Translations under genes and position numbers: made by a program
Part shown: piece by piece, positions 1-64,000 of the stretch
Layout of the letters: the number at the start of each line of letters is the position of its first letter
Position numbering within the stretch: position 1 is the first letter of the stretch
The notes under the pieces: model-generated
What the model was told of the DNA's origin: nothing
The model's input: the letters and a program-made list of their open reading frames with translations, nothing else
Databases searched by the model: none
Source of the DNA: Bacteroidales bacterium
GTDB lineage: Bacteria; Bacteroidota; Bacteroidia; Bacteroidales; UBA932
DNA length: 64,000 nucleotides
NCBI GenBank assembly: GCA_017550655.1
Contig: JAFZOK010000013.1
Span: 248,001 to 312,000 of the forward strand
Direction: 5' to 3'

Positions 1-1
1 A

Positions 2-316
2 GAGGTTGACTACACCTCGATCTCCGAATATAGTGGAACTGCCGACGCCACCATTGTCTATACGGGAACACTCGACGCAACAGGAAGCACGATGACAATA
101 AACTTTACCACCCCATATACTTACAAGGGGGGCAATCTTCTCATCGGTGTTTATCAGATTGCAACTGCTTCTTACTATGACGCTATTTTCTACGGTCAGG
201 AAGCCTCAGGAGCTTGCGTTCAGGGATATAAAGAATCCAGCCTTGACGAAGTCCCTTGCGAACAGCGCGACTTCCTGCCAAAGACCACATTCCACTTCAG
301 TCCGTTAGGGTATTAA
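2..316 (+). CDS. C-terminal end of a probable secreted or surface protein (partial)
   Basis: An open frame runs from the window edge to a TAA at 314-316, so only the last ~104 residues are visible and the start lies outside. The segment is rich in Gly, Thr, Ser and Tyr, with alternating beta-strand-like stretches (INFTTPYTYKGGNLLIGVY) and a closing PKTTFHFSP motif. Such ends are common in large secreted Bacteroidales proteins built of beta-sandwich adhesin domains. This is family resemblance only; no catalytic motif is visible and no function is assigned. No obvious terminator separates it from the hip promoter that follows. Confidence 0.6.
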   Translation, partial: EVDYTSISEYSGTADATIVYTGTLDATGSTMTINFTTPYTYKGGNLLIGVYQIATASYYDAIFYGQEASGACVQGYKESSLDEVPCEQRDFLPKTTFHFSPLGY

Positions 317-322
317 TAAGTA

Positions 323-394
323 TAAAATATTACACTTTTTCTTTGCAAATAAGACCTTTTTTGCTACTTTTGTCATAGAAAGTATAATATTTTA
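323..394 (+). promoter_or_regulatory. hip operon promoter flanked by inverted operator sites
   Basis: A complete Bacteroidota promoter is present: TTTG at 342-345, a 19-nt spacer, then TACTTTTG (TAnnTTTG) at 365-372, 28 nt before the hipB ATG. It is bracketed by two inverted copies of one 14-mer, TAAAATATTACACT at 323-336 and AGTATAATATTTTA at 381-394 (13 of 14 positions complementary). Autoregulation by HipB binding both sites is inferred from the layout and from known hipB systems. Confidence 0.75.
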
Positions 395-399
395 GACAA

Positions 400-615
400 A
401 TGAACCTGGCTTCAACAATAAAATCGCGGAGAAAAACTTTAGGTATTTCCCAAAACGACCTTGCGGAAATGGCTGGAGTGTCCTTGGCTACGGTTAAAAA
501 CCTGGAAAGGGGAAAATGCAACCCTTCCTATGAAAACCTTATAAAGATCCTGGATGTGCTGGGGCTTGAAATGGAGTTTAGGGTAAAGAGTCCTTTCTAT
601 AACCAAAATAATTGA
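400..615 (+). CDS. hipB: HipB-like XRE helix-turn-helix antitoxin/repressor
   Basis: A 71-residue protein that is almost entirely one XRE/Cro helix-turn-helix: SRRKTLGISQNDLAEMAGVS, then LATVKNLERGKCNPSYENLIKIL. The length fits HipB antitoxins, which act as DNA-binding autorepressors and as part of the complex that restrains the HipA/HipT kinase. It is the first gene of a tightly packed trio: its TGA (613-615) lies 2 nt before the next ATG. Its own promoter and paired operator-like repeats lie directly upstream. The call rests on the HTH pattern plus the hipA-type neighbours; the HTH alone would be generic. Confidence 0.85.
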   Translation: MNLASTIKSRRKTLGISQNDLAEMAGVSLATVKNLERGKCNPSYENLIKILDVLGLEMEFRVKSPFYNQNN

Positions 616-617
616 AT

Positions 618-944
618 ATGAGACAGCTTGCCGTATATTCAAATAACAGGTTTGCGGGTGTGCTTACGGAAAAAGTCCCGGGAAAGGGATATACCTTTTC
701 CTATGACCCAGATTACATAAAGACCGGCGCAAACCCGATATCCGTTAATTTTCCGTTGAGAAAAGAATCCTATGAATCAGACGATCTGTTTCCGTTTTTC
801 ATAAACCTTCTGCCGGAGGGGGCCAACAGGAAAACAGTTTGCCGCTTTTACAAAATAGATGAAAACGATTATTTCGGCCTTCTTGATTTCTTTGCCGGAA
901 AAGATATCATCGGAGCCGTAAACCTCAGAAAAATCCAACCATGA
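618..944 (+). CDS. HipS-like protein (free-standing HipA N-terminal subdomain)
   Basis: 108 residues matching only the N-subdomain 1 (couple_hipA) part of HipA: a beta-rich start followed by PISVNFPLRKESYESDDLFPF, FINLLPEG and DYFGLLDFFAGKDIIGAVNL. In classical hipBA this segment is fused to the kinase. Here it ends with a stop and the kinase starts in an ATGA overlap (941-944), the arrangement of three-gene hipBST systems in which HipS is the antitoxin proper. The protein has no Trp, although a Trp of E. coli HipS is known to insert into the HipT active site, so inhibition may differ. ATG 618 is preferred over an in-frame TTG at 612. Confidence 0.8.
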   Translation: MRQLAVYSNNRFAGVLTEKVPGKGYTFSYDPDYIKTGANPISVNFPLRKESYESDDLFPFFINLLPEGANRKTVCRFYKIDENDYFGLLDFFAGKDIIGAVNLRKIQP

Positions 945-1876
945 ACAAAGATTTGTTTGGAGGAAAAAAAGTATCTCCTTTTTTGGATTTCAGTTTTTCA
1001 GACCAGAAAAAGAACGGGGAGTATCCCGTTTCCGCAGGAAGGATTTCCGTTTCCGGTGTTCAGGAAAAGTTTGGGGCTGTAGTGGAAAAAGGAAAAATCC
1101 GTCTCTGCAGGGAAGGAGAGCAATCCACATACATACTCAAGCCGGCACCTTTGGACAACAGTTTGTCAAACCGCAATTATCTTCCGGCAAACGAGTTCCT
1201 TACAATGCAGATTGCATCTTTGGCGTACGGCATTAAAACCGCCCTCTGCGGCTTATGCTTCTCAAAAGACGGCCACGGCATCTACATCACAAAGCGTTTT
1301 GACATTCTTCCGGATGGGACAAAAAGTGAGATGGAAGATATGGCTTCCATACTTAACAAAAGCGAGATGGATGGCGGGTCTTATTTCAAATACAGCGGAT
1401 GTTACGAAGATATTGCCAGAGGCATCAAGAACACCGTTTCCGCCTGGAGCGTAGATCTTGAGATTTTCTTTAACCAGGTGGTTTTCAATTATATTTATGG
1501 TAATTCAGATGCCCATCTCAGGAATTTTTCAATTATCCGCATCGCCGAGGATTACCGCCTTGCTCCCGCTTATGACCTTATAAATACCGCGTTGCACATA
1601 GGTGGAGATGATTTTGCACTAAACGGGGGTCTGTCTTCAAACATTCTTAAAAGTGACGCATACCAGACTACCGGACACCCTTGCCGATTGGATTTTGATC
1701 GGTTTGGCCTGCAAATTGGGCTTAAACCTCGGCGCATAGAAAGGATACTGGATCGTTACACTTCAATTCCGGACACTGCTCTTGAGTTGATAAAGGGTTC
1801 TCTCCTCAGCGATAAACTCAAAAGAATCTATCTCCGCATCGTCAAGGAAAGAACCGCCCGATTTAACAGGGGTTGA
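941..1876 (+). CDS. HipT-like serine/threonine kinase toxin
   Basis: 311 residues corresponding to the HipA catalytic domain without the N-subdomain. The Gly-rich loop region reads RISVSGVQEKFG (residues 34-45), with an S36-V37-S38 pair like the autophosphorylated SxS motif of HipT. YGNSDAHLRNFSII holds the catalytic Asp and the metal-binding Asn, and APAYDLINT is the DFG-equivalent. Known HipA/HipT enzymes phosphorylate aminoacyl-tRNA synthetases (GltX or TrpS) and stop growth; the target here is unknown. It is translationally coupled to the HipS-like gene and followed by a terminator hairpin at 1934-1970. Confidence 0.85.
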   Translation: MNKDLFGGKKVSPFLDFSFSDQKKNGEYPVSAGRISVSGVQEKFGAVVEKGKIRLCREGEQSTYILKPAPLDNSLSNRNYLPANEFLTMQIASLAYGIKTALCGLCFSKDGHGIYITKRFDILPDGTKSEMEDMASILNKSEMDGGSYFKYSGCYEDIARGIKNTVSAWSVDLEIFFNQVVFNYIYGNSDAHLRNFSIIRIAEDYRLAPAYDLINTALHIGGDDFALNGGLSSNILKSDAYQTTGHPCRLDFDRFGLQIGLKPRRIERILDRYTSIPDTALELIKGSLLSDKLKRIYLRIVKERTARFNRG

Positions 1877-1933
1877 GGTGTTCACCCACTTTTCGTAAAG
1901 CCGACACCCATTCTGACAGGCCCTGGGGCTATT

Positions 1934-1970
1934 TGTCTCAAATCTTTTTACGATTTGAGACACTTTTTTA
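1934..1970 (+). terminator. Rho-independent terminator after the hip operon
   Basis: A perfect 11-bp hairpin, TGTCTCAAATC at 1934-1944 and GATTTGAGACA at 1952-1962, with a 7-nt loop and followed by CTTTTTTA. It lies 58 nt after the kinase stop and separates the hip operon from the surface-protein locus. Confidence 0.8.
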
Positions 1971-2005
1971 CACGTTCTGTGGCGGAGAAGGAAAAACACC
2001 CTTCC

Positions 2006-2028
2006 TAAATTTGAATATTCTATTCAAA
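2006..2028 (+). promoter_or_regulatory. Probable promoter of the peptide/lipoprotein locus with dyad at the start site
   Basis: TAAATTTG at 2006-2013 fits the Bacteroidota -7 box; no good TTTG -33 box is visible. A perfect dyad TTTGAATA-TTC-TATTCAAA (2010-2028) overlaps the end of the box and the expected start site, a place where a bound protein would block initiation. The leader to the first small ORF is about 65 nt. Confidence 0.5.
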
Positions 2029-2084
2029 AAAAATGCAGCCCCGAAAACGGCAATTATCTGAAATAATCAATAAAAATCACAGAT

Positions 2085-2234
2085 ATGAAAAAAATCGGAA
2101 AACAGTTTTATACCTCGCCCTCGATAAGGGTATTTGAGGTGGCTCAACAGGGTGTTCTCTGCCAAAATAGCGGAGACACGGAAGGATACCACGAAGGAGA
2201 AGAGTATGATGACGATGATTTCAATTCAAACTAA
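2085..2234 (+). CDS. Small acidic peptide, paralogue of the one at 5301
   Basis: A 49-residue ORF beginning MKKIGKQFYTSPSIRVFEV, with a central QQGVLCQNSGD and a strongly acidic tail ending DDDDFNSN. It has no signal peptide or membrane segment. A 47-residue paralogue sits in the same place before the next lipoprotein gene, sharing the MKK(I/V)xKQ(F/L)Y start, the (Q/E)QG or QEG-(V/I)-(L/V)C core, SGD, an acidic tail and DFN. The stop at 2232-2234 is 16 nt before the lipoprotein ATG, so the two are almost certainly cotranscribed. Similar short peptides are often seen beside fimbrillin-type genes in Bacteroidales; their function is not known to me. Confidence 0.75.
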   Translation: MKKIGKQFYTSPSIRVFEVAQQGVLCQNSGDTEGYHEGEEYDDDDFNSN

Positions 2235-2250
2235 TCGCGGAGGAAAAGTC

Positions 2251-5200
2251 ATGAAAAAGTCAATTTATATTCTTATCGCTATAAGTGCAGGACTTCTCTA
2301 CTCCTGCGCAAAAGAGGACAAGGCTTTGACCGAGACCGAAACTCCTCCTCAAAACAGGATTGTCTTTACAGCCACCACAGAACCGGCCACGAAAACCGCT
2401 CTGGAGGCGGACGGCAGTGGAGGGTACAATGTTGCCTGGAGGAGCGGAGACCAGATTGCCATATCAAATTCACCTTCCAGCTGGACCCGTCAGATGATCT
2501 ATTCCACAACCAGCAACACCACACACGCCGATTTCACTTATGTCAGCGGAGACCAGTGGACGGGAGAATATTACGCTTTTTACCCGGCCGACTGGTGGAC
2601 TTCAAGCACCGCCGCTTATCCTGTGACACAGTACTATGTTCCCGGAAATATTCCTAAAACCCCTATGGCTGCTTGTAGCAATACCACCAGCCTCCAGTTC
2701 AGGAACATTGGTGGCCTGGTCAAGATAAACCTGAAGACCACACTTTCTGGTCAGAAAGTCCAGAAAATATACCTTTATTCCGAATCCAACAGCCTTAGCG
2801 GAAGTATTACGAATATGTATCAGGTCATGACGGCAGACCCGCCGATAGCCGCAACTATGGACCCGAACAGCCCGGCTCAGCACCCGGTAGTACTGGAATG
2901 CGGAAACGATGGAGTGGCTATAGGCTCCGACCCTACCCCGTTCTATATCGCCGTACCGGCAACCACCTATACCAGCTTCCAGATTTCGGTGATCACAACC
3001 GAAGGCATAAAGCAGGATTTCAGAATCAAGTCAGACAGAAGCGTTGTGGTGGAAAGAAGCGCCGTAACCAATATCAACCTCACTTTCACCAAAACAGAAG
3101 AGATTATAGACCTGAGTGAAAAAGAATCGGCAAACACCTACATGGTAACCGAGAGCGGTTACTACAAGTTCAAGGCTACCGTTAAGGGTAACGGAGGCCT
3201 GGATCCTGTAACCGGAACAAAGGCCACGGAGATCAACAAGAGCGACATTAGCGGAGTGGTTGCCCTCTGGGAAGTCCAGCAAAGAGGCATGGGAATCAGG
3301 TTTGACAGCAATATACAGGAGTACGAGCTGTCTTATCACGATGGTTATGTTTATTTCCACTCCTTAAGCAAGGGCGCCGTCTATGTTGCCGTCTACAAGG
3401 ACAAGGAAGGCGGAACGGATGGTGTCTATGACAAGGATATCGACGAGATACTCTGGAGCTGGCTGATATGGTCAACCTATGCACCGGGAAAAATAATTTA
3501 CAACGGCAATGCGTTCATGGACCGCAATATCGGCTCCCTCTATGAGGGCTGGTGGGAAGGAAAGGGCTACAATGGCGGTTTCAGCTATCAGTGGGGAAGG
3601 CCTGCACCGTTCGCTACTTCATTAGGGCAAGCCTATACTCCATTCAATTACATCCCTCAAAGAACTAATGTCTTCTCATTTGAGAACATAGGAAACGGAA
3701 CTACCGTAGACCACGCCACCTCACATCCTGTCACATTCTTCTACCACGGCAGCAGAAGTAACTGGATGCCGGATGCCTCAACTTGCATGACACTTTGGTC
3801 AGATAACGTCAAAACCATTTATGACCCGTCTCCAATTGGATGGAAAGTTCCTTCAAAGGCCCAGCTGACCGGAATTACATCGGCCATGAGCTTCTATGGA
3901 ACCGGTTTTATTGGCCCTGCCTGCGATTCGGATTTCGGATATGGAAATCCAGGTTCCGTTTTGCTATGGAGCAGCACCTGTGACGACAGTGACGGTTTCA
4001 TCGGAGCCTGGGCAAACGCCTATGGTTCAATGTATAAAAAATACGGGAGCTGGCCTGACGTATATATGATGGCCGGAATGCCTATACGTCCGGTTCAGGA
4101 TGAGGCTTCCATGACATACGCTGACCTCAGCGCAGAGGAAACAGCCAACTGCTACATAATTTCCGGTTCCGGAGACTATAAGTTCAAGGCTACCGTAAGA
4201 GGTAACGGAGCCGCTACGCTTGCCGGCGTCAGCAAAACCATAAGCCCGTCTGAAATCGCTTCGGCTAGTCTTCTTTGGGCAAGTTACGGCACCTCTACCG
4301 CCCCGGCAGAGGCTGAAATGCTTTATGGTGTCCGCTATGAAGACGGTTATGTATATTTCCACGTTCCTGAAACCTTCCATGAAGGCAATGCTGTTATTGC
4401 TATCAAGAATTCCGGCGGAACGATTCTCTGGAGCTGGCACCTGTGGTTTACCACAACCGACCTTGCCAGCCTTGCCCAGACTTACAATAGCGGCGCCGTA
4501 TTTATGGACCGCAACCTTGGAGCGTTGACCAGAACCCATAGCAACGCCAACACCTTCGATTACGGTCTTATGTACCAGTGGGGAAGAAAAGATCCGTTCC
4601 AGAATGCCGTTCTCCCAGGATTTAACGACGGTTACGTATCTTCAAGCGACTGGGCTACCTGTTACATTCCAGCCACTCTTGGAGCGGCCGAACAACGCAC
4701 TATTATGGCAAACCCTACGGTAGCCTCAATGGTTGCATATCCAACTACCTTCAGCAGAGGATCCTACGCAAACAGCAATTTCGACTACGACAACTGGGCT
4801 ACAGACATTACCGAAGATCTGTGGCAGGAAAGCAAAACCATCTTTGACCCTTGTCCTTCCGGATGGAAAGTACCTGACAAGAGCGCCTGGAACGATCAGT
4901 TCGTCGTTTGGCTGGATGGGCATAGTTTCTATCAAGACGGTTTTTATATTGATGAAGGTGGAATTAAATGCCGCTTCCCTGGCATTGCCGCCCGTATGCC
5001 TAATGCTGTCTACGGATATCACGGAAGCCAATCCTACAAACTTATAAATGGAGAGGGAGCCCTTGAAAGAACGAGCAATTATCACGTTATCGTATGGGCT
5101 CAAAACGGTGTGCTGTTAAAAGAGAAATTCTATTACGAGGAGAATGGTGGAGGTATGTATGGCTTCACCCCAAATCCTACCGGAGTTTATAACTATTCAG

Positions 5201-5265
5201 ACTTTGGAAACGTCCGCAATTTGTACAAGACCAGAGGCGGTAGCGTACGCTGCGTAAGGGAATAA
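2251..5265 (+). CDS. Large fimbrillin/FISUMP-type surface lipoprotein with two C-terminal repeats
   Basis: 1004 residues from ATG 2251, preceded by GGAGG. Residues 1-19 form a lipoprotein signal peptide (LLYSC, Cys19) followed by AKED, compatible with surface export. Residues ~30-285 resemble fimbrillin-like (Mfa-like) domains, with EPATKTALE and WRSGDQIAI. Two homologous blocks follow, ~288-617 and ~624-1004, each with a (D)LSxxExAN start, YKFKATVxGNG, a MDRN(I/L)G motif, YQWGR and a DPxPxGWKVP motif typical of FISUMP/TIGR02145 domains. Block 2 keeps NCY, DPCP and VRCV; block 1 has NTY, DPSP and IRPV. A surface or fimbrial-tip adhesin role is inferred from the family. It is second in the module after the 49-residue peptide. 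Confidence 0.85.
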   Translation: MKKSIYILIAISAGLLYSCAKEDKALTETETPPQNRIVFTATTEPATKTALEADGSGGYNVAWRSGDQIAISNSPSSWTRQMIYSTTSNTTHADFTYVSGDQWTGEYYAFYPADWWTSSTAAYPVTQYYVPGNIPKTPMAACSNTTSLQFRNIGGLVKINLKTTLSGQKVQKIYLYSESNSLSGSITNMYQVMTADPPIAATMDPNSPAQHPVVLECGNDGVAIGSDPTPFYIAVPATTYTSFQISVITTEGIKQDFRIKSDRSVVVERSAVTNINLTFTKTEEIIDLSEKESANTYMVTESGYYKFKATVKGNGGLDPVTGTKATEINKSDISGVVALWEVQQRGMGIRFDSNIQEYELSYHDGYVYFHSLSKGAVYVAVYKDKEGGTDGVYDKDIDEILWSWLIWSTYAPGKIIYNGNAFMDRNIGSLYEGWWEGKGYNGGFSYQWGRPAPFATSLGQAYTPFNYIPQRTNVFSFENIGNGTTVDHATSHPVTFFYHGSRSNWMPDASTCMTLWSDNVKTIYDPSPIGWKVPSKAQLTGITSAMSFYGTGFIGPACDSDFGYGNPGSVLLWSSTCDDSDGFIGAWANAYGSMYKKYGSWPDVYMMAGMPIRPVQDEASMTYADLSAEETANCYIISGSGDYKFKATVRGNGAATLAGVSKTISPSEIASASLLWASYGTSTAPAEAEMLYGVRYEDGYVYFHVPETFHEGNAVIAIKNSGGTILWSWHLWFTTTDLASLAQTYNSGAVFMDRNLGALTRTHSNANTFDYGLMYQWGRKDPFQNAVLPGFNDGYVSSSDWATCYIPATLGAAEQRTIMANPTVASMVAYPTTFSRGSYANSNFDYDNWATDITEDLWQESKTIFDPCPSGWKVPDKSAWNDQFVVWLDGHSFYQDGFYIDEGGIKCRFPGIAARMPNAVYGYHGSQSYKLINGEGALERTSNYHVIVWAQNGVLLKEKFYYEENGGGMYGFTPNPTGVYNYSDFGNVRNLYKTRGGSVRCVRE

Positions 5266-5300
5266 ATTCTTTCAATGATGTTTTATAAAAGATCATATCG

Positions 5301-5444
5301 ATGAAAAAGGTTGTAAAACAGCTTTATGAAGCGCCTTCCCTAGAGTTCCAGGACCTGGAGCAGGAGGGCATTGTCTGCGCAAGCGGAGATAATGAGGATT
5401 TCGGCGACGGAGATGATTATGGAGAAGGAGATTTCAATGCTTAG
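5301..5444 (+). CDS. Small acidic peptide, paralogue of the one at 2085
   Basis: A 47-residue ORF beginning MKKVVKQLYEAPSLEFQ, continuing QEGIVCASGDNEDFG and ending in an acidic GEGDFNA tail. It lacks a signal sequence. The TAG at 5442-5444 is 12 nt before the ATG of the second lipoprotein and overlaps its GGGAGG ribosome-binding region. The same pairing occurs at 2085/2251, so peptide plus lipoprotein appears to be the duplicated unit. It is too short for most gene callers. Conservation of the Cys-x-x-Ser-Gly-Asp core and acidic tail between the copies argues that it is translated. Function unknown. Confidence 0.75.
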   Translation: MKKVVKQLYEAPSLEFQDLEQEGIVCASGDNEDFGDGDDYGEGDFNA

Positions 5445-5456
5445 GGAGGGACGGTT

Positions 5457-7802
5457 ATGAAAAAGTTTTTTGCAATAATTATCGCGATTAGCGCAGGACT
5501 GTCCGTTTCCTGCTCAAAGGAAGATGTAGCTGTAAATCAGAAAAAAGTTGCGTTCAAAGCAACAGCAGAGCCCGCAACAAAGACCGCTCTGAATGGCAAT
5601 AAAGTTGTCTGGCAGAACGGAGACCAGATCACAGTTGTAGACGGAGCTTCAAATGTTGGTGTTTATTCCACAACCAGCACCACTTCTCACGCTGATTTCA
5701 CATTTGAAAGCGGAACAGAGGCTACAACTCCTGATTATAAGGCATATTATCCGGTAACGATGTATAACTCAGGCACGCCAACCCTCCCTGCAATCCAGAA
5801 TTATGTGGAGGGCAACATTTCCAGCTCGCCGATGTATGCGGAGAGTTCTACGGAAACCCTGGCATTCAAGAACATCTGCGGAATTGTCCGCCTTAATGTA
5901 AGCACCACACAAACCGGAAAGAAAGTGCGGAAGATTGTCCTTACAGCAGACCAGGGAATGAGCGGAGCCATCACCAATGCCGCAACCATTGCAACTGACA
6001 GTTATGTAGCAGCAGTTTCCGGTACTGCAGGCATTACGTTGGACTGCGGAGAAAGTGGAGTGGAGATTGGCAGCACAGCTAAACCGTTTCATATAGCTGT
6101 TCCTCAAAACTCTTATTCATCGCTGAGTATTACAGTTATTACAACGGATGGAGAATATCAGGTGCGCACAGCCAACAAGAATATTGCAATTACCAGAAGC
6201 AGCATAACAGACATTACACTGGCTTTCAGCAACATGCAAAGCGTGGGAGGATTGGTTCACTACTGGCCGTTTGACGGAAATGCCAAAGATATCGTGGGTG
6301 GCGTGGATGCAACCGTTTATGGAGCAACGCTGACTACAGACCGTTTCGGAAACGAGAACGGCGCTTACTATTTTGACGGCAATGACAAAATGATTGCGCC
6401 TGGTGCTGCCGAGTTTGGAACCTCTTCATTTACGGCAAATATCTGGGTGAACAGCACTCAAACTTATGGCTCTGGAAACCTGATGAGGACAGATGGCGGA
6501 TATTACAAAGGATGGCTGCTCCGTTTCAACGGCGGAAGGCTTGAAATCTGGGAGGGCAGAACCAGCAACTATGCATTTGTGTCCGGCACTTCTTATGCTG
6601 ACGGCAACTGGCACATGGTAACCTTTGTAAGAGATGTGGAAAATAAGGTCGGTAAACTTTATGTGGATGGAAGCTACGTCGGTTGCTATAACATGACCGG
6701 CAGCATCAACGACGTTAGCAATGAACTCCGTTTCGGAACTTATGGAGATGGAGAATATTACAGCGGCAAGATGGATGACGCCCGTCTGTATGACAAGGCC
6801 CTTAACGATGCGGAGGTGTTGGCTTTATATAATGACACCGACCCTTATACTGACCTCAGCGAAACAGAAGCGGCAAACTGTTATCTAGTTCCCACTGCAG
6901 GAATGTACAAGTTCAAGGCTACATTAAAAGGAAACGGCGCTGCAGATTTGGGTGGCATAAGCAAGGATACGGATCCCGCTGACATAAATACCGCTTCTCT
7001 CGTTTGGGCCACTTTCAACACGACGGTTGCTCCAGCGGATGGTGAACTTATTAAGAATATCTGCTATTCCAATAGCTATGTATATTTCTCTACTGGAGAT
7101 ACTTACAAGGAAGGAAATGCATTGATAGCCATTAAAGATGCATCCGATAAGATTCTCTGGAGTTGGCATCTGTGGTTTGAAAGTGACAACCTTGTATCCT
7201 TGGCCCAGACTTATCCGACTTCCGGTTATGTGGTGATGGACCGTAACCTTGGAGCCTTGACCAATTGCTATGCTGCAGACAATGCCCTTGATTTCGGCTT
7301 TGCCTATCAGCATGGCCGTAAGGATCCGTTCATGATGACTGCATCCAGAACAACTTATACACAACTCGGAGTTTTAGGTACCTATACGTCTTCTGCCGGA
7401 TCATCTACCGTTGCAAGCAGCATAGAGCGTCCAACCGTTGTTTTCGGAACAGATTCCTGGGGAGGAAATTCGGATCTCTGGTCTGCCGCATCCAAAACAA
7501 TATTTGACCCATGTCCTCCTGGTTGGCATGTTGCTCCGGGAAATATGGTTTCAGGACAATGGAGTTTGTTTACCATTCCGGACAACGACTGGAGTACCTA
7601 TCACGGGCTTATGTTCAACGGCGTGGCTTGGTGGCCGGCTACTGGAGACCGGTGGGGAGCCAATCACAATAACACAGGAACAACCCTTCGTGTCTGGGCC
7701 GATATCAGCGGGTGTGATATTGCATCAGACAATGGATCAACTCCACATAGAGATATTTCCAATCCTGGCCATGGCTACAGCGTACGCTGCGTAAGGCAAT
7801 AA
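5457..7802 (+). CDS. Fimbrillin/LamG/FISUMP-type surface lipoprotein
   Basis: 781 residues. The signal peptide ends at Cys19 (LSVSC) followed by SKED, nearly identical to the upstream lipoprotein. Residues ~25-258 are fimbrillin-like (EPATKTALN, VVWQNGDQITV). Residues ~264-455 form a LamG/concanavalin-like jelly-roll (GLVHYWPFDGNAKD, AYYFDGNDKM, DARLYDKALNDAEV). Residues ~464-781 form one FISUMP-type block with NCY, MDRNLGAL, YQHGRKDPF, DPCPPGWHV and a final SVRCVRQ. The LamG insert is absent from the first lipoprotein and may bind carbohydrate or protein ligands; this is inferred from the fold. Cotranscribed with the upstream peptide and probably with the regulator 36 nt downstream. Confidence 0.85.
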   Translation: MKKFFAIIIAISAGLSVSCSKEDVAVNQKKVAFKATAEPATKTALNGNKVVWQNGDQITVVDGASNVGVYSTTSTTSHADFTFESGTEATTPDYKAYYPVTMYNSGTPTLPAIQNYVEGNISSSPMYAESSTETLAFKNICGIVRLNVSTTQTGKKVRKIVLTADQGMSGAITNAATIATDSYVAAVSGTAGITLDCGESGVEIGSTAKPFHIAVPQNSYSSLSITVITTDGEYQVRTANKNIAITRSSITDITLAFSNMQSVGGLVHYWPFDGNAKDIVGGVDATVYGATLTTDRFGNENGAYYFDGNDKMIAPGAAEFGTSSFTANIWVNSTQTYGSGNLMRTDGGYYKGWLLRFNGGRLEIWEGRTSNYAFVSGTSYADGNWHMVTFVRDVENKVGKLYVDGSYVGCYNMTGSINDVSNELRFGTYGDGEYYSGKMDDARLYDKALNDAEVLALYNDTDPYTDLSETEAANCYLVPTAGMYKFKATLKGNGAADLGGISKDTDPADINTASLVWATFNTTVAPADGELIKNICYSNSYVYFSTGDTYKEGNALIAIKDASDKILWSWHLWFESDNLVSLAQTYPTSGYVVMDRNLGALTNCYAADNALDFGFAYQHGRKDPFMMTASRTTYTQLGVLGTYTSSAGSSTVASSIERPTVVFGTDSWGGNSDLWSAASKTIFDPCPPGWHVAPGNMVSGQWSLFTIPDNDWSTYHGLMFNGVAWWPATGDRWGANHNNTGTTLRVWADISGCDIASDNGSTPHRDISNPGHGYSVRCVRQ

Positions 7803-7838
7803 TTGCTAAATTTGGCTTAGGAATACTTCTGGAAAGTT

Positions 7839-9518
7839 ATGAAGCTCTGGAAAGCTTTTGCCATATCACTTCTTGCAGCCGCCTGTTCCTCTGAGAGAGG
7901 GAACGGGCCGGCTACGGTTGAAGTGGATGGGGTTGTTTTTCAGAGAATGAGTGTGGAGACTTTTCCGAACCTGAACCACAACAGGGGCGGACACTTTACC
8001 TTATGCCTGAAGGGAGAACCTACCGTTTTTGCAGGACATACGGACGGGTTTGTGATGGAGAAGACTGCGGAATACTTCAAGGACGGAAAATGGGTGGAAA
8101 TCCCTATGCTCTATCCGCACGATTTCGGTTTTGCGGTAAAACTTCCGGACGGGAAGGTGATGCTGGGAGGTGGAGCAGCCGAAAATTTCGGCATAGGGCA
8201 AAGCTGGGGAGTGGAAATCTATGATCCCGAAACGCATTCTTTTACCTCACCCGGTATCCTTAACCGCAAGAGGATAGAAGCCTCGGCGACAGCTTTTGAC
8301 AACGGAAAGGTTATTGTCTCCGGAAACTGGTATGCCGATGACGACATTGAAGAATATGTGCCTGGCAAGGGCTTTTCCCTTGTAAAGCAGGTCACTGTCC
8401 AGAGGAGTTTTCCTTTCATTCTTCAGTCTGACTCTTCTCAGGCGATAATCTTTTCTTCTACAGGTGTTCGCGGGGATTCCCTTGGCGGACAGGTGGACCG
8501 CCTCTACGGGGAGCCGTTTGAGGTGCCGCTTCTTGAAGACTGGAGAATGATGACTTCTTCCGGCACATATAATTCAAACGGCAACTTCATCGGCGACTAT
8601 ACCTATCTGATCCACGTCAAAAGAAAAACAGACGGGCAGGATGCAGTAATGAAGGTGGCGGGAGAGCATTTTTCCATTCTGGATATGGAACAGCCTATTC
8701 CGGAAGATGGTATCGGGGGAGAAAAAATTTACTGGGGAAACAAAATAAGGATAAACAGGAAGAAACGGAACGCTGTCTTGCTGGGATTTGACAGTTGCCA
8801 CCGTTACTATCTGGCCCAGATAAACTATGACGCCACTCTGGACGGAGGAAAAGCCAGCCTTGAACTGTTTTACGCAGAAACTCCCGCCAATGTCACCATT
8901 GCGGATGAAAGCTGGGATATGATGGAAGACGGCCGCATCATCCTTGCCGGAGGAGTTTCCTTTAACGAGGATACATTGTCTTTAGCCACAACCAATTTCA
9001 AGACAAACAGCATTGTCTATGTCTTCAGTACCCAGCCAGAAGAAAGTTCAAATTCTCCGTGGCTATGGGTTTTAAGCGGATTCCTTGTTGTGGGTGGTTG
9101 TATCTTCCTGGCATATAGACTATTGTCCAAGAAATCCCCGGAAGAGGAAGAAAAAGACATCGCTGAGGAGGCGAAGAAATCAAGGCAGGAACTTCAGGAA
9201 CAGGTTTCCAAGCTCATCGAGGAAAAGCAGCTCTTCAGGAAAAAGGATATACGCATCAGCGACATAGCCTCTGAACTCGCCACCAACAGAACTTATATCA
9301 GCCTGATTGTAAACAGTTCTCTCGGGACCAGCTTCTCGGACCTTATCAACAATTACCGCATAGAATACGCTCAGAAATTGATGACGGATCATCCGGAGAT
9401 GTCCCATACTGATGTGGCGGAAGAATCCGGATTCTCATCCAGAACTTCGTTCCTCCGCACATTCAAGGCAAAAACCGGAATGTCCCCTACCGAGTGGAAA
9501 CTATCCCGCAGGGATTAA
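7839..9518 (+). CDS. Membrane-spanning AraC-family regulator with Kelch-like periplasmic sensor
   Basis: 559 residues. A signal peptide with a lipobox-like end (LLAAACSS, Cys16) is followed by a ~380-residue extracytoplasmic region with Kelch-like strands (AVKLPDGKVMLGGG, MMEDGRIILAGG). A single membrane helix lies at ~407-428 (WVLSGFLVVGGCIFLAYRLL), then a charged coiled segment, then an AraC/XylS double helix-turn-helix at ~467-559 (ISDIASELATNRTYISLIVN, DVAEESGFSSRTSFLRTFKA). Sensing outside and binding DNA inside is inferred from the topology. It is the last gene of the surface-protein locus and may control it. Its TAA shares TTAA with the stop of the convergent gene. Confidence 0.85.
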   Translation: MKLWKAFAISLLAAACSSERGNGPATVEVDGVVFQRMSVETFPNLNHNRGGHFTLCLKGEPTVFAGHTDGFVMEKTAEYFKDGKWVEIPMLYPHDFGFAVKLPDGKVMLGGGAAENFGIGQSWGVEIYDPETHSFTSPGILNRKRIEASATAFDNGKVIVSGNWYADDDIEEYVPGKGFSLVKQVTVQRSFPFILQSDSSQAIIFSSTGVRGDSLGGQVDRLYGEPFEVPLLEDWRMMTSSGTYNSNGNFIGDYTYLIHVKRKTDGQDAVMKVAGEHFSILDMEQPIPEDGIGGEKIYWGNKIRINRKKRNAVLLGFDSCHRYYLAQINYDATLDGGKASLELFYAETPANVTIADESWDMMEDGRIILAGGVSFNEDTLSLATTNFKTNSIVYVFSTQPEESSNSPWLWVLSGFLVVGGCIFLAYRLLSKKSPEEEEKDIAEEAKKSRQELQEQVSKLIEEKQLFRKKDIRISDIASELATNRTYISLIVNSSLGTSFSDLINNYRIEYAQKLMTDHPEMSHTDVAEESGFSSRTSFLRTFKAKTGMSPTEWKLSRRD

Positions 9519-12500
9519 TAGAATTCAATGCCTAAGAGGAGGGTGCAGAAGTTGCGCCCTCCTTTTCCGTCGTATGTGGCTGGAGTGGCGTTGCCGTAGT
9601 CGCAAGGCTTGTTGGTCCTGGCGTAGCGGACTCCTATGTACATCGGGAAGCCTATTCTCAGGAAGTGGCCCTTCAGCATAACATCCGCTCCGAAGGAGTA
9701 GCGGCTTTCCCACTGGTAGTGAAATCCAGTGTAGAAACCCATCAGACCGCCTGTCCTGCGGTAGAAATCAACCCTTGAGTAATCTATGAACGGTATTACC
9801 TGAAGTTGCTTCAGATAGGCAATCGGGCCGATTGACACATCGCCGAGATAAATTGGAATTGCATAGTCTGCGGTTGCCCTTATCATGTTGCGGCCGTAGA
9901 AGTCCTCGGTAAATCCTCTCGGAAGATCCAGATGGTTATCCAGCCAGAACTTCTTGCCCTCCACGTTCTGCCTCTGGAAAGCTGCACTCAGCCTAAGGCC
10001 CTGGTTGAATGTAAGGCCGGGAACATATCCGTAAGCGTATGCGGAGAACTGGGAGCCGAACCTGTCTCCTCCTTCAGGGCTGAAGGAAGCGGCAACCCGC
10101 CCTCCAATTCCCCAGCGAGGGAAAACCTGGGATTCCGCCATCTCCTGCATATCGTATGCGCCCAGGGAGAAATTCAGCTGATGCCTGTTGATCTGCCTGA
10201 GGGTATAGGTATAGTCAGGTTCCTCATCGTCATCACTGGCTGCGGTCGAAGGCTCTGCCTCTTTCACGTCCAGGATTATCTGGTCGTTGCGGAAGCTCCA
10301 GCCGGCCAGAGGGGTAACGCCGGAGTTCCAGCCCGTTCCGCTCCAGGAAAGAGGAACATACGCATAAAGGGCACTTCTGAGAGAGAATCGGTCTTTCTTG
10401 TACATTATCCTGTCGTTGAAATGTACGGCACCTTCTACTACCGGATACCATCCGCTCCAGGTAAAGGAAGCATGGCCGGAATGAAGATGTTTGGATGTTC
10501 CGAGGAATCCTGTCCTGTGCTGGTATGCATAGCCCGCAGTGGCACGCAGGGTTCCAAGCGTATTCTGGGAGTAGAGAGTCACACCAGGAAGCGCCTCCTC
10601 ATAGAACTCCTCGAAATCCCCTTCCGTCACGCCGCTGAATTCCGCATATACCGGAGCCCAGGAGTGCAGCCTGATAAGATGTCCTGTCTTGCTGTAATCT
10701 TCTTCCCGAAACTGTCCCGGAGCATAATCTTCCACCTTCTTGCCGTACTTCTCGTTATACTGCCTTGAAAGTTCCTCAGCGAGTGGATTGGTGAACTCCA
10801 TTTCCTTTGAAACAGGAAGGGAAAGAAGCTTGTCGCAATGCAGGAACGCTCCCTTATCCTTGGAATCCTTGCTCACAAAGATTTTTCCTGTATCGGCGAT
10901 GCTGAAGGAGCATACATCCTCTGAAGCCGAAGCAAGTGAAATCTCTCCGGAAGACATGTCAAGCCTGCAGACAACTGGGCAACTGAACATATCCGTGAGA
11001 AAATAAACGCCATTTTCATAGCACTGGAGGTCCTTGACAATATGCTCAGTCTTATAGACAGAGTTTACCTTGCCCGATGAAAGCTTTCCGATTTCCATTC
11101 CTGAATCTCCAATCATGGAAAACCATATATCGCTGCCGGAGGAAGAAACGGAATTGATTTGTCCAGAAACCTCTATTCTAAGGTCTTCTGAAGAGGAACC
11201 GTCATCCAGGAATGCCACAGACCTGATGATGCTGGTGTTGTGGCCTGTTCCATACTGAACGCAGCAAAGCAGAGGACGGGAGCCGTATGTAACCACAAAC
11301 GGAAGATGGAGGGAATTGTTATCATCATCATAGAACTCGTCAACAATTTGCCCCGTACTCAGGTCATAGCCGTAAATGGAATAACTCGAGTGCTGCTTCC
11401 ACCTCGCGTCATAGTCGCTCTCGCTCACCCAGAGCCTGTTTCCGTAGAAGCAGAACTTTTCCGCACCTTCATAGTAAGGCCTGATGACTTTTTCCTTCCA
11501 TCCTTCAGCATAAGACTGTCCAGCGCCCGGTTCCCTGGTGAGGAGAACCAGCAGCCCCGGAGTTCCGGTACCGGAAACAACAGCTACAAGAGAATCTTTC
11601 CCGACAACGGTAACGTTACTGTATTCAGTGAAATAGCCACGGTGCTCACCTGTCCTTTTAACCGGATCAAAGACGAGCCTCTGTGATGCATCCTCATCTT
11701 CGATCTTGTCGAGAAATTCTTCCAGTTCTTCATTGGTGTTCAGGCGGAGGAATTCCTGGAGAATGCTGTCCTTGACATATTGGCGGTGGGTCTTGCCGGT
11801 AAATTCCTTGAAGGCGGAAGCCACCACATTGGCGCTCATGAAATGATTGGTCTCGTAATTCAGGATCTTGTCTGAAAGGTCCACATCCTTGCTGTGATAG
11901 CGGGCCATGGCGTTAATCATATAGCCCACACTGTAACGGTCTGGAGAATATGCCTTTACACTTCCGAAGCGCAAGCGGTCCCAGCTGCGGTTCTTGCCAT
12001 AGAAATACTTGTGGGCATCTTCTTCATCTTCAACGATAGTCTTGAGTATTTCGCAGAGGAAGAATCCGCTGCGGCCCCTGCCCCCGTTGCTTACCTGAGT
12101 TTCTGCTACCACCGCATCTCCTTCCAGGAACCATCTGGACGGGTAAATCGCAGAAGCCGCTCCCACCACCTGGTCTCCGAATCCCCAGGAAAGGACTTTG
12201 AAAATGCCGCGGTTGAAATGGGCTATCTGCCAGGCGTGCCTTCCCTCGTGGGAAGCAAGCGAAAGATCCCACGGCTCGGTGGATATCAGATTAACCGGCG
12301 GCTGTGCAAAGAAATCTATCTGGCGCGGTCCCCAGACTGTAATGCCGTTGCTTTCCGCATTGAACGGGTGAAGCACCAGAGGGAATCTCTTCGGCAGGCC
12401 GTAACTGTACTTGACGGAATCTGAATACATCCCGTAGAAAGATTCCACCTTTTTCAGATACCCTTCGGCATTTGCCCGCTCCCCTTCAGGATAAATGATT

Positions 12501-12643
12501 TCAAAGTTCCTGCTCTTCATCGTCTTCCACTTCACGGAAGATTTTTCAGAGCCAATATCGTAATACTGCGCCAGCGCCGTCGCTGAGCCAAAAAGGAAAA
12601 GCACAGCCGCCAGAAAAAAAGTCTTTGTTACGTTTTTGTTCAT
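9515..12643 (-). CDS. Outer-membrane beta-barrel protein with N-terminal HExxH peptidase-like domain
   Basis: 1042 residues with a signal peptide ending ALAQ (residue 26). The mature N-terminus resembles peptidase-MA-like proteins: NFEIIYPEGE and SLASHEGRHAWQ, where H132-E133-G-R-H136 is a zinc HExxH motif. A middle region (~300-640) looks like a TolB-type beta-propeller. The C-terminal ~350 residues are amphipathic strands ending in an aromatic LLGIEFY, as in outer-membrane barrels. It is probably exported to the outer membrane; the substrate is unknown. A -7 box (TAAATTTG, minus strand, 12661-12668) lies about 18 nt upstream of the start. It converges on the AraC-type gene with a 4-nt overlap. 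Confidence 0.75.
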   Translation of the reverse strand: MNKNVTKTFFLAAVLFLFGSATALAQYYDIGSEKSSVKWKTMKSRNFEIIYPEGERANAEGYLKKVESFYGMYSDSVKYSYGLPKRFPLVLHPFNAESNGITVWGPRQIDFFAQPPVNLISTEPWDLSLASHEGRHAWQIAHFNRGIFKVLSWGFGDQVVGAASAIYPSRWFLEGDAVVAETQVSNGGRGRSGFFLCEILKTIVEDEEDAHKYFYGKNRSWDRLRFGSVKAYSPDRYSVGYMINAMARYHSKDVDLSDKILNYETNHFMSANVVASAFKEFTGKTHRQYVKDSILQEFLRLNTNEELEEFLDKIEDEDASQRLVFDPVKRTGEHRGYFTEYSNVTVVGKDSLVAVVSGTGTPGLLVLLTREPGAGQSYAEGWKEKVIRPYYEGAEKFCFYGNRLWVSESDYDARWKQHSSYSIYGYDLSTGQIVDEFYDDDNNSLHLPFVVTYGSRPLLCCVQYGTGHNTSIIRSVAFLDDGSSSEDLRIEVSGQINSVSSSGSDIWFSMIGDSGMEIGKLSSGKVNSVYKTEHIVKDLQCYENGVYFLTDMFSCPVVCRLDMSSGEISLASASEDVCSFSIADTGKIFVSKDSKDKGAFLHCDKLLSLPVSKEMEFTNPLAEELSRQYNEKYGKKVEDYAPGQFREEDYSKTGHLIRLHSWAPVYAEFSGVTEGDFEEFYEEALPGVTLYSQNTLGTLRATAGYAYQHRTGFLGTSKHLHSGHASFTWSGWYPVVEGAVHFNDRIMYKKDRFSLRSALYAYVPLSWSGTGWNSGVTPLAGWSFRNDQIILDVKEAEPSTAASDDDEEPDYTYTLRQINRHQLNFSLGAYDMQEMAESQVFPRWGIGGRVAASFSPEGGDRFGSQFSAYAYGYVPGLTFNQGLRLSAAFQRQNVEGKKFWLDNHLDLPRGFTEDFYGRNMIRATADYAIPIYLGDVSIGPIAYLKQLQVIPFIDYSRVDFYRRTGGLMGFYTGFHYQWESRYSFGADVMLKGHFLRIGFPMYIGVRYARTNKPCDYGNATPATYDGKGGRNFCTLLLGIEFY

Positions 12644-12660
12644 AATCGCAAATTGTGCTT

Positions 12661-12668
12661 CAAATTTA
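12661..12668 (-). promoter_or_regulatory. -7 box (TAAATTTG) for the beta-barrel protein gene
   Basis: On the minus strand the sequence reads TAAATTTG, an exact TAnnTTTG match, 18 nt upstream of the ATG at 12643. It lies back to back with the -7 box of the Na/Pi cotransporter gene. No clear -33 TTTG is seen. Confidence 0.5.
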
Positions 12669-12702
12669 GCGCATTTCTCTTTTATAACTCAGCGATTAAG
12701 AT

Positions 12703-12710
12703 TAAATTTG
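12703..12710 (+). promoter_or_regulatory. -7 box (TAAATTTG) very close to the Na/Pi cotransporter start
   Basis: TAAATTTG at 12703-12710 ends 5 nt before ATG 12716. With the usual spacing, transcription would start at or within a few bases of the ATG, giving a leaderless or near-leaderless mRNA, or else translation starts at the ATG at 12728. Confidence 0.5.
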
Positions 12711-12715
12711 GGGTG

Positions 12716-14404
12716 ATGAACATTGCAATGTCCATATTCAAGCTTCTGGGCTCGCTTGCTCTCTTCCTCTTTGGAATGAGCATGATGAGTGAAAACCTGC
12801 AGAAAGTTGCGGGAGACAAGCTCAGAAGTTTTCTTGCAATGATGACCTCCAACGCATTCAAGAGGGTGCTGACGGGTCTTACAGTCACAGCCTGCATCCA
12901 GTCTTCGGCCGCAACCACCCTGATGGTGGTCAGCTTCGTGAACGCCGGACTGCTTTCCCTTGGACAGAGTATCGGAGTTATTATGGGCGCCAACATAGGC
13001 ACCACCGTTTCCGCCTGGCTTTTTGCCCTGGTGGGCTTTTCCGGGGGCATTGCAACCGTGGCCATTCCGCTGATAGCAGTGGGATTCATCATCACGATGG
13101 GCAAGAGCAAGAAGCGCAAGAGCCTGGGTATGATGATTATGGGATTTGCCATCATGTTCCTGGGACTGAGCATGGTGCAGACATCCGTGGATCCGGCTAT
13201 ACTGGAAAAGGTCAAGGAGCTCATCAACGGATGGAGCCGTTTCGGATTCTGGAGCGTACTGATCTGCGTTCTCATAGGAACACTCATCACCATAATGCTC
13301 CAGTCTTCAGCCGCCACTATGGCCCTTACGCTGATGATGTGCTCCAACGGACTGAACTTTGAACTGGGCGCCGCCCTGGTGCTCGGAGAAAACATAGGAA
13401 CCACCCTTACCGCAAACATGGCCGCATCCGTGGCGAACATCTCCGCAAGGAGGGCCGCTGCCGGACACGCCTTCTTCAACCTGTTCGGAGTGCTGTGGGT
13501 GCTGATCCTGTACCATCCGTTCCTGTGGGTTGTTTCCCGCGTGATAATGGCAGTGGGACTGGATAACCCGCTGGTATCCGGAGCCTCGACGTTCTCCATC
13601 CTGTGCTCCATCGCAATGGTGCATACCCTCTTCAATGTCAGCAACACCTGCATACTTGTGGGATTCACAAACAAGATTGTGGCGTTTGTGACCAAGCTCC
13701 TTCCGGGCAAGCCGGAGGACGAGGGCTACAGGCTGCAGTACATCCACGGAGGTCCGCTGTCCACCGCCGAGCTTTCTCTGGGACAGGCCAAGGGAGAGAT
13801 TCTGCACTTCGTGAAGATATGCCGCGAGCAGTACACTCTTGCACGTGAAAGCATCAGCACCACCGATCCGGAGAAATTCGACGAGCTGTACCACAAGCTT
13901 GAGCACTACGAGCAGATAACGGACAAGATTGAGTTTGAAATCGCCAAGTACCTGAACGAGATTTCCGAATGGGACCTTTCAGAAGAGTCCTCCCGCAGGA
14001 TACAGGCGATGTTCAAGATTATCGGTGAGCTGGAAAGCATCGGAGACAGCGGCTTCAACATCGGAAGAATCCTGCAGAGGAGGAATATCCACAACGCTTC
14101 CTTCGACGAGGATATGGTTACCCGCCTGGGCTTTATGATGGACCTTATCTTCAAGGGATTTGACGTGATGGAGAAGAACCTGGAACTCGGATACGAGAAC
14201 ATCACGGACATCTCCAACGCCCAGGATGTGGAGCAGGAAATCAACGAATACCGCAACAACCTCAAGGAAGAGCACCTGCTCAATCTGGAGAACAACACCT
14301 ACAGTTATCTCACCGGAGTCTACTACATAGACATGATCAACGAGTTCGAGCACGTGGGAGACTTTATGATCAACATATCCGAGGCAATTATCGAGATAAA
14401 GTAA
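12716..14404 (+). CDS. Na+/Pi cotransporter family protein with PhoU-like domain
   Basis: 562 residues from ATG 12716 (MNIAMSIFKLLGSLALFLFGM). The N-terminal ~330 residues hold two inverted Na_Pi_cotrans repeats with the signature QSSAATT (first) and QSSAATM (second) segments in hydrophobic helices, plus GANIGTT and GENIGTT motifs. The C-terminal ~230 residues form a helical PhoU-like domain. The family couples sodium to phosphate uptake across the inner membrane; substrate choice cannot be read from sequence. An upstream in-frame extension lacks family similarity, so the internal ATG is chosen. gldE follows 41 nt later but has its own -7 box. Confidence 0.9.
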   Translation: MNIAMSIFKLLGSLALFLFGMSMMSENLQKVAGDKLRSFLAMMTSNAFKRVLTGLTVTACIQSSAATTLMVVSFVNAGLLSLGQSIGVIMGANIGTTVSAWLFALVGFSGGIATVAIPLIAVGFIITMGKSKKRKSLGMMIMGFAIMFLGLSMVQTSVDPAILEKVKELINGWSRFGFWSVLICVLIGTLITIMLQSSAATMALTLMMCSNGLNFELGAALVLGENIGTTLTANMAASVANISARRAAAGHAFFNLFGVLWVLILYHPFLWVVSRVIMAVGLDNPLVSGASTFSILCSIAMVHTLFNVSNTCILVGFTNKIVAFVTKLLPGKPEDEGYRLQYIHGGPLSTAELSLGQAKGEILHFVKICREQYTLARESISTTDPEKFDELYHKLEHYEQITDKIEFEIAKYLNEISEWDLSEESSRRIQAMFKIIGELESIGDSGFNIGRILQRRNIHNASFDEDMVTRLGFMMDLIFKGFDVMEKNLELGYENITDISNAQDVEQEINEYRNNLKEEHLLNLENNTYSYLTGVYYIDMINEFEHVGDFMINISEAIIEIK

Positions 14405-14411
14405 CTTTTCA

Positions 14412-14419
14412 TATATTTG
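14412..14419 (+). promoter_or_regulatory. -7 box (TATATTTG) upstream of gldE
   Basis: TATATTTG at 14412-14419 matches TAnnTTTG and lies 26 nt before the TTG start (50 nt before the first ATG) of the gldE-like gene. No -33 box is evident. It implies independent transcription from the Na/Pi cotransporter gene. Confidence 0.45.
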
Positions 14420-14445
14420 CACCGCTAACCAACACTTTTTGATAC

Positions 14446-15573
14446 TTGGAACCTCCCAGTACAATACTAATGCTGCTTATCAGCTCCCCAGATGAGATTC
14501 CCCCTTCGGGAGGTCTGTGGGAAAATATCTTCATAGGATTATTTATTCTGCTGCTGCTATTCTGCTCTGCGATGATGAGCGGAAGCGAAGCCGCATTCTT
14601 CTCACTCAGCCCCAAGGAAACCAAGAAACTGAAAGAAGGAGAAGATTCTTCCAGCCGCAGGGTGATGAAACTCCTGGACAGGCCTAACCGCCTTCTGGGG
14701 ACTATCATCCAGGCCAACAATATCGTGAACATTCTTCTGGTACTGCTGTTCTCCCTGCTGATAGACAGGATGTTCGACTTTACCGGCCATCCGGTGCTGG
14801 AGTTTGTGGTATGTACCGTGGTGGTTACCTTCATACTGGTACTCTTCGGCGAGGCTATGCCTAAGATTCTGGGAACCCAGTATCCTGTACACTTCTCCCG
14901 ATTCACCAGCCTTCCGCTCTCCATCCTCAAGCATACCACCATCCCGATTGACAGGGTGATGGACAAGGTTGTGGAGAAAAGGCGCCATGGCAAAACCCTC
15001 TCCGAGGAAGAGGAGGAAGATGCCTACAAGATGCTTCGCGGAGCGGTGGAAATGACAATGACTGAAGACGCCACGCAGAAGAAGCTCCTGAAGAAAATCC
15101 TTACGCTTCCCACCAAGACCGTATCGCAGATCATGATGCCGAGAATCGAGGTGGAAACCATAAGTATGGAGATGGACAACGACGAGGTCATACGCATAGC
15201 CAACGAATGCGGCTACTCCCGCCTTCCGGTCTACAAGGACAACACCGAAGATATCCGCGGCTTCCTCTATATCAAGGATATGCTGCCGTACATTATGAGC
15301 CGCAGCAAGAAGTTCGACTGGAGAAAGCACATACGCCAGGCCTACTTCGTTCCGGGCTCGATGAAGATCAACGACCTTCTGGAAGAACTCCGCCAGAGAA
15401 AGCTCCACCTTGCAATCGTAGTGGACGAATACGGCGGAATGGACGGCATCGTGACAATGGAAGACATACTTGAGGAAATCGTGGGAGAAATCTCCGACGA
15501 GAGCGACACACAGGAAGAAGAGCAGACACCAATTTCACCTGCAACAGCATCTCAGGAAAAGAAAAGAGTATAA
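14446..15573 (+). CDS. gldE: GldE-like CNNM/CBS-domain membrane protein, short C-terminus
   Basis: 375 residues from TTG 14446 (alternative ATG 14470). Residues ~25-175 form a DUF21/CNNM membrane domain ([30 protein letters not shown]). Residues ~210-345 form a CBS pair ([54 protein letters not shown]). In Bacteroidota this protein is named GldE and typically sits next to a phosphopantetheinyl transferase, as here. The usual CorC/HlyC C-terminal domain that follows EEIVGEI is absent and replaced by a short Glu/Gln/Pro tail. No gliding genes are visible nearby, so an ion-transport or envelope role is as likely. Confidence 0.8.
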
Positions 15574-15609
15574 CACGGACATAAACAGAAAAACAAACAT
15601 ATTCAGATA

Positions 15610-16320
15610 ATGGGACTTTATCTTAGAAAAGAACTCAAGGGCGGCGGAACGATAGCCGTTTGGGAAATTACCGAGAGCGAGAAAGAGCTTCTGGACATAA
15701 TCGCCAGGGACGAAGAAGACAGGGAGGAGGAACTGGAGGAGATTTCTCTCTACAAGAGCGAACAGGCAAGGCGCGAAAGGCTTTCCGTGCTGGCTTTGGT
15801 GCAGACTCTGTTCGAGGAGCCTGTCCACATCGGCCATCACGAAAACGGAGCCCCTTACATCGAAAACGACAGCACCCGAATCAGCATAACCCACACCAAC
15901 CGCTTCTCCGCGGTGATCATCCACCCTTCCGAGGAAGTGGGCATAGACATCGAGAGCATAAAGCGAGACTTTACCGCTGTGGAGAAGAGGGCCCTCAGCG
16001 AAGAGGAAAGGGACGATCTCCTGGACAAGGATGAGGACGATCCGGAAAAGATGGAAGAGCGCAACACCCAGCTTGCAATCTACTGGTGCGCCAAGGAAGC
16101 CCTATACAAGCGTATGGGCCGCAACAACGTGGATTTCTCAGAAGACATGGAAGTAGACCGCTTCAACGTGAAGGATGAGGGAGAAATAGACGTCACCTTC
16201 AAATATCCTCAGAGCGAGCATATCGTAGACGAAGACGGAGAAGAGCAGAACGAAGAAGAAGAATTCGAGATGCAGTACGAGACCTTCGAGGACCACGTCC
16301 TCGTCTGGATGGTCGGATAA
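15610..16320 (+). CDS. 4'-phosphopantetheinyl transferase superfamily protein
   Basis: 236 residues. The key motifs are ISITHTNRFSAVI, EEVGIDIES (about residue 110; Asp and Glu bind Mg) and YWCAKEALYKRMGR (about residue 157; W-x-x-KEA). Family members transfer phosphopantetheine from CoA to a serine on carrier proteins, making holo-ACP. The gene follows gldE by 36 nt, a pairing common in Bacteroidota. It could activate the acyl carrier protein encoded at 61253, though nothing in the sequence ties the two. The acidic, low-complexity segment DDLLDKDEDDPEKMEE interrupts the core and is unusual. A terminator hairpin lies at 16421-16453. Confidence 0.85.
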   Translation: MGLYLRKELKGGGTIAVWEITESEKELLDIIARDEEDREEELEEISLYKSEQARRERLSVLALVQTLFEEPVHIGHHENGAPYIENDSTRISITHTNRFSAVIIHPSEEVGIDIESIKRDFTAVEKRALSEEERDDLLDKDEDDPEKMEERNTQLAIYWCAKEALYKRMGRNNVDFSEDMEVDRFNVKDEGEIDVTFKYPQSEHIVDEDGEEQNEEEEFEMQYETFEDHVLVWMVG

Positions 16321-16420
16321 CCAGTGACATCGCCCAAGCAATTATCCACCACCAGTATCGTTGCGGACGGAACCTCAGTAGTCCTGCCGGATAATCATTT
16401 GAAACACAGCGTATTATAAC

Positions 16421-16453
16421 AACATCCCCCTCCGAAAACCAGAGGGGGATGTT
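16421..16453. terminator. Bidirectional terminator hairpin between the PPTase gene and groEL
   Basis: A perfect 12-bp hairpin, AACATCCCCCTC at 16421-16432 and GAGGGGGATGTT at 16442-16453, with a 9-nt loop. It lies in the 214-nt gap between convergent genes. The flanks are not strongly T-rich, so efficiency is uncertain. Confidence 0.6.
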
Positions 16454-16534
16454 TGTGTATTATTTTAATACTCAGCGCTTTATCGGGCAGGGCTTTTTAG
16501 CCGCCGCATCGCTGAGGAAGAATGCTCCAGTGCA

Positions 16535-18181
<1,647 letters not shown>

Positions 18182-18186
18182 TTATA

Positions 18187-18462
18187 TTATCCGATTACTG
18201 CGAGAACATCGCTCTGGCGCATGATCATATAGGTCTTTCCGTCCGGAGCGTTAACCTCTGTGCCTGCATATTTTCCGTAGAGAACAACGTCTCCAACCTT
18301 CAGTTCCATAGGCTCGTCCTTCTTGCCCGGACCTGCGGCGATAACTGTTCCTTCCTGTGGTTTTTCCTTGGCGTTGTCAGGGATGATGATTCCGCTGGCA
18401 GTCTTTTTCTCAGCCTCTTTAGGCTCTATCAGAACTCTGTCTGCTAATGGTTTGATATTCAT
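18187..18462 (-). CDS. groS: Co-chaperonin GroES
   Basis: 91 residues from the ATG at 18462-18460: [20 protein letters not shown], then the mobile loop [20 protein letters not shown] and [16 protein letters not shown] longer open frame upstream has no family similarity and is rejected as the start. GroES caps the GroEL ring. First gene of the groESL operon; a sigma-54-like promoter sits ~80 nt upstream. No CIRCE element was found. Confidence 0.97.
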
Positions 18463-18541
18463 AATTGTATGTTTTAATTTTAAAATTCTCTTTTGCCTGA
18501 GTCCCGGCTTTGTCGCCGATTTTGCGGGCAGATGGATTAAC

Positions 18542-18557
18542 GGCAAAGTATGTGCCA
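18542..18557 (-). promoter_or_regulatory. Sigma-54-type -24/-12 sequence upstream of groES
   Basis: On the minus strand the sequence reads TGGCACATACTTTGCC. GG and GC are separated by exactly 10 nt, as sigma-54 requires, and it matches TGGCAC-N5-TTGC. It lies about 80 nt upstream of the groES ATG. No TAnnTTTG match is seen in this leader. Whether it is used depends on the genome encoding RpoN and a suitable activator, which cannot be seen here. Confidence 0.55.
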
Positions 18558-18672
18558 CCGCCTGGCCGGGCTATTTTTCTGCCATTTTGTCCGTTTAACC
18601 CCGTTCGTTTAGCCCGGACAGGCTGTCAGAAAAGGGATTTTTGTAACTTGCGGCATCGTTTAGAGAAATAAT

Positions 18673-19167
18673 ATGGATGTTGAACAGCTGAAGGTAGACG
18701 TGGATTTCATGATTCAGGCTCTGAAGGAAGCCCAGGCCGCAGCCGAGGAAGGCGAAGTGCCGGTTGGCTGCGTGATCGTTGCCAATGATGAAAAGGTGAA
18801 AGGAAAGAAGGCCGCGCCGGCCGGAAGGATCATTGCCCGGGCTCATAACCTCACGGAAACCCTCAAGGACCCTACGGCCCATGCGGAAATGCAGGCCATA
18901 ACCAGCGCCTCCGCATATCTGGGCGGAAAATACCTGGACAAATGCACCCTGTATGTAACGGTGGAACCGTGCCCTATGTGCGCCGCCGCCCTCAACTGGT
19001 CCCAGATCGGAAGGGTGGTCTACGGATGTGCAGACCCCAAGCGCGGAGCCTCCAAGTTTTCCCCTAACCTCTATCATCCGAAAACTGAAATTACCGGCGG
19101 CATCCTGGAAAAGGAATGCTCCCAGGTAATGACCGATTTCTTCTCCGCCAAACGCAAACTCAAGTAA
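18673..19167 (+). CDS. TadA-like nucleoside/tRNA adenosine deaminase
   Basis: 164 residues. Zinc-site motifs are HAE (H70, E72) and PCPMC (C100, C103) in a cytidine-deaminase fold, with the context AEMQAITSASAYLGGKYL. TadA members convert A34 of tRNA-Arg to inosine; related guanine or cytosine deaminases share this outline, so the exact substrate is open. Residues ~40-51 (EKVKGKKAAPAG) are longer than usual between the V-I-V strand and the I-I-A-R-A-H-N strand. It is followed by the tRNA-Gln promoter 6 nt after the stop. Confidence 0.85.
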   Translation: MDVEQLKVDVDFMIQALKEAQAAAEEGEVPVGCVIVANDEKVKGKKAAPAGRIIARAHNLTETLKDPTAHAEMQAITSASAYLGGKYLDKCTLYVTVEPCPMCAAALNWSQIGRVVYGCADPKRGASKFSPNLYHPKTEITGGILEKECSQVMTDFFSAKRKLK

Positions 19168-19173
19168 TTTTAT

Positions 19174-19181
19174 TACTTTTG
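19174..19181 (+). promoter_or_regulatory. -7 box (TACTTTTG) for tRNA-Gln
   Basis: TACTTTTG at 19174-19181 exactly matches TAnnTTTG and ends 12 nt before the mature tRNA 5' end. A -33 box would fall inside the end of the deaminase gene and is not evident. Confidence 0.55.
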
Positions 19182-19193
19182 CAGCCCAATCAC

Positions 19194-19264
19194 TGAGATA
19201 TGGTGTAATGGTAGCACAACAGATTTTGGTTCTGTTTGTCCAGGTTCGAATCCTGGTATCTCAA
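19194..19264 (+). tRNA. tRNA-Gln (anticodon TTG)
   Basis: A full cloverleaf can be drawn: acceptor TGAGATA/TATCTCA, D arm with AATGGTAGC, anticodon stem ACAGA/TCTGT around the loop TTTTGGT (anticodon TTG, reading CAA), variable loop TTGT, and T arm CCAGG-TTCGAAT-CCTGG. The discriminator is A19264; CCA is not encoded. The DUF5106 gene starts 18 nt later with no clear promoter, so it may be transcribed with the tRNA. Confidence 0.95.
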
Positions 19265-19281
19265 CAAATCTGAAAAGTTTT

Positions 19282-20283
19282 ATGAAGCGTCTTGTCATCG
19301 TAGCCCTTGCTCTGTTTTTCGTGACAGTTGAGGGTCTTTTTGTTTTATCCGGATGCAACAACGGCAGCCGCAAGGAGATGCCGTATCAGACAAACATTTT
19401 CCCCCAGGTTAAGGTTCCTCTTTCCATTTCTGCCGACAAGCGCCTGGCCGCGGAGTTTTCCGCACGCCATTATTGGGACGAGTTCCTCAGCGAAGACCGT
19501 CTTCTGAGGCTCTCTCCGGACGCTTCCGCCATTCTCGGAATAAGCCCGCAAATCTTTGAAGAGTCTTTCTCCGGATATGTGTCGCTGATAGAAAATGTGG
19601 ATGACACCATCGCCAAGAACAGCATGACACGCCTGGTGGACAGGGCGGTAAAGATGGCAGAAGACGGCTATCCGCTATTCTTCAGCCAGATTATGCAGAA
19701 CGGAGAGAAATACCTCTTTGATGCTCACTCGCCGTTTCTGGACGACGAACTTTATCTTCCGGTTCTGGCCGGCATTGAAAAATGCAAGGTTATTCCTGAC
19801 AGCGTAAAGCAGTCCTTCAGATACCAGGCAGACATCTGCAACAAGAACCGCGTAGGAACCACCGCCGCAGACTTCCGCTACACATCGCAGAGAGGCTCCT
19901 CCAACATGCACTCCATCAAGGCGGAATATCTTCTGATTTTCTTCAACGATCCGGACTGCCCGAACTGCCGCCAGGCCCTGGAGGTCATGAAGAAGTCTGA
20001 TGTAATTCTCAACATGGTTGGAATGGGAGTAATGAAGGTCCTGGCTGTTTCTCCGGGCGGAAAGAGCGAGCTCTGGGCAGAGCGCAGGGCGGACTTCCCT
20101 ATGGACTGGATCTATGCCTACGACCCAGTGGGAGAACTTAACCAGGGAACCATCTACACGCTCCGCACATCTCCGAGCATATACCTCCTGGACGAGAACA
20201 AGAACGTCATCATCAAAGACGCATCCCTTCCTCACTGCCTCAGGGTCCTCACCTCCATCAGCGAGCATTACGTCGCCATCTAA
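19282..20283 (+). CDS. DUF5106/thioredoxin-like lipoprotein
   Basis: 333 residues with a lipoprotein signal ending LSGC (Cys25). The N-terminal ~180 residues resemble DUF5106 (helical, HYWDEFLSEDRLL). A thioredoxin-like C-terminal domain has LLIFFNDPDCPNCRQAL, with a C226-x-x-C229 active site, and SPSIYLLDENKNVI. Such Bacteroidota proteins are thought to act as envelope thiol-disulfide proteins; the partner is unknown. The last ~50 nt of the gene and its stop are duplicated just downstream (20313-20393). It follows tRNA-Gln by 18 nt. Confidence 0.8.
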   Translation: MKRLVIVALALFFVTVEGLFVLSGCNNGSRKEMPYQTNIFPQVKVPLSISADKRLAAEFSARHYWDEFLSEDRLLRLSPDASAILGISPQIFEESFSGYVSLIENVDDTIAKNSMTRLVDRAVKMAEDGYPLFFSQIMQNGEKYLFDAHSPFLDDELYLPVLAGIEKCKVIPDSVKQSFRYQADICNKNRVGTTAADFRYTSQRGSSNMHSIKAEYLLIFFNDPDCPNCRQALEVMKKSDVILNMVGMGVMKVLAVSPGGKSELWAERRADFPMDWIYAYDPVGELNQGTIYTLRTSPSIYLLDENKNVIIKDASLPHCLRVLTSISEHYVAI

Positions 20284-20393
20284 CCAACGTTTAACATCCT
20301 TCTAGCACACCTCCCGCACGCCCTCAGAGTCATCACCTCCATCAGCGAGCATTACGCCATCTAAATAACGCTTAACGTTCAATCCAGCACACC
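20231..20393 (+). repeat. Imperfect 81-bp tandem duplication spanning the end of the DUF5106 gene
   Basis: Copy A (20231-20311) contains the last codons and stop of the DUF5106 gene; copy B (20313-20393) is noncoding. They share ACCTCCATCAGCGAGCATTA without change, then CCATCTAA, AACG, TTAAC and AGCACACC, with scattered substitutions and small gaps. This shows a local duplication that has since decayed. Confidence 0.75.
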
Positions 20394-20675
20394 CCGCCCT
20401 TCCCAACATCCCCGAAAGGCCCCATCCGACCGTTACCGCTAACAACGTCCGCAATCAAACAGTCCCACCTTCCGTCCTGTAACAACGTCCGCGATCCTTC
20501 GGGGCGATGGTGCTTTGTAACCCTCTGACTATCAAATGCTCCCAAAATAAGACCTTGCAAAAAGAATCTCTTATTTCAGGGGCCGCTGTGTATCAGCCGA
20601 TTACAAGACACCATCGCTGAGCACTCCACTTTCGAAAAAAATCTCTAACTTTAACCTGATTTTAAAAACTTGGTT
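20284..20675. other. 392-nt gene-free region with repeats
   Basis: Contents in order: copy B of the 81-bp duplication (20313-20393); two direct copies of TAACAACGTCCGC-N-ATC (20440-20456 and 20480-20496, 40 nt apart); the 114-nt inverted-repeat element (20504-20617); then ~58 nt of A/T-rich sequence before the C69 dipeptidase, with no convincing TAnnTTTG box. No gene is seen. Confidence 0.7.
20504..20617. repeat. 114-nt inverted-repeat element, copy 1
   Basis: Terminal arms GCGATGGTGCTTTGTAA (20504-20520) and TTACAAGACACCATCGC (20601-20617) pair at 15 of 17 positions. An internal stem AAATAAGA (20545-20552) pairs with TCTTATTT (20569-20576). A second element of exactly the same length lies at 35722-35835, with the same ends, an internal stem at matching offsets and many substitutions elsewhere. 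It contains no ORF. It could be a small non-autonomous mobile element or a structured RNA. Confidence 0.7.
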
Positions 20676-22256
20676 ATGAAAAAGATTCTTTTATTCTCGG
20701 CGATTTTATTCGGCATTTCCTTGAACGCAAACGGTCAGGCTTCTGGCAGCAAGGATGGCGGAAACGGCTTGTTTGCCAAGGGTTCTGCGATTGGACAAAA
20801 GACTGTGATAGACAGGCAGGGAGCGGATGTGACGGGAGAGAACTGCTTTGCGATTATTGCGGGTAAAAACGCCACGGTGGACGGCAGCGTTCTGTTTGCC
20901 CACAACGAGGACGATTCCGGAGAGCAGATGCTCAACGTCTATATCGTTCCGGCAGGAACCCAGCCTGCAGTTACTGATGGAGGACTCAAGATACCGGCCT
21001 CAATCGCAAACGGATATACAGACAAGCACGGTAACAAAAAGAACCATTTGAACGGCAAGTTCTTCTGGCTGGAATTTCCGGGAATGAGCGTGGCTGATGC
21101 GGCAATGAACCAGTGGGGCGTGGCAATCGCGTCTGACGGATGCCGCTCCAGGGAAGACAAGGACGACTTCACGGACGGAGGCATCCTCTATGACGTCAGG
21201 ATGAACGTGGCCAAGTACGCCCGCAGCGCAAGAGATGCGGCAAGAATCATCGGCGAGGCTGTTGAGCAGTACGGATACACCGGAAGCGGAAGAACCTATT
21301 CTGTCGCCGATCCTAACGAAGGATGGATTGTGGCAGTGGTCAAAGGCCGCCACTGGGTGGCACAGAGAGTTCCGGACGACAAGGTGATGGCCATCCCTAA
21401 CTACTACACGATTACAACGGTGGATCTTGAGGATAAGGATAACTTCATGGGAAGTCCGGACATTATCGAATATGCCATTAGCCGCGGCTGGTATGATCCT
21501 CATTCAAGGCAGGAATTCAACTTCAGGCTTGCGTATTCAGACCCTAAATCCCTTGACAGCGACGGCAACACAAAGCGCCACAAGGCTGTCATTGAATACA
21601 TCACCCAGGGAAACTACGAGTACAATCCGTTTTCCGTGGAGCCTATGTTCACTCCGGCAAAGAAGATGTCTGTCCAGGATATGATCAATATGCTTTCCAT
21701 CCACTTTGAGCCTGAAAAGCCAAAGGTAATTGAGGGCGCTCCTCCTAAGCGTGCCACAGGACAAGAGAATCCAAGTCACAGGGATGGCGTCTGCACTCAC
21801 GTGACCATCGTTTCCACCATCTTCCAGCTAAGAAACTGGATGCCGAAAGAGACCGGCTGCATAATGTGGATGTGCCCGGGAAGGCCTTGCGTAGAGCAAT
21901 ATGTTCCGTGGTATCTGGGAATGACAAAAGTTCCGGCAGGATGGAGCCGCTACGACGACTGGCAGGAGGCCGAGCAGCACCATTTCTCCGACTCTAAGAA
22001 CATGGAAAGAGAGTATCCGGAGCATCCTTACTGGTTCTTTGTAAAGCGTTGGTACAAAGTAAACTCAAACTACATCTATCACGAGAACGAGATTATCGGC
22101 CGTAACCGCAGCCAGCAGATCCGCATAAATGCAATGGCAAAAGAACTGGACGAGACCCTACCTAAGAAACTCACCAAGAAGAACCGCAATAAGACAGAAG
22201 AGGAGCTTAACAAGTTCACTGAAGATTTCTACAAGGAAATCATCTTCAAGAAATGA
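20676..22256 (+). CDS. C69-family dipeptidase (secreted)
   Basis: 526 residues from ATG 20676 (an upstream TTG-GTT is rejected). A signal peptide ends near ANGQ (residue 21). The catalytic region is ENCFAIIAGKNATVDGSVLF and AHNEDDSGE; C57 is the likely N-terminal nucleophile of this Ntn-hydrolase (PepD-type) family. WLEFPGMSVADAAMNQWGVAIA and EYPEHPYWFFVKRW fit the family. It probably cleaves dipeptides in the periplasm. About 35 residues separate the signal cleavage site from C57, which suggests a propeptide that must be removed. It overlaps ispE by 4 nt. Confidence 0.85.
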   Translation: MKKILLFSAILFGISLNANGQASGSKDGGNGLFAKGSAIGQKTVIDRQGADVTGENCFAIIAGKNATVDGSVLFAHNEDDSGEQMLNVYIVPAGTQPAVTDGGLKIPASIANGYTDKHGNKKNHLNGKFFWLEFPGMSVADAAMNQWGVAIASDGCRSREDKDDFTDGGILYDVRMNVAKYARSARDAARIIGEAVEQYGYTGSGRTYSVADPNEGWIVAVVKGRHWVAQRVPDDKVMAIPNYYTITTVDLEDKDNFMGSPDIIEYAISRGWYDPHSRQEFNFRLAYSDPKSLDSDGNTKRHKAVIEYITQGNYEYNPFSVEPMFTPAKKMSVQDMINMLSIHFEPEKPKVIEGAPPKRATGQENPSHRDGVCTHVTIVSTIFQLRNWMPKETGCIMWMCPGRPCVEQYVPWYLGMTKVPAGWSRYDDWQEAEQHHFSDSKNMEREYPEHPYWFFVKRWYKVNSNYIYHENEIIGRNRSQQIRINAMAKELDETLPKKLTKKNRNKTEEELNKFTEDFYKEIIFKK

Positions 22257-23113
22257 AGCAACTGACATTATTCCCGTCCGCCAAAATCAACATCGGACTG
22301 TATGTCTTTGAGAAAAGGGAGGACGGGTTCCACGAGATAGAAAGCATTTTCTTTCCGGTCTCTCCGGAAAACAGCAACCTTGAAGCGGACAAGCTGACGG
22401 TCAGCGTTTGCTCTTCCGAGAGCGAGGAGACACTTTTCTACACGGAAAACTATTCCGAAAAAGTCCGTATGATTGAGTGCGGACTGGACTATCCGGGATA
22501 CCCGCAGGACAACATCTGCGTAAAGGCTTATGAACTCCTGGATGCTGATTTCCAGCTTCCTCCGGCAGTGATTGTCCTGGAAAAGCACATTCCGGTGGGA
22601 GCAGGACTCGGCGGCGGAAGCAGCGACGGAGTCTGCACACTCATGGCCCTCAATGAGCTCTGCGATTTGAACCTTACGGAAACCCAGCTTCTGGACTATG
22701 CGGCAAAACTCGGCAGCGACTGCCCGTTCTTTGTCCACAACACCCCGATGCTGGTGACGGGCCGCGGAGAAATCCTCACCACGCTTGAAGAACCGGCAAA
22801 AGCCGCCCTGAAGAACATCGCCGAGAACTACCGCGTGGAGCTTGCTTTCTCGCCAGACTGCTTTGTTTCCACCAAGAAGGCCTATTCCATTGTTCCAAAA
22901 AGGAAGAAGGACGAGCCTATCCCTCATATGACGGAACTTGTAATGGAACCCGTAAATAACTGGCAGGAAAAAGTCATCAACGATTTTGAAGCGCCGGTAT
23001 TCAAGGAGTTCCCGCAGCTCCAGAAAGTCAAGGACTCTCTAAAAGAAATCGGAGCCGCATACGTGTCAATGACAGGCAGCGGCTCCGCAATCTACGGCTT
23101 TTTCAGGAAGTAA
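22253..23113 (+). CDS. ispE: 4-diphosphocytidyl-2-C-methyl-D-erythritol kinase
   Basis: 286 residues. The N-terminal FPSAKINIGLYVFEKREDGFHEIESIF and the ATP loop PVGAGLGGGSSDG (about residues 114-126) are diagnostic of IspE in the GHMP kinase family; SMTGSGSAIYGFF closes the fold. It phosphorylates CDP-methylerythritol in the non-mevalonate isoprenoid pathway. The start is in an ATGA overlap with the dipeptidase, so translation is coupled. It converges with parE with a 6-nt gap and no terminator between. Confidence 0.95.
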   Translation: MKQLTLFPSAKINIGLYVFEKREDGFHEIESIFFPVSPENSNLEADKLTVSVCSSESEETLFYTENYSEKVRMIECGLDYPGYPQDNICVKAYELLDADFQLPPAVIVLEKHIPVGAGLGGGSSDGVCTLMALNELCDLNLTETQLLDYAAKLGSDCPFFVHNTPMLVTGRGEILTTLEEPAKAALKNIAENYRVELAFSPDCFVSTKKAYSIVPKRKKDEPIPHMTELVMEPVNNWQEKVINDFEAPVFKEFPQLQKVKDSLKEIGAAYVSMTGSGSAIYGFFRK

Positions 23114-23119
23114 CTCACT

Positions 23120-23419
23120 TTACTGCATATGCCGCCTGTAATCCATTCTCTCGTGGAGAATGCGGATTATTCTAGCGTTTCCGTTTGTTAGTATCCTGAA
23201 AAAGATAATGTGCTTTCCCGAATGGAATCCGCGATACCCTTTTCGAACATAGTCATACGATTGGCCCGTTACTGCCGGATTTTTCGCAATTTCCGTAAGG
23301 GCGGCCATTAATTGTTCGACATAATTATCTGCCTGGTTTTCAGACCAGACGTCATATGTATAGTTCCAGATTTCAACAAGATCTTTCTGGGCTTTTTCGG
23401 TAATGATATAATCAGCCAT
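23120..23419 (-). CDS. parE: ParE-family toxin
   Basis: 99 residues with the RelE/ParE superfamily outline: YIITEKAQKDLVEIWNYTYD, then a helix with NYVEQLMAALTEIAKNP, the YRGFHSGKHIIFF strand and ARIIRILHERMDYRRHM. ParE toxins poison DNA gyrase. It follows and overlaps parD by 8 nt, the usual antitoxin-first order. It forms a compact module inserted between ispE and the AGCS symporter gene. Confidence 0.92.
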   Translation of the reverse strand: MADYIITEKAQKDLVEIWNYTYDVWSENQADNYVEQLMAALTEIAKNPAVTGQSYDYVRKGYRGFHSGKHIIFFRILTNGNARIIRILHERMDYRRHMQ

Positions 23420-23666
23420 TTTTTGCTTTCCTCCCCTCTTTCAAACCCCTCAAAAATGACTCTGGATCAAAATCTTTTACATCAGCGCTAGCTTCTCCTT
23501 CCTCGAGAGCAGATCTCAATGCTTTCAAACGGGCTTCATCTTCCTCAAGTCGACGAAGAGCAGCCCGGACCACCTCGCTGGCATTATTATAACGCCCTGT
23601 TTCTATGCTGGATTTTATAAAATCCTCATAGTGCTGTCCTAAAGCAACAGTTACTGTTCTTCCCAT
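23412..23666 (-). CDS. parD: ParD-family antitoxin
   Basis: 84 residues from the ATG at 23666-23664 (MGRTVTVALGQHYEDFIKSS), with ribbon-helix-helix and YNNASEVVRAALRRLEEDE, then an acidic C-terminal tail that would wrap ParE. A longer frame upstream runs into the symporter gene and is rejected. Promoter and perfect operator dyad lie directly upstream, so autorepression is likely. Confidence 0.92.
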   Translation of the reverse strand: MGRTVTVALGQHYEDFIKSSIETGRYNNASEVVRAALRRLEEDEARLKALRSALEEGEASADVKDFDPESFLRGLKEGRKAKNG

Positions 23667-23686
23667 AATGTTTTCTTTATGCAGCA

Positions 23687-23717
23687 CAAATGTAAGAATA
23701 TTTCTTACAAATACAAA
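23687..23717 (-). promoter_or_regulatory. parDE promoter with operator dyad
   Basis: Minus strand: TTTG at 23717-23714, a 19-nt spacer, TACATTTG at 23694-23687, then parD 20 nt on. A perfect dyad TGTAAGAA-TAT-TTCTTACA (23691-23709) covers the spacer and the edge of the -7 box, where a bound ParD-ParE complex would block RNA polymerase. Confidence 0.8.
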
Positions 23718-23721
23718 TTGA

Positions 23722-25218
23722 TTATTCCCAGCAGTCGATATCCACGTCCGGAAGCTGAGAACGTTTGAAAGAAGGGTCCTTCCCTTCCTTTTTCTGCTTA
23801 CGGTAATCTTTAAGAAGACGGAAGGCGTATTTCCCGAGCTGGACAATCGCGAATATGTTCACAAGTGTCAGGAACGCCATGCAGATATCCCCTACTGTCC
23901 ACACATAATCCAGTGAAGCGCAGGCTCCCACGAAAACCACCAATCCCCCGGACAAGGCCCTGAATAGCCACAATATCCAGCGGTGACGGTCTTTGGTCAA
24001 GAATCTTATGTTAGCTTCTCCATAATAGTAGTTTCCGATTATGCTGGAGAAGGCAAAAAGGAAAATGGCCGCAGCAATGAAGAACGTTCCGAATTTGCCT
24101 ATTTCGCTTTCCAGTGCCGCCTGGGTAAGTGCTATTCCGCTCAGGTCTCCCGATGTGTGGGTTCCGCTGAAAAGTATGATGAAGGCGGTGCAGCTGCAAA
24201 CTACAAGAGTATCCACAAATACCCCGAGAGCCTGCATAAGACCCTGCTTTACAGGATGCGACACGTCTGCTGTTGCCGCAACGTTAGGAGCGGATCCTTC
24301 TCCAGCCTCGTTGGAGAAAAGTCCCCTCTTGATTCCTATCATCATCGTGGCTCCAAGTCCGCCGCCGGCGACCTGGCCGATTCCGAAAGCATTCTCAAAG
24401 ATGAGGGAAAATACAGAAGGTATGAGGTCTATGTGCCTGACAAGGACAAACAGTGCCAGGGCGAGATAGGCAAGAGCCATAACCGGAACCAGAATGCCGC
24501 TTACCTTGGCGATTCTCTTTATGCCTCCGAAGACAACCGTAAACGAGAGAAGTGCCAGAACCGCCCCCACCAGAACCTTTCCGGCGGAAACGGAGAAGCC
24601 AAGGATATTTACCTGATAAGGCAATATCTCGTTCAGATTGAAGGCAACCACCATTGCATCACCGATAGTGTTGCTCTGGATAGAGTTATAGGACAGTCCG
24701 AAGGTTATTGTCAAAAGAACAGCGAACAACGCTGCTATATAAGGATTCTTCAAACCCCGGCGTATGTAATATGCCGGTCCGCCTATAAAGCCTCCCTCTG
24801 ATTTCTGCTTGAAAAGCTGGGCCAGGGTTGCCTCCACAAAAGCCGTTGCAGATCCTATAATCGCGATTACCCACATCCAGAAAATGGCGCCCGGACCGCC
24901 CACCGCGATGGCTATCGCCACTCCGGCAAGGTTTCCCGTTCCAACGCTGGACGCCAGAGACACCGCAAATGCCTGGAAAGATGATATCTTCCTTTTATTG
25001 CCGGCGATAGCCCTTTCCTTGTCTATATCCCTGTATCCGCTCTTGCCGCTTCCGCCAAGCAGACGGAACATCTCCCTCAGCATACGGAACTGGACGCCGC
25101 GTGTTCTCAGCGTGAACCAGACGGCGCAGGCCAGCAGCACGGCCACCAGGACATAGGTCCAGAGGACATCGTTAAACTTGCCAAGGGTTTCTGACAATGT
25201 GAGAAAACGGTAAATCAT
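23722..25218 (-). CDS. Alanine/glycine:cation symporter (AGCS family)
   Basis: 498 residues, a polytopic inner-membrane protein. Family segments include FTLRTRGVQFRMLREMFRLL, SSVGTGNLAGVAIAIAVGGPG, GGPAYYIRRGLKN, GLFSNEAGEGSAPNVAATAD and FSSIIGNYYYGEANIRFL. The family imports alanine or glycine with Na+ or H+. It follows the 178-residue lipoprotein gene by 25 nt in the tyrS-rbfA-permease chain. The ParDE promoter overlaps its 3' end region. Confidence 0.93.
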   Translation of the reverse strand: MIYRFLTLSETLGKFNDVLWTYVLVAVLLACAVWFTLRTRGVQFRMLREMFRLLGGSGKSGYRDIDKERAIAGNKRKISSFQAFAVSLASSVGTGNLAGVAIAIAVGGPGAIFWMWVIAIIGSATAFVEATLAQLFKQKSEGGFIGGPAYYIRRGLKNPYIAALFAVLLTITFGLSYNSIQSNTIGDAMVVAFNLNEILPYQVNILGFSVSAGKVLVGAVLALLSFTVVFGGIKRIAKVSGILVPVMALAYLALALFVLVRHIDLIPSVFSLIFENAFGIGQVAGGGLGATMMIGIKRGLFSNEAGEGSAPNVAATADVSHPVKQGLMQALGVFVDTLVVCSCTAFIILFSGTHTSGDLSGIALTQAALESEIGKFGTFFIAAAIFLFAFSSIIGNYYYGEANIRFLTKDRHRWILWLFRALSGGLVVFVGACASLDYVWTVGDICMAFLTLVNIFAIVQLGKYAFRLLKDYRKQKKEGKDPSFKRSQLPDVDIDCWE

Positions 25219-25243
25219 TGCCGGCTGTTAAATCGCGGAGAAA

Positions 25244-25780
25244 CTATTTGCTGGATGCTTCGTGCTCCTTGATAGCCTCAAAATAGGCCTCTTTGGAGTT
25301 GTTCACGTCGTCTATAAGCCACTTGCCGTCGCGGAGAATAAGCTTCAGGGTGCGGAACTCGGTGCCCTCCATTCCATCACCTGCATCCCTGCAGCCGAGA
25401 GCGGCTTCTGCCTTTATGTGTGCATAATCCTGAATCTTGAATTCTGCCGGATCTGTAAGGCTCAGCGATCTCAATTCCTGAATACTGCCCAGGCACCAGA
25501 GAGCGTCTCCGTCTGAGAACTCGCAGAGTTTAGTGCAGGCGTCATAATAATCAGGAGTGAAATTATCCTTAGACCAGAACTGGTCACCGGACATATCCAC
25601 AAACTTTCCGTTGATAGAATCAAAGAGAGCAAGCGTGTCTATAGGCTGGGCTTCAGGCTGTGCCTCTGTCTGCTCGGTAACGGTTGCATTGTTCTCGGGC
25701 TCTGTGGATTTGTTCTCGTTGGCGTTCTTGCAGGAGAATGCAAAAGCTGCCACAATCATAAGGGCAAAAATCTTTTTCAT
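25244..25780 (-). CDS. Lipoprotein of unknown function
   Basis: 178 residues. The lipoprotein signal ends AFSC (Cys17), followed by a Glu/Gln/Pro/Thr-rich linker (ENKSTEPENNATVTEQTEAQ) and a compact domain with YDACTKLCEF, LWCLGSIQEL and LKLILRDGKWLIDD. The last segment resembles DUF3828-type domains that often end in a DGKWLID strand. Four Cys in the mature domain may form disulfides. Located between the permease (12 nt upstream) and the symporter; probably in the same transcript. Function not known. Confidence 0.75.
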   Translation of the reverse strand: MKKIFALMIVAAFAFSCKNANENKSTEPENNATVTEQTEAQPEAQPIDTLALFDSINGKFVDMSGDQFWSKDNFTPDYYDACTKLCEFSDGDALWCLGSIQELRSLSLTDPAEFKIQDYAHIKAEAALGCRDAGDGMEGTEFRTLKLILRDGKWLIDDVNNSKEAYFEAIKEHEASSK

Positions 25781-25792
25781 AGTATTACGTGT

Positions 25793-27019
25793 TTAATTAT
25801 CTTGTCTTTTTGAACGTATGCTTCTTGCTGGAATATAGGCCATTATCAGACCTATTACCGCCACGCTGAACAGTGTCAGGATCACATCGGAGACCTTCAC
25901 CACCACAGGATACCAGCTGATGACAAAATTCCCCGGAAGCGGTATCAGATGGAACCGGTGCTGGATCCAGCAGAGCACAAGCCCAATAGCCACTCCCACA
26001 ACTGCCCCCACCATGCAGATCAGCCATCCGTGCAGGACAAAACTCTTCCTGACGGATCCGTTTGTCATACCCAGAGCCTTGTATGTCTCAATGTCTTCCT
26101 TCTTCTCGATTATCAGCATTGAAAGGCTTGCAAGTATGTTCACCGATATGATTATCACCACAAACAGAAGTATCATATAGATGGCGAACTTCTCCGCTTT
26201 CATCATCTTGTATATGGTCTCGTTCTGCTGATATCTGTCCTTCAGAACAAAGTCATCGCCGAGAATGGACTTGATTTCCTTCATCAGCGGTTTCTGGTTC
26301 TTGTCCGTCGCAAAATACACTTCCAGGCGGGAGCATTCCCCCTCCTCCGTCTCCATCAGTTCCCTTGCAAGGCTGTCCGGAATGTAAACCGTTCCCTTGT
26401 CCTCAGCGGATGACAGGCTAATGATTCCGGCAGGGCGGATTTCCAGACTCAGCAGGCTGCTTTGCGGCATCACCAGAGATATGTCTTCCGTCCTGGACGG
26501 CAGATAGATTTCCAGCGGAGTGGAGAACTGCGGCCTCAGCATCATCGTGGTTGCAAGATTCTCCTCCACCACAGCCCTTGGCAAATCGCCGAAGAAAAAC
26601 TCAAAGTCCCCGTCTACGGTCTTGTCCTGCAGCCTCTCCAGGTTCTCATACCCCCGCGGCACTCCCTTGATCTTGGCAATGGACTGCACTACATCGTACT
26701 GCACATATACAGTTTCTTCCAGAACAGGAAACACCTCAGCGCTTCCGGAAGATGAAATCTTCTTTATCGCTGAGGAAACAGGCTCCCCTCCAAGATTGAT
26801 TGTCTTGCCCTTGGCGGGCGTTATCACATAATCCGGTATGTAGCTGTTGTAGGATGATTCAACGATCTTGTCGAATCCGTTATAGACAGAAAGTATGACT
26901 ATCAGCGCCATGCATCCGATTCCTATAGCCACTGCGCTCACAACGGATATGATGTTTATCACATTGCGGTGCGCCTTTGAGAAAAGGTATCTCCGGGCTA
27001 TGAACGACGGAAGGTGCAT
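25793..27019 (-). CDS. LolC/LolE-like ABC transporter permease
   Basis: 408 residues with the MacB/FtsX layout: one N-terminal helix (VINIISVVSAVAIGIGCMAL), a ~230-residue periplasmic domain, then three helices (FAIYMILLFVVIIISVNIL, WLICMVGAVVGVAIGLVLCW, ILTLFSVAVIGLIMAYIPA). The start MHLPSFIARRYLFSKAHRNVINIIS is typical of Bacteroidota FtsX-like/LolE proteins that move lipoproteins toward the outer membrane. No ATPase gene is adjacent. It follows rbfA by 17 nt, a common arrangement in the phylum. Confidence 0.85.
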   Translation of the reverse strand: MHLPSFIARRYLFSKAHRNVINIISVVSAVAIGIGCMALIVILSVYNGFDKIVESSYNSYIPDYVITPAKGKTINLGGEPVSSAIKKISSSGSAEVFPVLEETVYVQYDVVQSIAKIKGVPRGYENLERLQDKTVDGDFEFFFGDLPRAVVEENLATTMMLRPQFSTPLEIYLPSRTEDISLVMPQSSLLSLEIRPAGIISLSSAEDKGTVYIPDSLARELMETEEGECSRLEVYFATDKNQKPLMKEIKSILGDDFVLKDRYQQNETIYKMMKAEKFAIYMILLFVVIIISVNILASLSMLIIEKKEDIETYKALGMTNGSVRKSFVLHGWLICMVGAVVGVAIGLVLCWIQHRFHLIPLPGNFVISWYPVVVKVSDVILTLFSVAVIGLIMAYIPARSIRSKRQDN

Positions 27020-27036
27020 ATCATTGTCTTCAGCGA

Positions 27037-27438
27037 TTATTCGGCCTTGTCATCCCCTTCGGCTTTCTCCTCGCTGCTTTCCGGCTTTACAGGATCTCTT
27101 GCCAGAACATCGTCTATATGCTGGGCATAATCCAGTGTGGTATCTTCAAAGAATGCAAGTTCCGGCACTATCCTCAGCTGCTTTGCAACCACCCTTCCTA
27201 GGTCTCCGCGGATAGACTTCATCTTCTCCTGGAGGGTCTTCATCACCTGCGGCCTCTTCTCTGACGGGAAGCAGCTGATAAATACCTTGGCGTACGAGAG
27301 GTCCGGACTCATCCTCACCTCGCTTACCGTCACCAGCGCTCCCCCGAACATTGCCATTCCCTTGGAGCGTATTATCTCCGCCAGATGCCTCTGCACCTCG
27401 CGCTGCACTTTCTGCACTCTCTTACTAACCTCTTCCAT
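27037..27438 (-). CDS. rbfA: Ribosome-binding factor A
   Basis: 133 residues: KRVQKVQREVQRHLAEIIRS, LVTVSEVRMSPDLSYAKVFIS and RVVAKQLRIVPELAFFEDTTL match the RbfA KH-like fold that helps mature 16S rRNA on the 30S subunit. The C-terminal ~20 residues are a charged extension (PESSEEKAEGDDKAE). It lies between tyrS and the permease with 17-21 nt gaps, so it is probably in one operon. Confidence 0.93.
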   Translation of the reverse strand: MEEVSKRVQKVQREVQRHLAEIIRSKGMAMFGGALVTVSEVRMSPDLSYAKVFISCFPSEKRPQVMKTLQEKMKSIRGDLGRVVAKQLRIVPELAFFEDTTLDYAQHIDDVLARDPVKPESSEEKAEGDDKAE

Positions 27439-27459
27439 ACGAAATCTTGTATTTATAAC

Positions 27460-28749
27460 CTATTCAAATCTAAGGATATAGTAATTCTTCTTGCCCTTCT
27501 GCACCAGCACGTACTTGCCGTTTACAAGAAGATTCTCGGAAAGCGTTCCGTTAATATCGGTGAACTTCTCCTTGTCTATGCTCAGGCCATTAGCCTGGAT
27601 CATCTTCCTGGCCTCTCCCTTTGACGGGAACACCTGAGTATCCACAGCCAGAAGGTCAAGTATCGGAGCGGAAAGCCTGTCTTTCGGCAGGGCAAACTGC
27701 GGCACTCCGTCAAACACCTCCAGGAAAGTCTTCTCGTCCAGGTTCTGGAGAGCATCTCTGGTAGCCTTGCCAAATAGTATGTTGGATGCGTCAACAGCCT
27801 TGTTGTACTCTGCCTCTCCGTGCACCATTGTGGTGATTTCCTTTGCCAGAATCTTCTGCAGCACCCTTCTTCCAGGATCCTCACGGTGCTCGGCGATGGC
27901 GGCATCTATCACCTCCTTCGGCAGCATTGTAAATATCTTCACATACCTTTCAGCGTCCTCGTCGCTGACGTTCAGCCAGAACTGGTAGAAGGCATAAGGG
28001 CTTGTCAGTTCTGCGCTCAGCCATACATTTCCCTTCTCGGTCTTTCCGAACTTGGTTCCGTCCGCCTTCTTTATCAGCGGGCAGGTCATTGCAAAGGCCT
28101 CCTTTCCCAGGATCCTGCGGATGAGCTCGCTTCCGGTTGTGATGTTTCCCCATTGGTCGCTTCCTCCAAGCTGCAGCACGCATCCCTTGTGCTCGTACAG
28201 CCACAGGAAGTCATATCCCTGAAGCAGCTGGTAGCTGAACTCTGTAAATGACATTCCCTCCCTAGATTCCGTACTGAGCCTTTTCTTCACGGAATCCTTT
28301 GCCATCATATAGTTTACTGTGATGTGCTTTCCGATATCGCGGATGAAGTTGATAAACGTGTAGTCCTTCATCCAGTCATAGTTGTTGACCAGTTCCGCCT
28401 TGTTCGGGGCATCGCTGTCAAAATCCAGGAACCTTCCCAGCTGTGCCTTGATGCACTCCACGTTATGCCTGAGCGTCTCCTCGTCCAGAAGGTTTCTCTC
28501 CGCAGACTTCATTGAAGGGTCTCCGATCATTCCTGTTGCTCCTCCAACCAGCGCTATCGGCTTATGCCCGCACCTCTGGAAGTGCTTCAGTATCATCACG
28601 CTTACCAAGTGACCAATATGCAGCGAGTCTGCCGTTGGGTCTATTCCCACATAAGCAGCTTGCGGTCCTTCCATAAGTTTCTCTTCTGTCCCGGGCATAA
28701 TGTCCTGGATCATGCCTCTCCATTTGAGTTCTTCTACAAAATTCTTCAT
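27460..28749 (-). CDS. tyrS: Tyrosyl-tRNA synthetase
   Basis: 429 residues, class [15 protein letters not shown] carries the HIGH signature, [11 protein letters not shown] and GGSDQWGNI line the tyrosine and ATP site, and [10 protein letters not shown] is the KMSKS-type loop (KFGKT). The C-terminal S4-like domain ends [21 protein letters not shown]. It charges tRNA-Tyr. A -7 box (TACTTTTG) lies 40 nt upstream on the minus strand, making tyrS the first gene of the chain that runs through rbfA, the permease, the lipoprotein and the symporter. Confidence 0.97.
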
Positions 28750-28789
28750 CGATGAATATATTGTAACTGTCTAAAAATCTTTAATCGCA

Positions 28790-28797
28790 CAAAAGTA
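28790..28797 (-). promoter_or_regulatory. -7 box (TACTTTTG) for tyrS
   Basis: An exact TAnnTTTG on the minus strand, 40 nt upstream of the tyrS ATG. No clear -33 box. The gap between tyrS and the small gene upstream is only 77 nt. Confidence 0.5.
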
Positions 28798-28826
28798 GGA
28801 AAAATAACTCACGATTACTTATCTCA

Positions 28827-29057
28827 CTAAATCCAGTCATCATCGTCATCATCATACTCATTCTCAAAGTCACCGTCGTAATCTTCAGATTCTTTGCGGC
28901 GGATAGCCTCTTGCCAGAAAACAGTATCGTGCCATTCCTGGTCACGCTTTCGTTTGTTTTCCTTGACGTGATGGATAACAGAACCGGCAGCTTTTGTTAC
29001 CAGAAACCCCAGCAATAGTTGGGATAAAAAACCAGGTTTCTTTTTCTGTTCGGTCAT
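28827..29057 (-). CDS. Small hypothetical protein with acidic tail
   Basis: 76 residues from ATG 29057 (a GTG-GGA extension is less likely). A hydrophobic patch FLSQLLLGFLVTKAAGSVIHHV is followed by a basic stretch (KENKRKRDQEW) and an Asp-rich end (YDDDDDDWI). The hydrophobic part could be a short amphipathic or membrane-associated helix. It follows the 104-residue gene by 21 nt. I do not recognise a family. Confidence 0.6.
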   Translation of the reverse strand: MTEQKKKPGFLSQLLLGFLVTKAAGSVIHHVKENKRKRDQEWHDTVFWQEAIRRKESEDYDGDFENEYDDDDDDWI

Positions 29058-29078
29058 TCCCACAATATTAATGTAGGG

Positions 29079-29393
29079 TTACAGTTCTTCATTGAGTTCT
29101 ACTTCCTTGATTTCCCACTGGAATTCATCCCCTGGGTCACCATTTGGAGTTATACCCTTTATCCGTTTCCTGTCTGGGTCAAAGGTGAACATCTTGTTTA
29201 TGTCATCATAATCACCTAAACCTACATAGATTTCATTCAGGTAATGATAGTGGTCTTCATAGGCCTTCTGAGCCATTTCTTCTGCCTTGTCTGGGTCATC
29301 AAAGATACCTACAATCCTTGTGATTCCATCAAAGGTCACCTCACCCTCTGGGGTGAAGTGCTTTTTAGTTTCAAATACTAAATAGAGTTTCAT
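29079..29393 (-). CDS. Small hypothetical protein
   Basis: 104 residues with an alpha/beta pattern: MKLYLVFETKKHFTPEGEV, IVGIFDDPDKAEEMAQKAYE, HYLNEIYVGLGDYDD and a closing FQWEIKEVELNEEL. The FDDPDKAEEMAQ part resembles a helix found in many small single-domain proteins, but no family is recognised. It heads a two-gene pair with the 76-residue protein and sits just below the glsB terminator. Confidence 0.65.
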   Translation of the reverse strand: MKLYLVFETKKHFTPEGEVTFDGITRIVGIFDDPDKAEEMAQKAYEDHYHYLNEIYVGLGDYDDINKMFTFDPDRKRIKGITPNGDPGDEFQWEIKEVELNEEL

Positions 29394-29404
29394 AGTCTTA
29401 GAAA

Positions 29405-29438
29405 ATACGGCTCAATTCGTTTGAAGAATGAGCCGTAT
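29405..29438 (-). terminator. Rho-independent terminator after the GlsB-like gene
   Basis: A perfect 10-bp hairpin ATACGGCTCA (29405-29414) with TGAGCCGTAT (29429-29438). On the minus strand it is followed by TTTTC. It ends the GlsB-like transcript 45 nt after the stop. Confidence 0.75.
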
Positions 29439-29482
29439 AATGTGCTTTAAGGGGCTTTGTGAGCCGATTCTGGTCTTTAGGT

Positions 29483-29740
29483 TTACTTGAAGGCCTTCTT
29501 TACAATGTTCCAGATGGCAAGAAGGATAACGGCGCCAATGACAGCGCTTACAATCTGGCCATACCATTGTGCCCAGAATGGACTGGTAGCGCCAAGTTTG
29601 CCAAGCAGCCATCCGCCAACGAAACCGCCGGCAAGACCGATGAGAATGTTCCAGATAAGACCGCCCTTGTCTTTAACTACGAAGAAGCCGGCAAGCCAGC
29701 CAGCAACTGCTCCGATGAGCAAAGTGATAATGATGTTCAT
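29483..29740 (-). CDS. GlsB/YeaQ/YmgE-family small membrane protein
   Basis: 85 residues from the ATG at 29740-29738. Three hydrophobic segments with Gly repeats: LIGAVAGWLAGFFVV, NILIGLAGGFVGGWLLGKLG and IVSAVIGAVILLAIWNIV. This is the transglycosylase-associated protein family, small inner-membrane proteins often linked to stress. Its own -7 box (TATATTTG) lies ~25 nt upstream and a terminator follows, so it is probably monocistronic. Confidence 0.85.
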   Translation of the reverse strand: MNIIITLLIGAVAGWLAGFFVVKDKGGLIWNILIGLAGGFVGGWLLGKLGATSPFWAQWYGQIVSAVIGAVILLAIWNIVKKAFK

Positions 29741-29764
29741 TATATCAGTGTTTAAAGGTTTGTA

Positions 29765-29772
29765 CAAATATA
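29765..29772 (-). promoter_or_regulatory. -7 box (TATATTTG) for the GlsB-like gene
   Basis: An exact TAnnTTTG on the minus strand, 24 nt upstream of the ATG. The -33 region falls in the end of the upstream small gene and shows no TTTG. Confidence 0.5.
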
Positions 29773-29778
29773 ATGATT

Positions 29779-29991
29779 TTAAGATTCTTTTGAATCGGTA
29801 ATTTCATCTGGAGAGTAGTATTCGTAATTCTTGTCAAGAACCTCTTGTGGAATCCGCCTCAGGTCAAACAGATCATCACAAATAGGTTTTTTCTGCGACG
29901 AACTGTTAACGTCAGCAAGAACCTTTTCAACAGATTCCTTGATCCGTTCCTGATGTTTCTTTTCTATAAATGCCTTTATTCTCGGATCCAT
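29779..29991 (-). CDS. Small hypothetical protein in the XRE-ImmA/PIN cassette
   Basis: 70 residues: a charged N-terminal helix (IKAFIEKKHQERIKESVEKVL) and a polar, acidic C-terminal half (LDKNYEYYSPDEITDSKES). It has no signal or membrane segment. It is the last of four minus-strand genes with gaps of 2, 10 and 23 nt, so it is probably cotranscribed with the PIN and XRE genes. No family is recognised; a small accessory or antitoxin-like role is possible but not shown. Confidence 0.55.
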   Translation of the reverse strand: MDPRIKAFIEKKHQERIKESVEKVLADVNSSSQKKPICDDLFDLRRIPQEVLDKNYEYYSPDEITDSKES

Positions 29992-30014
29992 ACCTTATCG
30001 TTTTTCATTTTTAA

Positions 30015-30359
30015 TCAAATGTTTTCCCTTATCCACTCGCGCTCTTCCTTTGTCAAATCGGCTTCATTGATGGCCTCGAGGAGTTCTTTTGCCTTGTTCA
30101 GATCTCCTTTCTTTGCATAATCCTCAAAGAAAGTGCAGCTCTCGTAGTCCATCGGTTGAGTGTGGGAAACCAAGAGTTCAAAAGAAACACCTAGAACCTC
30201 GGCAGCCTTTCTCAAAACCATAATGTTCTTGGTTTTGAACAGAAGGTTGACATTCTGTTTATGAATGCACATCCTCCGGGCAAACTCAGCTTTTGTCATC
30301 CCGATGTTCTTGAGCAACTCCGCTCCCTTTTCTTCAAAAAACAATTTATCCGTTTCCAT
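30015..30359 (-). CDS. XRE-family small regulator
   Basis: 114 residues. A helix-turn-helix lies at ~18-62 (GMTKAEFARRMCIHKQNVNL, then LRKAAEVLGVSFELLV), followed by an acidic helical tail (FEDYAKKGDLNKAKELLEAI, TKEEREWIRENI). It is third in the cassette after the XRE-ImmA and PIN genes. It could be a second repressor or a substrate of the ImmA protease; neither is shown by the sequence. Confidence 0.75.
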   Translation of the reverse strand: METDKLFFEEKGAELLKNIGMTKAEFARRMCIHKQNVNLLFKTKNIMVLRKAAEVLGVSFELLVSHTQPMDYESCTFFEDYAKKGDLNKAKELLEAINEADLTKEEREWIRENI

Positions 30360-30369
30360 CTTTAACTGT

Positions 30370-30894
30370 TTATTGCTTCTCTTTAGATTTTGTTAACCAC
30401 ATGTTTATACGTTCATTAACATCTTCTATAGGAAGGCGTGTGTTAATTCTCTTTAACTCTATTAAGGTTTCAGCCGCCTGCCCTGGTGTCAAAATCGAGT
30501 GAGACACCAATTCGTCAAAAAGGAATAGTATTCCGTGAACGATGATATTCTCTGCAATCGCAACTTTTCGCAATTGCTTATCACCGGTCAGCAGCATATA
30601 TCCATTATTTCTGGCATAAATACAGACAGATATATCCGTAATGGAAATATTGCGAGGAGATTGGTTGCTTAGTTCCAGCATTTCTTTAACATCCTCTGAA
30701 CTTAATGTCCCTACAGACAATTTCTTTTGTTTTATAAAGACATTTAACGCCGCCTTTTGTGTAGAATCAGTTAACTCGCTTATAACAAAGTCTGTTGTAT
30801 GGATTTCCCATGGCAACATAAAAAAGTTGTCTAGCAAACCGAGCTTTACAAGATCAATGAAAATATTGGTATCGCTGACAACTATTTTTTTCAT
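30370..30894 (-). CDS. PIN-domain ribonuclease-like protein (probable toxin)
   Basis: 174 residues. The PIN acidic residues are in place: D8 (VVSDTNIFID), E40 (FVISELTD), D87 (ISITDISVCIYA) and D105 (LLTGDKQLRK). PIN toxins cut RNA with Mg2+ or Mn2+. The ATG is 2 nt after the stop of the XRE-ImmA gene, the antitoxin-then-toxin order seen in predicted XRE-COG2856 modules. The ~35-residue C-terminal part (PGQAAETLIELKRINTRLPI) resembles PIN proteins of the DUF3368 kind. Confidence 0.8.
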   Translation of the reverse strand: MKKIVVSDTNIFIDLVKLGLLDNFFMLPWEIHTTDFVISELTDSTQKAALNVFIKQKKLSVGTLSSEDVKEMLELSNQSPRNISITDISVCIYARNNGYMLLTGDKQLRKVAIAENIIVHGILFLFDELVSHSILTPGQAAETLIELKRINTRLPIEDVNERINMWLTKSKEKQ

Positions 30895-30896
30895 TT

Positions 30897-31958
30897 CTAT
30901 ACAAACAAAGCTCTGTCTAACACATCATTTACAGGAATATTCAGAAGGGCGGCGGCCTTTGATACGCTAATTAAACTTTTGGAGTAAGCGTTATAAACCA
31001 AAGAGAGAAATCTGCGTGGAGTTTCTGATTCTATCCTGCTCCTTTCAACATATTTCTTGAAATCGGCATTGGAGTTTTTGCGGATATGATAACTCCTATA
31101 TTTGTTGCTAGATATCATACTTTCGTCTTCAGCCTTCCTAACGAGAGCATCTATGGAAATCCCGTATTTATGCTGAATGTCCGCAAATTCCACCATATTC
31201 AAAGAACCCTTTGAAATGTCTCCGACAATTTTCTTGAATTCATTTGACGGAAGAAGAAACTCACTGGCAAATAAATGGCACAAGCCCTCTTTTTTCTTAT
31301 CATCAAGGCCTTCATCAAAATTCAAGACGAGGTGTCCCAGTTCGTGAAGGGCAGTAAACCGCTTTCTCTCGGTCGGGATTATATTGGAATTCAAAACAAT
31401 GACAAGAGAATCTCCAACAGTTCCGCTCAACCCGTCAAAGTCTTCTGTCTCATCTATTTCAACTACTTTTATTCCCTTGCTTTCAAGAAGTCCGATCACA
31501 TCTTTTATCCCGTCACTCCCCAAACCCCATTCTTCTCTAATTTTTTTCGCGATTTTTATAACATCTTCACGATTTCCAGCAATTTCTTCCCTACGAATGG
31601 AAGATAATTTTCTGTCTATCCCCACAATTTCCTCTATCTCAAAATAGCGCTCTATATAATCCACAACCCTCTTCTCGACAGACTTCTTGGTTTTCTTGCC
31701 CATCTTGGATTTCTTGCGGAACTCTATTCCGGAAAGGGCTGCGTTAAACGGCCTGAAGAAATAGTCTACCTTAACATTCAAGACCTCTGCCAGTTTCAAA
31801 AGCACCTTGCTGTCTGGAAGCATTTTACCAGACTCATATTTGTATATGGCCTGCCTGGAAACTATGTCAGACATCTTTCCGGCCAAATCGGCCATAGACA
31901 GACATTTCATTTCTCTAGCGCATTTAAGCCTCTTGCCAAATAGTTCTTTCTTTTCCAT
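30897..31958 (-). CDS. XRE-ImmA/IrrE fusion (predicted antitoxin/metalloprotease regulator)
   Basis: 353 residues from ATG 31958. An N-terminal XRE domain (~6-68, SMADLAGKMSDIVSRQAIYK, YESGKMLPDSKVLLKLAEVL), a basic linker (~80-98), then an ImmA/IrrE metallopeptidase domain with H205-E-L-G-H209 and the third ligand E233 in LFASEFLLP. The C-terminal part has a helical ASEFLLP-type tail. In ICEBs1, ImmA cleaves a repressor; fused XRE-COG2856 proteins often partner with toxins. The adjacent PIN gene fits. A perfect 11-bp dyad spans its promoter. The first ATG further upstream (32021) lies in the operator region and is rejected. Confidence 0.88.
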   Translation of the reverse strand: MEKKELFGKRLKCAREMKCLSMADLAGKMSDIVSRQAIYKYESGKMLPDSKVLLKLAEVLNVKVDYFFRPFNAALSGIEFRKKSKMGKKTKKSVEKRVVDYIERYFEIEEIVGIDRKLSSIRREEIAGNREDVIKIAKKIREEWGLGSDGIKDVIGLLESKGIKVVEIDETEDFDGLSGTVGDSLVIVLNSNIIPTERKRFTALHELGHLVLNFDEGLDDKKKEGLCHLFASEFLLPSNEFKKIVGDISKGSLNMVEFADIQHKYGISIDALVRKAEDESMISSNKYRSYHIRKNSNADFKKYVERSRIESETPRRFLSLVYNAYSKSLISVSKAAALLNIPVNDVLDRALFV

Positions 31959-31974
31959 GATGTTTGTTGTTTTG

Positions 31975-32014
31975 TGGTTTACAAAAATAGAAAATCTTTT
32001 TAATTTGTAAACCA
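31975..32014 (-). promoter_or_regulatory. Operator dyad and -7 box for the XRE-ImmA/PIN cassette
   Basis: TGGTTTACAAA (31975-31985) and TTTGTAAACCA (32004-32014) are perfect 11-bp inverted repeats, 18 nt apart. On the minus strand TATTTTTG (31989-31982), an exact -7 box, lies partly in the first arm, and the second arm covers the -33 position. Autorepression by the XRE domain is the simplest reading. Confidence 0.75.
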
Positions 32015-32090
32015 TACTCAAAACTTAACAATCATAAAACCGCCTCAACAATCACTTTGTCCGCTTGCAAATATACTGTTTTTTTGTTGT

Positions 32091-32161
32091 GGTAATAATT
32101 TTTATTACCGACTTTTGAAACTTATTTTGCCTAAATTTGTAGATAACATTATCGCGATAAT
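32091..32161 (+). promoter_or_regulatory. Promoter region of the S28 peptidase with two palindromes
   Basis: The -7 box TAAATTTG is at 32132-32139. Upstream is a perfect dyad GGTAATAA-TTT-TTATTACC (32091-32109). Downstream, in the leader, is a perfect 14-bp palindrome ATTATCGCGATAAT (32148-32161). Each could bind a dimeric regulator; no regulator gene for it is identified. Confidence 0.6.
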
Positions 32162-32174
32162 AAAACTTATTGAT

Positions 32175-33608
32175 ATGAATATTAAATCGTTGAGAAAAAT
32201 TGTGGCTGTGGCGTTTGCCTCAGCGATGCTGTTTTGCGGTAGCGCATTTGCCCAGAATGAGGATAGCCTGAGGTATCTGGCCGGGCCGAGATTCGCGTCA
32301 TCCAATGTGGATTCCCTGGTGCTGGAGGACTTTGACTGGTGTAACCGCTATGTGCTTCCAAACCAGACGTGGGCAAGGTTTTCGGACATTGAGAGAATTC
32401 CTGTAGCAGGGCTGTTGAAGGGACATCTGAAGGCAAAGTACAGGATGTTCATCACCCAACCGATAGACCACAAGCATCCGGAGAAGGGGCTGTTCAAGCA
32501 GAGGGTAATCGTGGGCTTTGCAAACTTCAAGGCCCCGACGGTTATCATCACGGAAGGATATACCGCAAAGTACGGAGCAAATCCGAGGTACGATGAGGAG
32601 GTAGCGTTCCTGCTGCAGTGCAACTTTGTGCTGGTGGAACACCGCTACTTCAACGAGAGCGTACCATTTATGCAGGATGATTCCACAATCACCTGGGAGA
32701 ACCTCAACTGGGACTATATGACTGCCGAACAGGAGGCTGCAGACCTGCACGAGGTAAGGAAGGCACTGGCGCACATCTTCTACGGGAAATGGATTGCGAC
32801 GGGTATCAGCAAGGGCGGCCAGAACTGCATGTGCTACACGATGTTCTACCCTAAGGATGTGGATGTGTCCGTGCCGTATGTTGGACCGGTTGCAAGGGCT
32901 CAGGAAGACGGAAGGCACGAGCCGTTCCTGAGGGATTCCACCGGAACCGCCGAGGACAGGGCAATCATCTACAACTTCCAGATGGAAATCCTCAAGAGAA
33001 GGGCCACGATGGAGTCTTTGCTCAGCGAATGGTCCGACAAGAACAAGGTTACCTACAACATCTCCATACCGGAAGTTCTGGACTTTTGCGTGCTCGAGTT
33101 CCCGTTCGCGTTCTGGCAGTGGGGAAGGAAGACTTCCACCATTCCGGCAACAACGGAAAGCGACGATGTGCTGTTCAAGTTCTTTGTGGACGCCGTTGGG
33201 CCTGATTACTTCCAGAGCTGGGACGACAATGCTCCGTTCTTTGTGCAAGCCGCCAAGGAGCTCGGATACTACGGATACGACACCAAGCCGTTCAAGGGGT
33301 TGCTTAAGATCAAATCATCCAAGGGCTACCTGAGGAAGATATTCCTGCCGGGCGGACGCAAGTTCAAGTTCGACAAGACTCTCTACAAGAACCTCACGAA
33401 CTTTGTGGCAACAACCAACAACAAGATGATGTTCATCTACGGAGAATGGGATCCGTGGTCTTCCGTAAGGCCTAACAGCCCTGGTCACGACAACATCAAA
33501 TTCTTCATCGCTCCGGGCGGAAGCCACAGGGCAAGAATCTCCAACCTCCCTCCGGAAATGCGGGACGAGGCCGTCAAGACTCTCAAGGAGTGGCTCGACC
33601 TGAAATAA
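32175..33608 (+). CDS. S28/PS-10-type secreted peptidase
   Basis: 477 residues from ATG 32175. A signal peptide ends SAFA-Q (residue 27). The alpha/beta-hydrolase nucleophile elbow is ATGISKGGQN (S212), the acid is in FIYGEWDPWSS and the histidine in APGGSHRARI. VEHRYFNESVPF and QEAADLHEVRKA fit S28 / PS-10 family tripeptidyl aminopeptidases. It probably trims peptides in the periplasm. A DUF2156 gene follows 23 nt later. An upstream in-frame extension is rejected because it overlaps the -7 box. Confidence 0.85.
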   Translation: MNIKSLRKIVAVAFASAMLFCGSAFAQNEDSLRYLAGPRFASSNVDSLVLEDFDWCNRYVLPNQTWARFSDIERIPVAGLLKGHLKAKYRMFITQPIDHKHPEKGLFKQRVIVGFANFKAPTVIITEGYTAKYGANPRYDEEVAFLLQCNFVLVEHRYFNESVPFMQDDSTITWENLNWDYMTAEQEAADLHEVRKALAHIFYGKWIATGISKGGQNCMCYTMFYPKDVDVSVPYVGPVARAQEDGRHEPFLRDSTGTAEDRAIIYNFQMEILKRRATMESLLSEWSDKNKVTYNISIPEVLDFCVLEFPFAFWQWGRKTSTIPATTESDDVLFKFFVDAVGPDYFQSWDDNAPFFVQAAKELGYYGYDTKPFKGLLKIKSSKGYLRKIFLPGGRKFKFDKTLYKNLTNFVATTNNKMMFIYGEWDPWSSVRPNSPGHDNIKFFIAPGGSHRARISNLPPEMRDEAVKTLKEWLDLK

Positions 33609-33631
33609 GCACCATCGTTGAAAAGTAAAAA

Positions 33632-34612
33632 GTGACAGGCAAAACTCCAGACATACTTTTCAAAGACATTGAACTCTCTGATTCGGCATGGATCAGGGAG
33701 CTTCTTTCTGTCCCCGATTTCAATTCGGAAGACTATTGCTTCACATTCCAGTATCTGTGGAAGAACACCTTCAAGAGCAAGGTTGCGAGAATCAGCGATA
33801 TCGTTTTGATTCAGTACAATATGGGCGCAGGGAGAAGTTACCTGATGCCTGTAGGCAAGGCCGAAGACTGGCAGATCGCAGACCTTCTGAATGCAATGCT
33901 GTCAACCGGTACCGCCAACAGCCAGAGCCCATTGCTCTCCGATGACGGCAAGCTTGTTGTCTACGGGGTTTTGCCGCAGCAACTGGACTTCTTCGAGAGT
34001 CATTTCAGCGGAAAGTACACCGCGGAACTTTTCCGTATGGGAGCGGACTACATCTACGAAGCGGAAAACCTCAAGACACTCCGCGGCAAGAAGTACCAAA
34101 GCAAGCGCAACTTTGCAAACGGATTCCGGCGGCTGTACAACTGGAGATTCGAGCCGATAACGGAAGAGAACATTCCGGAGTGCCTGGAGATGAACGACGA
34201 ATGGTGCCGCCGCGGAGGCTGCAGCGGGGATTTCTGGAAAAACAACGAGTTCTGCGCCACAAGAGTTGCCCTCAACAACCTCAAAGCCCTCGGCCTGGAC
34301 GGCGGCCTTCTGAGAGTTGAGGGTAAGGTTGTAGCCTTTAGCATCGCCGAGAAAACAAACTCCAACACACTGATCGTGCATATTGAAAAGGCTCTGACGG
34401 AATATCGCGGAGCATACCAGGCAATGGGCCAAGAGTTCCTGAACTATATGGATGGACTTCTGAGAGAGCGGGAAAACCTCCCGGACGGTACGCCGGCTTT
34501 CACGCTAGTAAACCGCGAAGACGACTCAGGAGACGAAAACCTCCGCAAAGCCAAACTCGAATACCACCCAATCGAGATAAAAGAAAAATACCTGGTAACA
34601 ATACAACTATGA
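33632..34612 (+). CDS. DUF2156 domain protein
   Basis: 326 residues starting at GTG 33632. Matches the DUF2156 pattern (C-terminal part of MprF-type lysyl-phosphatidylglycerol synthases, GNAT-like fold): FNSEDYCFTFQYLWKN, FRMGADYIYEAENLKTLRGK, YQSKRNFANGFRRLYNW, and a final GDENLRKAKLEYHPIEIKEK. There is no membrane domain, so it is a soluble aminoacyl- or acyl-transferase-like protein. Its stop overlaps the next ATG by 4 nt. The role is unproven. Confidence 0.8.
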   Translation: MTGKTPDILFKDIELSDSAWIRELLSVPDFNSEDYCFTFQYLWKNTFKSKVARISDIVLIQYNMGAGRSYLMPVGKAEDWQIADLLNAMLSTGTANSQSPLLSDDGKLVVYGVLPQQLDFFESHFSGKYTAELFRMGADYIYEAENLKTLRGKKYQSKRNFANGFRRLYNWRFEPITEENIPECLEMNDEWCRRGGCSGDFWKNNEFCATRVALNNLKALGLDGGLLRVEGKVVAFSIAEKTNSNTLIVHIEKALTEYRGAYQAMGQEFLNYMDGLLRERENLPDGTPAFTLVNREDDSGDENLRKAKLEYHPIEIKEKYLVTIQL

Positions 34613-35544
34613 AAAGACTGTTGCTCATGGCCCTGGCCGCAATGCTTCTGATGCCGCTATCGGCTCTCTGCCAAAAGAAAGCGAAGATTGACAAAAAGGC
34701 GGGATATATGGACGTGCCGTATTTCGCCGATCACAATCGCGATGAAAACGCGCTCTCCGGACACGAATTCATTCAGAAGGTGCAGGATATGGACTTTTGG
34801 GAAATGGAGGAAGAAACCGTTAAGGAAATCTTTTCCGGAAATATGCCGTCTGCTCTTAAGAAGTTCCGGAAAATAAAGTATAACGTTTACCACTTGGAAC
34901 GGGACAGTAAGGGAAAGGAAATCAACAAAAAGTACACGGTGGAAATGTGGGTGCTCCCCGATTATCTTGCAGTGGGAAGCGACGAGGATTTTGTGCGTAT
35001 GCCGATGGGGCCTCTGGCTGCCCAGAGGGTGGCTGACTCCCTGTACTGCTCGCTTCCGACAACGTTCCTTGTTGACAGGATTGACGAGGCTGCAGAAGGA
35101 CGTATAGAAATCTTTCCGTTCCGCCCTGTTGGAGACAGGAACATGAAACCTCTCTGTTTCGAGGATAGCAACAATGCTATCAATGCCCTGATGAGGGCAA
35201 AAGGGCTCCATTTCGGGCAGTTTGTGTCCGGCTTGAAGAAAGATGTGGTTTTAACCACAAGACTCGAAAACGAGGCCGGTTTTGACCGCCACGTGGCAAT
35301 CTACGGATGGCATCATCCAGACGGCCATCCTCAGCAGCCACTGTTCATCCGCCACGGCAACTTCTACTCGGACTATAGCCACGGAATCCGACTCATCTAC
35401 CGCACCATCAGGATAGACGGCAAGGAGTATGATCTCCGTTCAGTTCTGGAAGACCCGGGAATGTTTCAGCTGGTCAGTTCCGAGCCCGTTCCTTTCAAAC
35501 GCGCCTCCTACGACTGGCAGAAACCCTGGATCTTCAAACGCTAA
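34609..35544 (+). CDS. Secreted protein of unknown function
   Basis: 311 residues. The signal peptide ends SALC-Q (MLLMPLSALCQ, residue ~22). The mature protein has conserved-looking blocks: NKKYTVEMWVLPDYLAVGSD, RMPMGPLAAQRVADSL, LPTTFLVDRID, RHVAIYGWHHPDG, QPLFIRHGNFYSDYSHGIRL. The cluster of His, Asp, Tyr and Ser in the last two suggests an enzyme active site, perhaps hydrolase-like, but I cannot name a family. It starts inside the DUF2156 stop (ATGA), so the two are translationally coupled. Confidence 0.7.
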   Translation: MKRLLLMALAAMLLMPLSALCQKKAKIDKKAGYMDVPYFADHNRDENALSGHEFIQKVQDMDFWEMEEETVKEIFSGNMPSALKKFRKIKYNVYHLERDSKGKEINKKYTVEMWVLPDYLAVGSDEDFVRMPMGPLAAQRVADSLYCSLPTTFLVDRIDEAAEGRIEIFPFRPVGDRNMKPLCFEDSNNAINALMRAKGLHFGQFVSGLKKDVVLTTRLENEAGFDRHVAIYGWHHPDGHPQQPLFIRHGNFYSDYSHGIRLIYRTIRIDGKEYDLRSVLEDPGMFQLVSSEPVPFKRASYDWQKPWIFKR

Positions 35545-35551
35545 CGTCCTC

Positions 35552-35671
35552 GGGAGCGAAATCGCCTAAAAACGTTCCTGACCTAACGTTTTGTGGATAG
35601 ACCGGGAACAAAAACGCCCAAAAACGTTCCTGGTCTACTGCTTTTCGGGTAGACCGGGAACGAAATGCCGC
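35552..35671. repeat. Degenerate 52-bp tandem repeat, about 2.3 copies
   Basis: GGGA(G/A)CRAAA starts at 35552, 35604 and 35656, exactly 52 nt apart. Each unit contains AAAAACGTTCCTG followed by RCCT/GTCT, and the second and third are joined by TAGACCGGGAAC. Since GTTCC and GGGAAC are complementary, the region can also fold into hairpins. Confidence 0.7.
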
Positions 35672-35721
35672 GGATTTTCAAGAAGAAGCGGTAAGCTGCA
35701 GGTCTTCAGGAGGGAGGCGGG

Positions 35722-35835
35722 GCGATGGTGCTTTGCAAAGGGTTGGGATTCAGAGATATAGAGAATAATCACATCCTGAAAAATGCGGTTATTCTGCAGG
35801 GATCTGTTTTTCAACGACTTACTGAGCACCATCGC
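35722..35835. repeat. 114-nt inverted-repeat element, copy 2
   Basis: Perfect 10-bp ends GCGATGGTGC (35722-35731) and GCACCATCGC (35826-35835). An internal stem AGAATAA/TTATTCT lies at the same offset as in the copy at 20504-20617, with different bases but pairing kept. Both copies share GCGATGGTGCTTTG, CTGTNT and CNAC-CGA-NTTAC near the right end. No ORF. Confidence 0.7.
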
Positions 35836-35860
35836 CCTGAGGTTTTTCGGGGAGGTTAAT

Positions 35861-35891
35861 AAAAAAGCCGGCGGAAAATCCGTCGGCTTTT
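35861..35891. terminator. Terminator hairpin between convergent genes
   Basis: GCCGGCGGA-AAA-TCCGTCGGC (35867-35887; 9 pairs, one G-U) is flanked by AAAAAA and TTTT, so it can act on both strands. It lies 20 nt after the stop of the minus-strand C25-like gene. Confidence 0.8.
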
Positions 35892-35911
35892 GTTTGCACT
35901 TACAGAGAGGA

Positions 35912-38185
35912 TCACTTCAGGCGGTTGATGGTCTGGGTGAGTTCTGCACGGAGTTCAGGCTCGAGGTCTGAAATCTCTGCGAGGATCTTCTGGCAGCCAT
36001 CGATGATTTCCTGCTTTCTGTAGGAATAGATGTACCAGCCAAGAGCCTCAGCGATGTTCAGCTTCACCTTGAGGGAGTTGTCCTTGTCGGTGAGAGCCTC
36101 GAGGAACTGAGGGATTGCCTCGTGGAGGTTGTAGTTACGGGTCATGCGGATGTCGGAAATCCTTTCTCCCTCCTTTGCGGATTTGTCAAAGATTTCCTTG
36201 ACCGTACTCTCGTAACGTTTCTGGTTGCGGGCAATGCTCTTGGAAACTTCATCAACTACCTCATCGTTGTTCAGGTAAGTCATTGAAGGCTTTACCTTCT
36301 CCAGAGCGTCCTTGAGGGCCTGGTGGTTGACGTTGAGGAAGTTGGTGGAGATGTTGTAGTTTACTCTCTTTGCCTCTGGGTAGTTGACGAAAACATCCAT
36401 CATAGTCTCCATCACCCTAGGGTCACCGTTTCTTCCGCAAAGGTCTGCGGCACGCCTTCTGACAACTTCATAGCGGTCCTTAAGGCCAAGCTTGAGAGCC
36501 TCTACAAAGTGGTCGTTGTCCATCCTGCTGAGAAGGGTGAGGCATTCCATCCTCACGGTTCCGAACTTGGAATCTTTCATCTTCTGGAGAATCTCCTCGG
36601 ATGAAATCTGGTTCAGATCCCTCAGCATACGCATTGCAACGTTCTGGACTGCCGGATAAGGATTGTCCAGCTGGCTTCTCCAGTAGGCGGCGTTGGTGCG
36701 GTTGGCCGCAATCACGCCCTTGAAGTCGAAGTCGGCCCCGCTGTTGAAGTGGAACGTAGGGTCGCCGATGAGATGGCCCTCCAGGGTTGCCACAAGGCGG
36801 TTGTATTCACCGATCCTGGCACCCAGGGAGATGATGCCCACACACTCGTAGGTCCACTTGTCCTGGAGAACGTTGACGGTGTTGCCCTGGCAGACTACAG
36901 TACGTCCATTGCCGAAAATATAGTAGCCGCTGATGTTGCCCTTGCGGTGGAAACTGCCGTTGTAGCAGGCGTTGAACATCACGAAGTAAGGCTGAGGGTT
37001 GAAGCCCTTGAGGTCCTTAAGGTCGATGATGATGAGCCTTCTGTCCTCCTTTGCCTTCTCGTTTGCCGCTTTCCTTTCCTCTGGAGTCATGTTCTGGGTC
37101 TTCCACCAGTCGTCGAAGAACTTAGGAGTTACGTGGAAATCCGTGCAGAGGGTGTCGATGAGCCTCTTTGCGTATGCGTTGGCGTCATCATCGCTCATTC
37201 CGGCCTTCTTACGCTTGGCAACTTCCTTGGAAAGGATGTCGTATGGACCGGCATCCCATCCCCAGCCGTGACGGTACTTGTTCACGTAGTCCTGCGGAGT
37301 TTCCTGGGCAGGAAGCTCGGAGATGTGCTGCTTGTCTATGCTGCCGTGCTCGTTGAAGAAGATGGCGTCCACTTCAGGCCTCTGAAGCTCGTCGAACAGG
37401 CGGTACTTCATATAATCCTCGTGGCGGAAGTTCAGCTGCTTGAGGTTGCGGGAAGAGTTCTTCACAAACTGGAAGTTCTCCTCCAGGGTAACGCTCTCGT
37501 CAAGCCAGGTGATAAGACAGTCGGAGTTGTAGCCGTGGCCCGCGAAGGTCACGATGTTGTCCAGGTCCTCTCCTGTCTTCTTGGCGGCGACAACCTTCTC
37601 GAGGAAGATTGCTATGGCCTCGTACTTGTCCCCGCCGAGTTCTGCCGGATACTTGATCCTGGCGGAATAGTATGTCGGGTTCAGGTGCTGGGCGCAGTCG
37701 GTTTTGAGGTTGTAGTAGAAGAAATCCGTATCCACGGTGTCCTGGCCAAGATACTCGAAGTCCAGATGGAGGTCATCGTAGAAACGGTCGCTTCCAACGC
37801 TGGACTCGTTGCGGTCGAACTTGTCCTCGTCCATCTTGAAGGCCGTGGTCATGTGCTGGGCGTTGCGCACCATGGCAACAGGAATGTCGCCGATGAGCAC
37901 GATTCCCTCAAAATTCTTGGCCTTTTTGTAAAGCTTCTTGAGCTCTTCGCGGATCTGCATCGGGTTCTCCCAGTCTCCGCGGAGGATGTAGGTCTTGAGA
38001 CCGTCATCCTGCAGAGCGTCCCTATAGGCGTAAACCTGAGGCTTGCAGGCCTCGTAAGTTCCGTTGTCAATGACAATCGCAAACGTGTTGCCCTTCTTTG
38101 AAGTAGGCTTTTCAAGCTTTATGTTCTGGGCTGAGACCGTTGCCGCGAGGCAAACTGAAACAATTGCTAAAAGTATTCTTTTCAT
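35912..38185 (-). CDS. Gingipain-like (C25) caspase-fold protein with HEAT repeats, paralogue A
   Basis: 757 residues with a signal peptide ending VSAQ (residue 20). Residues ~30-480 resemble the C25 caspase-hemoglobinase fold: IVLIGDIPVAMVRNAQ, DNIVTFAGHGYNSD (H217) and VMFNACYNGSF (C407), the likely His-Cys dyad. A second conserved His lies in IFFNEHGS (H280), inside a ~190-residue insertion that gingipains lack. HLIGDPTFHF ends the catalytic region. Residues ~500-757 are HEAT-like helices (KFGTVRMECLTLLSRMDNDH). No type IX secretion C-terminal signal is visible, so it may stay in the periplasm. It follows paralogue B by 12 nt. Confidence 0.8.
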   Translation of the reverse strand: MKRILLAIVSVCLAATVSAQNIKLEKPTSKKGNTFAIVIDNGTYEACKPQVYAYRDALQDDGLKTYILRGDWENPMQIREELKKLYKKAKNFEGIVLIGDIPVAMVRNAQHMTTAFKMDEDKFDRNESSVGSDRFYDDLHLDFEYLGQDTVDTDFFYYNLKTDCAQHLNPTYYSARIKYPAELGGDKYEAIAIFLEKVVAAKKTGEDLDNIVTFAGHGYNSDCLITWLDESVTLEENFQFVKNSSRNLKQLNFRHEDYMKYRLFDELQRPEVDAIFFNEHGSIDKQHISELPAQETPQDYVNKYRHGWGWDAGPYDILSKEVAKRKKAGMSDDDANAYAKRLIDTLCTDFHVTPKFFDDWWKTQNMTPEERKAANEKAKEDRRLIIIDLKDLKGFNPQPYFVMFNACYNGSFHRKGNISGYYIFGNGRTVVCQGNTVNVLQDKWTYECVGIISLGARIGEYNRLVATLEGHLIGDPTFHFNSGADFDFKGVIAANRTNAAYWRSQLDNPYPAVQNVAMRMLRDLNQISSEEILQKMKDSKFGTVRMECLTLLSRMDNDHFVEALKLGLKDRYEVVRRRAADLCGRNGDPRVMETMMDVFVNYPEAKRVNYNISTNFLNVNHQALKDALEKVKPSMTYLNNDEVVDEVSKSIARNQKRYESTVKEIFDKSAKEGERISDIRMTRNYNLHEAIPQFLEALTDKDNSLKVKLNIAEALGWYIYSYRKQEIIDGCQKILAEISDLEPELRAELTQTINRLK

Positions 38186-38197
38186 ATCTGCCTCCTT

Positions 38198-40351
38198 TTA
38201 CTTTTTGGAACTTAAACGGGTTATAGCACTGATCAGAGCCGGACGCATCTCCTCAGGAGTCTTTTCGTCCGCAAGAAGCTTCTTGCAGGAATCGATGATG
38301 TCCTGCTTGCGGTAAGAAAGCCTCCACCAGGCAAGGGATTCAGCCATAAGGGTGCGGATGAACACATCGTCATCAGGATCTTCCATAACCTTCAGGCACT
38401 GGTCGAGATTCTGATGGTACTGGCGGTTCCTGAGGAACTGGATGTATGAAACCCTCCAGCCGCTCTTCTTTTCCTTGTTAGTGATGCTCTCGATGGAAGA
38501 CTTGCCAGGGTTGTCCTGTACAAGTTTCAGGAGTTCTCCGCGATCCTTGTCCGCATTGTAATAGCGGCGGTCAAAGAAGTATTCATTGATGGCGTCTTCA
38601 GCCTTGGCTTCGTCGAAGCATAGAAGAGACTGTGTACCCTGGAATACAACTCTTGTTGCGTGGATGTCTTTTACATAGGCGCTTATCAGATACGGCAGGA
38701 ACTCTTCCGCGCCGACCTGTCCCATACGGGTTACGGCGATGCGGCGGATGTACTCGAAACTGTCTGTTACGGCAAGCTTGAGAGCCTCGCGGTAGTTATT
38801 GTCGTTGATTCTTTCCAAAAGCCTCAGCGAATTGTACCTTACGACTGCGTAAGGGGATTCCTTGAGCTTGTTCAGGAGAATATCCGAAATGCCCGGATAG
38901 TCGCCCTCGAAGAGCTTGATTTCCGCCATGTTCTGGATCTCAGGATTCCCGTCGTCCAGGCGGGATGCCCAGTAGGCGTTGTCCTTGATCGGGATAACCT
39001 TGTTCAGGTCTTCGCTGCCTTCCTCAGCTGCAAAATGGAATGTAGGGTCGCCGATCAGATGGCTTTCCAGAATGTTGATGTGCTGTGCCCAGAGGCCAAC
39101 CCTGACACCATCGCCGAGAAGGCCGAGAAGGTCGAAAGCGCTCTTGTCCTGAAGCACATTCACGCTGTTTGCGAAGCCGACAACGCAGCTGCCCTTTGCC
39201 ATGATGAACTTGCCGGCGATGAAATCGTCGTGACGGTAGTCTCCGTTATAGCAGGCGTCAAATATCACCATCCTGGCGTTAGGAGCGATATCGTTAATCT
39301 CCTCAAGGATAATCCCTTCCTGAAGGTCTTTCAGCGAGTCTGCCTTAACGGCCTCGCGATCATTGTAGTCTGCCATCCAGGTGGAATCCAGCCCCCACTC
39401 AGCAAGCCTGCCCTTTATGCGGTCAGGATTGCGGCGGGCCATGCTGCGGATGTATGTGTGGAGGTAATCAGCCGGCTTTTGGTCTTCAGGTGCTCCGGAA
39501 AGATACATCCTGAACCAGTCTCCGTGCTCGTGGAATACCATGAAATCCACATCCGGACGGCGGAGTTCCTTGATCACATAAGGCTTCATGTAATCCTCCA
39601 TGCTGTAGCGGAGGTAACGGGCCTCTCCTTCCTTGTTGAAGACTTCTCCGAACTGCTCGTTTACAATCTGGCGCTCTGCCCTCCAGGCCGTGATGGAATT
39701 AGAGTATGAGCCGTGGCCGGTGTAGGAAACAAACTGGTCGAACTTGTTGTTTGCCTTGTGCTCCCTTACAGCCTTCTCCAGATAGGCGGCAATCTGCTTG
39801 CAGCCGCATCCGTTGCTCTTCTGAGGGCGGATTCTGGCGGAGTAGATGTCGCACTCGATGTAAGGAGCGCTGTCCGGTGCAAGTTCATAGAAGTGGTGCA
39901 GACCCTGGGTGGAATCCGCAATCTTGTTGAACTTGAGGTCAAAGTCATCGTAGAAACGGTCAGAAGGAACTGCCACAACCTCAAGAGGATATTTCCTCTC
40001 GTCCATCTTGTAGGCGGAGGTCATGAACTGGGCCTTCATCACCATTGCGACAGGTACATCGCCGATGAAAACGGTTCCCTCCAGATTGTTTTCCTTATAG
40101 AGTTTCTGAAGCACTTCCTTCACCTGCTCAGGGCTCTCCCACTTCGCTGAGACAATGAATGTAGGAAGGCCTTCGGACTCGATGGTCTTCTTGTACTCGG
40201 CGACCTGCGGAGCGCATTTTTCCAGCGTGTGGCTGTCTATGATCACGGCAAAGGAAGTCTTGCCTTCTACCGACGGCTTCTCCACGTTCTGTGCCCTGAG
40301 GCCTGTGGACAGTACCGCCAGCAGCAATAAAACGGTCAATTTTCTTATCAT
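38198..40351 (-). CDS. Gingipain-like (C25) caspase-fold protein with HEAT repeats, paralogue B
   Basis: 717 residues with a signal peptide ending GLRAQ (residue ~21). It has the same order as paralogue A: VFIGDVPVAMVMKAQ, FVSYTGHGSYSNSITAW (H213, very close to the gingipain YTGHGSETAW motif), MVFHEHGDW (H276), MVIFDACYNGDY (C367), HLIGDPTFHF, then HEAT-like repeats to the end. A Cys pair in NGCGCKQ is specific to this copy. It lies upstream of paralogue A in the same transcript. A strong terminator (40384-40419) separates it from the TonB operon, and no TAnnTTTG box is seen in the 85-nt gap. Confidence 0.8.
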   Translation of the reverse strand: MIRKLTVLLLLAVLSTGLRAQNVEKPSVEGKTSFAVIIDSHTLEKCAPQVAEYKKTIESEGLPTFIVSAKWESPEQVKEVLQKLYKENNLEGTVFIGDVPVAMVMKAQFMTSAYKMDERKYPLEVVAVPSDRFYDDFDLKFNKIADSTQGLHHFYELAPDSAPYIECDIYSARIRPQKSNGCGCKQIAAYLEKAVREHKANNKFDQFVSYTGHGSYSNSITAWRAERQIVNEQFGEVFNKEGEARYLRYSMEDYMKPYVIKELRRPDVDFMVFHEHGDWFRMYLSGAPEDQKPADYLHTYIRSMARRNPDRIKGRLAEWGLDSTWMADYNDREAVKADSLKDLQEGIILEEINDIAPNARMVIFDACYNGDYRHDDFIAGKFIMAKGSCVVGFANSVNVLQDKSAFDLLGLLGDGVRVGLWAQHINILESHLIGDPTFHFAAEEGSEDLNKVIPIKDNAYWASRLDDGNPEIQNMAEIKLFEGDYPGISDILLNKLKESPYAVVRYNSLRLLERINDNNYREALKLAVTDSFEYIRRIAVTRMGQVGAEEFLPYLISAYVKDIHATRVVFQGTQSLLCFDEAKAEDAINEYFFDRRYYNADKDRGELLKLVQDNPGKSSIESITNKEKKSGWRVSYIQFLRNRQYHQNLDQCLKVMEDPDDDVFIRTLMAESLAWWRLSYRKQDIIDSCKKLLADEKTPEEMRPALISAITRLSSKK

Positions 40352-40383
40352 TTCCCTTTCTTTTGATTTTGAAATTGATCTTA

Positions 40384-40419
40384 AAGAAAAAAGAGGGCCG
40401 GCCGGATGGTCAGCCCTCT
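40384..40419 (-). terminator. Terminator at the end of the TonB/DUF4876/DUF6850 operon
   Basis: On the minus strand AGAGGGC pairs with GCCCTCT around a GC-rich loop and is followed by TTTTTTC. It lies between the DUF6850 stop and the C25-like gene, so the peptidase pair is at least partly uncoupled from the uptake operon. Confidence 0.75.
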
Positions 40420-40436
40420 GATTCAGTTCAGCTTTC

Positions 40437-42089
40437 CTAGAAGGTCAAACCTACCTTGAAAGTAATCAGGTTCCTCTTGCTGAAGATACTCTTCTCCTGG
40501 TCAGCTCCATGATAAGGGCTGAGGAACGGGAACTTCTTGATGGCATCTCCCCAGGTGGTGTTGTCTCCGCCTGGCTTTACATTCTCATATCCGAATGAAA
40601 CGAACAGAGAAGAAAGGCTCTTGATACCGCAGAAGCTGTAGGTAAGATTGAATCCCCACTTGGTGTAGTCTGAGCTCTGGTAGATGAAGTCCATCAGGGC
40701 AAAGTCCGTGAAGGCCTTGTTGTCTTCCTTTACTCCACCGTAGTCGAAGGTTCCCCTTGAGTTGTTGTTGACACCACCGTATGCGTTGATAGTAACAACG
40801 TTCTTGGTGTCTACAATCCAGTTGTAGGTAACGTCTGCTCCAACGAACAGATTGTTGATCTGCTTGTGGGTTTCAGGAACATAGTAAACGAAGTGATCCT
40901 TCACGCTCTTTGCGTTCAGGCCGAACTTCCAGGTGTAGGAATCACCCTCGGCCATCAGATAATCAACGTTGAACGTCTGGGTTCTCTTGTGGAACTTGGA
41001 GCGCTCGAACATGGCATCCGTGATGTAGCTCTGGATCTCGTAGGTGTTGTCGTAAGTCTGGAAGTACTCGATACCCCTCATGTCGTTGTTGTCAAAGCGG
41101 TAGCGGAAGAAGAAGCGATCCTTTTCGGTAAAGTTGTACTGGGCTGCGAAGTTTGCACCCCATACGGTCTTCTTAACCGTACCTGACATCTGAGGCTTGG
41201 TGTAGTTGCAGAGCACGTCCTCAACCCTGTAGAGATAGTCTCCGGAAAGCAGCACCTTGAACTTCTCGTTCTTGAAACTGTACTGGAGGCTTCCGCCAAG
41301 GGCGTTGGCGTTGTAGTTACGCAACTTGTTGATACCTGAGAAGGATGCTATGATTCCATCGTTGAAGAATCCCGGAGCAACCATTTCCCAGCCCTTCTGG
41401 TCCTGGAGGTGGTTGACGTTCTCAGGAGATCCGTCCTCGCGGTAGCTGGTGTAGTGGAATACAGCACCCAGGCTGTTGCTCGGGTTGAACTCCCATACCA
41501 GAGAAGGCATAACGTTCAGGTTGGAAACCCTGGTCAGAGGACGAGGGTCCAGCTGCTTGGCTGCAATCGCTGCCTGGTAGCCACCGGCGATACCGATGAT
41601 CAGGTGGTTGTTGATCAGGCGAGGGAAACCGGCCTTGAAGTTCATGTCGTAAGTCTGGTTCTTCCATTTGCTTACGTTCTCGTCAGCAACGAAGAAAGGC
41701 ATGTCGCGTGTAGGGTCTGCAAGGGTGGCATTCCATTTTGCTCCGGAGATATTATCCTTGGTGTAGGTGAAGTCTCCCCAGATATACATGTTATTCACAT
41801 TCTTGTAGATACCACCACCGTCTGTGTGGAACTTAATGGTGTTGATTTTCTCGCCGACCTGTTTCGGCTTGAAATCACCCTTCTTGTAGTCGATGCCGGC
41901 AAAAGCGTTTGCCATAAGCTCAGGAGCATCCACCATACCTCCGGCAGCGTTCTCGGTGTTGTTGATCCAGATGTTTTCCAGAGCCGCCCTTTCAATGGCT
42001 GCCTTGGTTCCTGTCTGGGCCGTGGCCACGTAACCGGCAAACAAAGCCGGAACCAGTATGGCCGCTATCTTGAATATCTTGTTCTTCAT
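40437..42089 (-). CDS. DUF6850-type outer-membrane beta-barrel protein
   Basis: 550 residues from the ATG at 42089-42087. The signal peptide ends VATAQ (residue ~24). The start of the mature protein (AALENIWINNTENAAGG) and many amphipathic strands (FGLNAKSVKDHFVYYVPE, GADVTYNWIV, FNLTYSFCGIK) end in NLITFKVGLTF, an aromatic barrel end. In Bacteroidales, DUF6850 proteins are found beside DUF4876 lipoproteins and TonB receptors, as here. Its likely role is an outer-membrane partner in nutrient uptake; the substrate is unknown. It follows the DUF4876 gene by 22 nt. Confidence 0.8.
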   Translation of the reverse strand: MKNKIFKIAAILVPALFAGYVATAQTGTKAAIERAALENIWINNTENAAGGMVDAPELMANAFAGIDYKKGDFKPKQVGEKINTIKFHTDGGGIYKNVNNMYIWGDFTYTKDNISGAKWNATLADPTRDMPFFVADENVSKWKNQTYDMNFKAGFPRLINNHLIIGIAGGYQAAIAAKQLDPRPLTRVSNLNVMPSLVWEFNPSNSLGAVFHYTSYREDGSPENVNHLQDQKGWEMVAPGFFNDGIIASFSGINKLRNYNANALGGSLQYSFKNEKFKVLLSGDYLYRVEDVLCNYTKPQMSGTVKKTVWGANFAAQYNFTEKDRFFFRYRFDNNDMRGIEYFQTYDNTYEIQSYITDAMFERSKFHKRTQTFNVDYLMAEGDSYTWKFGLNAKSVKDHFVYYVPETHKQINNLFVGADVTYNWIVDTKNVVTINAYGGVNNNSRGTFDYGGVKEDNKAFTDFALMDFIYQSSDYTKWGFNLTYSFCGIKSLSSLFVSFGYENVKPGGDNTTWGDAIKKFPFLSPYHGADQEKSIFSKRNLITFKVGLTF

Positions 42090-42111
42090 AACAATCATCT
42101 TTTAAGCGTTA

Positions 42112-43386
42112 CTATTTGTACCAAGTCCAGGATGGAACCTTCTCGCCGTTACGGCGGATAACAGGATGGTCGTTAACCTGGAAGTCGTCAGTAGAGTTGT
42201 TCGTGTCCTGATACTTAGGAGTACCGTCGCTTCTCTTCTCCACAACCTTCCTGGATACGGTCTTTCCGCAATATGTAGCCTCCACTGAAGTACCTCCGGC
42301 ATCTACGAAGCCAGGGATTCTCTTCATGTGCATAGCGCTCATGTTGGTAAGAAGCTCTACGCCGTCAAGTATCCAGTCTGCAGGGATCTTGGCATACTTG
42401 GAAGTCTTTTCAACCTCGGTCTGGTAATGAGCGGCATCCTTGTAGTAAGCCTCGTCAACAGTCGTTCCTGCCGGAGCCTTGAATACGCAGAATGCAGCTC
42501 CGAATACAGAAGTAAGCCACTGCATGCTGTTCCAGTTTGTGTAGAAGATGCATGTCAGGTTAGGAACGTCCGGATTGTAACGGGATGCGTTTCCTGTCCA
42601 GGTCTGGAAGTCTGCCATAGAGTTGTCGTAAGAGTTAGGGTTATTGAGTGTGTGGTCTCTTGGCTCCTGTGCAACAACTACACTTTCTCCCGGCAATACA
42701 GGATAGTCTGTTCCAGTTCCAGGGAACTGCCAAACCATCATACTGTAAACATAGTTGCCGTCTCCGTCCTCGTCCGGCCAGACTGGCAAGTTTGCAGTAG
42801 CAAGGTTTGGATGAAGCTGTGCAAAGCAAACGCCGTCCAGGTAGAAGACGTCGTCAGAGTTATTGGTGAACTGATAGGTCTGGTCCCTGAAGTAGTAGCT
42901 TGCAATACCGCAGTAGTAAATTTCACTTATACAGAAAGATCCTACCTTTGCAGGACGTACAACCAAACGATACTGGTCGTCCTTATCTGCCTGCTCCGGA
43001 GTTACATCCTCATATACCGTGATGCTTGGAACGTTTCCGTTTATGAAGTACTGGTAGCCGTCGTGGGTGGCACGTCCGGTTACGCTTATGGAGTAAACAC
43101 CAGGTTCAATCTCAACGGTAGCAATACTGTTGGCACCGGTCATTCCCTTGAATACCTGTCCGGTCTTTACGTTGGTAAAAGTCACCTCAACACCGGCGGT
43201 GGAGAAATTAGGGTCTGGAGTAATGGAACCGCCTTTCGGAATAAAGCCCGTGGCTGCACAAACCTTAAAGGAGACGCTGATGGGCTCTATCTTCTTCACG
43301 TCCTTTACATCTTCCATCATGTCGATGCAGGAAGACAGCAGGAAGGCGAAGGTAGCTACTAATAATATCGCATATATCTTTTTCAT
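42112..43386 (-). CDS. DUF4876-type lipoprotein
   Basis: 424 residues from the ATG at 43386-43384. The lipoprotein signal ends LLSSC (Cys20), then IDMMED. A beta-sandwich-like segment (VEVTFTNVKTGQVFKG, ATVEIEPGVYSISVTGRATH) is followed by a domain with FCISEIYYCG, YQFTNNSDDVFYLDG and VAQEPRDH, which recalls DUF4876/lamin-tail-type domains. It is probably on the outer membrane and may bind the substrate of the TonB receptor encoded 18 nt upstream. It is rich in Tyr, Trp and Cys. Confidence 0.8.
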   Translation of the reverse strand: MKKIYAILLVATFAFLLSSCIDMMEDVKDVKKIEPISVSFKVCAATGFIPKGGSITPDPNFSTAGVEVTFTNVKTGQVFKGMTGANSIATVEIEPGVYSISVTGRATHDGYQYFINGNVPSITVYEDVTPEQADKDDQYRLVVRPAKVGSFCISEIYYCGIASYYFRDQTYQFTNNSDDVFYLDGVCFAQLHPNLATANLPVWPDEDGDGNYVYSMMVWQFPGTGTDYPVLPGESVVVAQEPRDHTLNNPNSYDNSMADFQTWTGNASRYNPDVPNLTCIFYTNWNSMQWLTSVFGAAFCVFKAPAGTTVDEAYYKDAAHYQTEVEKTSKYAKIPADWILDGVELLTNMSAMHMKRIPGFVDAGGTSVEATYCGKTVSRKVVEKRSDGTPKYQDTNNSTDDFQVNDHPVIRRNGEKVPSWTWYK

Positions 43387-43404
43387 AATCACGATCTTCA
43401 AAAG

Positions 43405-46281
43405 TTATTTAATACGTGCAGTCAACTGCAGTCCGAAGAAGAAGACGTTGGAGTTCCTTCGCTCCTTGCTTCCAGGGCTCTTGACAAGAGACTGGAGTGG
43501 TGTGCTTCTAAACATATTGTTGGCGAAGAACGATACATCGAAGTTCTTGAACTGCTTTGTAACGTTAACATTGATACAGAGAACCGGATTGTATGACGGC
43601 TCTATCTGCCTTCTGTTCTTTGCGATGGCACCGTTGGTCTCGTTGCGGAGGATAGGCAGCCACTTGTCGTAATCCGGGTTGGTAGGATTTGCCCATTCAG
43701 GATTGAAATCGTGAACCTGGCCGTCTGCTATAGAGAGATACTTCACCGGAATAGTGTCGCATGCTCCATAGGTTACCCAGCTCTTTTCTCTCCAGTTGAC
43801 ATTGGCTGTCAGGGAGATAACGAAACCGATCTTTGGAATGTTGTGGGTCACGATGAGGTTGGTGATCAGGTTCTGCTCGCGGCTGATACCGGAAGAAATC
43901 TTGGACTCGTAGATACCCATATTGGCCTCTTCGCTTCCGTTCTTGCTGTACCAAACCCAGCCGTTGTTCCAGCCCTTGTAGTCGTAGAACTCTCCGTTAA
44001 CCAGGAAGCTGGTGCGGATAGCGTTGATTCTTCCGAAGTCAATCACAAACTCTACACCCTTCTGCTCGGATGAGCGGTTGTTGGCAGGAGTTGTGTACTG
44101 GAGGAATATCTTGCCATCGTTCTCCAGGGTAAGTGCCGGCAGGCTTCCGTCTGCAGGATAAGTGTCAACCTTATATCTGAGGAACGGAACATATCCGTAG
44201 TCGTTCAGTCCCTTGGAGAAGGTATATCCGTTGTGTGTCCAGTCCTTGTAACCGGTAACGGCGATTCTCACCTTCTTTATCTTGAGGTCGAATCCGATCT
44301 CGGCCTTCTTCTGCTTTGCAAGCTGGAGGCCATCGTTCTTGATGTCGTAAACGTGGGTTGTGATCAACTGGAACTTCTGTCCGTCCGGAACGGTGGTGGA
44401 CAGGGAGTTGTTGAAGTTTACGATATCGAAGTAAGCGTTGTCTGGATAAACGTATGCCATGGTAGGAGCCATAACGCTCACACCATAACCTCCCCTGACA
44501 CTGAATACGCCAGGAACAATGTCCATGGATGCGTTGACTCTAGGAGAGAATGCGTCTGAAACATTCCAAACCTTGTCATAACGCACACCGGCCACTACCT
44601 TGAACTCGCCGCCGGCCCAAAGAGGGAAGCGGAAGTCTTCCTGAGCGTATACACCAAGCTTGTTCATGAACGGAATATCCTTGTAAGGCCTTTCCCTCTG
44701 GGTTGCAAAACGATAGGAAACAGCACGGTAAGGAGGGGTGTCGTAGTCGAATACTTTACCCTTGCCCCTGTTGCCGTCGTTGTGGAAGTCTGCTCCAAGG
44801 ATGATGTGGTGGCTGGTCTTGCCGATATTTCCGGAGAAGTTGAGCATCAGCTTTGCGAATGTGTTGAGCTCCTTTCCGTAAACGTTGTACTCGTAAGTGT
44901 AGGAAGCAGGAGTGATCCAGCTCTTGTCGTTTGCGAGTTCGTCATTAGGGCCGAACCAGGTAAGAGGCTTTCCGCTGATATCGTAGATAATGGTTCCAGG
45001 ACGGCTGGACAGAACGGATCCGTCTATCTTGGAGTATGAATAAGGAACATCGGCGTTGGTTCCCTGATCCTTATAGTAGCTCCAGCGGTTAGTGTAGTTG
45101 AAGGATGCCGTGTACTTTATGTTCTTGAACCATCCGGAATTGATCCTGATTTCTCCGTTGTGGGTGAGGCGGATTCCCTTGTCGCGCCTGTTGCGGTACT
45201 CGAAATCTGTCTTGTCCTCAGGATTAGGCTCGGCCTTCTCCTTTGTCCACAGGTAATTCAGGGCGGTGTTGGTGTAGAACTTGCCACCGAAGAAAGTGTT
45301 GGAATAAGCTATTCTTCCGGTTGACCTGTGATATTTGTCGTAACCTTCTCTAGGATCGGCGACAGAACGTGCGTAGTCAACACCGTAGTTGATGAAGCCG
45401 TTGCCTTCTCCAAGGCCGAAGCCGTGGGTTGCGCCGATTGCATAAACGTTAGGGTTTGTGTTGAACTTTATGGAAAGAGGCTCAACACCGCTCTTTGCGT
45501 TTACGATAACTGTACCTGAAGAAGCGTTTCCGTATTCAACGGATGCGATACCCTGGATAACCTCAACGCTCTCCACGTTATCCGTGGTGATGGTCCTGAG
45601 GTCAATACCGGTTGAAGGGCTCTGTCCTCCAGAACCAGGGTTGGCACCTCCGATAGCGGCTGACATTGTCTGCATGTTGGCGGCGTTGGAAATAGGAGCA
45701 CCATCCATGATGATTGCGGTTCCCATTGCGTTGGCGCCACGGATAGACAAGGTCTTAACGCCCTGAAGGTCCGGTTTGAATGTACTTGATGTAATGTCAG
45801 CACCAGGAAGCAGGGCCATCACGTCTGCAAGTGAACTTGCCTGGATGTGCTCGATAGCCGTCCTGTTAATCTTTGAAGCCGTTGCTGCACCGGCCTTGGA
45901 AACCTCAGCGGTAACGGTTACGTCGTCCAGACGGAAGTCCGCTATCCTGAGCTTGAAGTCATATACCTCCTTTGCTGCGGTAATCGTGACCTTGATGTTC
46001 AAAGTCTCGTAACCCAGAGAGGCAACTATGACATCGTAAGTAGCAGGAGCTATGCCCTTGATGACATACTCTCCTTTCTCGTTGGCCACAGCGCTCATAC
46101 CCGCGCTCGGTATCTGAACCGTAGCGTAAGGAATAGGCGCTGAAGTTCCATCGCTCACCTGCTCCGTGATGGTTCCCTTGATGGTAACCAACCCTTGGCG
46201 CTGGGCCCAGGCGCTTCCGCACAGCAGAAGCAGGGCCAAAGCCAGAAGCAGGCTGCTTGCTTTAAATTTAGTTTCCTTCAT
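43405..46281 (-). CDS. TonB-dependent receptor with CarboxypepD-reg N-terminal domain
   Basis: 958 residues from ATG 46281 (a longer frame is rejected because the signal peptide KASSLLLALALLLLCGSAWAQ starts here). Residues ~28-115 form a CarboxypepD_reg-like domain (IPYATVQIPSAGMSAVANEKG). A plug follows (KTLSIRGANAMGTAIIMDGA, VIQGIASVEYGNASSGTVIV) and then a ~22-strand barrel. The C-terminus NVFFFGLQLTARIK is barrel-like. It imports a substrate across the outer membrane using TonB energy. It is first in the operon with DUF4876 and DUF6850 genes; a -7 box and an upstream palindrome lie before it. Confidence 0.9.
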   Translation of the reverse strand: MKETKFKASSLLLALALLLLCGSAWAQRQGLVTIKGTITEQVSDGTSAPIPYATVQIPSAGMSAVANEKGEYVIKGIAPATYDVIVASLGYETLNIKVTITAAKEVYDFKLRIADFRLDDVTVTAEVSKAGAATASKINRTAIEHIQASSLADVMALLPGADITSSTFKPDLQGVKTLSIRGANAMGTAIIMDGAPISNAANMQTMSAAIGGANPGSGGQSPSTGIDLRTITTDNVESVEVIQGIASVEYGNASSGTVIVNAKSGVEPLSIKFNTNPNVYAIGATHGFGLGEGNGFINYGVDYARSVADPREGYDKYHRSTGRIAYSNTFFGGKFYTNTALNYLWTKEKAEPNPEDKTDFEYRNRRDKGIRLTHNGEIRINSGWFKNIKYTASFNYTNRWSYYKDQGTNADVPYSYSKIDGSVLSSRPGTIIYDISGKPLTWFGPNDELANDKSWITPASYTYEYNVYGKELNTFAKLMLNFSGNIGKTSHHIILGADFHNDGNRGKGKVFDYDTPPYRAVSYRFATQRERPYKDIPFMNKLGVYAQEDFRFPLWAGGEFKVVAGVRYDKVWNVSDAFSPRVNASMDIVPGVFSVRGGYGVSVMAPTMAYVYPDNAYFDIVNFNNSLSTTVPDGQKFQLITTHVYDIKNDGLQLAKQKKAEIGFDLKIKKVRIAVTGYKDWTHNGYTFSKGLNDYGYVPFLRYKVDTYPADGSLPALTLENDGKIFLQYTTPANNRSSEQKGVEFVIDFGRINAIRTSFLVNGEFYDYKGWNNGWVWYSKNGSEEANMGIYESKISSGISREQNLITNLIVTHNIPKIGFVISLTANVNWREKSWVTYGACDTIPVKYLSIADGQVHDFNPEWANPTNPDYDKWLPILRNETNGAIAKNRRQIEPSYNPVLCINVNVTKQFKNFDVSFFANNMFRSTPLQSLVKSPGSKERRNSNVFFFGLQLTARIK

Positions 46282-46329
46282 AGATTTAATATAATTGGTT
46301 TGATGAAATTTCCCCACTTTAATTCTTTC

Positions 46330-46337
46330 CAAATATA
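46330..46337 (-). promoter_or_regulatory. -7 box (TATATTTG) for the TonB receptor operon
   Basis: An exact TAnnTTTG on the minus strand, 48 nt upstream of the TonB receptor ATG. No TTTG -33 box is evident, so it may need an activator; a palindrome lies 23 nt upstream (46361-46379). Confidence 0.5.
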
Positions 46338-46360
46338 AGAAAATAATTTCAGTTTCTTTA

Positions 46361-46379
46361 ATTTTATGTACCATAAAAT
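46361..46379. promoter_or_regulatory. Palindrome ATTTTATG-TAC-CATAAAAT in the divergent gap
   Basis: Perfect 8-bp arms with a 3-bp centre, in the 215-nt gap between the TonB receptor operon and the DegT aminotransferase gene. It lies just upstream of the receptor -7 box, a position typical of activator sites. It does not match a Fur-type consensus. Confidence 0.5.
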
Positions 46380-46470
46380 CGGAAGCCGTTGTGCAGACAC
46401 TCACAAATCGCTGAGTTACAGCCAGTAATAAATATAACAAAATTGTTATTAAATATTGGGCCGTTTTCGT

Positions 46471-46478
46471 TAATTTTG
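46471..46478 (+). promoter_or_regulatory. -7 box (TAATTTTG) for the DegT aminotransferase gene
   Basis: An exact TAnnTTTG, 18 nt before ATG 46497. The -33 region has no TTTG. Confidence 0.5.
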
Positions 46479-46496
46479 TGGTACAACAGAACGGTT

Positions 46497-47708
46497 ATGG
46501 AAGAGATAAAAATGGTCGATCTGCTCGGCCAGCACAATCAGATAAGGCAGGATATTGACTCCGCGATTAAATCCGTCATTGATTCGTCCGCATTCATCAG
46601 GGGAAAACAGGTTAAAACCTTTGAGGAAAACCTGGCCAGATACCTTGGTGCAAAGCACGTCATAGGCTGCGGAAACGGAACGGATGCGCTTCAGATTGCG
46701 CTGATGGCTCTCGGACTGGAACCGGGAGACAAAGTGCTGGTGCCGGCCTTTACCTATGTGGCAACGGCGGAAGTCATAGCCCTGCTGCATCTTGTGCCGG
46801 TAATGTATGACGTGAACCCGAGAACCTTCAACACAGACGCCCAGGTTTCCCTGGAGTATATGGATGAATTTGTGGACGAAAGGACCAGGGCAATAGTCCC
46901 CGTCCATCTGTTTGGACAGTGCAGCCAGATGGACGCCATACTGGAATTTGCGCATCGCCATAACCTGAAGGTGGTGGAAGACTGCGCCCAGGCCCTCGGT
47001 TCAAAGTGCACCGTCGGCGACAAGGAACTCTTTGCCGGTACAATCGGAGATATCGGCTGCACATCCTTCTTCCCTACCAAGAACCTCGGCTGCATGGGAG
47101 ACGGCGGGGCCCTGATCACAAACGACGACGCCCTGGCAGAAAGAATCAAGATGATTGCCAACCACGGCCAGAAAGTAAAATACCATCACGACCTGATCGG
47201 ATGCAACTCCCGCCTGGACACTATCCAGGCCGCCGTGCTGGACGTCAAACTCAGGCATCTGGATGAATATATCTCTGCTAGAAGAAAAGCGGCCGCATCA
47301 TATACCCGCCATCTTAAGGCTTTCGACCCCCTGGAGAGATATGTGTGCACTCCGGCGGAATGTGATTTCACCACCCACACCTATCACCAGTACACCCTCA
47401 TAGTAAAGGATCGTGAGAAGGAACTCTCCCAGGACAAATCCACAAGAGATGTCCTCAAGGCCTTCCTGGCGGAAAAAGGCATCCCTTCGATGATCTACTA
47501 CCCGCTGCCTCTCTCAAGACAGGCAGCCTTCCAGAACATCGCCAAAAAGCGGGAAGACTTCAACCCGGAAGCGGAAGACTCCCTCCACAACTCCGAGTTC
47601 CTCGCAGACCACGTCCTCAGCCTCCCTGTGCACACCTGCCTGCAGGAAGACCAGATCGGCTATATCGTTGAAGCGATAAAAGAGTTTTATTTGTCTGCGA
47701 ACCTGTGA
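46497..47708 (+). CDS. DegT/DnrJ/EryC1/StrS-type sugar aminotransferase
   Basis: 403 residues from ATG 46497. PLP-fold motifs: IGCGNGTDALQIALMALGLEPGD, VPAFTYVATAEVIALL, VVEDCAQALG (PLP-binding Asp and following residues), CTSFFPTKNLGCMGDGGALIT (the SFFPTKNL Lys is the likely Schiff-base lysine) and HTYHQYTLIV. These enzymes transaminate keto-sugar nucleotides for surface polysaccharide. It is transcribed away from the TonB operon and overlaps the convergent FkbH-like gene by 22 nt. The location links it to the polysaccharide genes that follow. Confidence 0.93.
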   Translation: MEEIKMVDLLGQHNQIRQDIDSAIKSVIDSSAFIRGKQVKTFEENLARYLGAKHVIGCGNGTDALQIALMALGLEPGDKVLVPAFTYVATAEVIALLHLVPVMYDVNPRTFNTDAQVSLEYMDEFVDERTRAIVPVHLFGQCSQMDAILEFAHRHNLKVVEDCAQALGSKCTVGDKELFAGTIGDIGCTSFFPTKNLGCMGDGGALITNDDALAERIKMIANHGQKVKYHHDLIGCNSRLDTIQAAVLDVKLRHLDEYISARRKAAASYTRHLKAFDPLERYVCTPAECDFTTHTYHQYTLIVKDREKELSQDKSTRDVLKAFLAEKGIPSMIYYPLPLSRQAAFQNIAKKREDFNPEAEDSLHNSEFLADHVLSLPVHTCLQEDQIGYIVEAIKEFYLSANL

Positions 47709-49558
47709 AATAGCTTTGCAACCAAAGGGTAGTACCAGGCGTTTCTGTTAATGGAGGTGGTATATTTAGCCCCCAGTTTCTTCAGATATCTTTTGAACGG
47801 GGAGATTTCCCTGAACTTGACTCCGGTTATCTCGGCGATGATGTCTCTGACACGTTGCGACATCTGGAAATAAACCTTGCGCTGGAAATGGTTTATGTTA
47901 TCTGAAAAAGAATCCTGGCCTTCAATGTAGTCGGTAATGTTAATCAGGTGCAGGCGGCTGTTGCCGGACACAAACTCCCTGATAGCATCGTTGAATTTTT
48001 TATGTTTCTCAGCCCTGTTTACATAGGCCGGTGTGGTCTTTCCTTCATATTCAATCTCACTTCCAAGGATCAGGCAAAGATGAGTCTTAGGGGATATCTT
48101 GTTCATCAGGACTTTCAGGTTCTCCACATACCCTTTCTCGTCCAGAGGGCCGAGATATTCGTATTTGCCGGCAAACTCCTCCAGATACTCTCTGGAGAAC
48201 TTGTTCATGTAATTGTACTGCGCTCCGGAAATAATGCTGTCCCACTTGGAAGGGTCGGTCAGGTCTCCTGTCCATTCTCCGAATGCAACCTTCAGGTTGG
48301 AACCCTTCCTTCTGTAAATGGCAAGATGCGGCTCGTGCAGCGTGCTGAGGAATATGATGTCCAGATCCCTGTCAAACATACGGGTTGTAAACATCCCGGG
48401 ATCGTTGAAAATGCATTCGTCCACAAGCAGTTTCCTGTCGCTTTCTCCCAGGAAAGGAAGATTCAGGTAATTCTCGGAGTGATTGTGATGCTCCACCTCG
48501 TTGTGTCTCAGCGGCCCAAGATATGTAAACTCTTCTATTACCTCTCCTTTATACTGCAGATAGGACGCCAGGATGGACAGGTCGCAAGGTCCCTTGAAGA
48601 GAATCTTTGACCCGGCGGACGGTTGGGTGGCGCCTTGTTCTTCCGCTTTGCCTCCCGATGTCCGGTTTATCCAATCAGGTGGCGGCACAATTTCCAGTTT
48701 TGTTATGACCTCGCCTTTTACCTCCAGCTGCGGATATCCAAGGGTAGAGAAAACCCACTGCTCAACCCCCTGCCCTATTGCGCGGCAGGAAAATAGAAAA
48801 TGCTCGGCGATGTTGTCCTTTATGGCAAAGAAGCCAACTATGCCATAGTCTCCGAACTTGTCTTTGACCGTGACATATCCCGTGTTGTAACTCTGATCTT
48901 TGAGAATGGCCTCAAGCTCTTCCCTGCTTATGCGCTTCTTGGTGTAATTCAGCTGGTTTGTGCGGTGAATCAGCTCGTGGATTCTGTCTATTTGGGCAAG
49001 ACAGTCCTTCTTGATCTCCACCACGGTTTCCGTACTGTAAAGGAATTCAAGGTTGGAAGAAAACTCGTTGCGGCTTTTGACTTTGGTCTCCAGCACCTGA
49101 TACTGTTTCAGTCTTTTGTGCGCAAGGTCTTTTGGCTCCTGGACGGCAGCCCACTCCTTCAGGGGTGGAAGCACTTCGTTTGGATCTGCGGCCATAAGCC
49201 CTTCGCAATAATGAAGGGCTTCGTTGCGGTTTACGGGATTGTCGTCGAGGAACAGCACATTGACGTTCCTAAGGCCCATATCCTTTATCATCGCGGAAAT
49301 TCTCTTGCCCTTTGGAGTCCAGTCTATAGACTTGAACACGAAGAAATCTTCAACACCAAGCTCCTTCAGTTTTTCTATGGTCTGGTCCTCATCATTCTTT
49401 GAGCATATTGAATTGACAATTCCAATGTCTGTCAGTCTTTTCACGAGATCTATGTTGGAATCGATACCCGATATCCCCTCTTCGCTCAAAGTGCCGCTCC
49501 AGAAGGTATCGTCCAGGTCCCAGACCACAAGCTTTATTTTACTGAAATCAACTTCCAT
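47687..49558 (-). CDS. FkbH-like HAD-IIIC protein with C-terminal SGNH-like region
   Basis: 623 residues from ATG 49558. Residues 1-135 form a HAD-IIIC domain with the DxDxT motif (VVWDLDDTFWSGTLSE) and FLDDNPVNRNEA. Residues ~140-300 form a GNAT-like region (RTNQLNYTKKRISREELEAI, DYGIVGFFAIKD). Residues ~325-600 resemble a SGNH/GDSL-type module (CDLSILASYLQYK, INHFQRKVYFQMSQ). FkbH proteins can load a glyceryl unit from 1,3-bisphosphoglycerate onto ACP. The ACP gene lies ~12 kb upstream, so a glycerate-type decoration is an inference only. It is the last gene of the Wza-Wzc-CpsB-glycosyltransferase transcript. Confidence 0.82.
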   Translation of the reverse strand: MEVDFSKIKLVVWDLDDTFWSGTLSEEGISGIDSNIDLVKRLTDIGIVNSICSKNDEDQTIEKLKELGVEDFFVFKSIDWTPKGKRISAMIKDMGLRNVNVLFLDDNPVNRNEALHYCEGLMAADPNEVLPPLKEWAAVQEPKDLAHKRLKQYQVLETKVKSRNEFSSNLEFLYSTETVVEIKKDCLAQIDRIHELIHRTNQLNYTKKRISREELEAILKDQSYNTGYVTVKDKFGDYGIVGFFAIKDNIAEHFLFSCRAIGQGVEQWVFSTLGYPQLEVKGEVITKLEIVPPPDWINRTSGGKAEEQGATQPSAGSKILFKGPCDLSILASYLQYKGEVIEEFTYLGPLRHNEVEHHNHSENYLNLPFLGESDRKLLVDECIFNDPGMFTTRMFDRDLDIIFLSTLHEPHLAIYRRKGSNLKVAFGEWTGDLTDPSKWDSIISGAQYNYMNKFSREYLEEFAGKYEYLGPLDEKGYVENLKVLMNKISPKTHLCLILGSEIEYEGKTTPAYVNRAEKHKKFNDAIREFVSGNSRLHLINITDYIEGQDSFSDNINHFQRKVYFQMSQRVRDIIAEITGVKFREISPFKRYLKKLGAKYTTSINRNAWYYPLVAKLFHRFADK

Positions 49559-49566
49559 AGTCAATG

Positions 49567-50274
49567 TTATTTTATGCCGAAGATTCTGTGATACAGCTGT
49601 TTTAGTTTTTTCTTCCACTTCGGCTGGGATGGAAGCCAGCTTGCAAGATACCAGTGGATGGCGCGGGTGTTGGGCGTTTTTCTCAACCGCCCGGTTGTGG
49701 ATTCAAGAGGATTGAAAAATTCTGCAGGATAGAAATAGTTGCCGTCTATTTCTTCAATTGTTCCTCCTCCCTTCAGCCCCTTTTCAAGGAAAATGCGGGT
49801 GATGAGAGGATTCATCGTGAAAGAAGAAATATTGCCATCCTTGTCATAAAAAGGCAAGGAGGTGTATTCTTCCAGTATCTGACCGTAAAACGGATTGTCC
49901 TTTTCCGCGGCAAGGCAGAGTCCGCCGGCAAGAGAAGGGCGTTTCCCATTGCCCCCGTCTATCTCGAAGGCCCATATTGGACCTTTCTCCAGAAGGTCGT
50001 CCACCGGCTTTATAACTTCCACATCCACATCAAAGTAAATGCCGCCGTATCTGTAGATTACCCAAAAGCGGGCATAGTCGCTCACAAAGGCATATTTGCC
50101 TGCCTGATAGGCCTCTTTTGTGTACGGTATGATGTTAACGTCGAAGTTATCCTCGTTCCACTCCTTGATCTGATAATCCGGAAAATATTTCTTCCAGCTG
50201 TCTATACATTTGACTGCAGATTCGGGAAGGGGATTCCTGCCGAACCAGCAATAATGTATGACCTTAGGTATCAT
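49567..50274 (-). CDS. Sugar-binding DXD-type glycosyltransferase
   Basis: 235 residues. IPKVIHYCWFGRNPLPESAVKC is the start of the Gly_transf_sug (OCH1/GT32-like) family; YAFVSDYARFWVIYRYGGIYFDVDVEVIKP carries the DXD metal-nucleotide motif. It probably adds a hexose during capsule or O-antigen assembly at the cytoplasmic face. It follows CpsB by 2 nt and precedes the FkbH-like gene by 8 nt. The sugar donor cannot be told from sequence. Confidence 0.9.
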   Translation of the reverse strand: MIPKVIHYCWFGRNPLPESAVKCIDSWKKYFPDYQIKEWNEDNFDVNIIPYTKEAYQAGKYAFVSDYARFWVIYRYGGIYFDVDVEVIKPVDDLLEKGPIWAFEIDGGNGKRPSLAGGLCLAAEKDNPFYGQILEEYTSLPFYDKDGNISSFTMNPLITRIFLEKGLKGGGTIEEIDGNYFYPAEFFNPLESTTGRLRKTPNTRAIHWYLASWLPSQPKWKKKLKQLYHRIFGIK

Positions 50275-50276
50275 CT

Positions 50277-51185
50277 CTATATTGTGGAGTTATTCTCAAA
50301 CAGCTCCAGAAGCTTGTCTGTACGCTTACTGTTGAGTTTCAGACGCTTCATTCCGTGATAAAAAGTGGAATAGCGGTGAAAGTCGGAACCGGTAAAATTG
50401 TACATTCCGTTGTCCAGCAAGTCGAAAGCCCTTTCCAGCACAGCGTCTCCATAGTAACCGGCAAGGGAAAGAAAGTTGAGCTGGAATTCGTAGCCTTTTT
50501 CCTTAAGAGTCCTGTAATCCCTCTTTGTCATGTACTGATACCTTTCCGGATGGGCTATTATCGGCCGGTAGCCGTTAAGGGCCAGGGAATAGAGGATCTC
50601 CGTCATCTCTACAGGAGGGGCAAAGTACGAGGTCTCGACCAGCACGTGCTCCCCGTCCGCATAAGTGATAATATCCTTTGCCTGAACCTTGGCCAGGAAT
50701 TCCTTGTTCATCATATATTCGGCAGCCAGACGGATTTCCACGGCACCGGAATAATGCTTTTTGTATTCTTCAAACCTCTCTTTCAGGTGCGCATTGGAAA
50801 AACCGCCTTCAGGCTCTCCTGCAAAAACGCTTGCCTTTGCCGATTCCTCATATAGCTTTTCTTTCCTGCCGATCAGCACGGCGCTGGAAACGATTCCGGA
50901 TCCATTATCTTCTGCCGTAGGCGCATCTTCCCGGGCTTTTGACCTGGAATGGCGACGGCGTGCGGGAGCGCCTTCCCTATCTACCACAGCACCCTCCAGT
51001 CCCATACTGTGCGGGGTGAAGTACACCCTTTTCACACCAGCCATAGCCTCCTGCGCCAAGAGTTCAAAACTTTCTGAAAGACTGTCCATTCCATCATCCA
51101 CACCAACTAGAAGATGGCAGTGGATGTCCGTTGCGTTATCGAGAAATTTTACTCCGGATACTTTTTTCTTGCCGAACCAAAACAT
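50277..51185 (-). CDS. CpsB/CapC-type tyrosine-protein phosphatase (PHP fold)
   Basis: 302 residues. The metal-binding start is ATDIHCHLLVGVDDGMDSLSES and the FTPH motif is at 56-59. Later RLAAEYMMNKEF, VLVETSYFAPP, YRPIIAHPERYQYM and YNFTGSDFHR complete the PHP active site. The enzyme dephosphorylates the Wzc-type kinase tail and so controls chain export. Residues ~61-130 contain an Arg/Ala/Glu-rich insert (GAPARRRHSRSKAREDAP) that is absent from the family of ~245 residues. It lies 8 nt downstream of wzc. Confidence 0.88.
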   Translation of the reverse strand: MFWFGKKKVSGVKFLDNATDIHCHLLVGVDDGMDSLSESFELLAQEAMAGVKRVYFTPHSMGLEGAVVDREGAPARRRHSRSKAREDAPTAEDNGSGIVSSAVLIGRKEKLYEESAKASVFAGEPEGGFSNAHLKERFEEYKKHYSGAVEIRLAAEYMMNKEFLAKVQAKDIITYADGEHVLVETSYFAPPVEMTEILYSLALNGYRPIIAHPERYQYMTKRDYRTLKEKGYEFQLNFLSLAGYYGDAVLERAFDLLDNGMYNFTGSDFHRYSTFYHGMKRLKLNSKRTDKLLELFENNSTI

Positions 51186-51193
51186 AAGTCTAA

Positions 51194-53671
51194 TTACCAG
51201 CGGTGAGTATTATGATGCCTCTTTGTAAGCATCTTTCCTATTACCGGGAGCTTCTCAGCCCATTTGCGGATTTTGGATTTTTTCCGGCCTTCATATTCTT
51301 CCGAACCGTAGCCATAGCCATAGCCGTAACCGTAGCCATATCCATAGCCGTAGCCATATCCATAGCCGGACTTCTTCTGCTCCGTAGAATTCAGAACCAC
51401 GCAAAGGTTGTTCAGGCTCTTTTCCTTGTAGAGTTTCTCAACATCCGGCAGCAGACGGCGGTCCATAACACCGGCCCTGATCACGAAGATGGTAAGGTCG
51501 CAGAGTTTGTTCACGATGCTGGCGTCTGCAACGATTCCGCTAGGAACGTTATCCAGGAATATGTAGTCGTAACTCTTCTTCAGCTCGTTGACAAGTATGC
51601 CAAGACGGTCTGTCATAAGAAGTTCGGTCGGATTAGGAGGTATAGGGCCCGCAAAAATCACATCGAGCTTGCTTGAGAAAGCTCCGCGATGGATAATTTG
51701 GGAAACATCGTCTATCTTTCCGGAAAGGTAAGTTGTAAGGCCGCTGACAACCTTTGATTCTCCCTCGTTCTTAACCAGGGTTTCCAGGGTTGCCTTCCTG
51801 ATATCCGTATCTATCAGGATAATCTTCTTGTTGGCCTGTGCAAAGCTTACCGCAAGGTTGGTGGAGACGAATGTCTTTCCGTTGCCAGGAGTTTGGGAAG
51901 TGAACATCACAACTTGCTTCTGGCCGTTGGAAACGTTCATGAAGTCCATATTGGTGCGGATGATTCTGAACGCCTCGGAGATGGTGTCTCGTCCGTCTTC
52001 CCTTACAACAATCTGACGGCCCTCCATATCGGCCTTTCTCGGGATTTCTCCCAGGAACGGAGCTGTGACTGCGTCTTCAACATCCTTGCGTCCGCGAACG
52101 GAAACATCCAGAATATCCTTGAGCCAGAACAATATTGCCGGAATGGCAAGGCCTATCAGAAGGGCTATTGCCATTATGAACGTGCTTCTCGGGGCAACCG
52201 GGGCGAGAGGTCCCTTTGCCCTGTCTATGACCTTTATGTTGCTCTCCGTCATTGCAAGGGACAGGGCGTTTTCCTCTCTCTTGTTCAGCAGATACAGGTA
52301 AAGCTCCTCCTTGATTTTCTGCTGCCTTTCCTTGGAGAACAGGTTGTTCTGCTGGCGTGGAATGGCGGCGATACGGCCTCTTGTCATAGCCTCGCGGCTT
52401 CTTACGTTACCGGCCTGGATGGCGAGGGAGCTTACAAGGTTGTTGACGGAAGAAGAAATGGTCTGTTTGAGAGGAATCAGCTGGGCATCCAGGTCCTGAA
52501 CAAGAGGGTTCTTCTCGGAACTGCTGGCAAACAGCTTGTTGCGCTGAAGAAGCAGATTGTTGTACTGGCTTATCTGGCCCTCTATTCCCGCATCTAGTCC
52601 AAGATTGGACGGAAGCGGCTGGTTCCTGTTGGAAGGGTTGCTGATGTAACCCTGAATTTGGCGGGCGATAGCCAGCTGGTTTTCAATGGCCAGACTGGAC
52701 CTTCTGTATTCGCTTCCCTCGGCGGCGTAGCCGGAGGTTTCCGTAGTCACGTCAGTAAGTCCGGATGCGGACTTGTAGCTGGCGATATCGGCATCCACAG
52801 CCCCCAGTTCCTCGTTAATGACCTCCAAACGGTCGTTGATGAACTTGTCCGTGCTGCGGGAAATGGTGTTCTTGTCGTTTAGAGACTCCGCATTGTAAGC
52901 GTCTATCAGGGTATTCAGGACATCCTCCGCCCTTAACTCGGAAACGTCTCTCATCGTCAGGTTGAGAACGGAAGCCTGGCGGTCTGCGATGGAAACGGTC
53001 ACCTTGCCCATATAATTGAGAACCGTCTGCTTGTAACCGTTCTTTATGATATTGAAACTTTCGCCGATATACTGGCCGATCCTGTCTGTCGGAACTATGA
53101 AGACTCTTCCTACAGGAGTGTCAACGGTATCGCTGAGGCGTACCGTAAGGGCGCCGTCTGCCTGGCCCCTAAACCCGGCTAACTGTATTTCGCTCTCACT
53201 CAAGACTTTGGCCTTGAGGGCAAAAGCGTTGTTAGGATTGGAGTCTATGAAGTTGACTTCTATTGGAGAGAGTCTGTAAAGATTTATTTTCCGAAGACCT
53301 TTCTGGGTCATATAGTTTACGGTGAGATTCAGCCTGTCCACAACATCGGCCATCAGTTTGTATGACTTGAAAACGTAAAACTCGTTGTTTACATCACTAG
53401 TCATCATCCCGAATACGCCCATATCCTGGAATACCGCCGTCTGGCTCATTCCGGTTCCTCCTCCCTTCTGGCTCTTAACCAGAACGGAAGCCGTTCTTGA
53501 GTAAGTCTTCGGAGTTTTCTTAAGATACAAGACGGCTAAAGCCAAGCATATCAAAACGGAAAGGACAAACCACCATCTGTTGATCCAGAATATGTTGAGG
53601 ATGTCTCTCAGGGTTATCTGCGTTCCATTGCTTTTGGACTCGCCCACCTGCTTAATTTCTTCCCTTGCCAT
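51194..53671 (-). CDS. Wzc-like polysaccharide co-polymerase and tyrosine autokinase
   Basis: 825 residues. The N-terminal Wzz domain has a helix at ~30-50 (WWFVLSVLICLALAVLYL); a long periplasmic coiled region with Gln/Asn-rich helices follows, then a second helix (~500-520, STFIMAIALLIGLAIPAILF). The cytoplasmic BY-kinase has Walker A at ~592-600 (SQTPGNGKT), Walker A' (IILIDTDIRKATL) and Walker B (YIFLDNVPSG). The C-terminal tail holds a (Gly-Tyr)10 run (~768-788), the probable autophosphorylation cluster, then a basic end. It pairs with Wza 20 nt upstream and CpsB 8 nt downstream. Confidence 0.93.
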   Translation of the reverse strand: MAREEIKQVGESKSNGTQITLRDILNIFWINRWWFVLSVLICLALAVLYLKKTPKTYSRTASVLVKSQKGGGTGMSQTAVFQDMGVFGMMTSDVNNEFYVFKSYKLMADVVDRLNLTVNYMTQKGLRKINLYRLSPIEVNFIDSNPNNAFALKAKVLSESEIQLAGFRGQADGALTVRLSDTVDTPVGRVFIVPTDRIGQYIGESFNIIKNGYKQTVLNYMGKVTVSIADRQASVLNLTMRDVSELRAEDVLNTLIDAYNAESLNDKNTISRSTDKFINDRLEVINEELGAVDADIASYKSASGLTDVTTETSGYAAEGSEYRRSSLAIENQLAIARQIQGYISNPSNRNQPLPSNLGLDAGIEGQISQYNNLLLQRNKLFASSSEKNPLVQDLDAQLIPLKQTISSSVNNLVSSLAIQAGNVRSREAMTRGRIAAIPRQQNNLFSKERQQKIKEELYLYLLNKREENALSLAMTESNIKVIDRAKGPLAPVAPRSTFIMAIALLIGLAIPAILFWLKDILDVSVRGRKDVEDAVTAPFLGEIPRKADMEGRQIVVREDGRDTISEAFRIIRTNMDFMNVSNGQKQVVMFTSQTPGNGKTFVSTNLAVSFAQANKKIILIDTDIRKATLETLVKNEGESKVVSGLTTYLSGKIDDVSQIIHRGAFSSKLDVIFAGPIPPNPTELLMTDRLGILVNELKKSYDYIFLDNVPSGIVADASIVNKLCDLTIFVIRAGVMDRRLLPDVEKLYKEKSLNNLCVVLNSTEQKKSGYGYGYGYGYGYGYGYGYGYGSEEYEGRKKSKIRKWAEKLPVIGKMLTKRHHNTHRW
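51305..51369 (-). repeat. Hexanucleotide tandem repeat coding for (Gly-Tyr)10
   Basis: About ten hexamer units of GGC/GGA/GGT followed by TAT/TAC on the minus strand, each coding for Gly-Tyr, near the 3' end of the wzc-like gene. Unit gain or loss keeps the reading frame but changes the number of tyrosines. Confidence 0.85.
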
Positions 53672-53691
53672 ATAGATGCAATTAATCTTTA

Positions 53692-54486
53692 TTACTTAAA
53701 CAACATCATCAGAACGGTTGTAAGCAGAGATGTCGCGCTCAACCATACTCCCACGTTGTTGTTCTGGTTAATGCCACTCTGCTGGGCCTTTACGCGGTTA
53801 GGCTTTACATAAACCACGTCGTTCTGCTGAAGGAAATATGAAGGAGAATTCAGGACTTCCTTGGAAAGCAGATTATTGTACATTATCTGCCTCTGTCCGT
53901 TATTCTCGCGGATAACCATCACGCTGTCTCTGCGACCGTAGATTGTAAGGTCCCCAGCCATTGCAAGAGCGTCAAACAGAGATACCCGGTCGCTCTCCAC
54001 ATTGAACTTGCCCGGACGGTTAACCTCTCCCAGAACGGAAATGTTGAAGTTCTGATAAGCCACGGTAACAACAGCTCCCTTGAGCAGTCCGTCGTCATCC
54101 AGTTTTTTGGAAATCATCGTTGAGAGTTCGCTTCTAGTAAGGCCTGCAACCTTTATTCTGCCAACTATAGGAAAGTCTATGTTTCCTTCAAGATCCACAG
54201 TATAGCCACTCAGCCTCTGCCCCAGACTTGAACTGGATCCCGATGGAGAACTCCCCTGTGGGTTAAACAGAGCGGAAAGCGTTGGTTCCTTGTGGCTTAC
54301 AAAAATACTGAGCATGTCCCCCGGCTGTATCCTGATATCCTGAAAGTTTTTTATGGCCTGGGTTTCCTCCGTATAAGTGTCCTGAAGATATACGACTTCC
54401 TTTGCCGAACGGCAGGCTATAGCCATTATTGCGGCCAAAGCAAAAGACAAAGCCGTTAATAAACCGTGTCTATTCATAGCATTCAT
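53692..54486 (-). CDS. Wza-like polysaccharide export lipoprotein
   Basis: 264 residues from ATG 54486 (54477 is also possible). A lipoprotein signal ends AIMAIAC. NFQDIRIQPGDMLSIFVSHKEP begins the Poly_export domain, followed by SLBB-like strands (KVAGLTRSELSTMISKKL, ISVLGEVNRPGKFNV, SLFDALAMAGDLTIYG). It forms the outer-membrane channel for capsule export with Wzc. A hydrophobic C-terminus (VGVWLSATSLLTTVLMMLF) is present. It has a -7 box 15 nt upstream, so it heads the export transcript, and it is divergent from the acyltransferase gene. Confidence 0.9.
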   Translation of the reverse strand: MNAMNRHGLLTALSFALAAIMAIACRSAKEVVYLQDTYTEETQAIKNFQDIRIQPGDMLSIFVSHKEPTLSALFNPQGSSPSGSSSSLGQRLSGYTVDLEGNIDFPIVGRIKVAGLTRSELSTMISKKLDDDGLLKGAVVTVAYQNFNISVLGEVNRPGKFNVESDRVSLFDALAMAGDLTIYGRRDSVMVIRENNGQRQIMYNNLLSKEVLNSPSYFLQQNDVVYVKPNRVKAQQSGINQNNNVGVWLSATSLLTTVLMMLFK

Positions 54487-54500
54487 TTTTCCGTGTCCTA

Positions 54501-54508
54501 CAAAAATA
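54501..54508 (-). promoter_or_regulatory. -7 box (TATTTTTG) for the capsule export operon
   Basis: An exact TAnnTTTG on the minus strand, 15 nt upstream of ATG 54486. It lies only 14 nt from the -7 box of the divergent acyltransferase gene, so the two promoters overlap. Confidence 0.55.
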
Positions 54509-54522
54509 AGAAATATATTCAA

Positions 54523-54530
54523 TATTTTTG
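54523..54530 (+). promoter_or_regulatory. -7 box (TATTTTTG) just before the acyltransferase start
   Basis: An exact TAnnTTTG that ends 7 nt before ATG 54538. Transcription would start close to the ATG, giving a very short leader. Divergent from the wza -7 box. Confidence 0.5.
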
Positions 54531-54537
54531 CAGAGAA

Positions 54538-55656
54538 ATGAAAAACTCATTGCTGTCAAAAACGATTGATACCCTCCGCTTCCCCATCATGCTTGGGGTG
54601 GTGGCAGAGCATGCGTTTTTCATCCAGCCGTCCGGGGGGCAGTACCCCGTTTATAATACCACGAAATTTTTCCTTTCGGATGTTTCTACGGAAGTCCTTC
54701 CTCCCCCTCTGTTTTTCCTGATAAGCGGAATGCTGTTTTTCTGGGGAATCGAGAAACTTTCCTCTTCTGCGTATCTCCAGAAAATAAAGAAAAGATTCTG
54801 GACGGTATTGATTCCTTACATATTCTGGAACCTGCTGATTATCGGAGTGCTGTATGTGGGACAGACCTGGTTTGGAGACCTGGCCGGACAGGAGGCCACA
54901 AGAGTTTCTGACTACTCTTTCAAGGACTGGCTGTGGGCTTTCTGGGACACTAGCAAGGGAACGGCATACGCCTCAGCGACCGTTGGAGATCCAGTCTATT
55001 TCCCTTTCTGGTTCATAAGGGACGCAATGGTTCTCTTCCTCCTGTCTCCGGTAATACTCTTTCTTCTGAAAAAGACCGGGGGTTGGATTTTGCTCCCTCT
55101 GTTCGCCTGGTGGCTGGCTGCGGGTTTTGATAATATTCCGAGATGGGTTTACGGAGTTGCGGGCTTTTCTCCGAGGCCAATTTTCTTTTTCTGCCTCGGA
55201 GCATGGACCGTTGCCTCAGGTAAAGAGTTTGCACAAAGAATCCTTGAAAAAAAGAATGCAGTTTACATTCTGCTGCCTGTAGTTGTCGCGGGAATTGCAG
55301 CGGCCTGGTTTCTCAGGGGGCATTCCCTTTATCAGCCATTTATCAGGATTTACACCCTTGCTGCAGTTCTGCTCTGCTTCTGCATTGCGGCCAAATTCTC
55401 CCGGAAAGAAAACAGAAGCCGTCTTTGGATATTCCTTGGCGGAGCGACTTTCTTCCTGTACGCTTCCCACGGATTTTTGGCAAAGCTTCTGCCTCACATC
55501 GTGATACAGAAAACAGGAATTTCCGGAGACATTCAGCTAACGGTTCTGTATTTTGTATGCCTTGCCGCAACCGTTGCCATCTGCCTGGTCGTCTACTGGG
55601 TACTTAAAAAAATCACCCCAAGGCTACTCGGGGTGATAACTGGCGGAAGATATTAA
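54538..55656 (+). CDS. Acyltransferase-3 family membrane protein
   Basis: 372 residues from ATG 54538. About ten hydrophobic helices; the first has SKTIDTLRFPIMLGVVAEHA with the Arg and His of the family's first helix, and the second FLISGMLFFWGIEKL. Acyltransferase-3 proteins O-acylate polysaccharides at the membrane. It is the only plus-strand gene inside the capsule region, with its own promoter. Its stop (55654-55656) abuts the stop of the convergent deacetylase gene with no gap. Confidence 0.88.
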   Translation: MKNSLLSKTIDTLRFPIMLGVVAEHAFFIQPSGGQYPVYNTTKFFLSDVSTEVLPPPLFFLISGMLFFWGIEKLSSSAYLQKIKKRFWTVLIPYIFWNLLIIGVLYVGQTWFGDLAGQEATRVSDYSFKDWLWAFWDTSKGTAYASATVGDPVYFPFWFIRDAMVLFLLSPVILFLLKKTGGWILLPLFAWWLAAGFDNIPRWVYGVAGFSPRPIFFFCLGAWTVASGKEFAQRILEKKNAVYILLPVVVAGIAAAWFLRGHSLYQPFIRIYTLAAVLLCFCIAAKFSRKENRSRLWIFLGGATFFLYASHGFLAKLLPHIVIQKTGISGDIQLTVLYFVCLAATVAICLVVYWVLKKITPRLLGVITGGRY

Positions 55657-56505
55657 CTACCACTGAATTAGCTTATCCGCTTCCTCAAGCGTGACAAAGC
55701 GGAAATCGTCCAGCAGTCTCGAGAATTTGCTCCAGGACCTTTCCTTGCCAAGATTCATTTTCACGGAACGTGTAAACAAAGACAGGCTGCTTGCCTTTTC
55801 CTTGAAATAGGTTTCGTATTCCTCCTTTGTGAATTTCTTTTCCTTTACAAAGTCGGACATGTGGAAATAGCAGATGTTATAGTCTCTTTTCTTCATTCTC
55901 CGCGATACGAACCCGTACGGGAAGAAGCGGAAATACCCTCCTCCGGAAAAAGCTGTTTTCCTGCCCATGAAGGATGTCACGGATATCGGGAATTCCTTAA
56001 TTGTCCCGGCTTTTGTCACTATCAGAGACGGAGCGTCTTCTCCAAAAGAAGGGAAGCCACCGAATTCCCTTTTTGCGGGGAACACGGATGAATCCCTGGT
56101 TATCCCGCACTCTGAAAGGATTTCAAAAACCCACCTGTTATTCTCTCCTATTGAAAATGCGGGAGCCCTGTAGCTCAGAACTTTCTCTCCAATGCACTGC
56201 TGGAGGTTGTCTATGGCGGCACGGGTGTCTTCCAGGCATTCCTCCGGAGTCATTTTGTTCAGCCAGGTGTGAAGATTGGAGTGGCAGCCTATCTCGTGTC
56301 CCCTCTCGTATATCTTCCTGATAACTTCCGGAAAATTGCGGCCCATCATTCCAACGCAGAAGAATGTGGCTTTTGTGCCTGCGGAATCCAGAAGATCCAG
56401 CAGCCTGCCGAGCATAATGTCGTGCTCCCGCCGCAAGTCATCGGTAAGGGCGTTAAGAGCCTCCCAGGCAAACCATTCTTCTATGTCTATTGTCAGGATA
56501 TTCAT
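55657..56505 (-). CDS. Polysaccharide deacetylase (CE4, DUF3473-type)
   Basis: 282 residues. The NodB motif is at the start (ILTIDIEEWFAWEAL), with TKATFFCVGMMGRNFPEVI, GHEIGCHSNLHTW (H-x3-H) and SYRAPAFSIGENNRWVF; the C-terminal CYFHMSDF carries the remaining residues. The extended form (DUF3473) is typical of exopolysaccharide clusters. It removes N-acetyl groups from a sugar. It follows the GNAT gene by 3 nt; coordinates end exactly where the acyltransferase ends. Confidence 0.9.
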   Translation of the reverse strand: MNILTIDIEEWFAWEALNALTDDLRREHDIMLGRLLDLLDSAGTKATFFCVGMMGRNFPEVIRKIYERGHEIGCHSNLHTWLNKMTPEECLEDTRAAIDNLQQCIGEKVLSYRAPAFSIGENNRWVFEILSECGITRDSSVFPAKREFGGFPSFGEDAPSLIVTKAGTIKEFPISVTSFMGRKTAFSGGGYFRFFPYGFVSRRMKKRDYNICYFHMSDFVKEKKFTKEEYETYFKEKASSLSLFTRSVKMNLGKERSWSKFSRLLDDFRFVTLEEADKLIQW

Positions 56506-56508
56506 ACT

Positions 56509-57339
56509 CTAACCGGCTACGTCAAAATCCATCAGCTGGTAAAACAGGTTGTCTTTTGTCATTTCGGGAAGTTTGCCTCCCGTCAAATCGCGGAAAATCA
56601 GATTAAAAGGAGAGTGCTTTATAAACTTCGGCACCCTGAAATAAGTTCCCGGCAAAACCCCTCCGATTCCGACATATAGCCTTACGGCCATACTGCCCCG
56701 CTTTTTCAAATCCGGCACCTTGTCCAGCAGTTCTTCATCCAGGGTTCCCATAACAGCGGCCACTCCCGTCTTGAAATGCTTGAGCACCTGGTCTCCTTTC
56801 CGGAAACAAAGTGGAGAGGAGATTCTCCACATCAGCGATTCTTCTGTCCAGAAACGTTCATAAGTTTTCCCCTGAGGCTTTCTGATTTTTCCGAACCCGA
56901 ATTTCACGTCCATTTGTCCCACAAGAGTAAATCCGCAGTATTTCAGGAAGGTGTGTATGCTGTTTCCGTTAGCTATGCCGTATACAAACTCGTAGCCTCT
57001 TTTCCGGCCCTCCTCAATGCACTTGTTGGTAAGTATGGAAAGGAGTTTCCGGCCCCTGTATTCCGGAAGGGTTACACTGCCCATAGACCTAAGGCATTTG
57101 ACAACTCTTCCGTCAACTTTCATCGTTTCCGGAACGAGAGCCTCGTGGGCCACGATCCGGTCTCCGTCCATAGCGTTGAACGCTATCACCCGGCCTTCCG
57201 GATTATCTCCATACCAGTACCTGAAGTCATCGTTTTTGAACTTCAGGCCCCTCTGCCTGTAAACCTCATTCTGGGTGGAAATGAGTTTTGTCAGGTCTGC
57301 CTCATCCGCAAAGTCGCAAAATTTGTATTCCAGGTCCAT
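56509..57339 (-). CDS. GNAT-family N-acetyltransferase
   Basis: 276 residues with the GNAT acetyl-CoA pocket (SMGSVTLPEYRGRKLLSILTN) and a following YEFVYGIANGNSIHTFLKYCGF. A C-terminal domain of ~120 residues follows with LCFRKGDQVLKHFKTG. This long, two-domain shape appears in polysaccharide loci, where such proteins acylate amino sugars; the substrate is unknown. It follows the LuxE-LuxC fusion by 6 nt and precedes the deacetylase by 3 nt. Confidence 0.85.
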   Translation of the reverse strand: MDLEYKFCDFADEADLTKLISTQNEVYRQRGLKFKNDDFRYWYGDNPEGRVIAFNAMDGDRIVAHEALVPETMKVDGRVVKCLRSMGSVTLPEYRGRKLLSILTNKCIEEGRKRGYEFVYGIANGNSIHTFLKYCGFTLVGQMDVKFGFGKIRKPQGKTYERFWTEESLMWRISSPLCFRKGDQVLKHFKTGVAAVMGTLDEELLDKVPDLKKRGSMAVRLYVGIGGVLPGTYFRVPKFIKHSPFNLIFRDLTGGKLPEMTKDNLFYQLMDFDVAG

Positions 57340-57345
57340 GGCTGA

Positions 57346-59799
57346 TTATCTTAAAGGTCCTCCGTAAGTGTTCCACCTTACAAGGCGGTCGAAGAGGAAT
57401 ATTCCGTCCCAAGGCATCTCGAAATTCAGCATCCTGCCTATCAGAGGAAGGCGCATAACTCCAAGCCGGGTTGCCTTGTCCGCAAATTCAAGCGCCTTCT
57501 CCTGCGGGGCGGCTATTCCGATTGTCTGGGTGTTTTCATCTATGAATTTCAGGCTGTCGAAAATGGATTTTACCTTATGCACAAAGAGAACTCTCGAATA
57601 AACAGGCTTGTCCAGCTCGTCAAGGTCATCGAGCAGAATGGTCCAGGACATTGTGTCGCTACCTTTGACCGTTCCCTTGAAATCATACACGCCTCTTATT
57701 GAATGGATCTGTGAAACCTGTTCCGGGCTCATAAGCGGCTTCGGGATCTGGATTTCCGTCTTGGCCATGGAATCGCCGAGTATGTCTATGAATTCTTCCG
57801 GAGAAACAGCTCCGCCCTCTTCTATAAACAGGTTGTGCGGAGAGGCGCAGCCGGTCTGGTCGAATACGGACACGTCTACGGAGATTTTTCTCGCGAGTTT
57901 CTTTGCCTCCTGGGCGGAAGACAGTTCTTCCTTTGCAACAACGGAATATGAAAGCTTCGGACCAAAGACCACCGTTTCCGAATCATATCTGGACGGATAT
58001 GAGGAAACGGTTTCCACCGCTTCTCTTCCGCCCCATGCAATCCTGACATCTGCCTGGCGGGACATTTCCTCGCCGAGATTGTCAGCATCCTTGTTAAAGT
58101 AGATTACGGCAATGGTCTTGAGAAGGTCGTCTCCGCTTATCGTATATCCGTTTTCGTCCGTGTATTCGACTCCGTGGAAGCACTCCAGAATATCGGAGAA
58201 AACTCCGTCGTCTCTGGAAGACACCCTGAGAAGATTCACGTTCTTTGCTATAATCGACTGAACCAGCGCGAACATTCCAAGTATCTGGACATTGCCGGCA
58301 AGCCAGTGGCATACAAGCCCGCGGGAGTTGGCCTTAAGGAAATGACGGTCAGAATCCGGGAACTGAAGGAAACTGTCCATATACATCCTGTTGCCCCTCA
58401 GGCCCATATCGGAAACCGACTTCAGATGCTTAGCGTCACACCAGGCGGAAAGGAAGGATAGACCCCTGTCCTTGATTCTGGCAAGGCTCGGCTCTGTCGC
58501 CCACTTTGAAGCCACTGCGCCGATAAGTCCTATGAGGGAATCAACCGGCTGCTTCTCAAGCCACTCCCTCTGCGATTTCAGAGAGGCAATTATCTGCTTC
58601 AGGCTCTCCAGCGGTTTATCTGCCGAAACGGGATGCTGGTGCAGATAAACCTCAAGTCTTTCGGTGGAACCGTCGGCGGATTTTTCCTTTTTCCGGAACG
58701 TAAGTTTCTGGGAAAGAATGTCTCCACAGCCCCTCACCTCTGCCTTTTTCATTCTGCCAACCACCTTGAAGCGTGTTCCGGCCCTGCCGTCCGGACAGGA
58801 TTCCGGATCGATAATGCCGATATCGTCTGTCAGCACCACGTTGCCCGGATAGGAATGCGGAATAGGACTCACGAATTCCAGAAGGCCCTCCTGCCCGACA
58901 GGAAGAACTTCCCGTGTTCTCGTATCCCGGACAATCACCCTCACATAGGATGAAGTATGCTTCCACCCGCATGTGCAGTCCGGATAATTGAGGCCCATCT
59001 GCTCCGTAAATCCGTAAATGTCTATCACGTCCGAAGGCTCCAGGCCGAAGCATTTTGAAAGGCGGGCATTGAACAAAGCCTTGTCTATCTTCTCGCTTTC
59101 CAGCTTCTTCCACCCTCCGATATGAATAATCTTGGAACCCTTTGGAAGGACTATCTGCATCCCCGATTCTTCAATGGAACGCAGGACATTCTGGTAGAGT
59201 ATGTAGGTAAAACCGAAGACTACAACCGGTTTGTCCGCATCAAGGGAAGCCACATATTCCTTTATTCCCTCGACATCGAAATACGAAACGTTGTTCTCGT
59301 CCGCCTTGAGGAAATAACCGGTCTTGTTGGCAAATCTCAGATAGCCTGTAACGGCGGCGAATCTCGCTCCCAGGAGTTTCCTGTAGGAAGACCTTGGATC
59401 TATGTCCATTATCAGGAAAGGTTTTCTTTCCTTTCCGATAAATTCTCCCACAACCTTGATCATTGCCTTGGCTTGGCGCTTTGCGGTTTCCTTGTCAACC
59501 AGAACCGTGCTTGGGATTCCCGAAGTCGCTGAGGACTGGAGGGCAAGTGTCAGGCTCTCTTTAGGAACGGAGTTAAGCTTGAATCCCAGTTCCTTGAACA
59601 CGCTTACGGAAACAGGCGGGATATCCTCAACCGCAAATGGAGAATACGGGTCAAAATGCTTCCGCTGGCAGAAGCGGCGGTACATTTCATTGTTCTCGTA
59701 ATGGAACTGAAGCTCCTCTTTCAGGGCCTCCATAAAAAGGTCCCGGGAGAGGGCGCTTGAATCATACGGCGCAAGTTCCAGCAATTCGTCTGTCTTCAT
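57346..59799 (-). CDS. LuxE-LuxC fusion: acyl-protein synthetase/acyl-CoA reductase
   Basis: 817 residues. Residues 1-~385 resemble LuxE acyl-protein synthetase (SSATSGIPSTV at 89-99, GFTEQMGLNYPDCTCG, LLEFVSPIPHSYPGN). Residues ~430-817 resemble LuxC acyl reductase: RGLVCHWLAGNVQILGMFAL, DVRIAWGGREAVETV and FDQTGCASPHNLF, with C651 the likely catalytic cysteine. In luminous bacteria the two are separate proteins that together turn a fatty acyl group into an aldehyde with ATP and NADPH. Here they form one chain beside an ACP, an AMP ligase and a transketolase pair, so an aldehyde intermediate in sugar or acyl-group synthesis is inferred. Confidence 0.88.
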   Translation of the reverse strand: MKTDELLELAPYDSSALSRDLFMEALKEELQFHYENNEMYRRFCQRKHFDPYSPFAVEDIPPVSVSVFKELGFKLNSVPKESLTLALQSSATSGIPSTVLVDKETAKRQAKAMIKVVGEFIGKERKPFLIMDIDPRSSYRKLLGARFAAVTGYLRFANKTGYFLKADENNVSYFDVEGIKEYVASLDADKPVVVFGFTYILYQNVLRSIEESGMQIVLPKGSKIIHIGGWKKLESEKIDKALFNARLSKCFGLEPSDVIDIYGFTEQMGLNYPDCTCGWKHTSSYVRVIVRDTRTREVLPVGQEGLLEFVSPIPHSYPGNVVLTDDIGIIDPESCPDGRAGTRFKVVGRMKKAEVRGCGDILSQKLTFRKKEKSADGSTERLEVYLHQHPVSADKPLESLKQIIASLKSQREWLEKQPVDSLIGLIGAVASKWATEPSLARIKDRGLSFLSAWCDAKHLKSVSDMGLRGNRMYMDSFLQFPDSDRHFLKANSRGLVCHWLAGNVQILGMFALVQSIIAKNVNLLRVSSRDDGVFSDILECFHGVEYTDENGYTISGDDLLKTIAVIYFNKDADNLGEEMSRQADVRIAWGGREAVETVSSYPSRYDSETVVFGPKLSYSVVAKEELSSAQEAKKLARKISVDVSVFDQTGCASPHNLFIEEGGAVSPEEFIDILGDSMAKTEIQIPKPLMSPEQVSQIHSIRGVYDFKGTVKGSDTMSWTILLDDLDELDKPVYSRVLFVHKVKSIFDSLKFIDENTQTIGIAAPQEKALEFADKATRLGVMRLPLIGRMLNFEMPWDGIFLFDRLVRWNTYGGPLR

Positions 59800-59811
59800 A
59801 TAAATCCTCCG

Positions 59812-61245
59812 TCAATTCTTCAGAAGAAGCCTCTGTATCTTCCCCGATGCCGTCTTTGGAATGCTATCCACAATCTCGAAACATTCCGGCACCTTGTAGT
59901 TTTCAAGATTTTTCATCATCACCTTCTTTACCTGCTCGAAATCAACATCCTTGCTGCAGACGCAGAAAGCCTTAACCTTTTCTCCCAGAACATCATCGTG
60001 AATTCCGATGCAGGCGGATTCTTCTATGCCGTCTATAGTGTCCAGCACTTCTTCCACCTCTATCGGGCTGACCTTCTTTCCCCCGACGTTGATTATTTCC
60101 TTCTTCCTGCTGACCATATAAATGAATCCGTCGCTGTCTATATGCCCCCAGTCTCCTGTGCGGAAATAATCTCCGAAAAAGTCGCCTGCAAACACCCGCG
60201 GAGGTTGACCCCAGTATCCCGAGCAAACATGGTCTCCCTTGACGCAGATTTCTCCGTCTTCTCCGGGAGAAACCCTCCTGCCATCTTCGGAGAAAATTGC
60301 AATGTCCGTATTCGGCGACGGTTTTCCTACTGACATAAGATGCTCCATGTCGTCGTGGAAGCTTATAAAAGCACTACGGGAGGCTTCGGTAAGCCCATAG
60401 TGCATGCAGATGCGGGTATTTGGAAGCAACTGCATCAGCTTCTGCTTGTTTTCCAGAGACATGAAAGCGCTTCCTATCTCGATATATCTTAACCGGGAAG
60501 CAAACTGGCCGATTTTGTCACCGCTCATTTTCAGGATATAGGACCAGCTTGCCGGAACCATCCCGAAGCCGGTGACACGGCATCTCTCCATCTCCCCGAA
60601 AAATTTCTTCATGCTGGCAAAACTCCCCAGCATTACAAGAGTTCCGCCCTTGGCTAAAACGCAGCGAAGCCTTCCGAGCCCAAATGAATGGCTGATCGGA
60701 AGGGCCAGCAGTTCAATATCTTCCGCGGTGTTTTCTATGAATGTGTTTATATTGACGGCGGCGGCCATCTGGTTTTTAAAGGTCAGCGTGACACCCTTAG
60801 GAAGCCCCGTTGTTCCCGTAGTGAAAAGAAGATCCGCCACATCTTCTTCCTTCGGGAGAGGAAGAACCGCGGACGGATAATCTGAAGCTATGCTCTCAAA
60901 AGGCAGCACTTCCGCCTGGCCGTGATTGCGCAGCTCGCCGGTAATAAAAGCCGGCTTTGAAACATCTATGATTCTGGACAGTCTGGTCTGGTTGGTTTCC
61001 GGATCTATCGGCACGCATATCATGCCGGCCAAATGAGCTCCAAAATATGTATAGACAAACTCAAGGCTCTTGCTTGCAGACAATATTACCCTGTCTCCCC
61101 TTTCCGCATGGCTTAGGAACCAGGAGGCCTTTCCCGATATTTCCTTCCAGAGATCCCCGTAAGTTATTTCCGTGTTGCCGGACACCAGGGCAGTTTTCTG
61201 CGGACAGGAAAGCGAATGGTTTTGTATCAGACCTTCAATTGTCAC
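59812..61245 (-). CDS. AMP-dependent acyl synthetase/ligase
   Basis: 477 residues. LLFTTGTTGLPKGVTLTFK is the ATP-binding P-loop (142-151), MHYGLTEASRSAF the A5 motif, YFRTGDWGHIDSDGFIYMVSRKKEIINVGGKKVSP the A7-A8 core, and PKTASGKIQR near the C-terminus carries the catalytic Lys. It activates a carboxylic acid as acyl-AMP and passes it to CoA or, judging from the ACP gene 7 nt upstream, to ACP. It precedes the LuxE-LuxC fusion by 12 nt. Confidence 0.92.
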   Translation of the reverse strand: MTIEGLIQNHSLSCPQKTALVSGNTEITYGDLWKEISGKASWFLSHAERGDRVILSASKSLEFVYTYFGAHLAGMICVPIDPETNQTRLSRIIDVSKPAFITGELRNHGQAEVLPFESIASDYPSAVLPLPKEEDVADLLFTTGTTGLPKGVTLTFKNQMAAAVNINTFIENTAEDIELLALPISHSFGLGRLRCVLAKGGTLVMLGSFASMKKFFGEMERCRVTGFGMVPASWSYILKMSGDKIGQFASRLRYIEIGSAFMSLENKQKLMQLLPNTRICMHYGLTEASRSAFISFHDDMEHLMSVGKPSPNTDIAIFSEDGRRVSPGEDGEICVKGDHVCSGYWGQPPRVFAGDFFGDYFRTGDWGHIDSDGFIYMVSRKKEIINVGGKKVSPIEVEEVLDTIDGIEESACIGIHDDVLGEKVKAFCVCSKDVDFEQVKKVMMKNLENYKVPECFEIVDSIPKTASGKIQRLLLKN

Positions 61246-61252
61246 GCCCGGT

Positions 61253-61492
61253 TTAGTTTTTCTTGCTCTCGATTGCCTTAACGATATCGTTTACATCCTC
61301 TATTTCCATCATCTCCTCAGGCTCGAAACTGATTTCGAAATTCTCCTCCACCTGGGACAGAATAGACAGATGTCCCATAGAATCCCAGGCCGGGAAATCT
61401 CCAACTGTGCTGTCCGGCGTAACCTCTGTCTTGTCTACCTCACATACCGAAGCTACAATCTCGATTACTTTTTGCAAAACATCCATATTCAT
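61253..61492 (-). CDS. Acyl carrier protein
   Basis: 79 residues. The phosphopantetheine site is WDSMGH (S38), within EVTPDSTVGDFPAWDSMGHL; four-helix ACP outline with an acidic C-terminal half (FEPEEMMEIEDVND). The Trp just before DSM is unusual for fatty-acid ACPs, which have LDS, and points to a dedicated carrier. It lies between the transketolase C subunit and the AMP ligase. Activation would need a phosphopantetheinyl transferase such as the one at 15610. Confidence 0.93.
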   Translation of the reverse strand: MNMDVLQKVIEIVASVCEVDKTEVTPDSTVGDFPAWDSMGHLSILSQVEENFEISFEPEEMMEIEDVNDIVKAIESKKN

Positions 61493-61496
61493 TGAT

Positions 61497-62456
61497 TCAT
61501 TTTAATTTTCCCAAAATTGCCTCAGCGACTCCCTCTGCGCTCAAGCCCGCCTCCTGAAGCATACAGGCGTAACTCCCCACCTTTATGTTGCCGTCTCCGA
61601 AACCTATTCTCAGCAATGGCGGATGCTTTGCCATTCCGCCAAGGAATTCGGACACAGCACCGCCCAACCCTCCAAAATTACGGTGCTCTTCCATCGTGAC
61701 CAGAATTTTCCTTTCAAGGTTTATGGCTCCGGTATCCAGAGGCTTTATCGTATGCATATTAACCACTGAGGCCTGAACGCCATTCGACTCCAAAAGTTGT
61801 GCCGCCCCCATAGCGGTCTTTACCATGCTGCCCGTGGCAAGTATTTCCACATCATTTCCTTCTCTCAGCCTTATGGCCCGGCCAATGGAAAAATCATAGT
61901 CCTGGCCGTATACGGAAGGAACGCCCGGTCCGCCGAACAGCCTTATATACACAGGCCCGTCATAGGACATCGCCGCATCAAGAGCTTTCGCGGCCTCCAG
62001 GGAGTCACAAGGAGAAACCACCGCCAGAGACGGAACCATCCTCATCAGAGCCAAGTCCTCGACAGCAAAATGAGTATTGCCGAAATACTGAAGAGAAAGG
62101 CCCGACGCAATGCCTACTATAATCAGAGGGAAATTCATATAGCCGGCGTACTGCCTAATCTGCTCAAAGCTTCTCATGGACAGGAAGCACGACTGTGCCA
62201 CACAAATCGGTCTTATGCCCTCAGACGCAAGACCGGCCGCTGTTCCTATCAGATTCTGCTCGGCGATGCCCACATTGATGAAACGTTCCGGATAGGTTGC
62301 CTTAAACTTGTCCAGGCCGGCCGGAGTGGACATATCTGCAGAAAGCACCCTGAAATCGCTACGGCTTTGGGCAATTTCCATAAGAGCCATTCCAAAGGCA
62401 CTTCCTCCCTGTCCCGCCATGGACATAAGCTTGATGTTGAATTTACTCCAGTCCAT
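61497..62456 (-). CDS. Transketolase C-terminal subunit
   Basis: 319 residues with the pyrimidine-binding and C-terminal transketolase domains: TPAGLDKFKATYPERFINVGIAEQN carries the invariant Glu, FLSMRSFEQIRQYAGYMNFPL, GPVYIRLFGG and VTMEEHRNFGGLGGAVSE follow. It works only with the N-terminal subunit, encoded in the next gene upstream with a 14-nt overlap. Two-gene transketolases transfer two-carbon ketol units between sugars. The pair in a polysaccharide cluster suggests synthesis of a special ketose or C2 unit. Confidence 0.92.
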   Translation of the reverse strand: MDWSKFNIKLMSMAGQGGSAFGMALMEIAQSRSDFRVLSADMSTPAGLDKFKATYPERFINVGIAEQNLIGTAAGLASEGIRPICVAQSCFLSMRSFEQIRQYAGYMNFPLIIVGIASGLSLQYFGNTHFAVEDLALMRMVPSLAVVSPCDSLEAAKALDAAMSYDGPVYIRLFGGPGVPSVYGQDYDFSIGRAIRLREGNDVEILATGSMVKTAMGAAQLLESNGVQASVVNMHTIKPLDTGAINLERKILVTMEEHRNFGGLGGAVSEFLGGMAKHPPLLRIGFGDGNIKVGSYACMLQEAGLSAEGVAEAILGKLK

Positions 62457-63282
62457 ATTCTGCCTTGATTTCCTTTACAGCCTGCTCGTATTTCTTGCGC
62501 GTAAGCAGGCAATGGTGGGACAATTTATTGTTTTCCAGGAAAGATATTCCGTGAGCCTTAACGGTATTTGCAATTATCGCCACCGGTTTGTCTGATTTTC
62601 TTCCAAAGGCCTCCGTAAGCTCGCTCAAAGAATGTCCGTCAACCGTTACCGCGTCAAAACCGAAAGAAGTGAACTTGTCTTCCAGGGAAGAGAGGGCCAT
62701 AACATCCTCCGTAAGTCCGTCTACCTGATAGTTGTTCCTGTCAACGATTACCGTAAGGTTATTAAGTTTCATGTTTGAGGCGGACATCAGCGATTCCCAA
62801 ACCATCCCTTCGTCCAATTCTCCGTCTCCAGCAAGCACAAACACCCGGTTGTCCAGTCCTTTGTCTTTGCAAGCCCTCGCCACGCCGGTGGCAAAAGATA
62901 TTCCCAGACCCAGGCTTCCCCCTGAAAACTCTATTCCCTTGGACAGGTTTCTTGCGGCGTGCCCATAGAAAGACGTTCCGTCCTTTTCGAAAGATTCCAG
63001 ATCTTCTTCCGCTAGAAATCCTTTCTTCCAAAGAGCTGTGTAATAAGCAAGTACACAGTGACCCTTGCTTATTATTACCCTATCCCTGGCATTATCCTCC
63101 ATAGACCGGATATTCGCAACGGAATACAGCGCCGCCAGAATCTCCATCGCAGAGAAACCACCCCCGATATGAGAGCCGAAACTTGAGGTAACGGCCATAT
63201 CCAAAGCTTTAAGTTTCATTTGGAGACAGTCTGCCTCCAATTGCCTTAAGTCTGTCACTTGTCTTTTTTCTTTATCAAACAA
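62443..63282 (-). CDS. Transketolase N-terminal (TPP-binding) subunit
   Basis: 279 residues. ISKGHCVLAYYTALWKKG, then SLGLGISFATGVARA and GDGELDEGMVWES (152-164) with VIVDRNNYQ give the GDG-x-N thiamine-diphosphate/Mg motif. It binds the cofactor half of the split transketolase. It overlaps the C subunit gene by 14 nt and the upstream NeuD-like gene by 28 nt, showing a tight operon. Confidence 0.92.
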   Translation of the reverse strand: MFDKEKRQVTDLRQLEADCLQMKLKALDMAVTSSFGSHIGGGFSAMEILAALYSVANIRSMEDNARDRVIISKGHCVLAYYTALWKKGFLAEEDLESFEKDGTSFYGHAARNLSKGIEFSGGSLGLGISFATGVARACKDKGLDNRVFVLAGDGELDEGMVWESLMSASNMKLNNLTVIVDRNNYQVDGLTEDVMALSSLEDKFTSFGFDAVTVDGHSLSELTEAFGRKSDKPVAIIANTVKAHGISFLENNKLSHHCLLTRKKYEQAVKEIKAEYGLE

Positions 63283-63899
63283 ATCGCGGGATTTCCAAAA
63301 TATGTGGAATCATCCTTTGTGTCTTTCATAATAACGCTTCCGGTTCCAATAACCGTGTTGTTTCCTATGGAGAAAGTCTGGAGCACAGTGGCGTTCACTC
63401 CAAAATAGTTCCCGTTCCCAATGTTGCAGGCGCCGCAAACCTTGGTGCCAAGCATCATTGAATTATAGTCTCCCACGGTAACGTCATGGCCCAGCGCGAT
63501 GTGGTTGTTGAGGATGTTGAAGTCTCCGATAGCCACATTAAGGCTTATCAGACACCCCACTCCCACAATGTTTCCACGGCCCATTTTGTAATCGTCCTCC
63601 TTGAAGAAACAGCAATCAGGACATATTATATTCGGGAAATACAGGTTTCCTCCCGTCAGGCGCTCTACAATGGCCTTTCTTTTTGCCGGATTGCCCACGG
63701 CAATCACCACTCCCGTTTCTCTTTCAAGGCGGTTAAGGTCTTCAACCGGACCGAGCACACAGTCCTTTCCTGCCAGGGCGGGATTGTCGTCAAAGAAACC
63801 TATAAGATTCCACTTCTGTTCCTTCTTGTTGATCATGTCTATGAAGCAAGCCACCTCACGGCCCATTCCTCCATAGCCCACAATTGCAATATCTTTCAT
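63255..63899 (-). CDS. NeuD-like sugar O-/N-acetyltransferase (left-handed beta-helix)
   Basis: 214 residues. An N-terminal Rossmann-like PglD_N domain (AIVGYGGMGREVACFID, GFFDDNPALAGKDC) is followed by hexapeptide repeats from ~95 (GRGNIVGVGCLIS, AIGDFNILNNHIALGHDVTVGDY) to ~205 (GNNTVIGTGSVIMKD, FGNPA). The NeuD/PglD family transfers acetyl groups to sugars or UDP-sugars; the exact acceptor is unknown. It overlaps the transketolase N subunit gene by 28 nt and starts 6 nt after the next upstream stop. Confidence 0.9.
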   Translation of the reverse strand: MKDIAIVGYGGMGREVACFIDMINKKEQKWNLIGFFDDNPALAGKDCVLGPVEDLNRLERETGVVIAVGNPAKRKAIVERLTGGNLYFPNIICPDCCFFKEDDYKMGRGNIVGVGCLISLNVAIGDFNILNNHIALGHDVTVGDYNSMMLGTKVCGACNIGNGNYFGVNATVLQTFSIGNNTVIGTGSVIMKDTKDDSTYFGNPAICLIKKKDK

Positions 63900-63905
63900 T
63901 TTCTG

Positions 63906-64000
63906 TTAATTATGTCCATTAAAACCTTCTTTGGCCGCCGCACTTTCTCCGGTAATGCCTTCTCTTATCACCACCTTTTTGGCTGTAATGAAAAGAGTCT
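63906..64000 (-). CDS. C-terminal end of an unidentified gene in the polysaccharide operon (partial)
   Basis: An open frame enters from the window edge and ends at a TAA (63908-63906), giving about 31 residues: TLFITAKKVVIREGITGESA and then AAKEGFNGHN. It is 6 nt upstream of the NeuD-like gene on the same strand and in a tight operon, so it is very likely coding. Too short for a family call. Confidence 0.5.
   Translation of the reverse strand, partial: TLFITAKKVVIREGITGESAAAKEGFNGHN

Follow-up and report, generated by a model that had tools for sequence, protein, structure and literature searches.

A short open reading frame stands immediately in front of each of two large lipoprotein genes in a Bacteroidales genome. 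This arrangement raises the question of whether such frames are genes at all and, if so, what their products do beside a lipoprotein.

Peptide-lipoprotein modules at the locus

The window, that is, the whole stretch of 64,000 nucleotides that was analysed, contains the following features, with positions counted from its first nucleotide.

1..316, + strand: lipoprotein of a third tandem module, 3′ end only
2085..2234, + strand: peptide 1, proposed RiPP precursor, 49 aa (open reading frame listing; family profile)
2109-2120, + strand: codons of the YxxP leader motif of peptide 1
2169-2171, + strand: candidate acceptor Ser29 of peptide 1, 20 residues past the Tyr, with an acidic tail
2251..5265, + strand: partner lipoprotein 1 (1004 aa), whose signal peptide has a lipobox Cys
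5301..5444, + strand: peptide 2, proposed RiPP precursor, 47 aa (open reading frame listing; family profile)
5325-5336, + strand: codons of the YxxP leader motif of peptide 2
5382-5384, + strand: candidate acceptor Ser28 of peptide 2, 19 residues past the Tyr, with an acidic tail
5457..7802, + strand: partner lipoprotein 2 (781 aa), with a lipobox, the N-terminal domain in common with lipoprotein 1, and a laminin-G domain

As described in an earlier note on this DNA, the lipoprotein ATGs at 2251 and 5457 follow the two small frames at distances of 16 and 12 nt, and the products of these frames share MKK-x-x-KQ, G[VI]xC, SGD and an acidic tail with DFN; judged by eye, neither peptide has a signal peptide. 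The two copies that the note called a duplicated module are real, but the module is at least triplicated, the third peptide being encoded ~2 kb upstream of the window (contig C15:245862-246011) and followed by the lipoprotein that ends at window positions 1-316. Everything else of the third module, like the enzymes described below and the family across the genome, lies outside the window.

Lipoproteins 1 and 2 are 42% identical over the N-terminal ~285 aa and 47% identical over a later stretch of ~250 aa. Their former labelling as fimbrillin/FISUMP proteins fits loosely at best: lipoprotein 1 matched no Pfam family, with FISUMP below the cut-off (E 0.12), no fimbrillin family of Pfam or NCBIfam exceeded its cut-off for either window lipoprotein, and lipoprotein 2 clearly carries a laminin-G domain (Laminin_G_3 in Pfam, E 3.3e-22). 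Weak Mfa-like matches, below the cut-off, occur in two partner proteins elsewhere (L013 and L284).

A conserved family of small genes

Peptides 1 and 2 match the family profile with E values of 8e-18 and 8e-17, respectively, each being one of the profile's own seeds. With this profile (E<=0.01), 23 family members were found in the same genome, two of which encode an identical peptide and one of which is of a Cys-rich type adjoining a radical SAM enzyme; a query with a single peptide found 11 places at E<=10. Family matches are present in 28 of 39 genomes of the genus, this one counted. In a survey of the phylum, 2 of 296 genomes matched, namely this genome and G333 of the same class; in that sample, all matches of the profile thus fell within the class. 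The peptides have no match among Pfam or NCBIfam families.

The small frames are real genes. Over 30 module pairs, selected on lipoprotein similarity and not on peptide similarity, the pooled dN/dS of the peptides is 0.285 (binomial p 4e-41), compared with 0.215 for the lipoproteins of these pairs over their first 200 codons; picking pairs by peptide identity, a choice that biases the value downwards, gives 0.24. Spurious reading frames are ruled out by the peptide dN/dS. Selection on the peptides, which the earlier note had suggested, is thereby confirmed, and the peptide frame, whose lack of conservation in orthologous loci the note had named among the grounds for refutation, proved to be conserved.

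The conserved stretch reads YxxP...E[G/S]..[A/C]xS and is followed by a variable acidic tail, which is net acidic in 125/125 peptides of the genus. YxxP is present in all 125 genus peptides and in 27 others, a universality that is partly built in, the profile having been seeded with the motif and the frames trimmed on it. A Ser lies 18-21 residues past the Tyr in 123/125 genus peptides and 27/27 peptides of other clades, and a Glu occupies position +13 in 90% and 85%, respectively. Position +5 is one of [ILVMFA] in 62/125 genus peptides, where Cys and Thr are common, versus 26/27 in other clades. RiPP recognition elements (RREs) of the lasso type bind the motif YxxP. The peptides do not fit a double-glycine (C39) leader, since the Gly at -2 is missing.

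Pairing with lipoproteins

Under a strict rule, from which L012 was left out as a false call inside a radical SAM gene, 110 of the 127 unique pairs have a lipobox-type protein immediately downstream. A looser rule, with a background of 32/184 open reading frames, yields 117 modules; in 113 of these the gap measures -4 to 50 nt, with a median of 18. No lipoprotein was found downstream of five peptide loci of family f104. Similarity between tails tracks that between the N-terminal ~280 residues of the lipoproteins (r ~0.6-0.7). This correlation can be explained by linkage with recombination alone, because at L208 the orthologue of lipoprotein 2, 92% identical, carries another peptide type, which also rules out strict co-evolution of peptide and lipoprotein.

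An enzyme set linked to the peptides

The same contig carries an operon ~470 kb from the window:

C15:721331-724617 (locus L233): enzyme operon with HprK-like kinase, S24/S26-type peptidase, RRE and ABC exporter

The RRE exceeds the cut-off of PF05402 (E 3.4e-16) and is present in 32/39 genus genomes; among PDB entries, its profile matches TfuB1 and TbiB1, both of them lasso RREs. The kinase has no match among the Pfam HPr kinase families and weak NCBIfam matches, far below cut-off, to HprK_rel_A and ScmC; its P-loop (G.SG.GKSTH), NDD and P-W-S-G-K-T motifs are invariant in 11/11 aligned sequences. By a hand count at the RRE loci that were fetched, 26 genomes of the genus have the kinase close to the RRE. 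The L233 peptidase exceeds the cut-off for S24 (PF00717, E 1.8e-6), and sigpep_I_arch (TIGR02228) matches the peptidases of L326 (E 1.8e-8) and L235 (E 8e-4) below the NCBIfam cut-off; Ser, His and Asp are invariant in 10/10 aligned peptidases. The L233 exporter is over the cut-off for ABC_membrane and ABC_tran and matches many ABC models, including MsbA_lipidA (E 3e-54, short of that model's cut-off).

An operon of this set is found in L233 and its relatives, and in other species it is linked to the peptides themselves. The order is peptide-lipoprotein-HprK-SpI-RRE-NTP-ABC in the single seven-gene operon of L348, peptide-lipoprotein-RRE-HprK-SpI in L282 and peptide-lipoprotein-ABC-SpI-RRE-HprK in L324. 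In L326 it is peptide-HprK-SpI-RRE-NTP-ABC, with no lipoprotein between precursor and kinase. The NTP transferase (PF14907) is over the cut-off in L326 (E 4e-33) and L278 and gives profile matches in L348, L349, L350, L352 and L353.

Across 294 Bacteroidales genomes, the kinase (>200 bits) occurs in 14/17 peptide-positive versus 4/277 peptide-negative genomes (p 7e-18), and without the seed genomes G000 and G054 in 12/15 versus 4/277 (p 1e-15). In two peptide-bearing genomes of the order (G191, G302) neither RRE nor kinase was found, and in one of the genus (G006) no RRE was found; in G010 (cut by a contig end), G018 and G019 the RRE has no adjoining kinase. No peptide was found in four genomes of the order that have the kinase.

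A model of maturation and its alternatives

We put at roughly 0.8 the probability that the window frames encode RiPP precursors similar to those of LPPs (linear polyphosphorylated peptides), mostly coupled to surface-type lipoproteins, with many dispersed precursors sharing one enzyme set. RRE binding, phosphorylation, the point of cleavage, export and joint action with the lipoprotein are inferred, as follows. The N-terminal half would be the leader, and its YxxP would be bound by the stand-alone RRE, of PqqD fold. The HprK-related kinase would phosphorylate the conserved Ser of [A/C]xS near the start of the core, the S24/S26-type (signal-peptidase-I-like) peptidase would cut off the leader, and the acidic core would be exported by the MsbA-like ABC transporter. 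The precursor cassettes are dispersed, and most would be read immediately ahead of the surface-type lipoprotein that belongs to them; therefore, each such peptide would be co-produced with its lipoprotein. Most likely, the two then act jointly at the cell surface, the peptide in its mature form. The earlier note offered three options: chaperones, leader peptides, and modified peptides with a link to surface assembly. The last is strongly supported by indirect evidence, namely the RRE-type leader motif, co-occurrence with RiPP enzymes and shared operons. The frames thus look like genes for the precursors of small peptides that are probably phosphorylated and exported.

The adjoining genes and short gaps in most modules, the small, acidic peptides without a signal peptide, and the agreement of tails with the lipoprotein N-terminal domain (Mantel r 0.72) would also suit an unmodified cytosolic chaperone or secretion pilot dedicated to the next lipoprotein. 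We regard such a chaperone as improbable, since it leaves the RRE-type YxxP, the conserved Ser, the kinase co-occurrence and the shared operons unexplained. Moreover, the L326 precursor precedes a kinase, not a lipoprotein, a Cys-rich version in L012 and L245 adjoins a radical SAM enzyme with its own RRE, and different peptide types can accompany orthologous lipoproteins; a chaperone role is not needed. The position just upstream of the lipoprotein gene would also suit a regulatory leader (attenuator or translational coupler), of which the translation matters and not the product. Translational coupling is likely in any case, because the median gap is 18 nt, but this same gap is too short for a terminator hairpin and the L326 precursor does not precede a lipoprotein, so that a regulatory leader is very unlikely; the peptide dN/dS and the conserved protein motifs also argue against it.

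YxxP is also a lasso leader motif, and the RRE profile matches TfuB1 and TbiB1, which would be consistent with lasso precursors. Paeninodin-type clusters likewise carry an HprK-like kinase and an NTP transferase (PMC13381572). The likeness to these and other lasso peptides extends to a YxxP or WxxP leader, a discrete RRE and an ABC exporter. Against this, the lasso leader peptidase PF13471 is over the cut-off in 0/39 genus genomes (14 have weak partial matches), an S24/S26-type peptidase stands in place of the B2-type, the seven-gene operon of L348 contains no further gene for a cyclase, and none is present among the recognised genes of the other linked operons; we give lasso precursors very little credence.

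Relation to known systems

LPP-like maturation, the reading that we prefer, has its closest counterpart in Bacillota, where LPPs have been described (Popov et al., Nat Commun 2026, PMC13381572). LPPs are described there as linear products in which the Ser at position 3 of the core is phosphorylated. The paper assigns them no role, and their core set includes an NTP transferase. Their Discussion restricts LPPs to Bacillota, section 6 places the peptidase cluster predominantly there, and Bacteroid*, fimbri* and lipoprotein are not mentioned in the main text. Both systems have a discrete RRE, an HprK-like kinase, a leader peptidase resembling signal peptidase I of the archaeal type, an MsbA-like exporter and precursors with a conserved N-terminal YxxP...S and a variable C-terminus; several Bacteroidales clusters also share the NTP transferase, which is absent from the L233 operon. 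In contrast to the published system, the host here is a member of the Bacteroidales, most precursors are followed by a surface-type lipoprotein, many dispersed precursors (23 here) correspond to a single enzyme operon, and the Bacteroidales peptides do not share LxHQxIxFET, the middle part of the published leader that links YxxPxV to the Ser.

A likeness to radical SAM/SPASM RiPPs is seen in L012 and L245, where a Cys-rich precursor with the same leader has a radical SAM enzyme and an RRE as neighbours. The nearest model of this enzyme is TIGR04463, below cut-off. A close homologue is present in only 2/39 genus genomes, with five further weak matches at 26-29% identity; therefore, the enzyme cannot mature the lipoprotein-linked peptides in general and is ruled out as the general maturase. 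Type V fimbrillins (FimA/Mfa-like) are surface-type lipoproteins, as are the partner proteins here; to our knowledge, the known fim/mfa operons carry no such peptide. Among the matches listed in a literature search confined mostly to non-subscription sources, no paper concerned LPP-like systems in Bacteroidota or RiPPs with fimbrillins.

Implications

An enzyme set of the LPP kind occurs in many Bacteroidales families, versus the statement "restricted to Bacillota" in PMC13381572. Its probable precursors are physically coupled to lipoproteins of surface type. This provides the LPP family, to which no purpose has been assigned, with a candidate partner that can be tested, and points to a use of RiPP chemistry by gut bacteria in display at the cell surface. 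The finding also accounts for small proteins that belong to no Pfam or NCBIfam family and are of a type overlooked by gene finders. More tentatively, and with the odds somewhat against it, the mature phosphorylated acidic peptides may be structural or functional parts of surface adhesins, not antibiotics or signals, each variant's own peptide being bound or fixed to the lipoprotein N-terminal domain. If this is true, a genome with 20 or more cassettes and one modification line would produce a variable coat of RiPP-decorated adhesins.

Small ORFs preceding the lipoprotein genes

The small ORFs that the earlier note placed before both lipoprotein genes are present; the first stops 16 nt short of the start at 2251, the second 12 nt short of that at 5457.

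Window features
400-1876: HTH protein (71 aa), HipA N-terminal domain (110 aa), HipA C-terminal domain (311 aa)
2085-2234: peptide 1
2251-5265, forward strand: lipoprotein 1
5301-5444: peptide 2
5457-7802, forward strand: lipoprotein 2
7839-9518: 559-aa protein with a clear AraC-type DNA-binding domain, immediately past the modules

The description of a duplicated module holds for the two copies in the window but not as a limit, because a third module lies immediately upstream. Neither peptide is matched by Pfam or NCBIfam at E<=1; with 69 diverse relatives, Pfam gave one match apiece for 4 (E 0.02-0.09) and NCBIfam nothing at E<=0.1. In the source genome (2.26 Mb, 88% complete), where the window spans C15:248001-312000, one window peptide as query found 11 places, a profile built from these gave 24 hits at E<=10, and a wider profile gave 23 members at E<=0.01, two of which encode an identical peptide and one of which is a Cys-rich type adjoining a radical SAM enzyme; seven members lie at 38.4-54.7 kb of the window's contig. 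Counting the source genome, members occur in 28 of 39 genomes of the genus (E<=0.01) and 17 of 294 of the order (E<=0.001). In the phylum survey the profile matched six times in a genome of the same class whose order listing differs (G333; loci L201, L202, L203, L205 and L207).

Pairing with lipoproteins and selection

Pairing was assessed in 74 stretches (14 from the source genome, 60 from 13 others), taken blind to neighbouring genes from part of the genus-survey matches and containing 132 frames that match the profile at E<1e-4. Under a strict rule, 127 unique pairs were scored by script as 111 with a lipobox, 11 with other signal-like starts and 5 with none; one lipobox call, at L012, is false, lying inside a radical SAM gene, so that the lipobox pairs number 110. 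Four of the pairs without a signal are cut by a contig or stretch end, and the fifth is the other radical SAM case (L128). One signal-like start belongs to a glycosyltransferase-like ORF 389 nt away (L136), and three more, among the matches listed, resemble secreted, non-lipidated proteins. When the pattern is relaxed, a lipoprotein follows the peptide in 117 modules, at a median distance of 18 nt and in 113 of them at -4 to 50 nt; the background for that pattern, taken from the window plus ten stretches whose choice did not depend on peptides, is 32 of 184 ORFs. Of these 117 partners, 100 have Lys as the second residue past the lipobox Cys, resembling known surface-export signals of Bacteroidetes lipoproteins. 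A downstream lipoprotein was sought and not found for five members in family f104 (L138, L151, L158, L159, L165). Three atypical peptides (L137, genome G024) bear a long basic tail, QMYNPKPDKNKLIG, past the acidic part and lie 113-144 nt upstream of their lipoprotein. Relatives of lipoprotein 2 were found at 13 loci in named genomes; these are Bacteroidales MAGs, with rumen or omasum a frequent source, except that one weak match lies outside the order.

Selection on the peptides, proposed earlier, is borne out by a pooled dN/dS of 0.285 over 30 pairs picked on lipoprotein N-domain similarity (327.8 synonymous differences at 890.8 sites, 426.2 nonsynonymous at 3249.2; binomial p 4e-41); the first 200 codons of the lipoproteins of those pairs give 0.215. 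A biased selection of 36 pairs, picked on peptide similarity, gives 0.24.

Variation of the modules

Lipoproteins 1 and 2 share the N-terminal ~285 aa and a later stretch of ~250 aa; a laminin-G domain was found by searches in lipoprotein 2 and not in lipoprotein 1. At L208, an orthologue of lipoprotein 2 (92% identical) carries a peptide and 5′ end like those of other modules, and cassettes therefore seem to recombine. The similarity of peptide tails is most closely correlated with that of the lipoprotein N-terminal domain (r 0.72); for the signal peptide r is 0.44 and for the C-terminus 0.33. This pattern may reflect linkage, co-adaptation or both. In an array of tandem modules (L042:4446-17568, L017:4554-4700), four peptides with dissimilar N-terminal parts have the tail IATMSSGDEVPPTPEEDWGDL in common, a pattern that points to gene conversion or to strong selection acting on the tail.

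The three HTH/HipA genes, resembling a split HipBST-type toxin-antitoxin system, sit between a lipoprotein end (1-316) and peptide 1. The protein at 7839-9518 has, by eye, a signal-like start and a membrane segment, with a kelch match below the cut-off, and similar DNA adjoins modules at L208, L209, L210 and L215; the protein could be a membrane sensor regulating the module array.

Leader and tail

YxxP, a motif favoured by the profile and trimming, occurs in every one of the 125 genus peptides, and all have a net acidic tail; Glu stands at +13 from the Tyr in 90%, and Ser at +18 to +21 in 123. In other clades, Ser is found in 27 of 27 peptides, with Ala two residues before it in 20. For lasso RREs (RiPP recognition elements), YxxP is given as the recognition motif in PMC12710340. 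The N-terminus looks like a RiPP leader in two separate RiPP clusters:

L012:3234-5167 (contig C21): Cys-rich YxxP peptide, radical SAM/SPASM enzyme, own RRE
L245:4976-6934: the same set

In both, the cysteines begin immediately past CQSG and the enzyme and RRE lie downstream; of the 39 genus genomes, only 2 have a close homologue of the enzyme.

Association with a putative modification operon

Discrete RREs (PF05402) occur in 32 of 39 genus genomes. One RRE of the source genome is part of the radical SAM locus; the other lies in an operon found whole or mostly whole in many relatives:

C15:721331-724617 (L233): HprK-like kinase, S24/S26-type peptidase, RRE, ABC exporter

G024, G031 and G034 encode the kinase and peptidase as one fusion. 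The Ser, His and Asp do not vary among the 10 aligned peptidases, nor do the P-loop and NDD motif among the 11 aligned kinases. Against PDB, the RRE profile matched the lasso RREs TfuB1 (E 3.6e-6) and TbiB1 (E 0.029); a single RRE matched TfuB1 as the only lasso RRE (E 0.13), amid other weak matches, and the kinase and peptidase profiles found weak relatives only.

A peptide, a lipoprotein and the enzymes stand together at L348 (family f16), all on one strand:

3791-3928: peptide
3976-5961: lipoprotein
ending at 6918: kinase frame
6922-7419: peptidase
7416-7682: RRE
7679-8803: NTP transferase
8797-10407: ABC exporter

The last four overlap successively by a few bases. The order is peptide, lipoprotein, RRE, kinase, peptidase at L282 (in the genus), with no exporter gene in the 7 kb covered; peptide, lipoprotein, ABC, peptidase, RRE, another ORF, kinase at L324; and peptide, then directly kinase, peptidase, RRE, NTP transferase (PF14907, E 4e-33), ABC at L326. 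These four arrangements tie the window-type module to the enzymes. At L351 a lipoprotein lies upstream of the enzymes and a family peptide was sought and not found; the fetched stretches of L349, L352 and L353 hold enzymes and no peptide.

Peptide and enzymes also co-occur across genomes, with p values inflated by shared ancestry in genus and order alike: in the genus, 27 of the 28 genomes with peptides and 5 of the 11 without them have an RRE (p 9e-4); in the order the figures are 15 of 17 and 169 of 277 (p 0.018). A kinase lies close to the RRE in 24 of 28 versus 2 of 11 genus genomes (p 1.4e-4), a hand-made count in which the kinase was looked for beside RREs only, hence not in the seven RRE-less genomes, with a second RRE of G025 also outside the search. 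In the order, a kinase above 200 bits occurs in 14 of 17 peptide-positive versus 4 of 277 peptide-negative genomes (p 7e-18), in 13 of 16 positives with the source genome excluded (p 9e-17), and in 12 of 15 versus 4 of 277 with the seed genomes G000 and G054 excluded (p 1e-15); at E<=1e-10 the counts are 15 of 17 versus 27 of 277 (p 2e-12). Among peptide-positive genomes, searches found neither RRE nor kinase in G191 and G302 (order) and no RRE in G006 (genus), and the RRE has no adjoining kinase in G010 (cut by a contig end), G018 and G019. Among enzyme-positive, profile-negative genomes, a small ORF with YKKP, overlooked by the profile, lies close to the operon of G032; no peptide ORF was found near the enzymes of G036, and a pattern scan of G112, G205 and G120 (G314 was left out) gave no convincing small ORF.

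Comparison with linear polyphosphorylated peptides

Linear polyphosphorylated peptides (LPPs) have, according to PMC13381572, a precursor of the form YxxPxVLxHQxIxFETxxS, an HprK-like kinase that phosphorylates core Ser3, and an RRE, SpI-like peptidase, exporter and NTP transferase; their role is given there as unknown and their range as restricted to Bacillota. The Bacteroidales set has the same kinds of enzymes, YxxP and Ser; it departs from LPPs in its host phylum, in the middle of the leader, and in precursors that are coupled to lipoproteins and dispersed. RiPPs of Bacteroidales have been mined (PMC10352776), and the main text of that study contains neither fimbri* nor lipoprotein; many lasso-type RREs without lasso partners are recorded in PMC7470986. 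By analogy with LPPs, the core would begin near [A/C]xS and the phosphate would sit on its Ser. The window peptides are products of real genes and probably (probability about 0.8) LPP-like RiPP precursors in a new arrangement.
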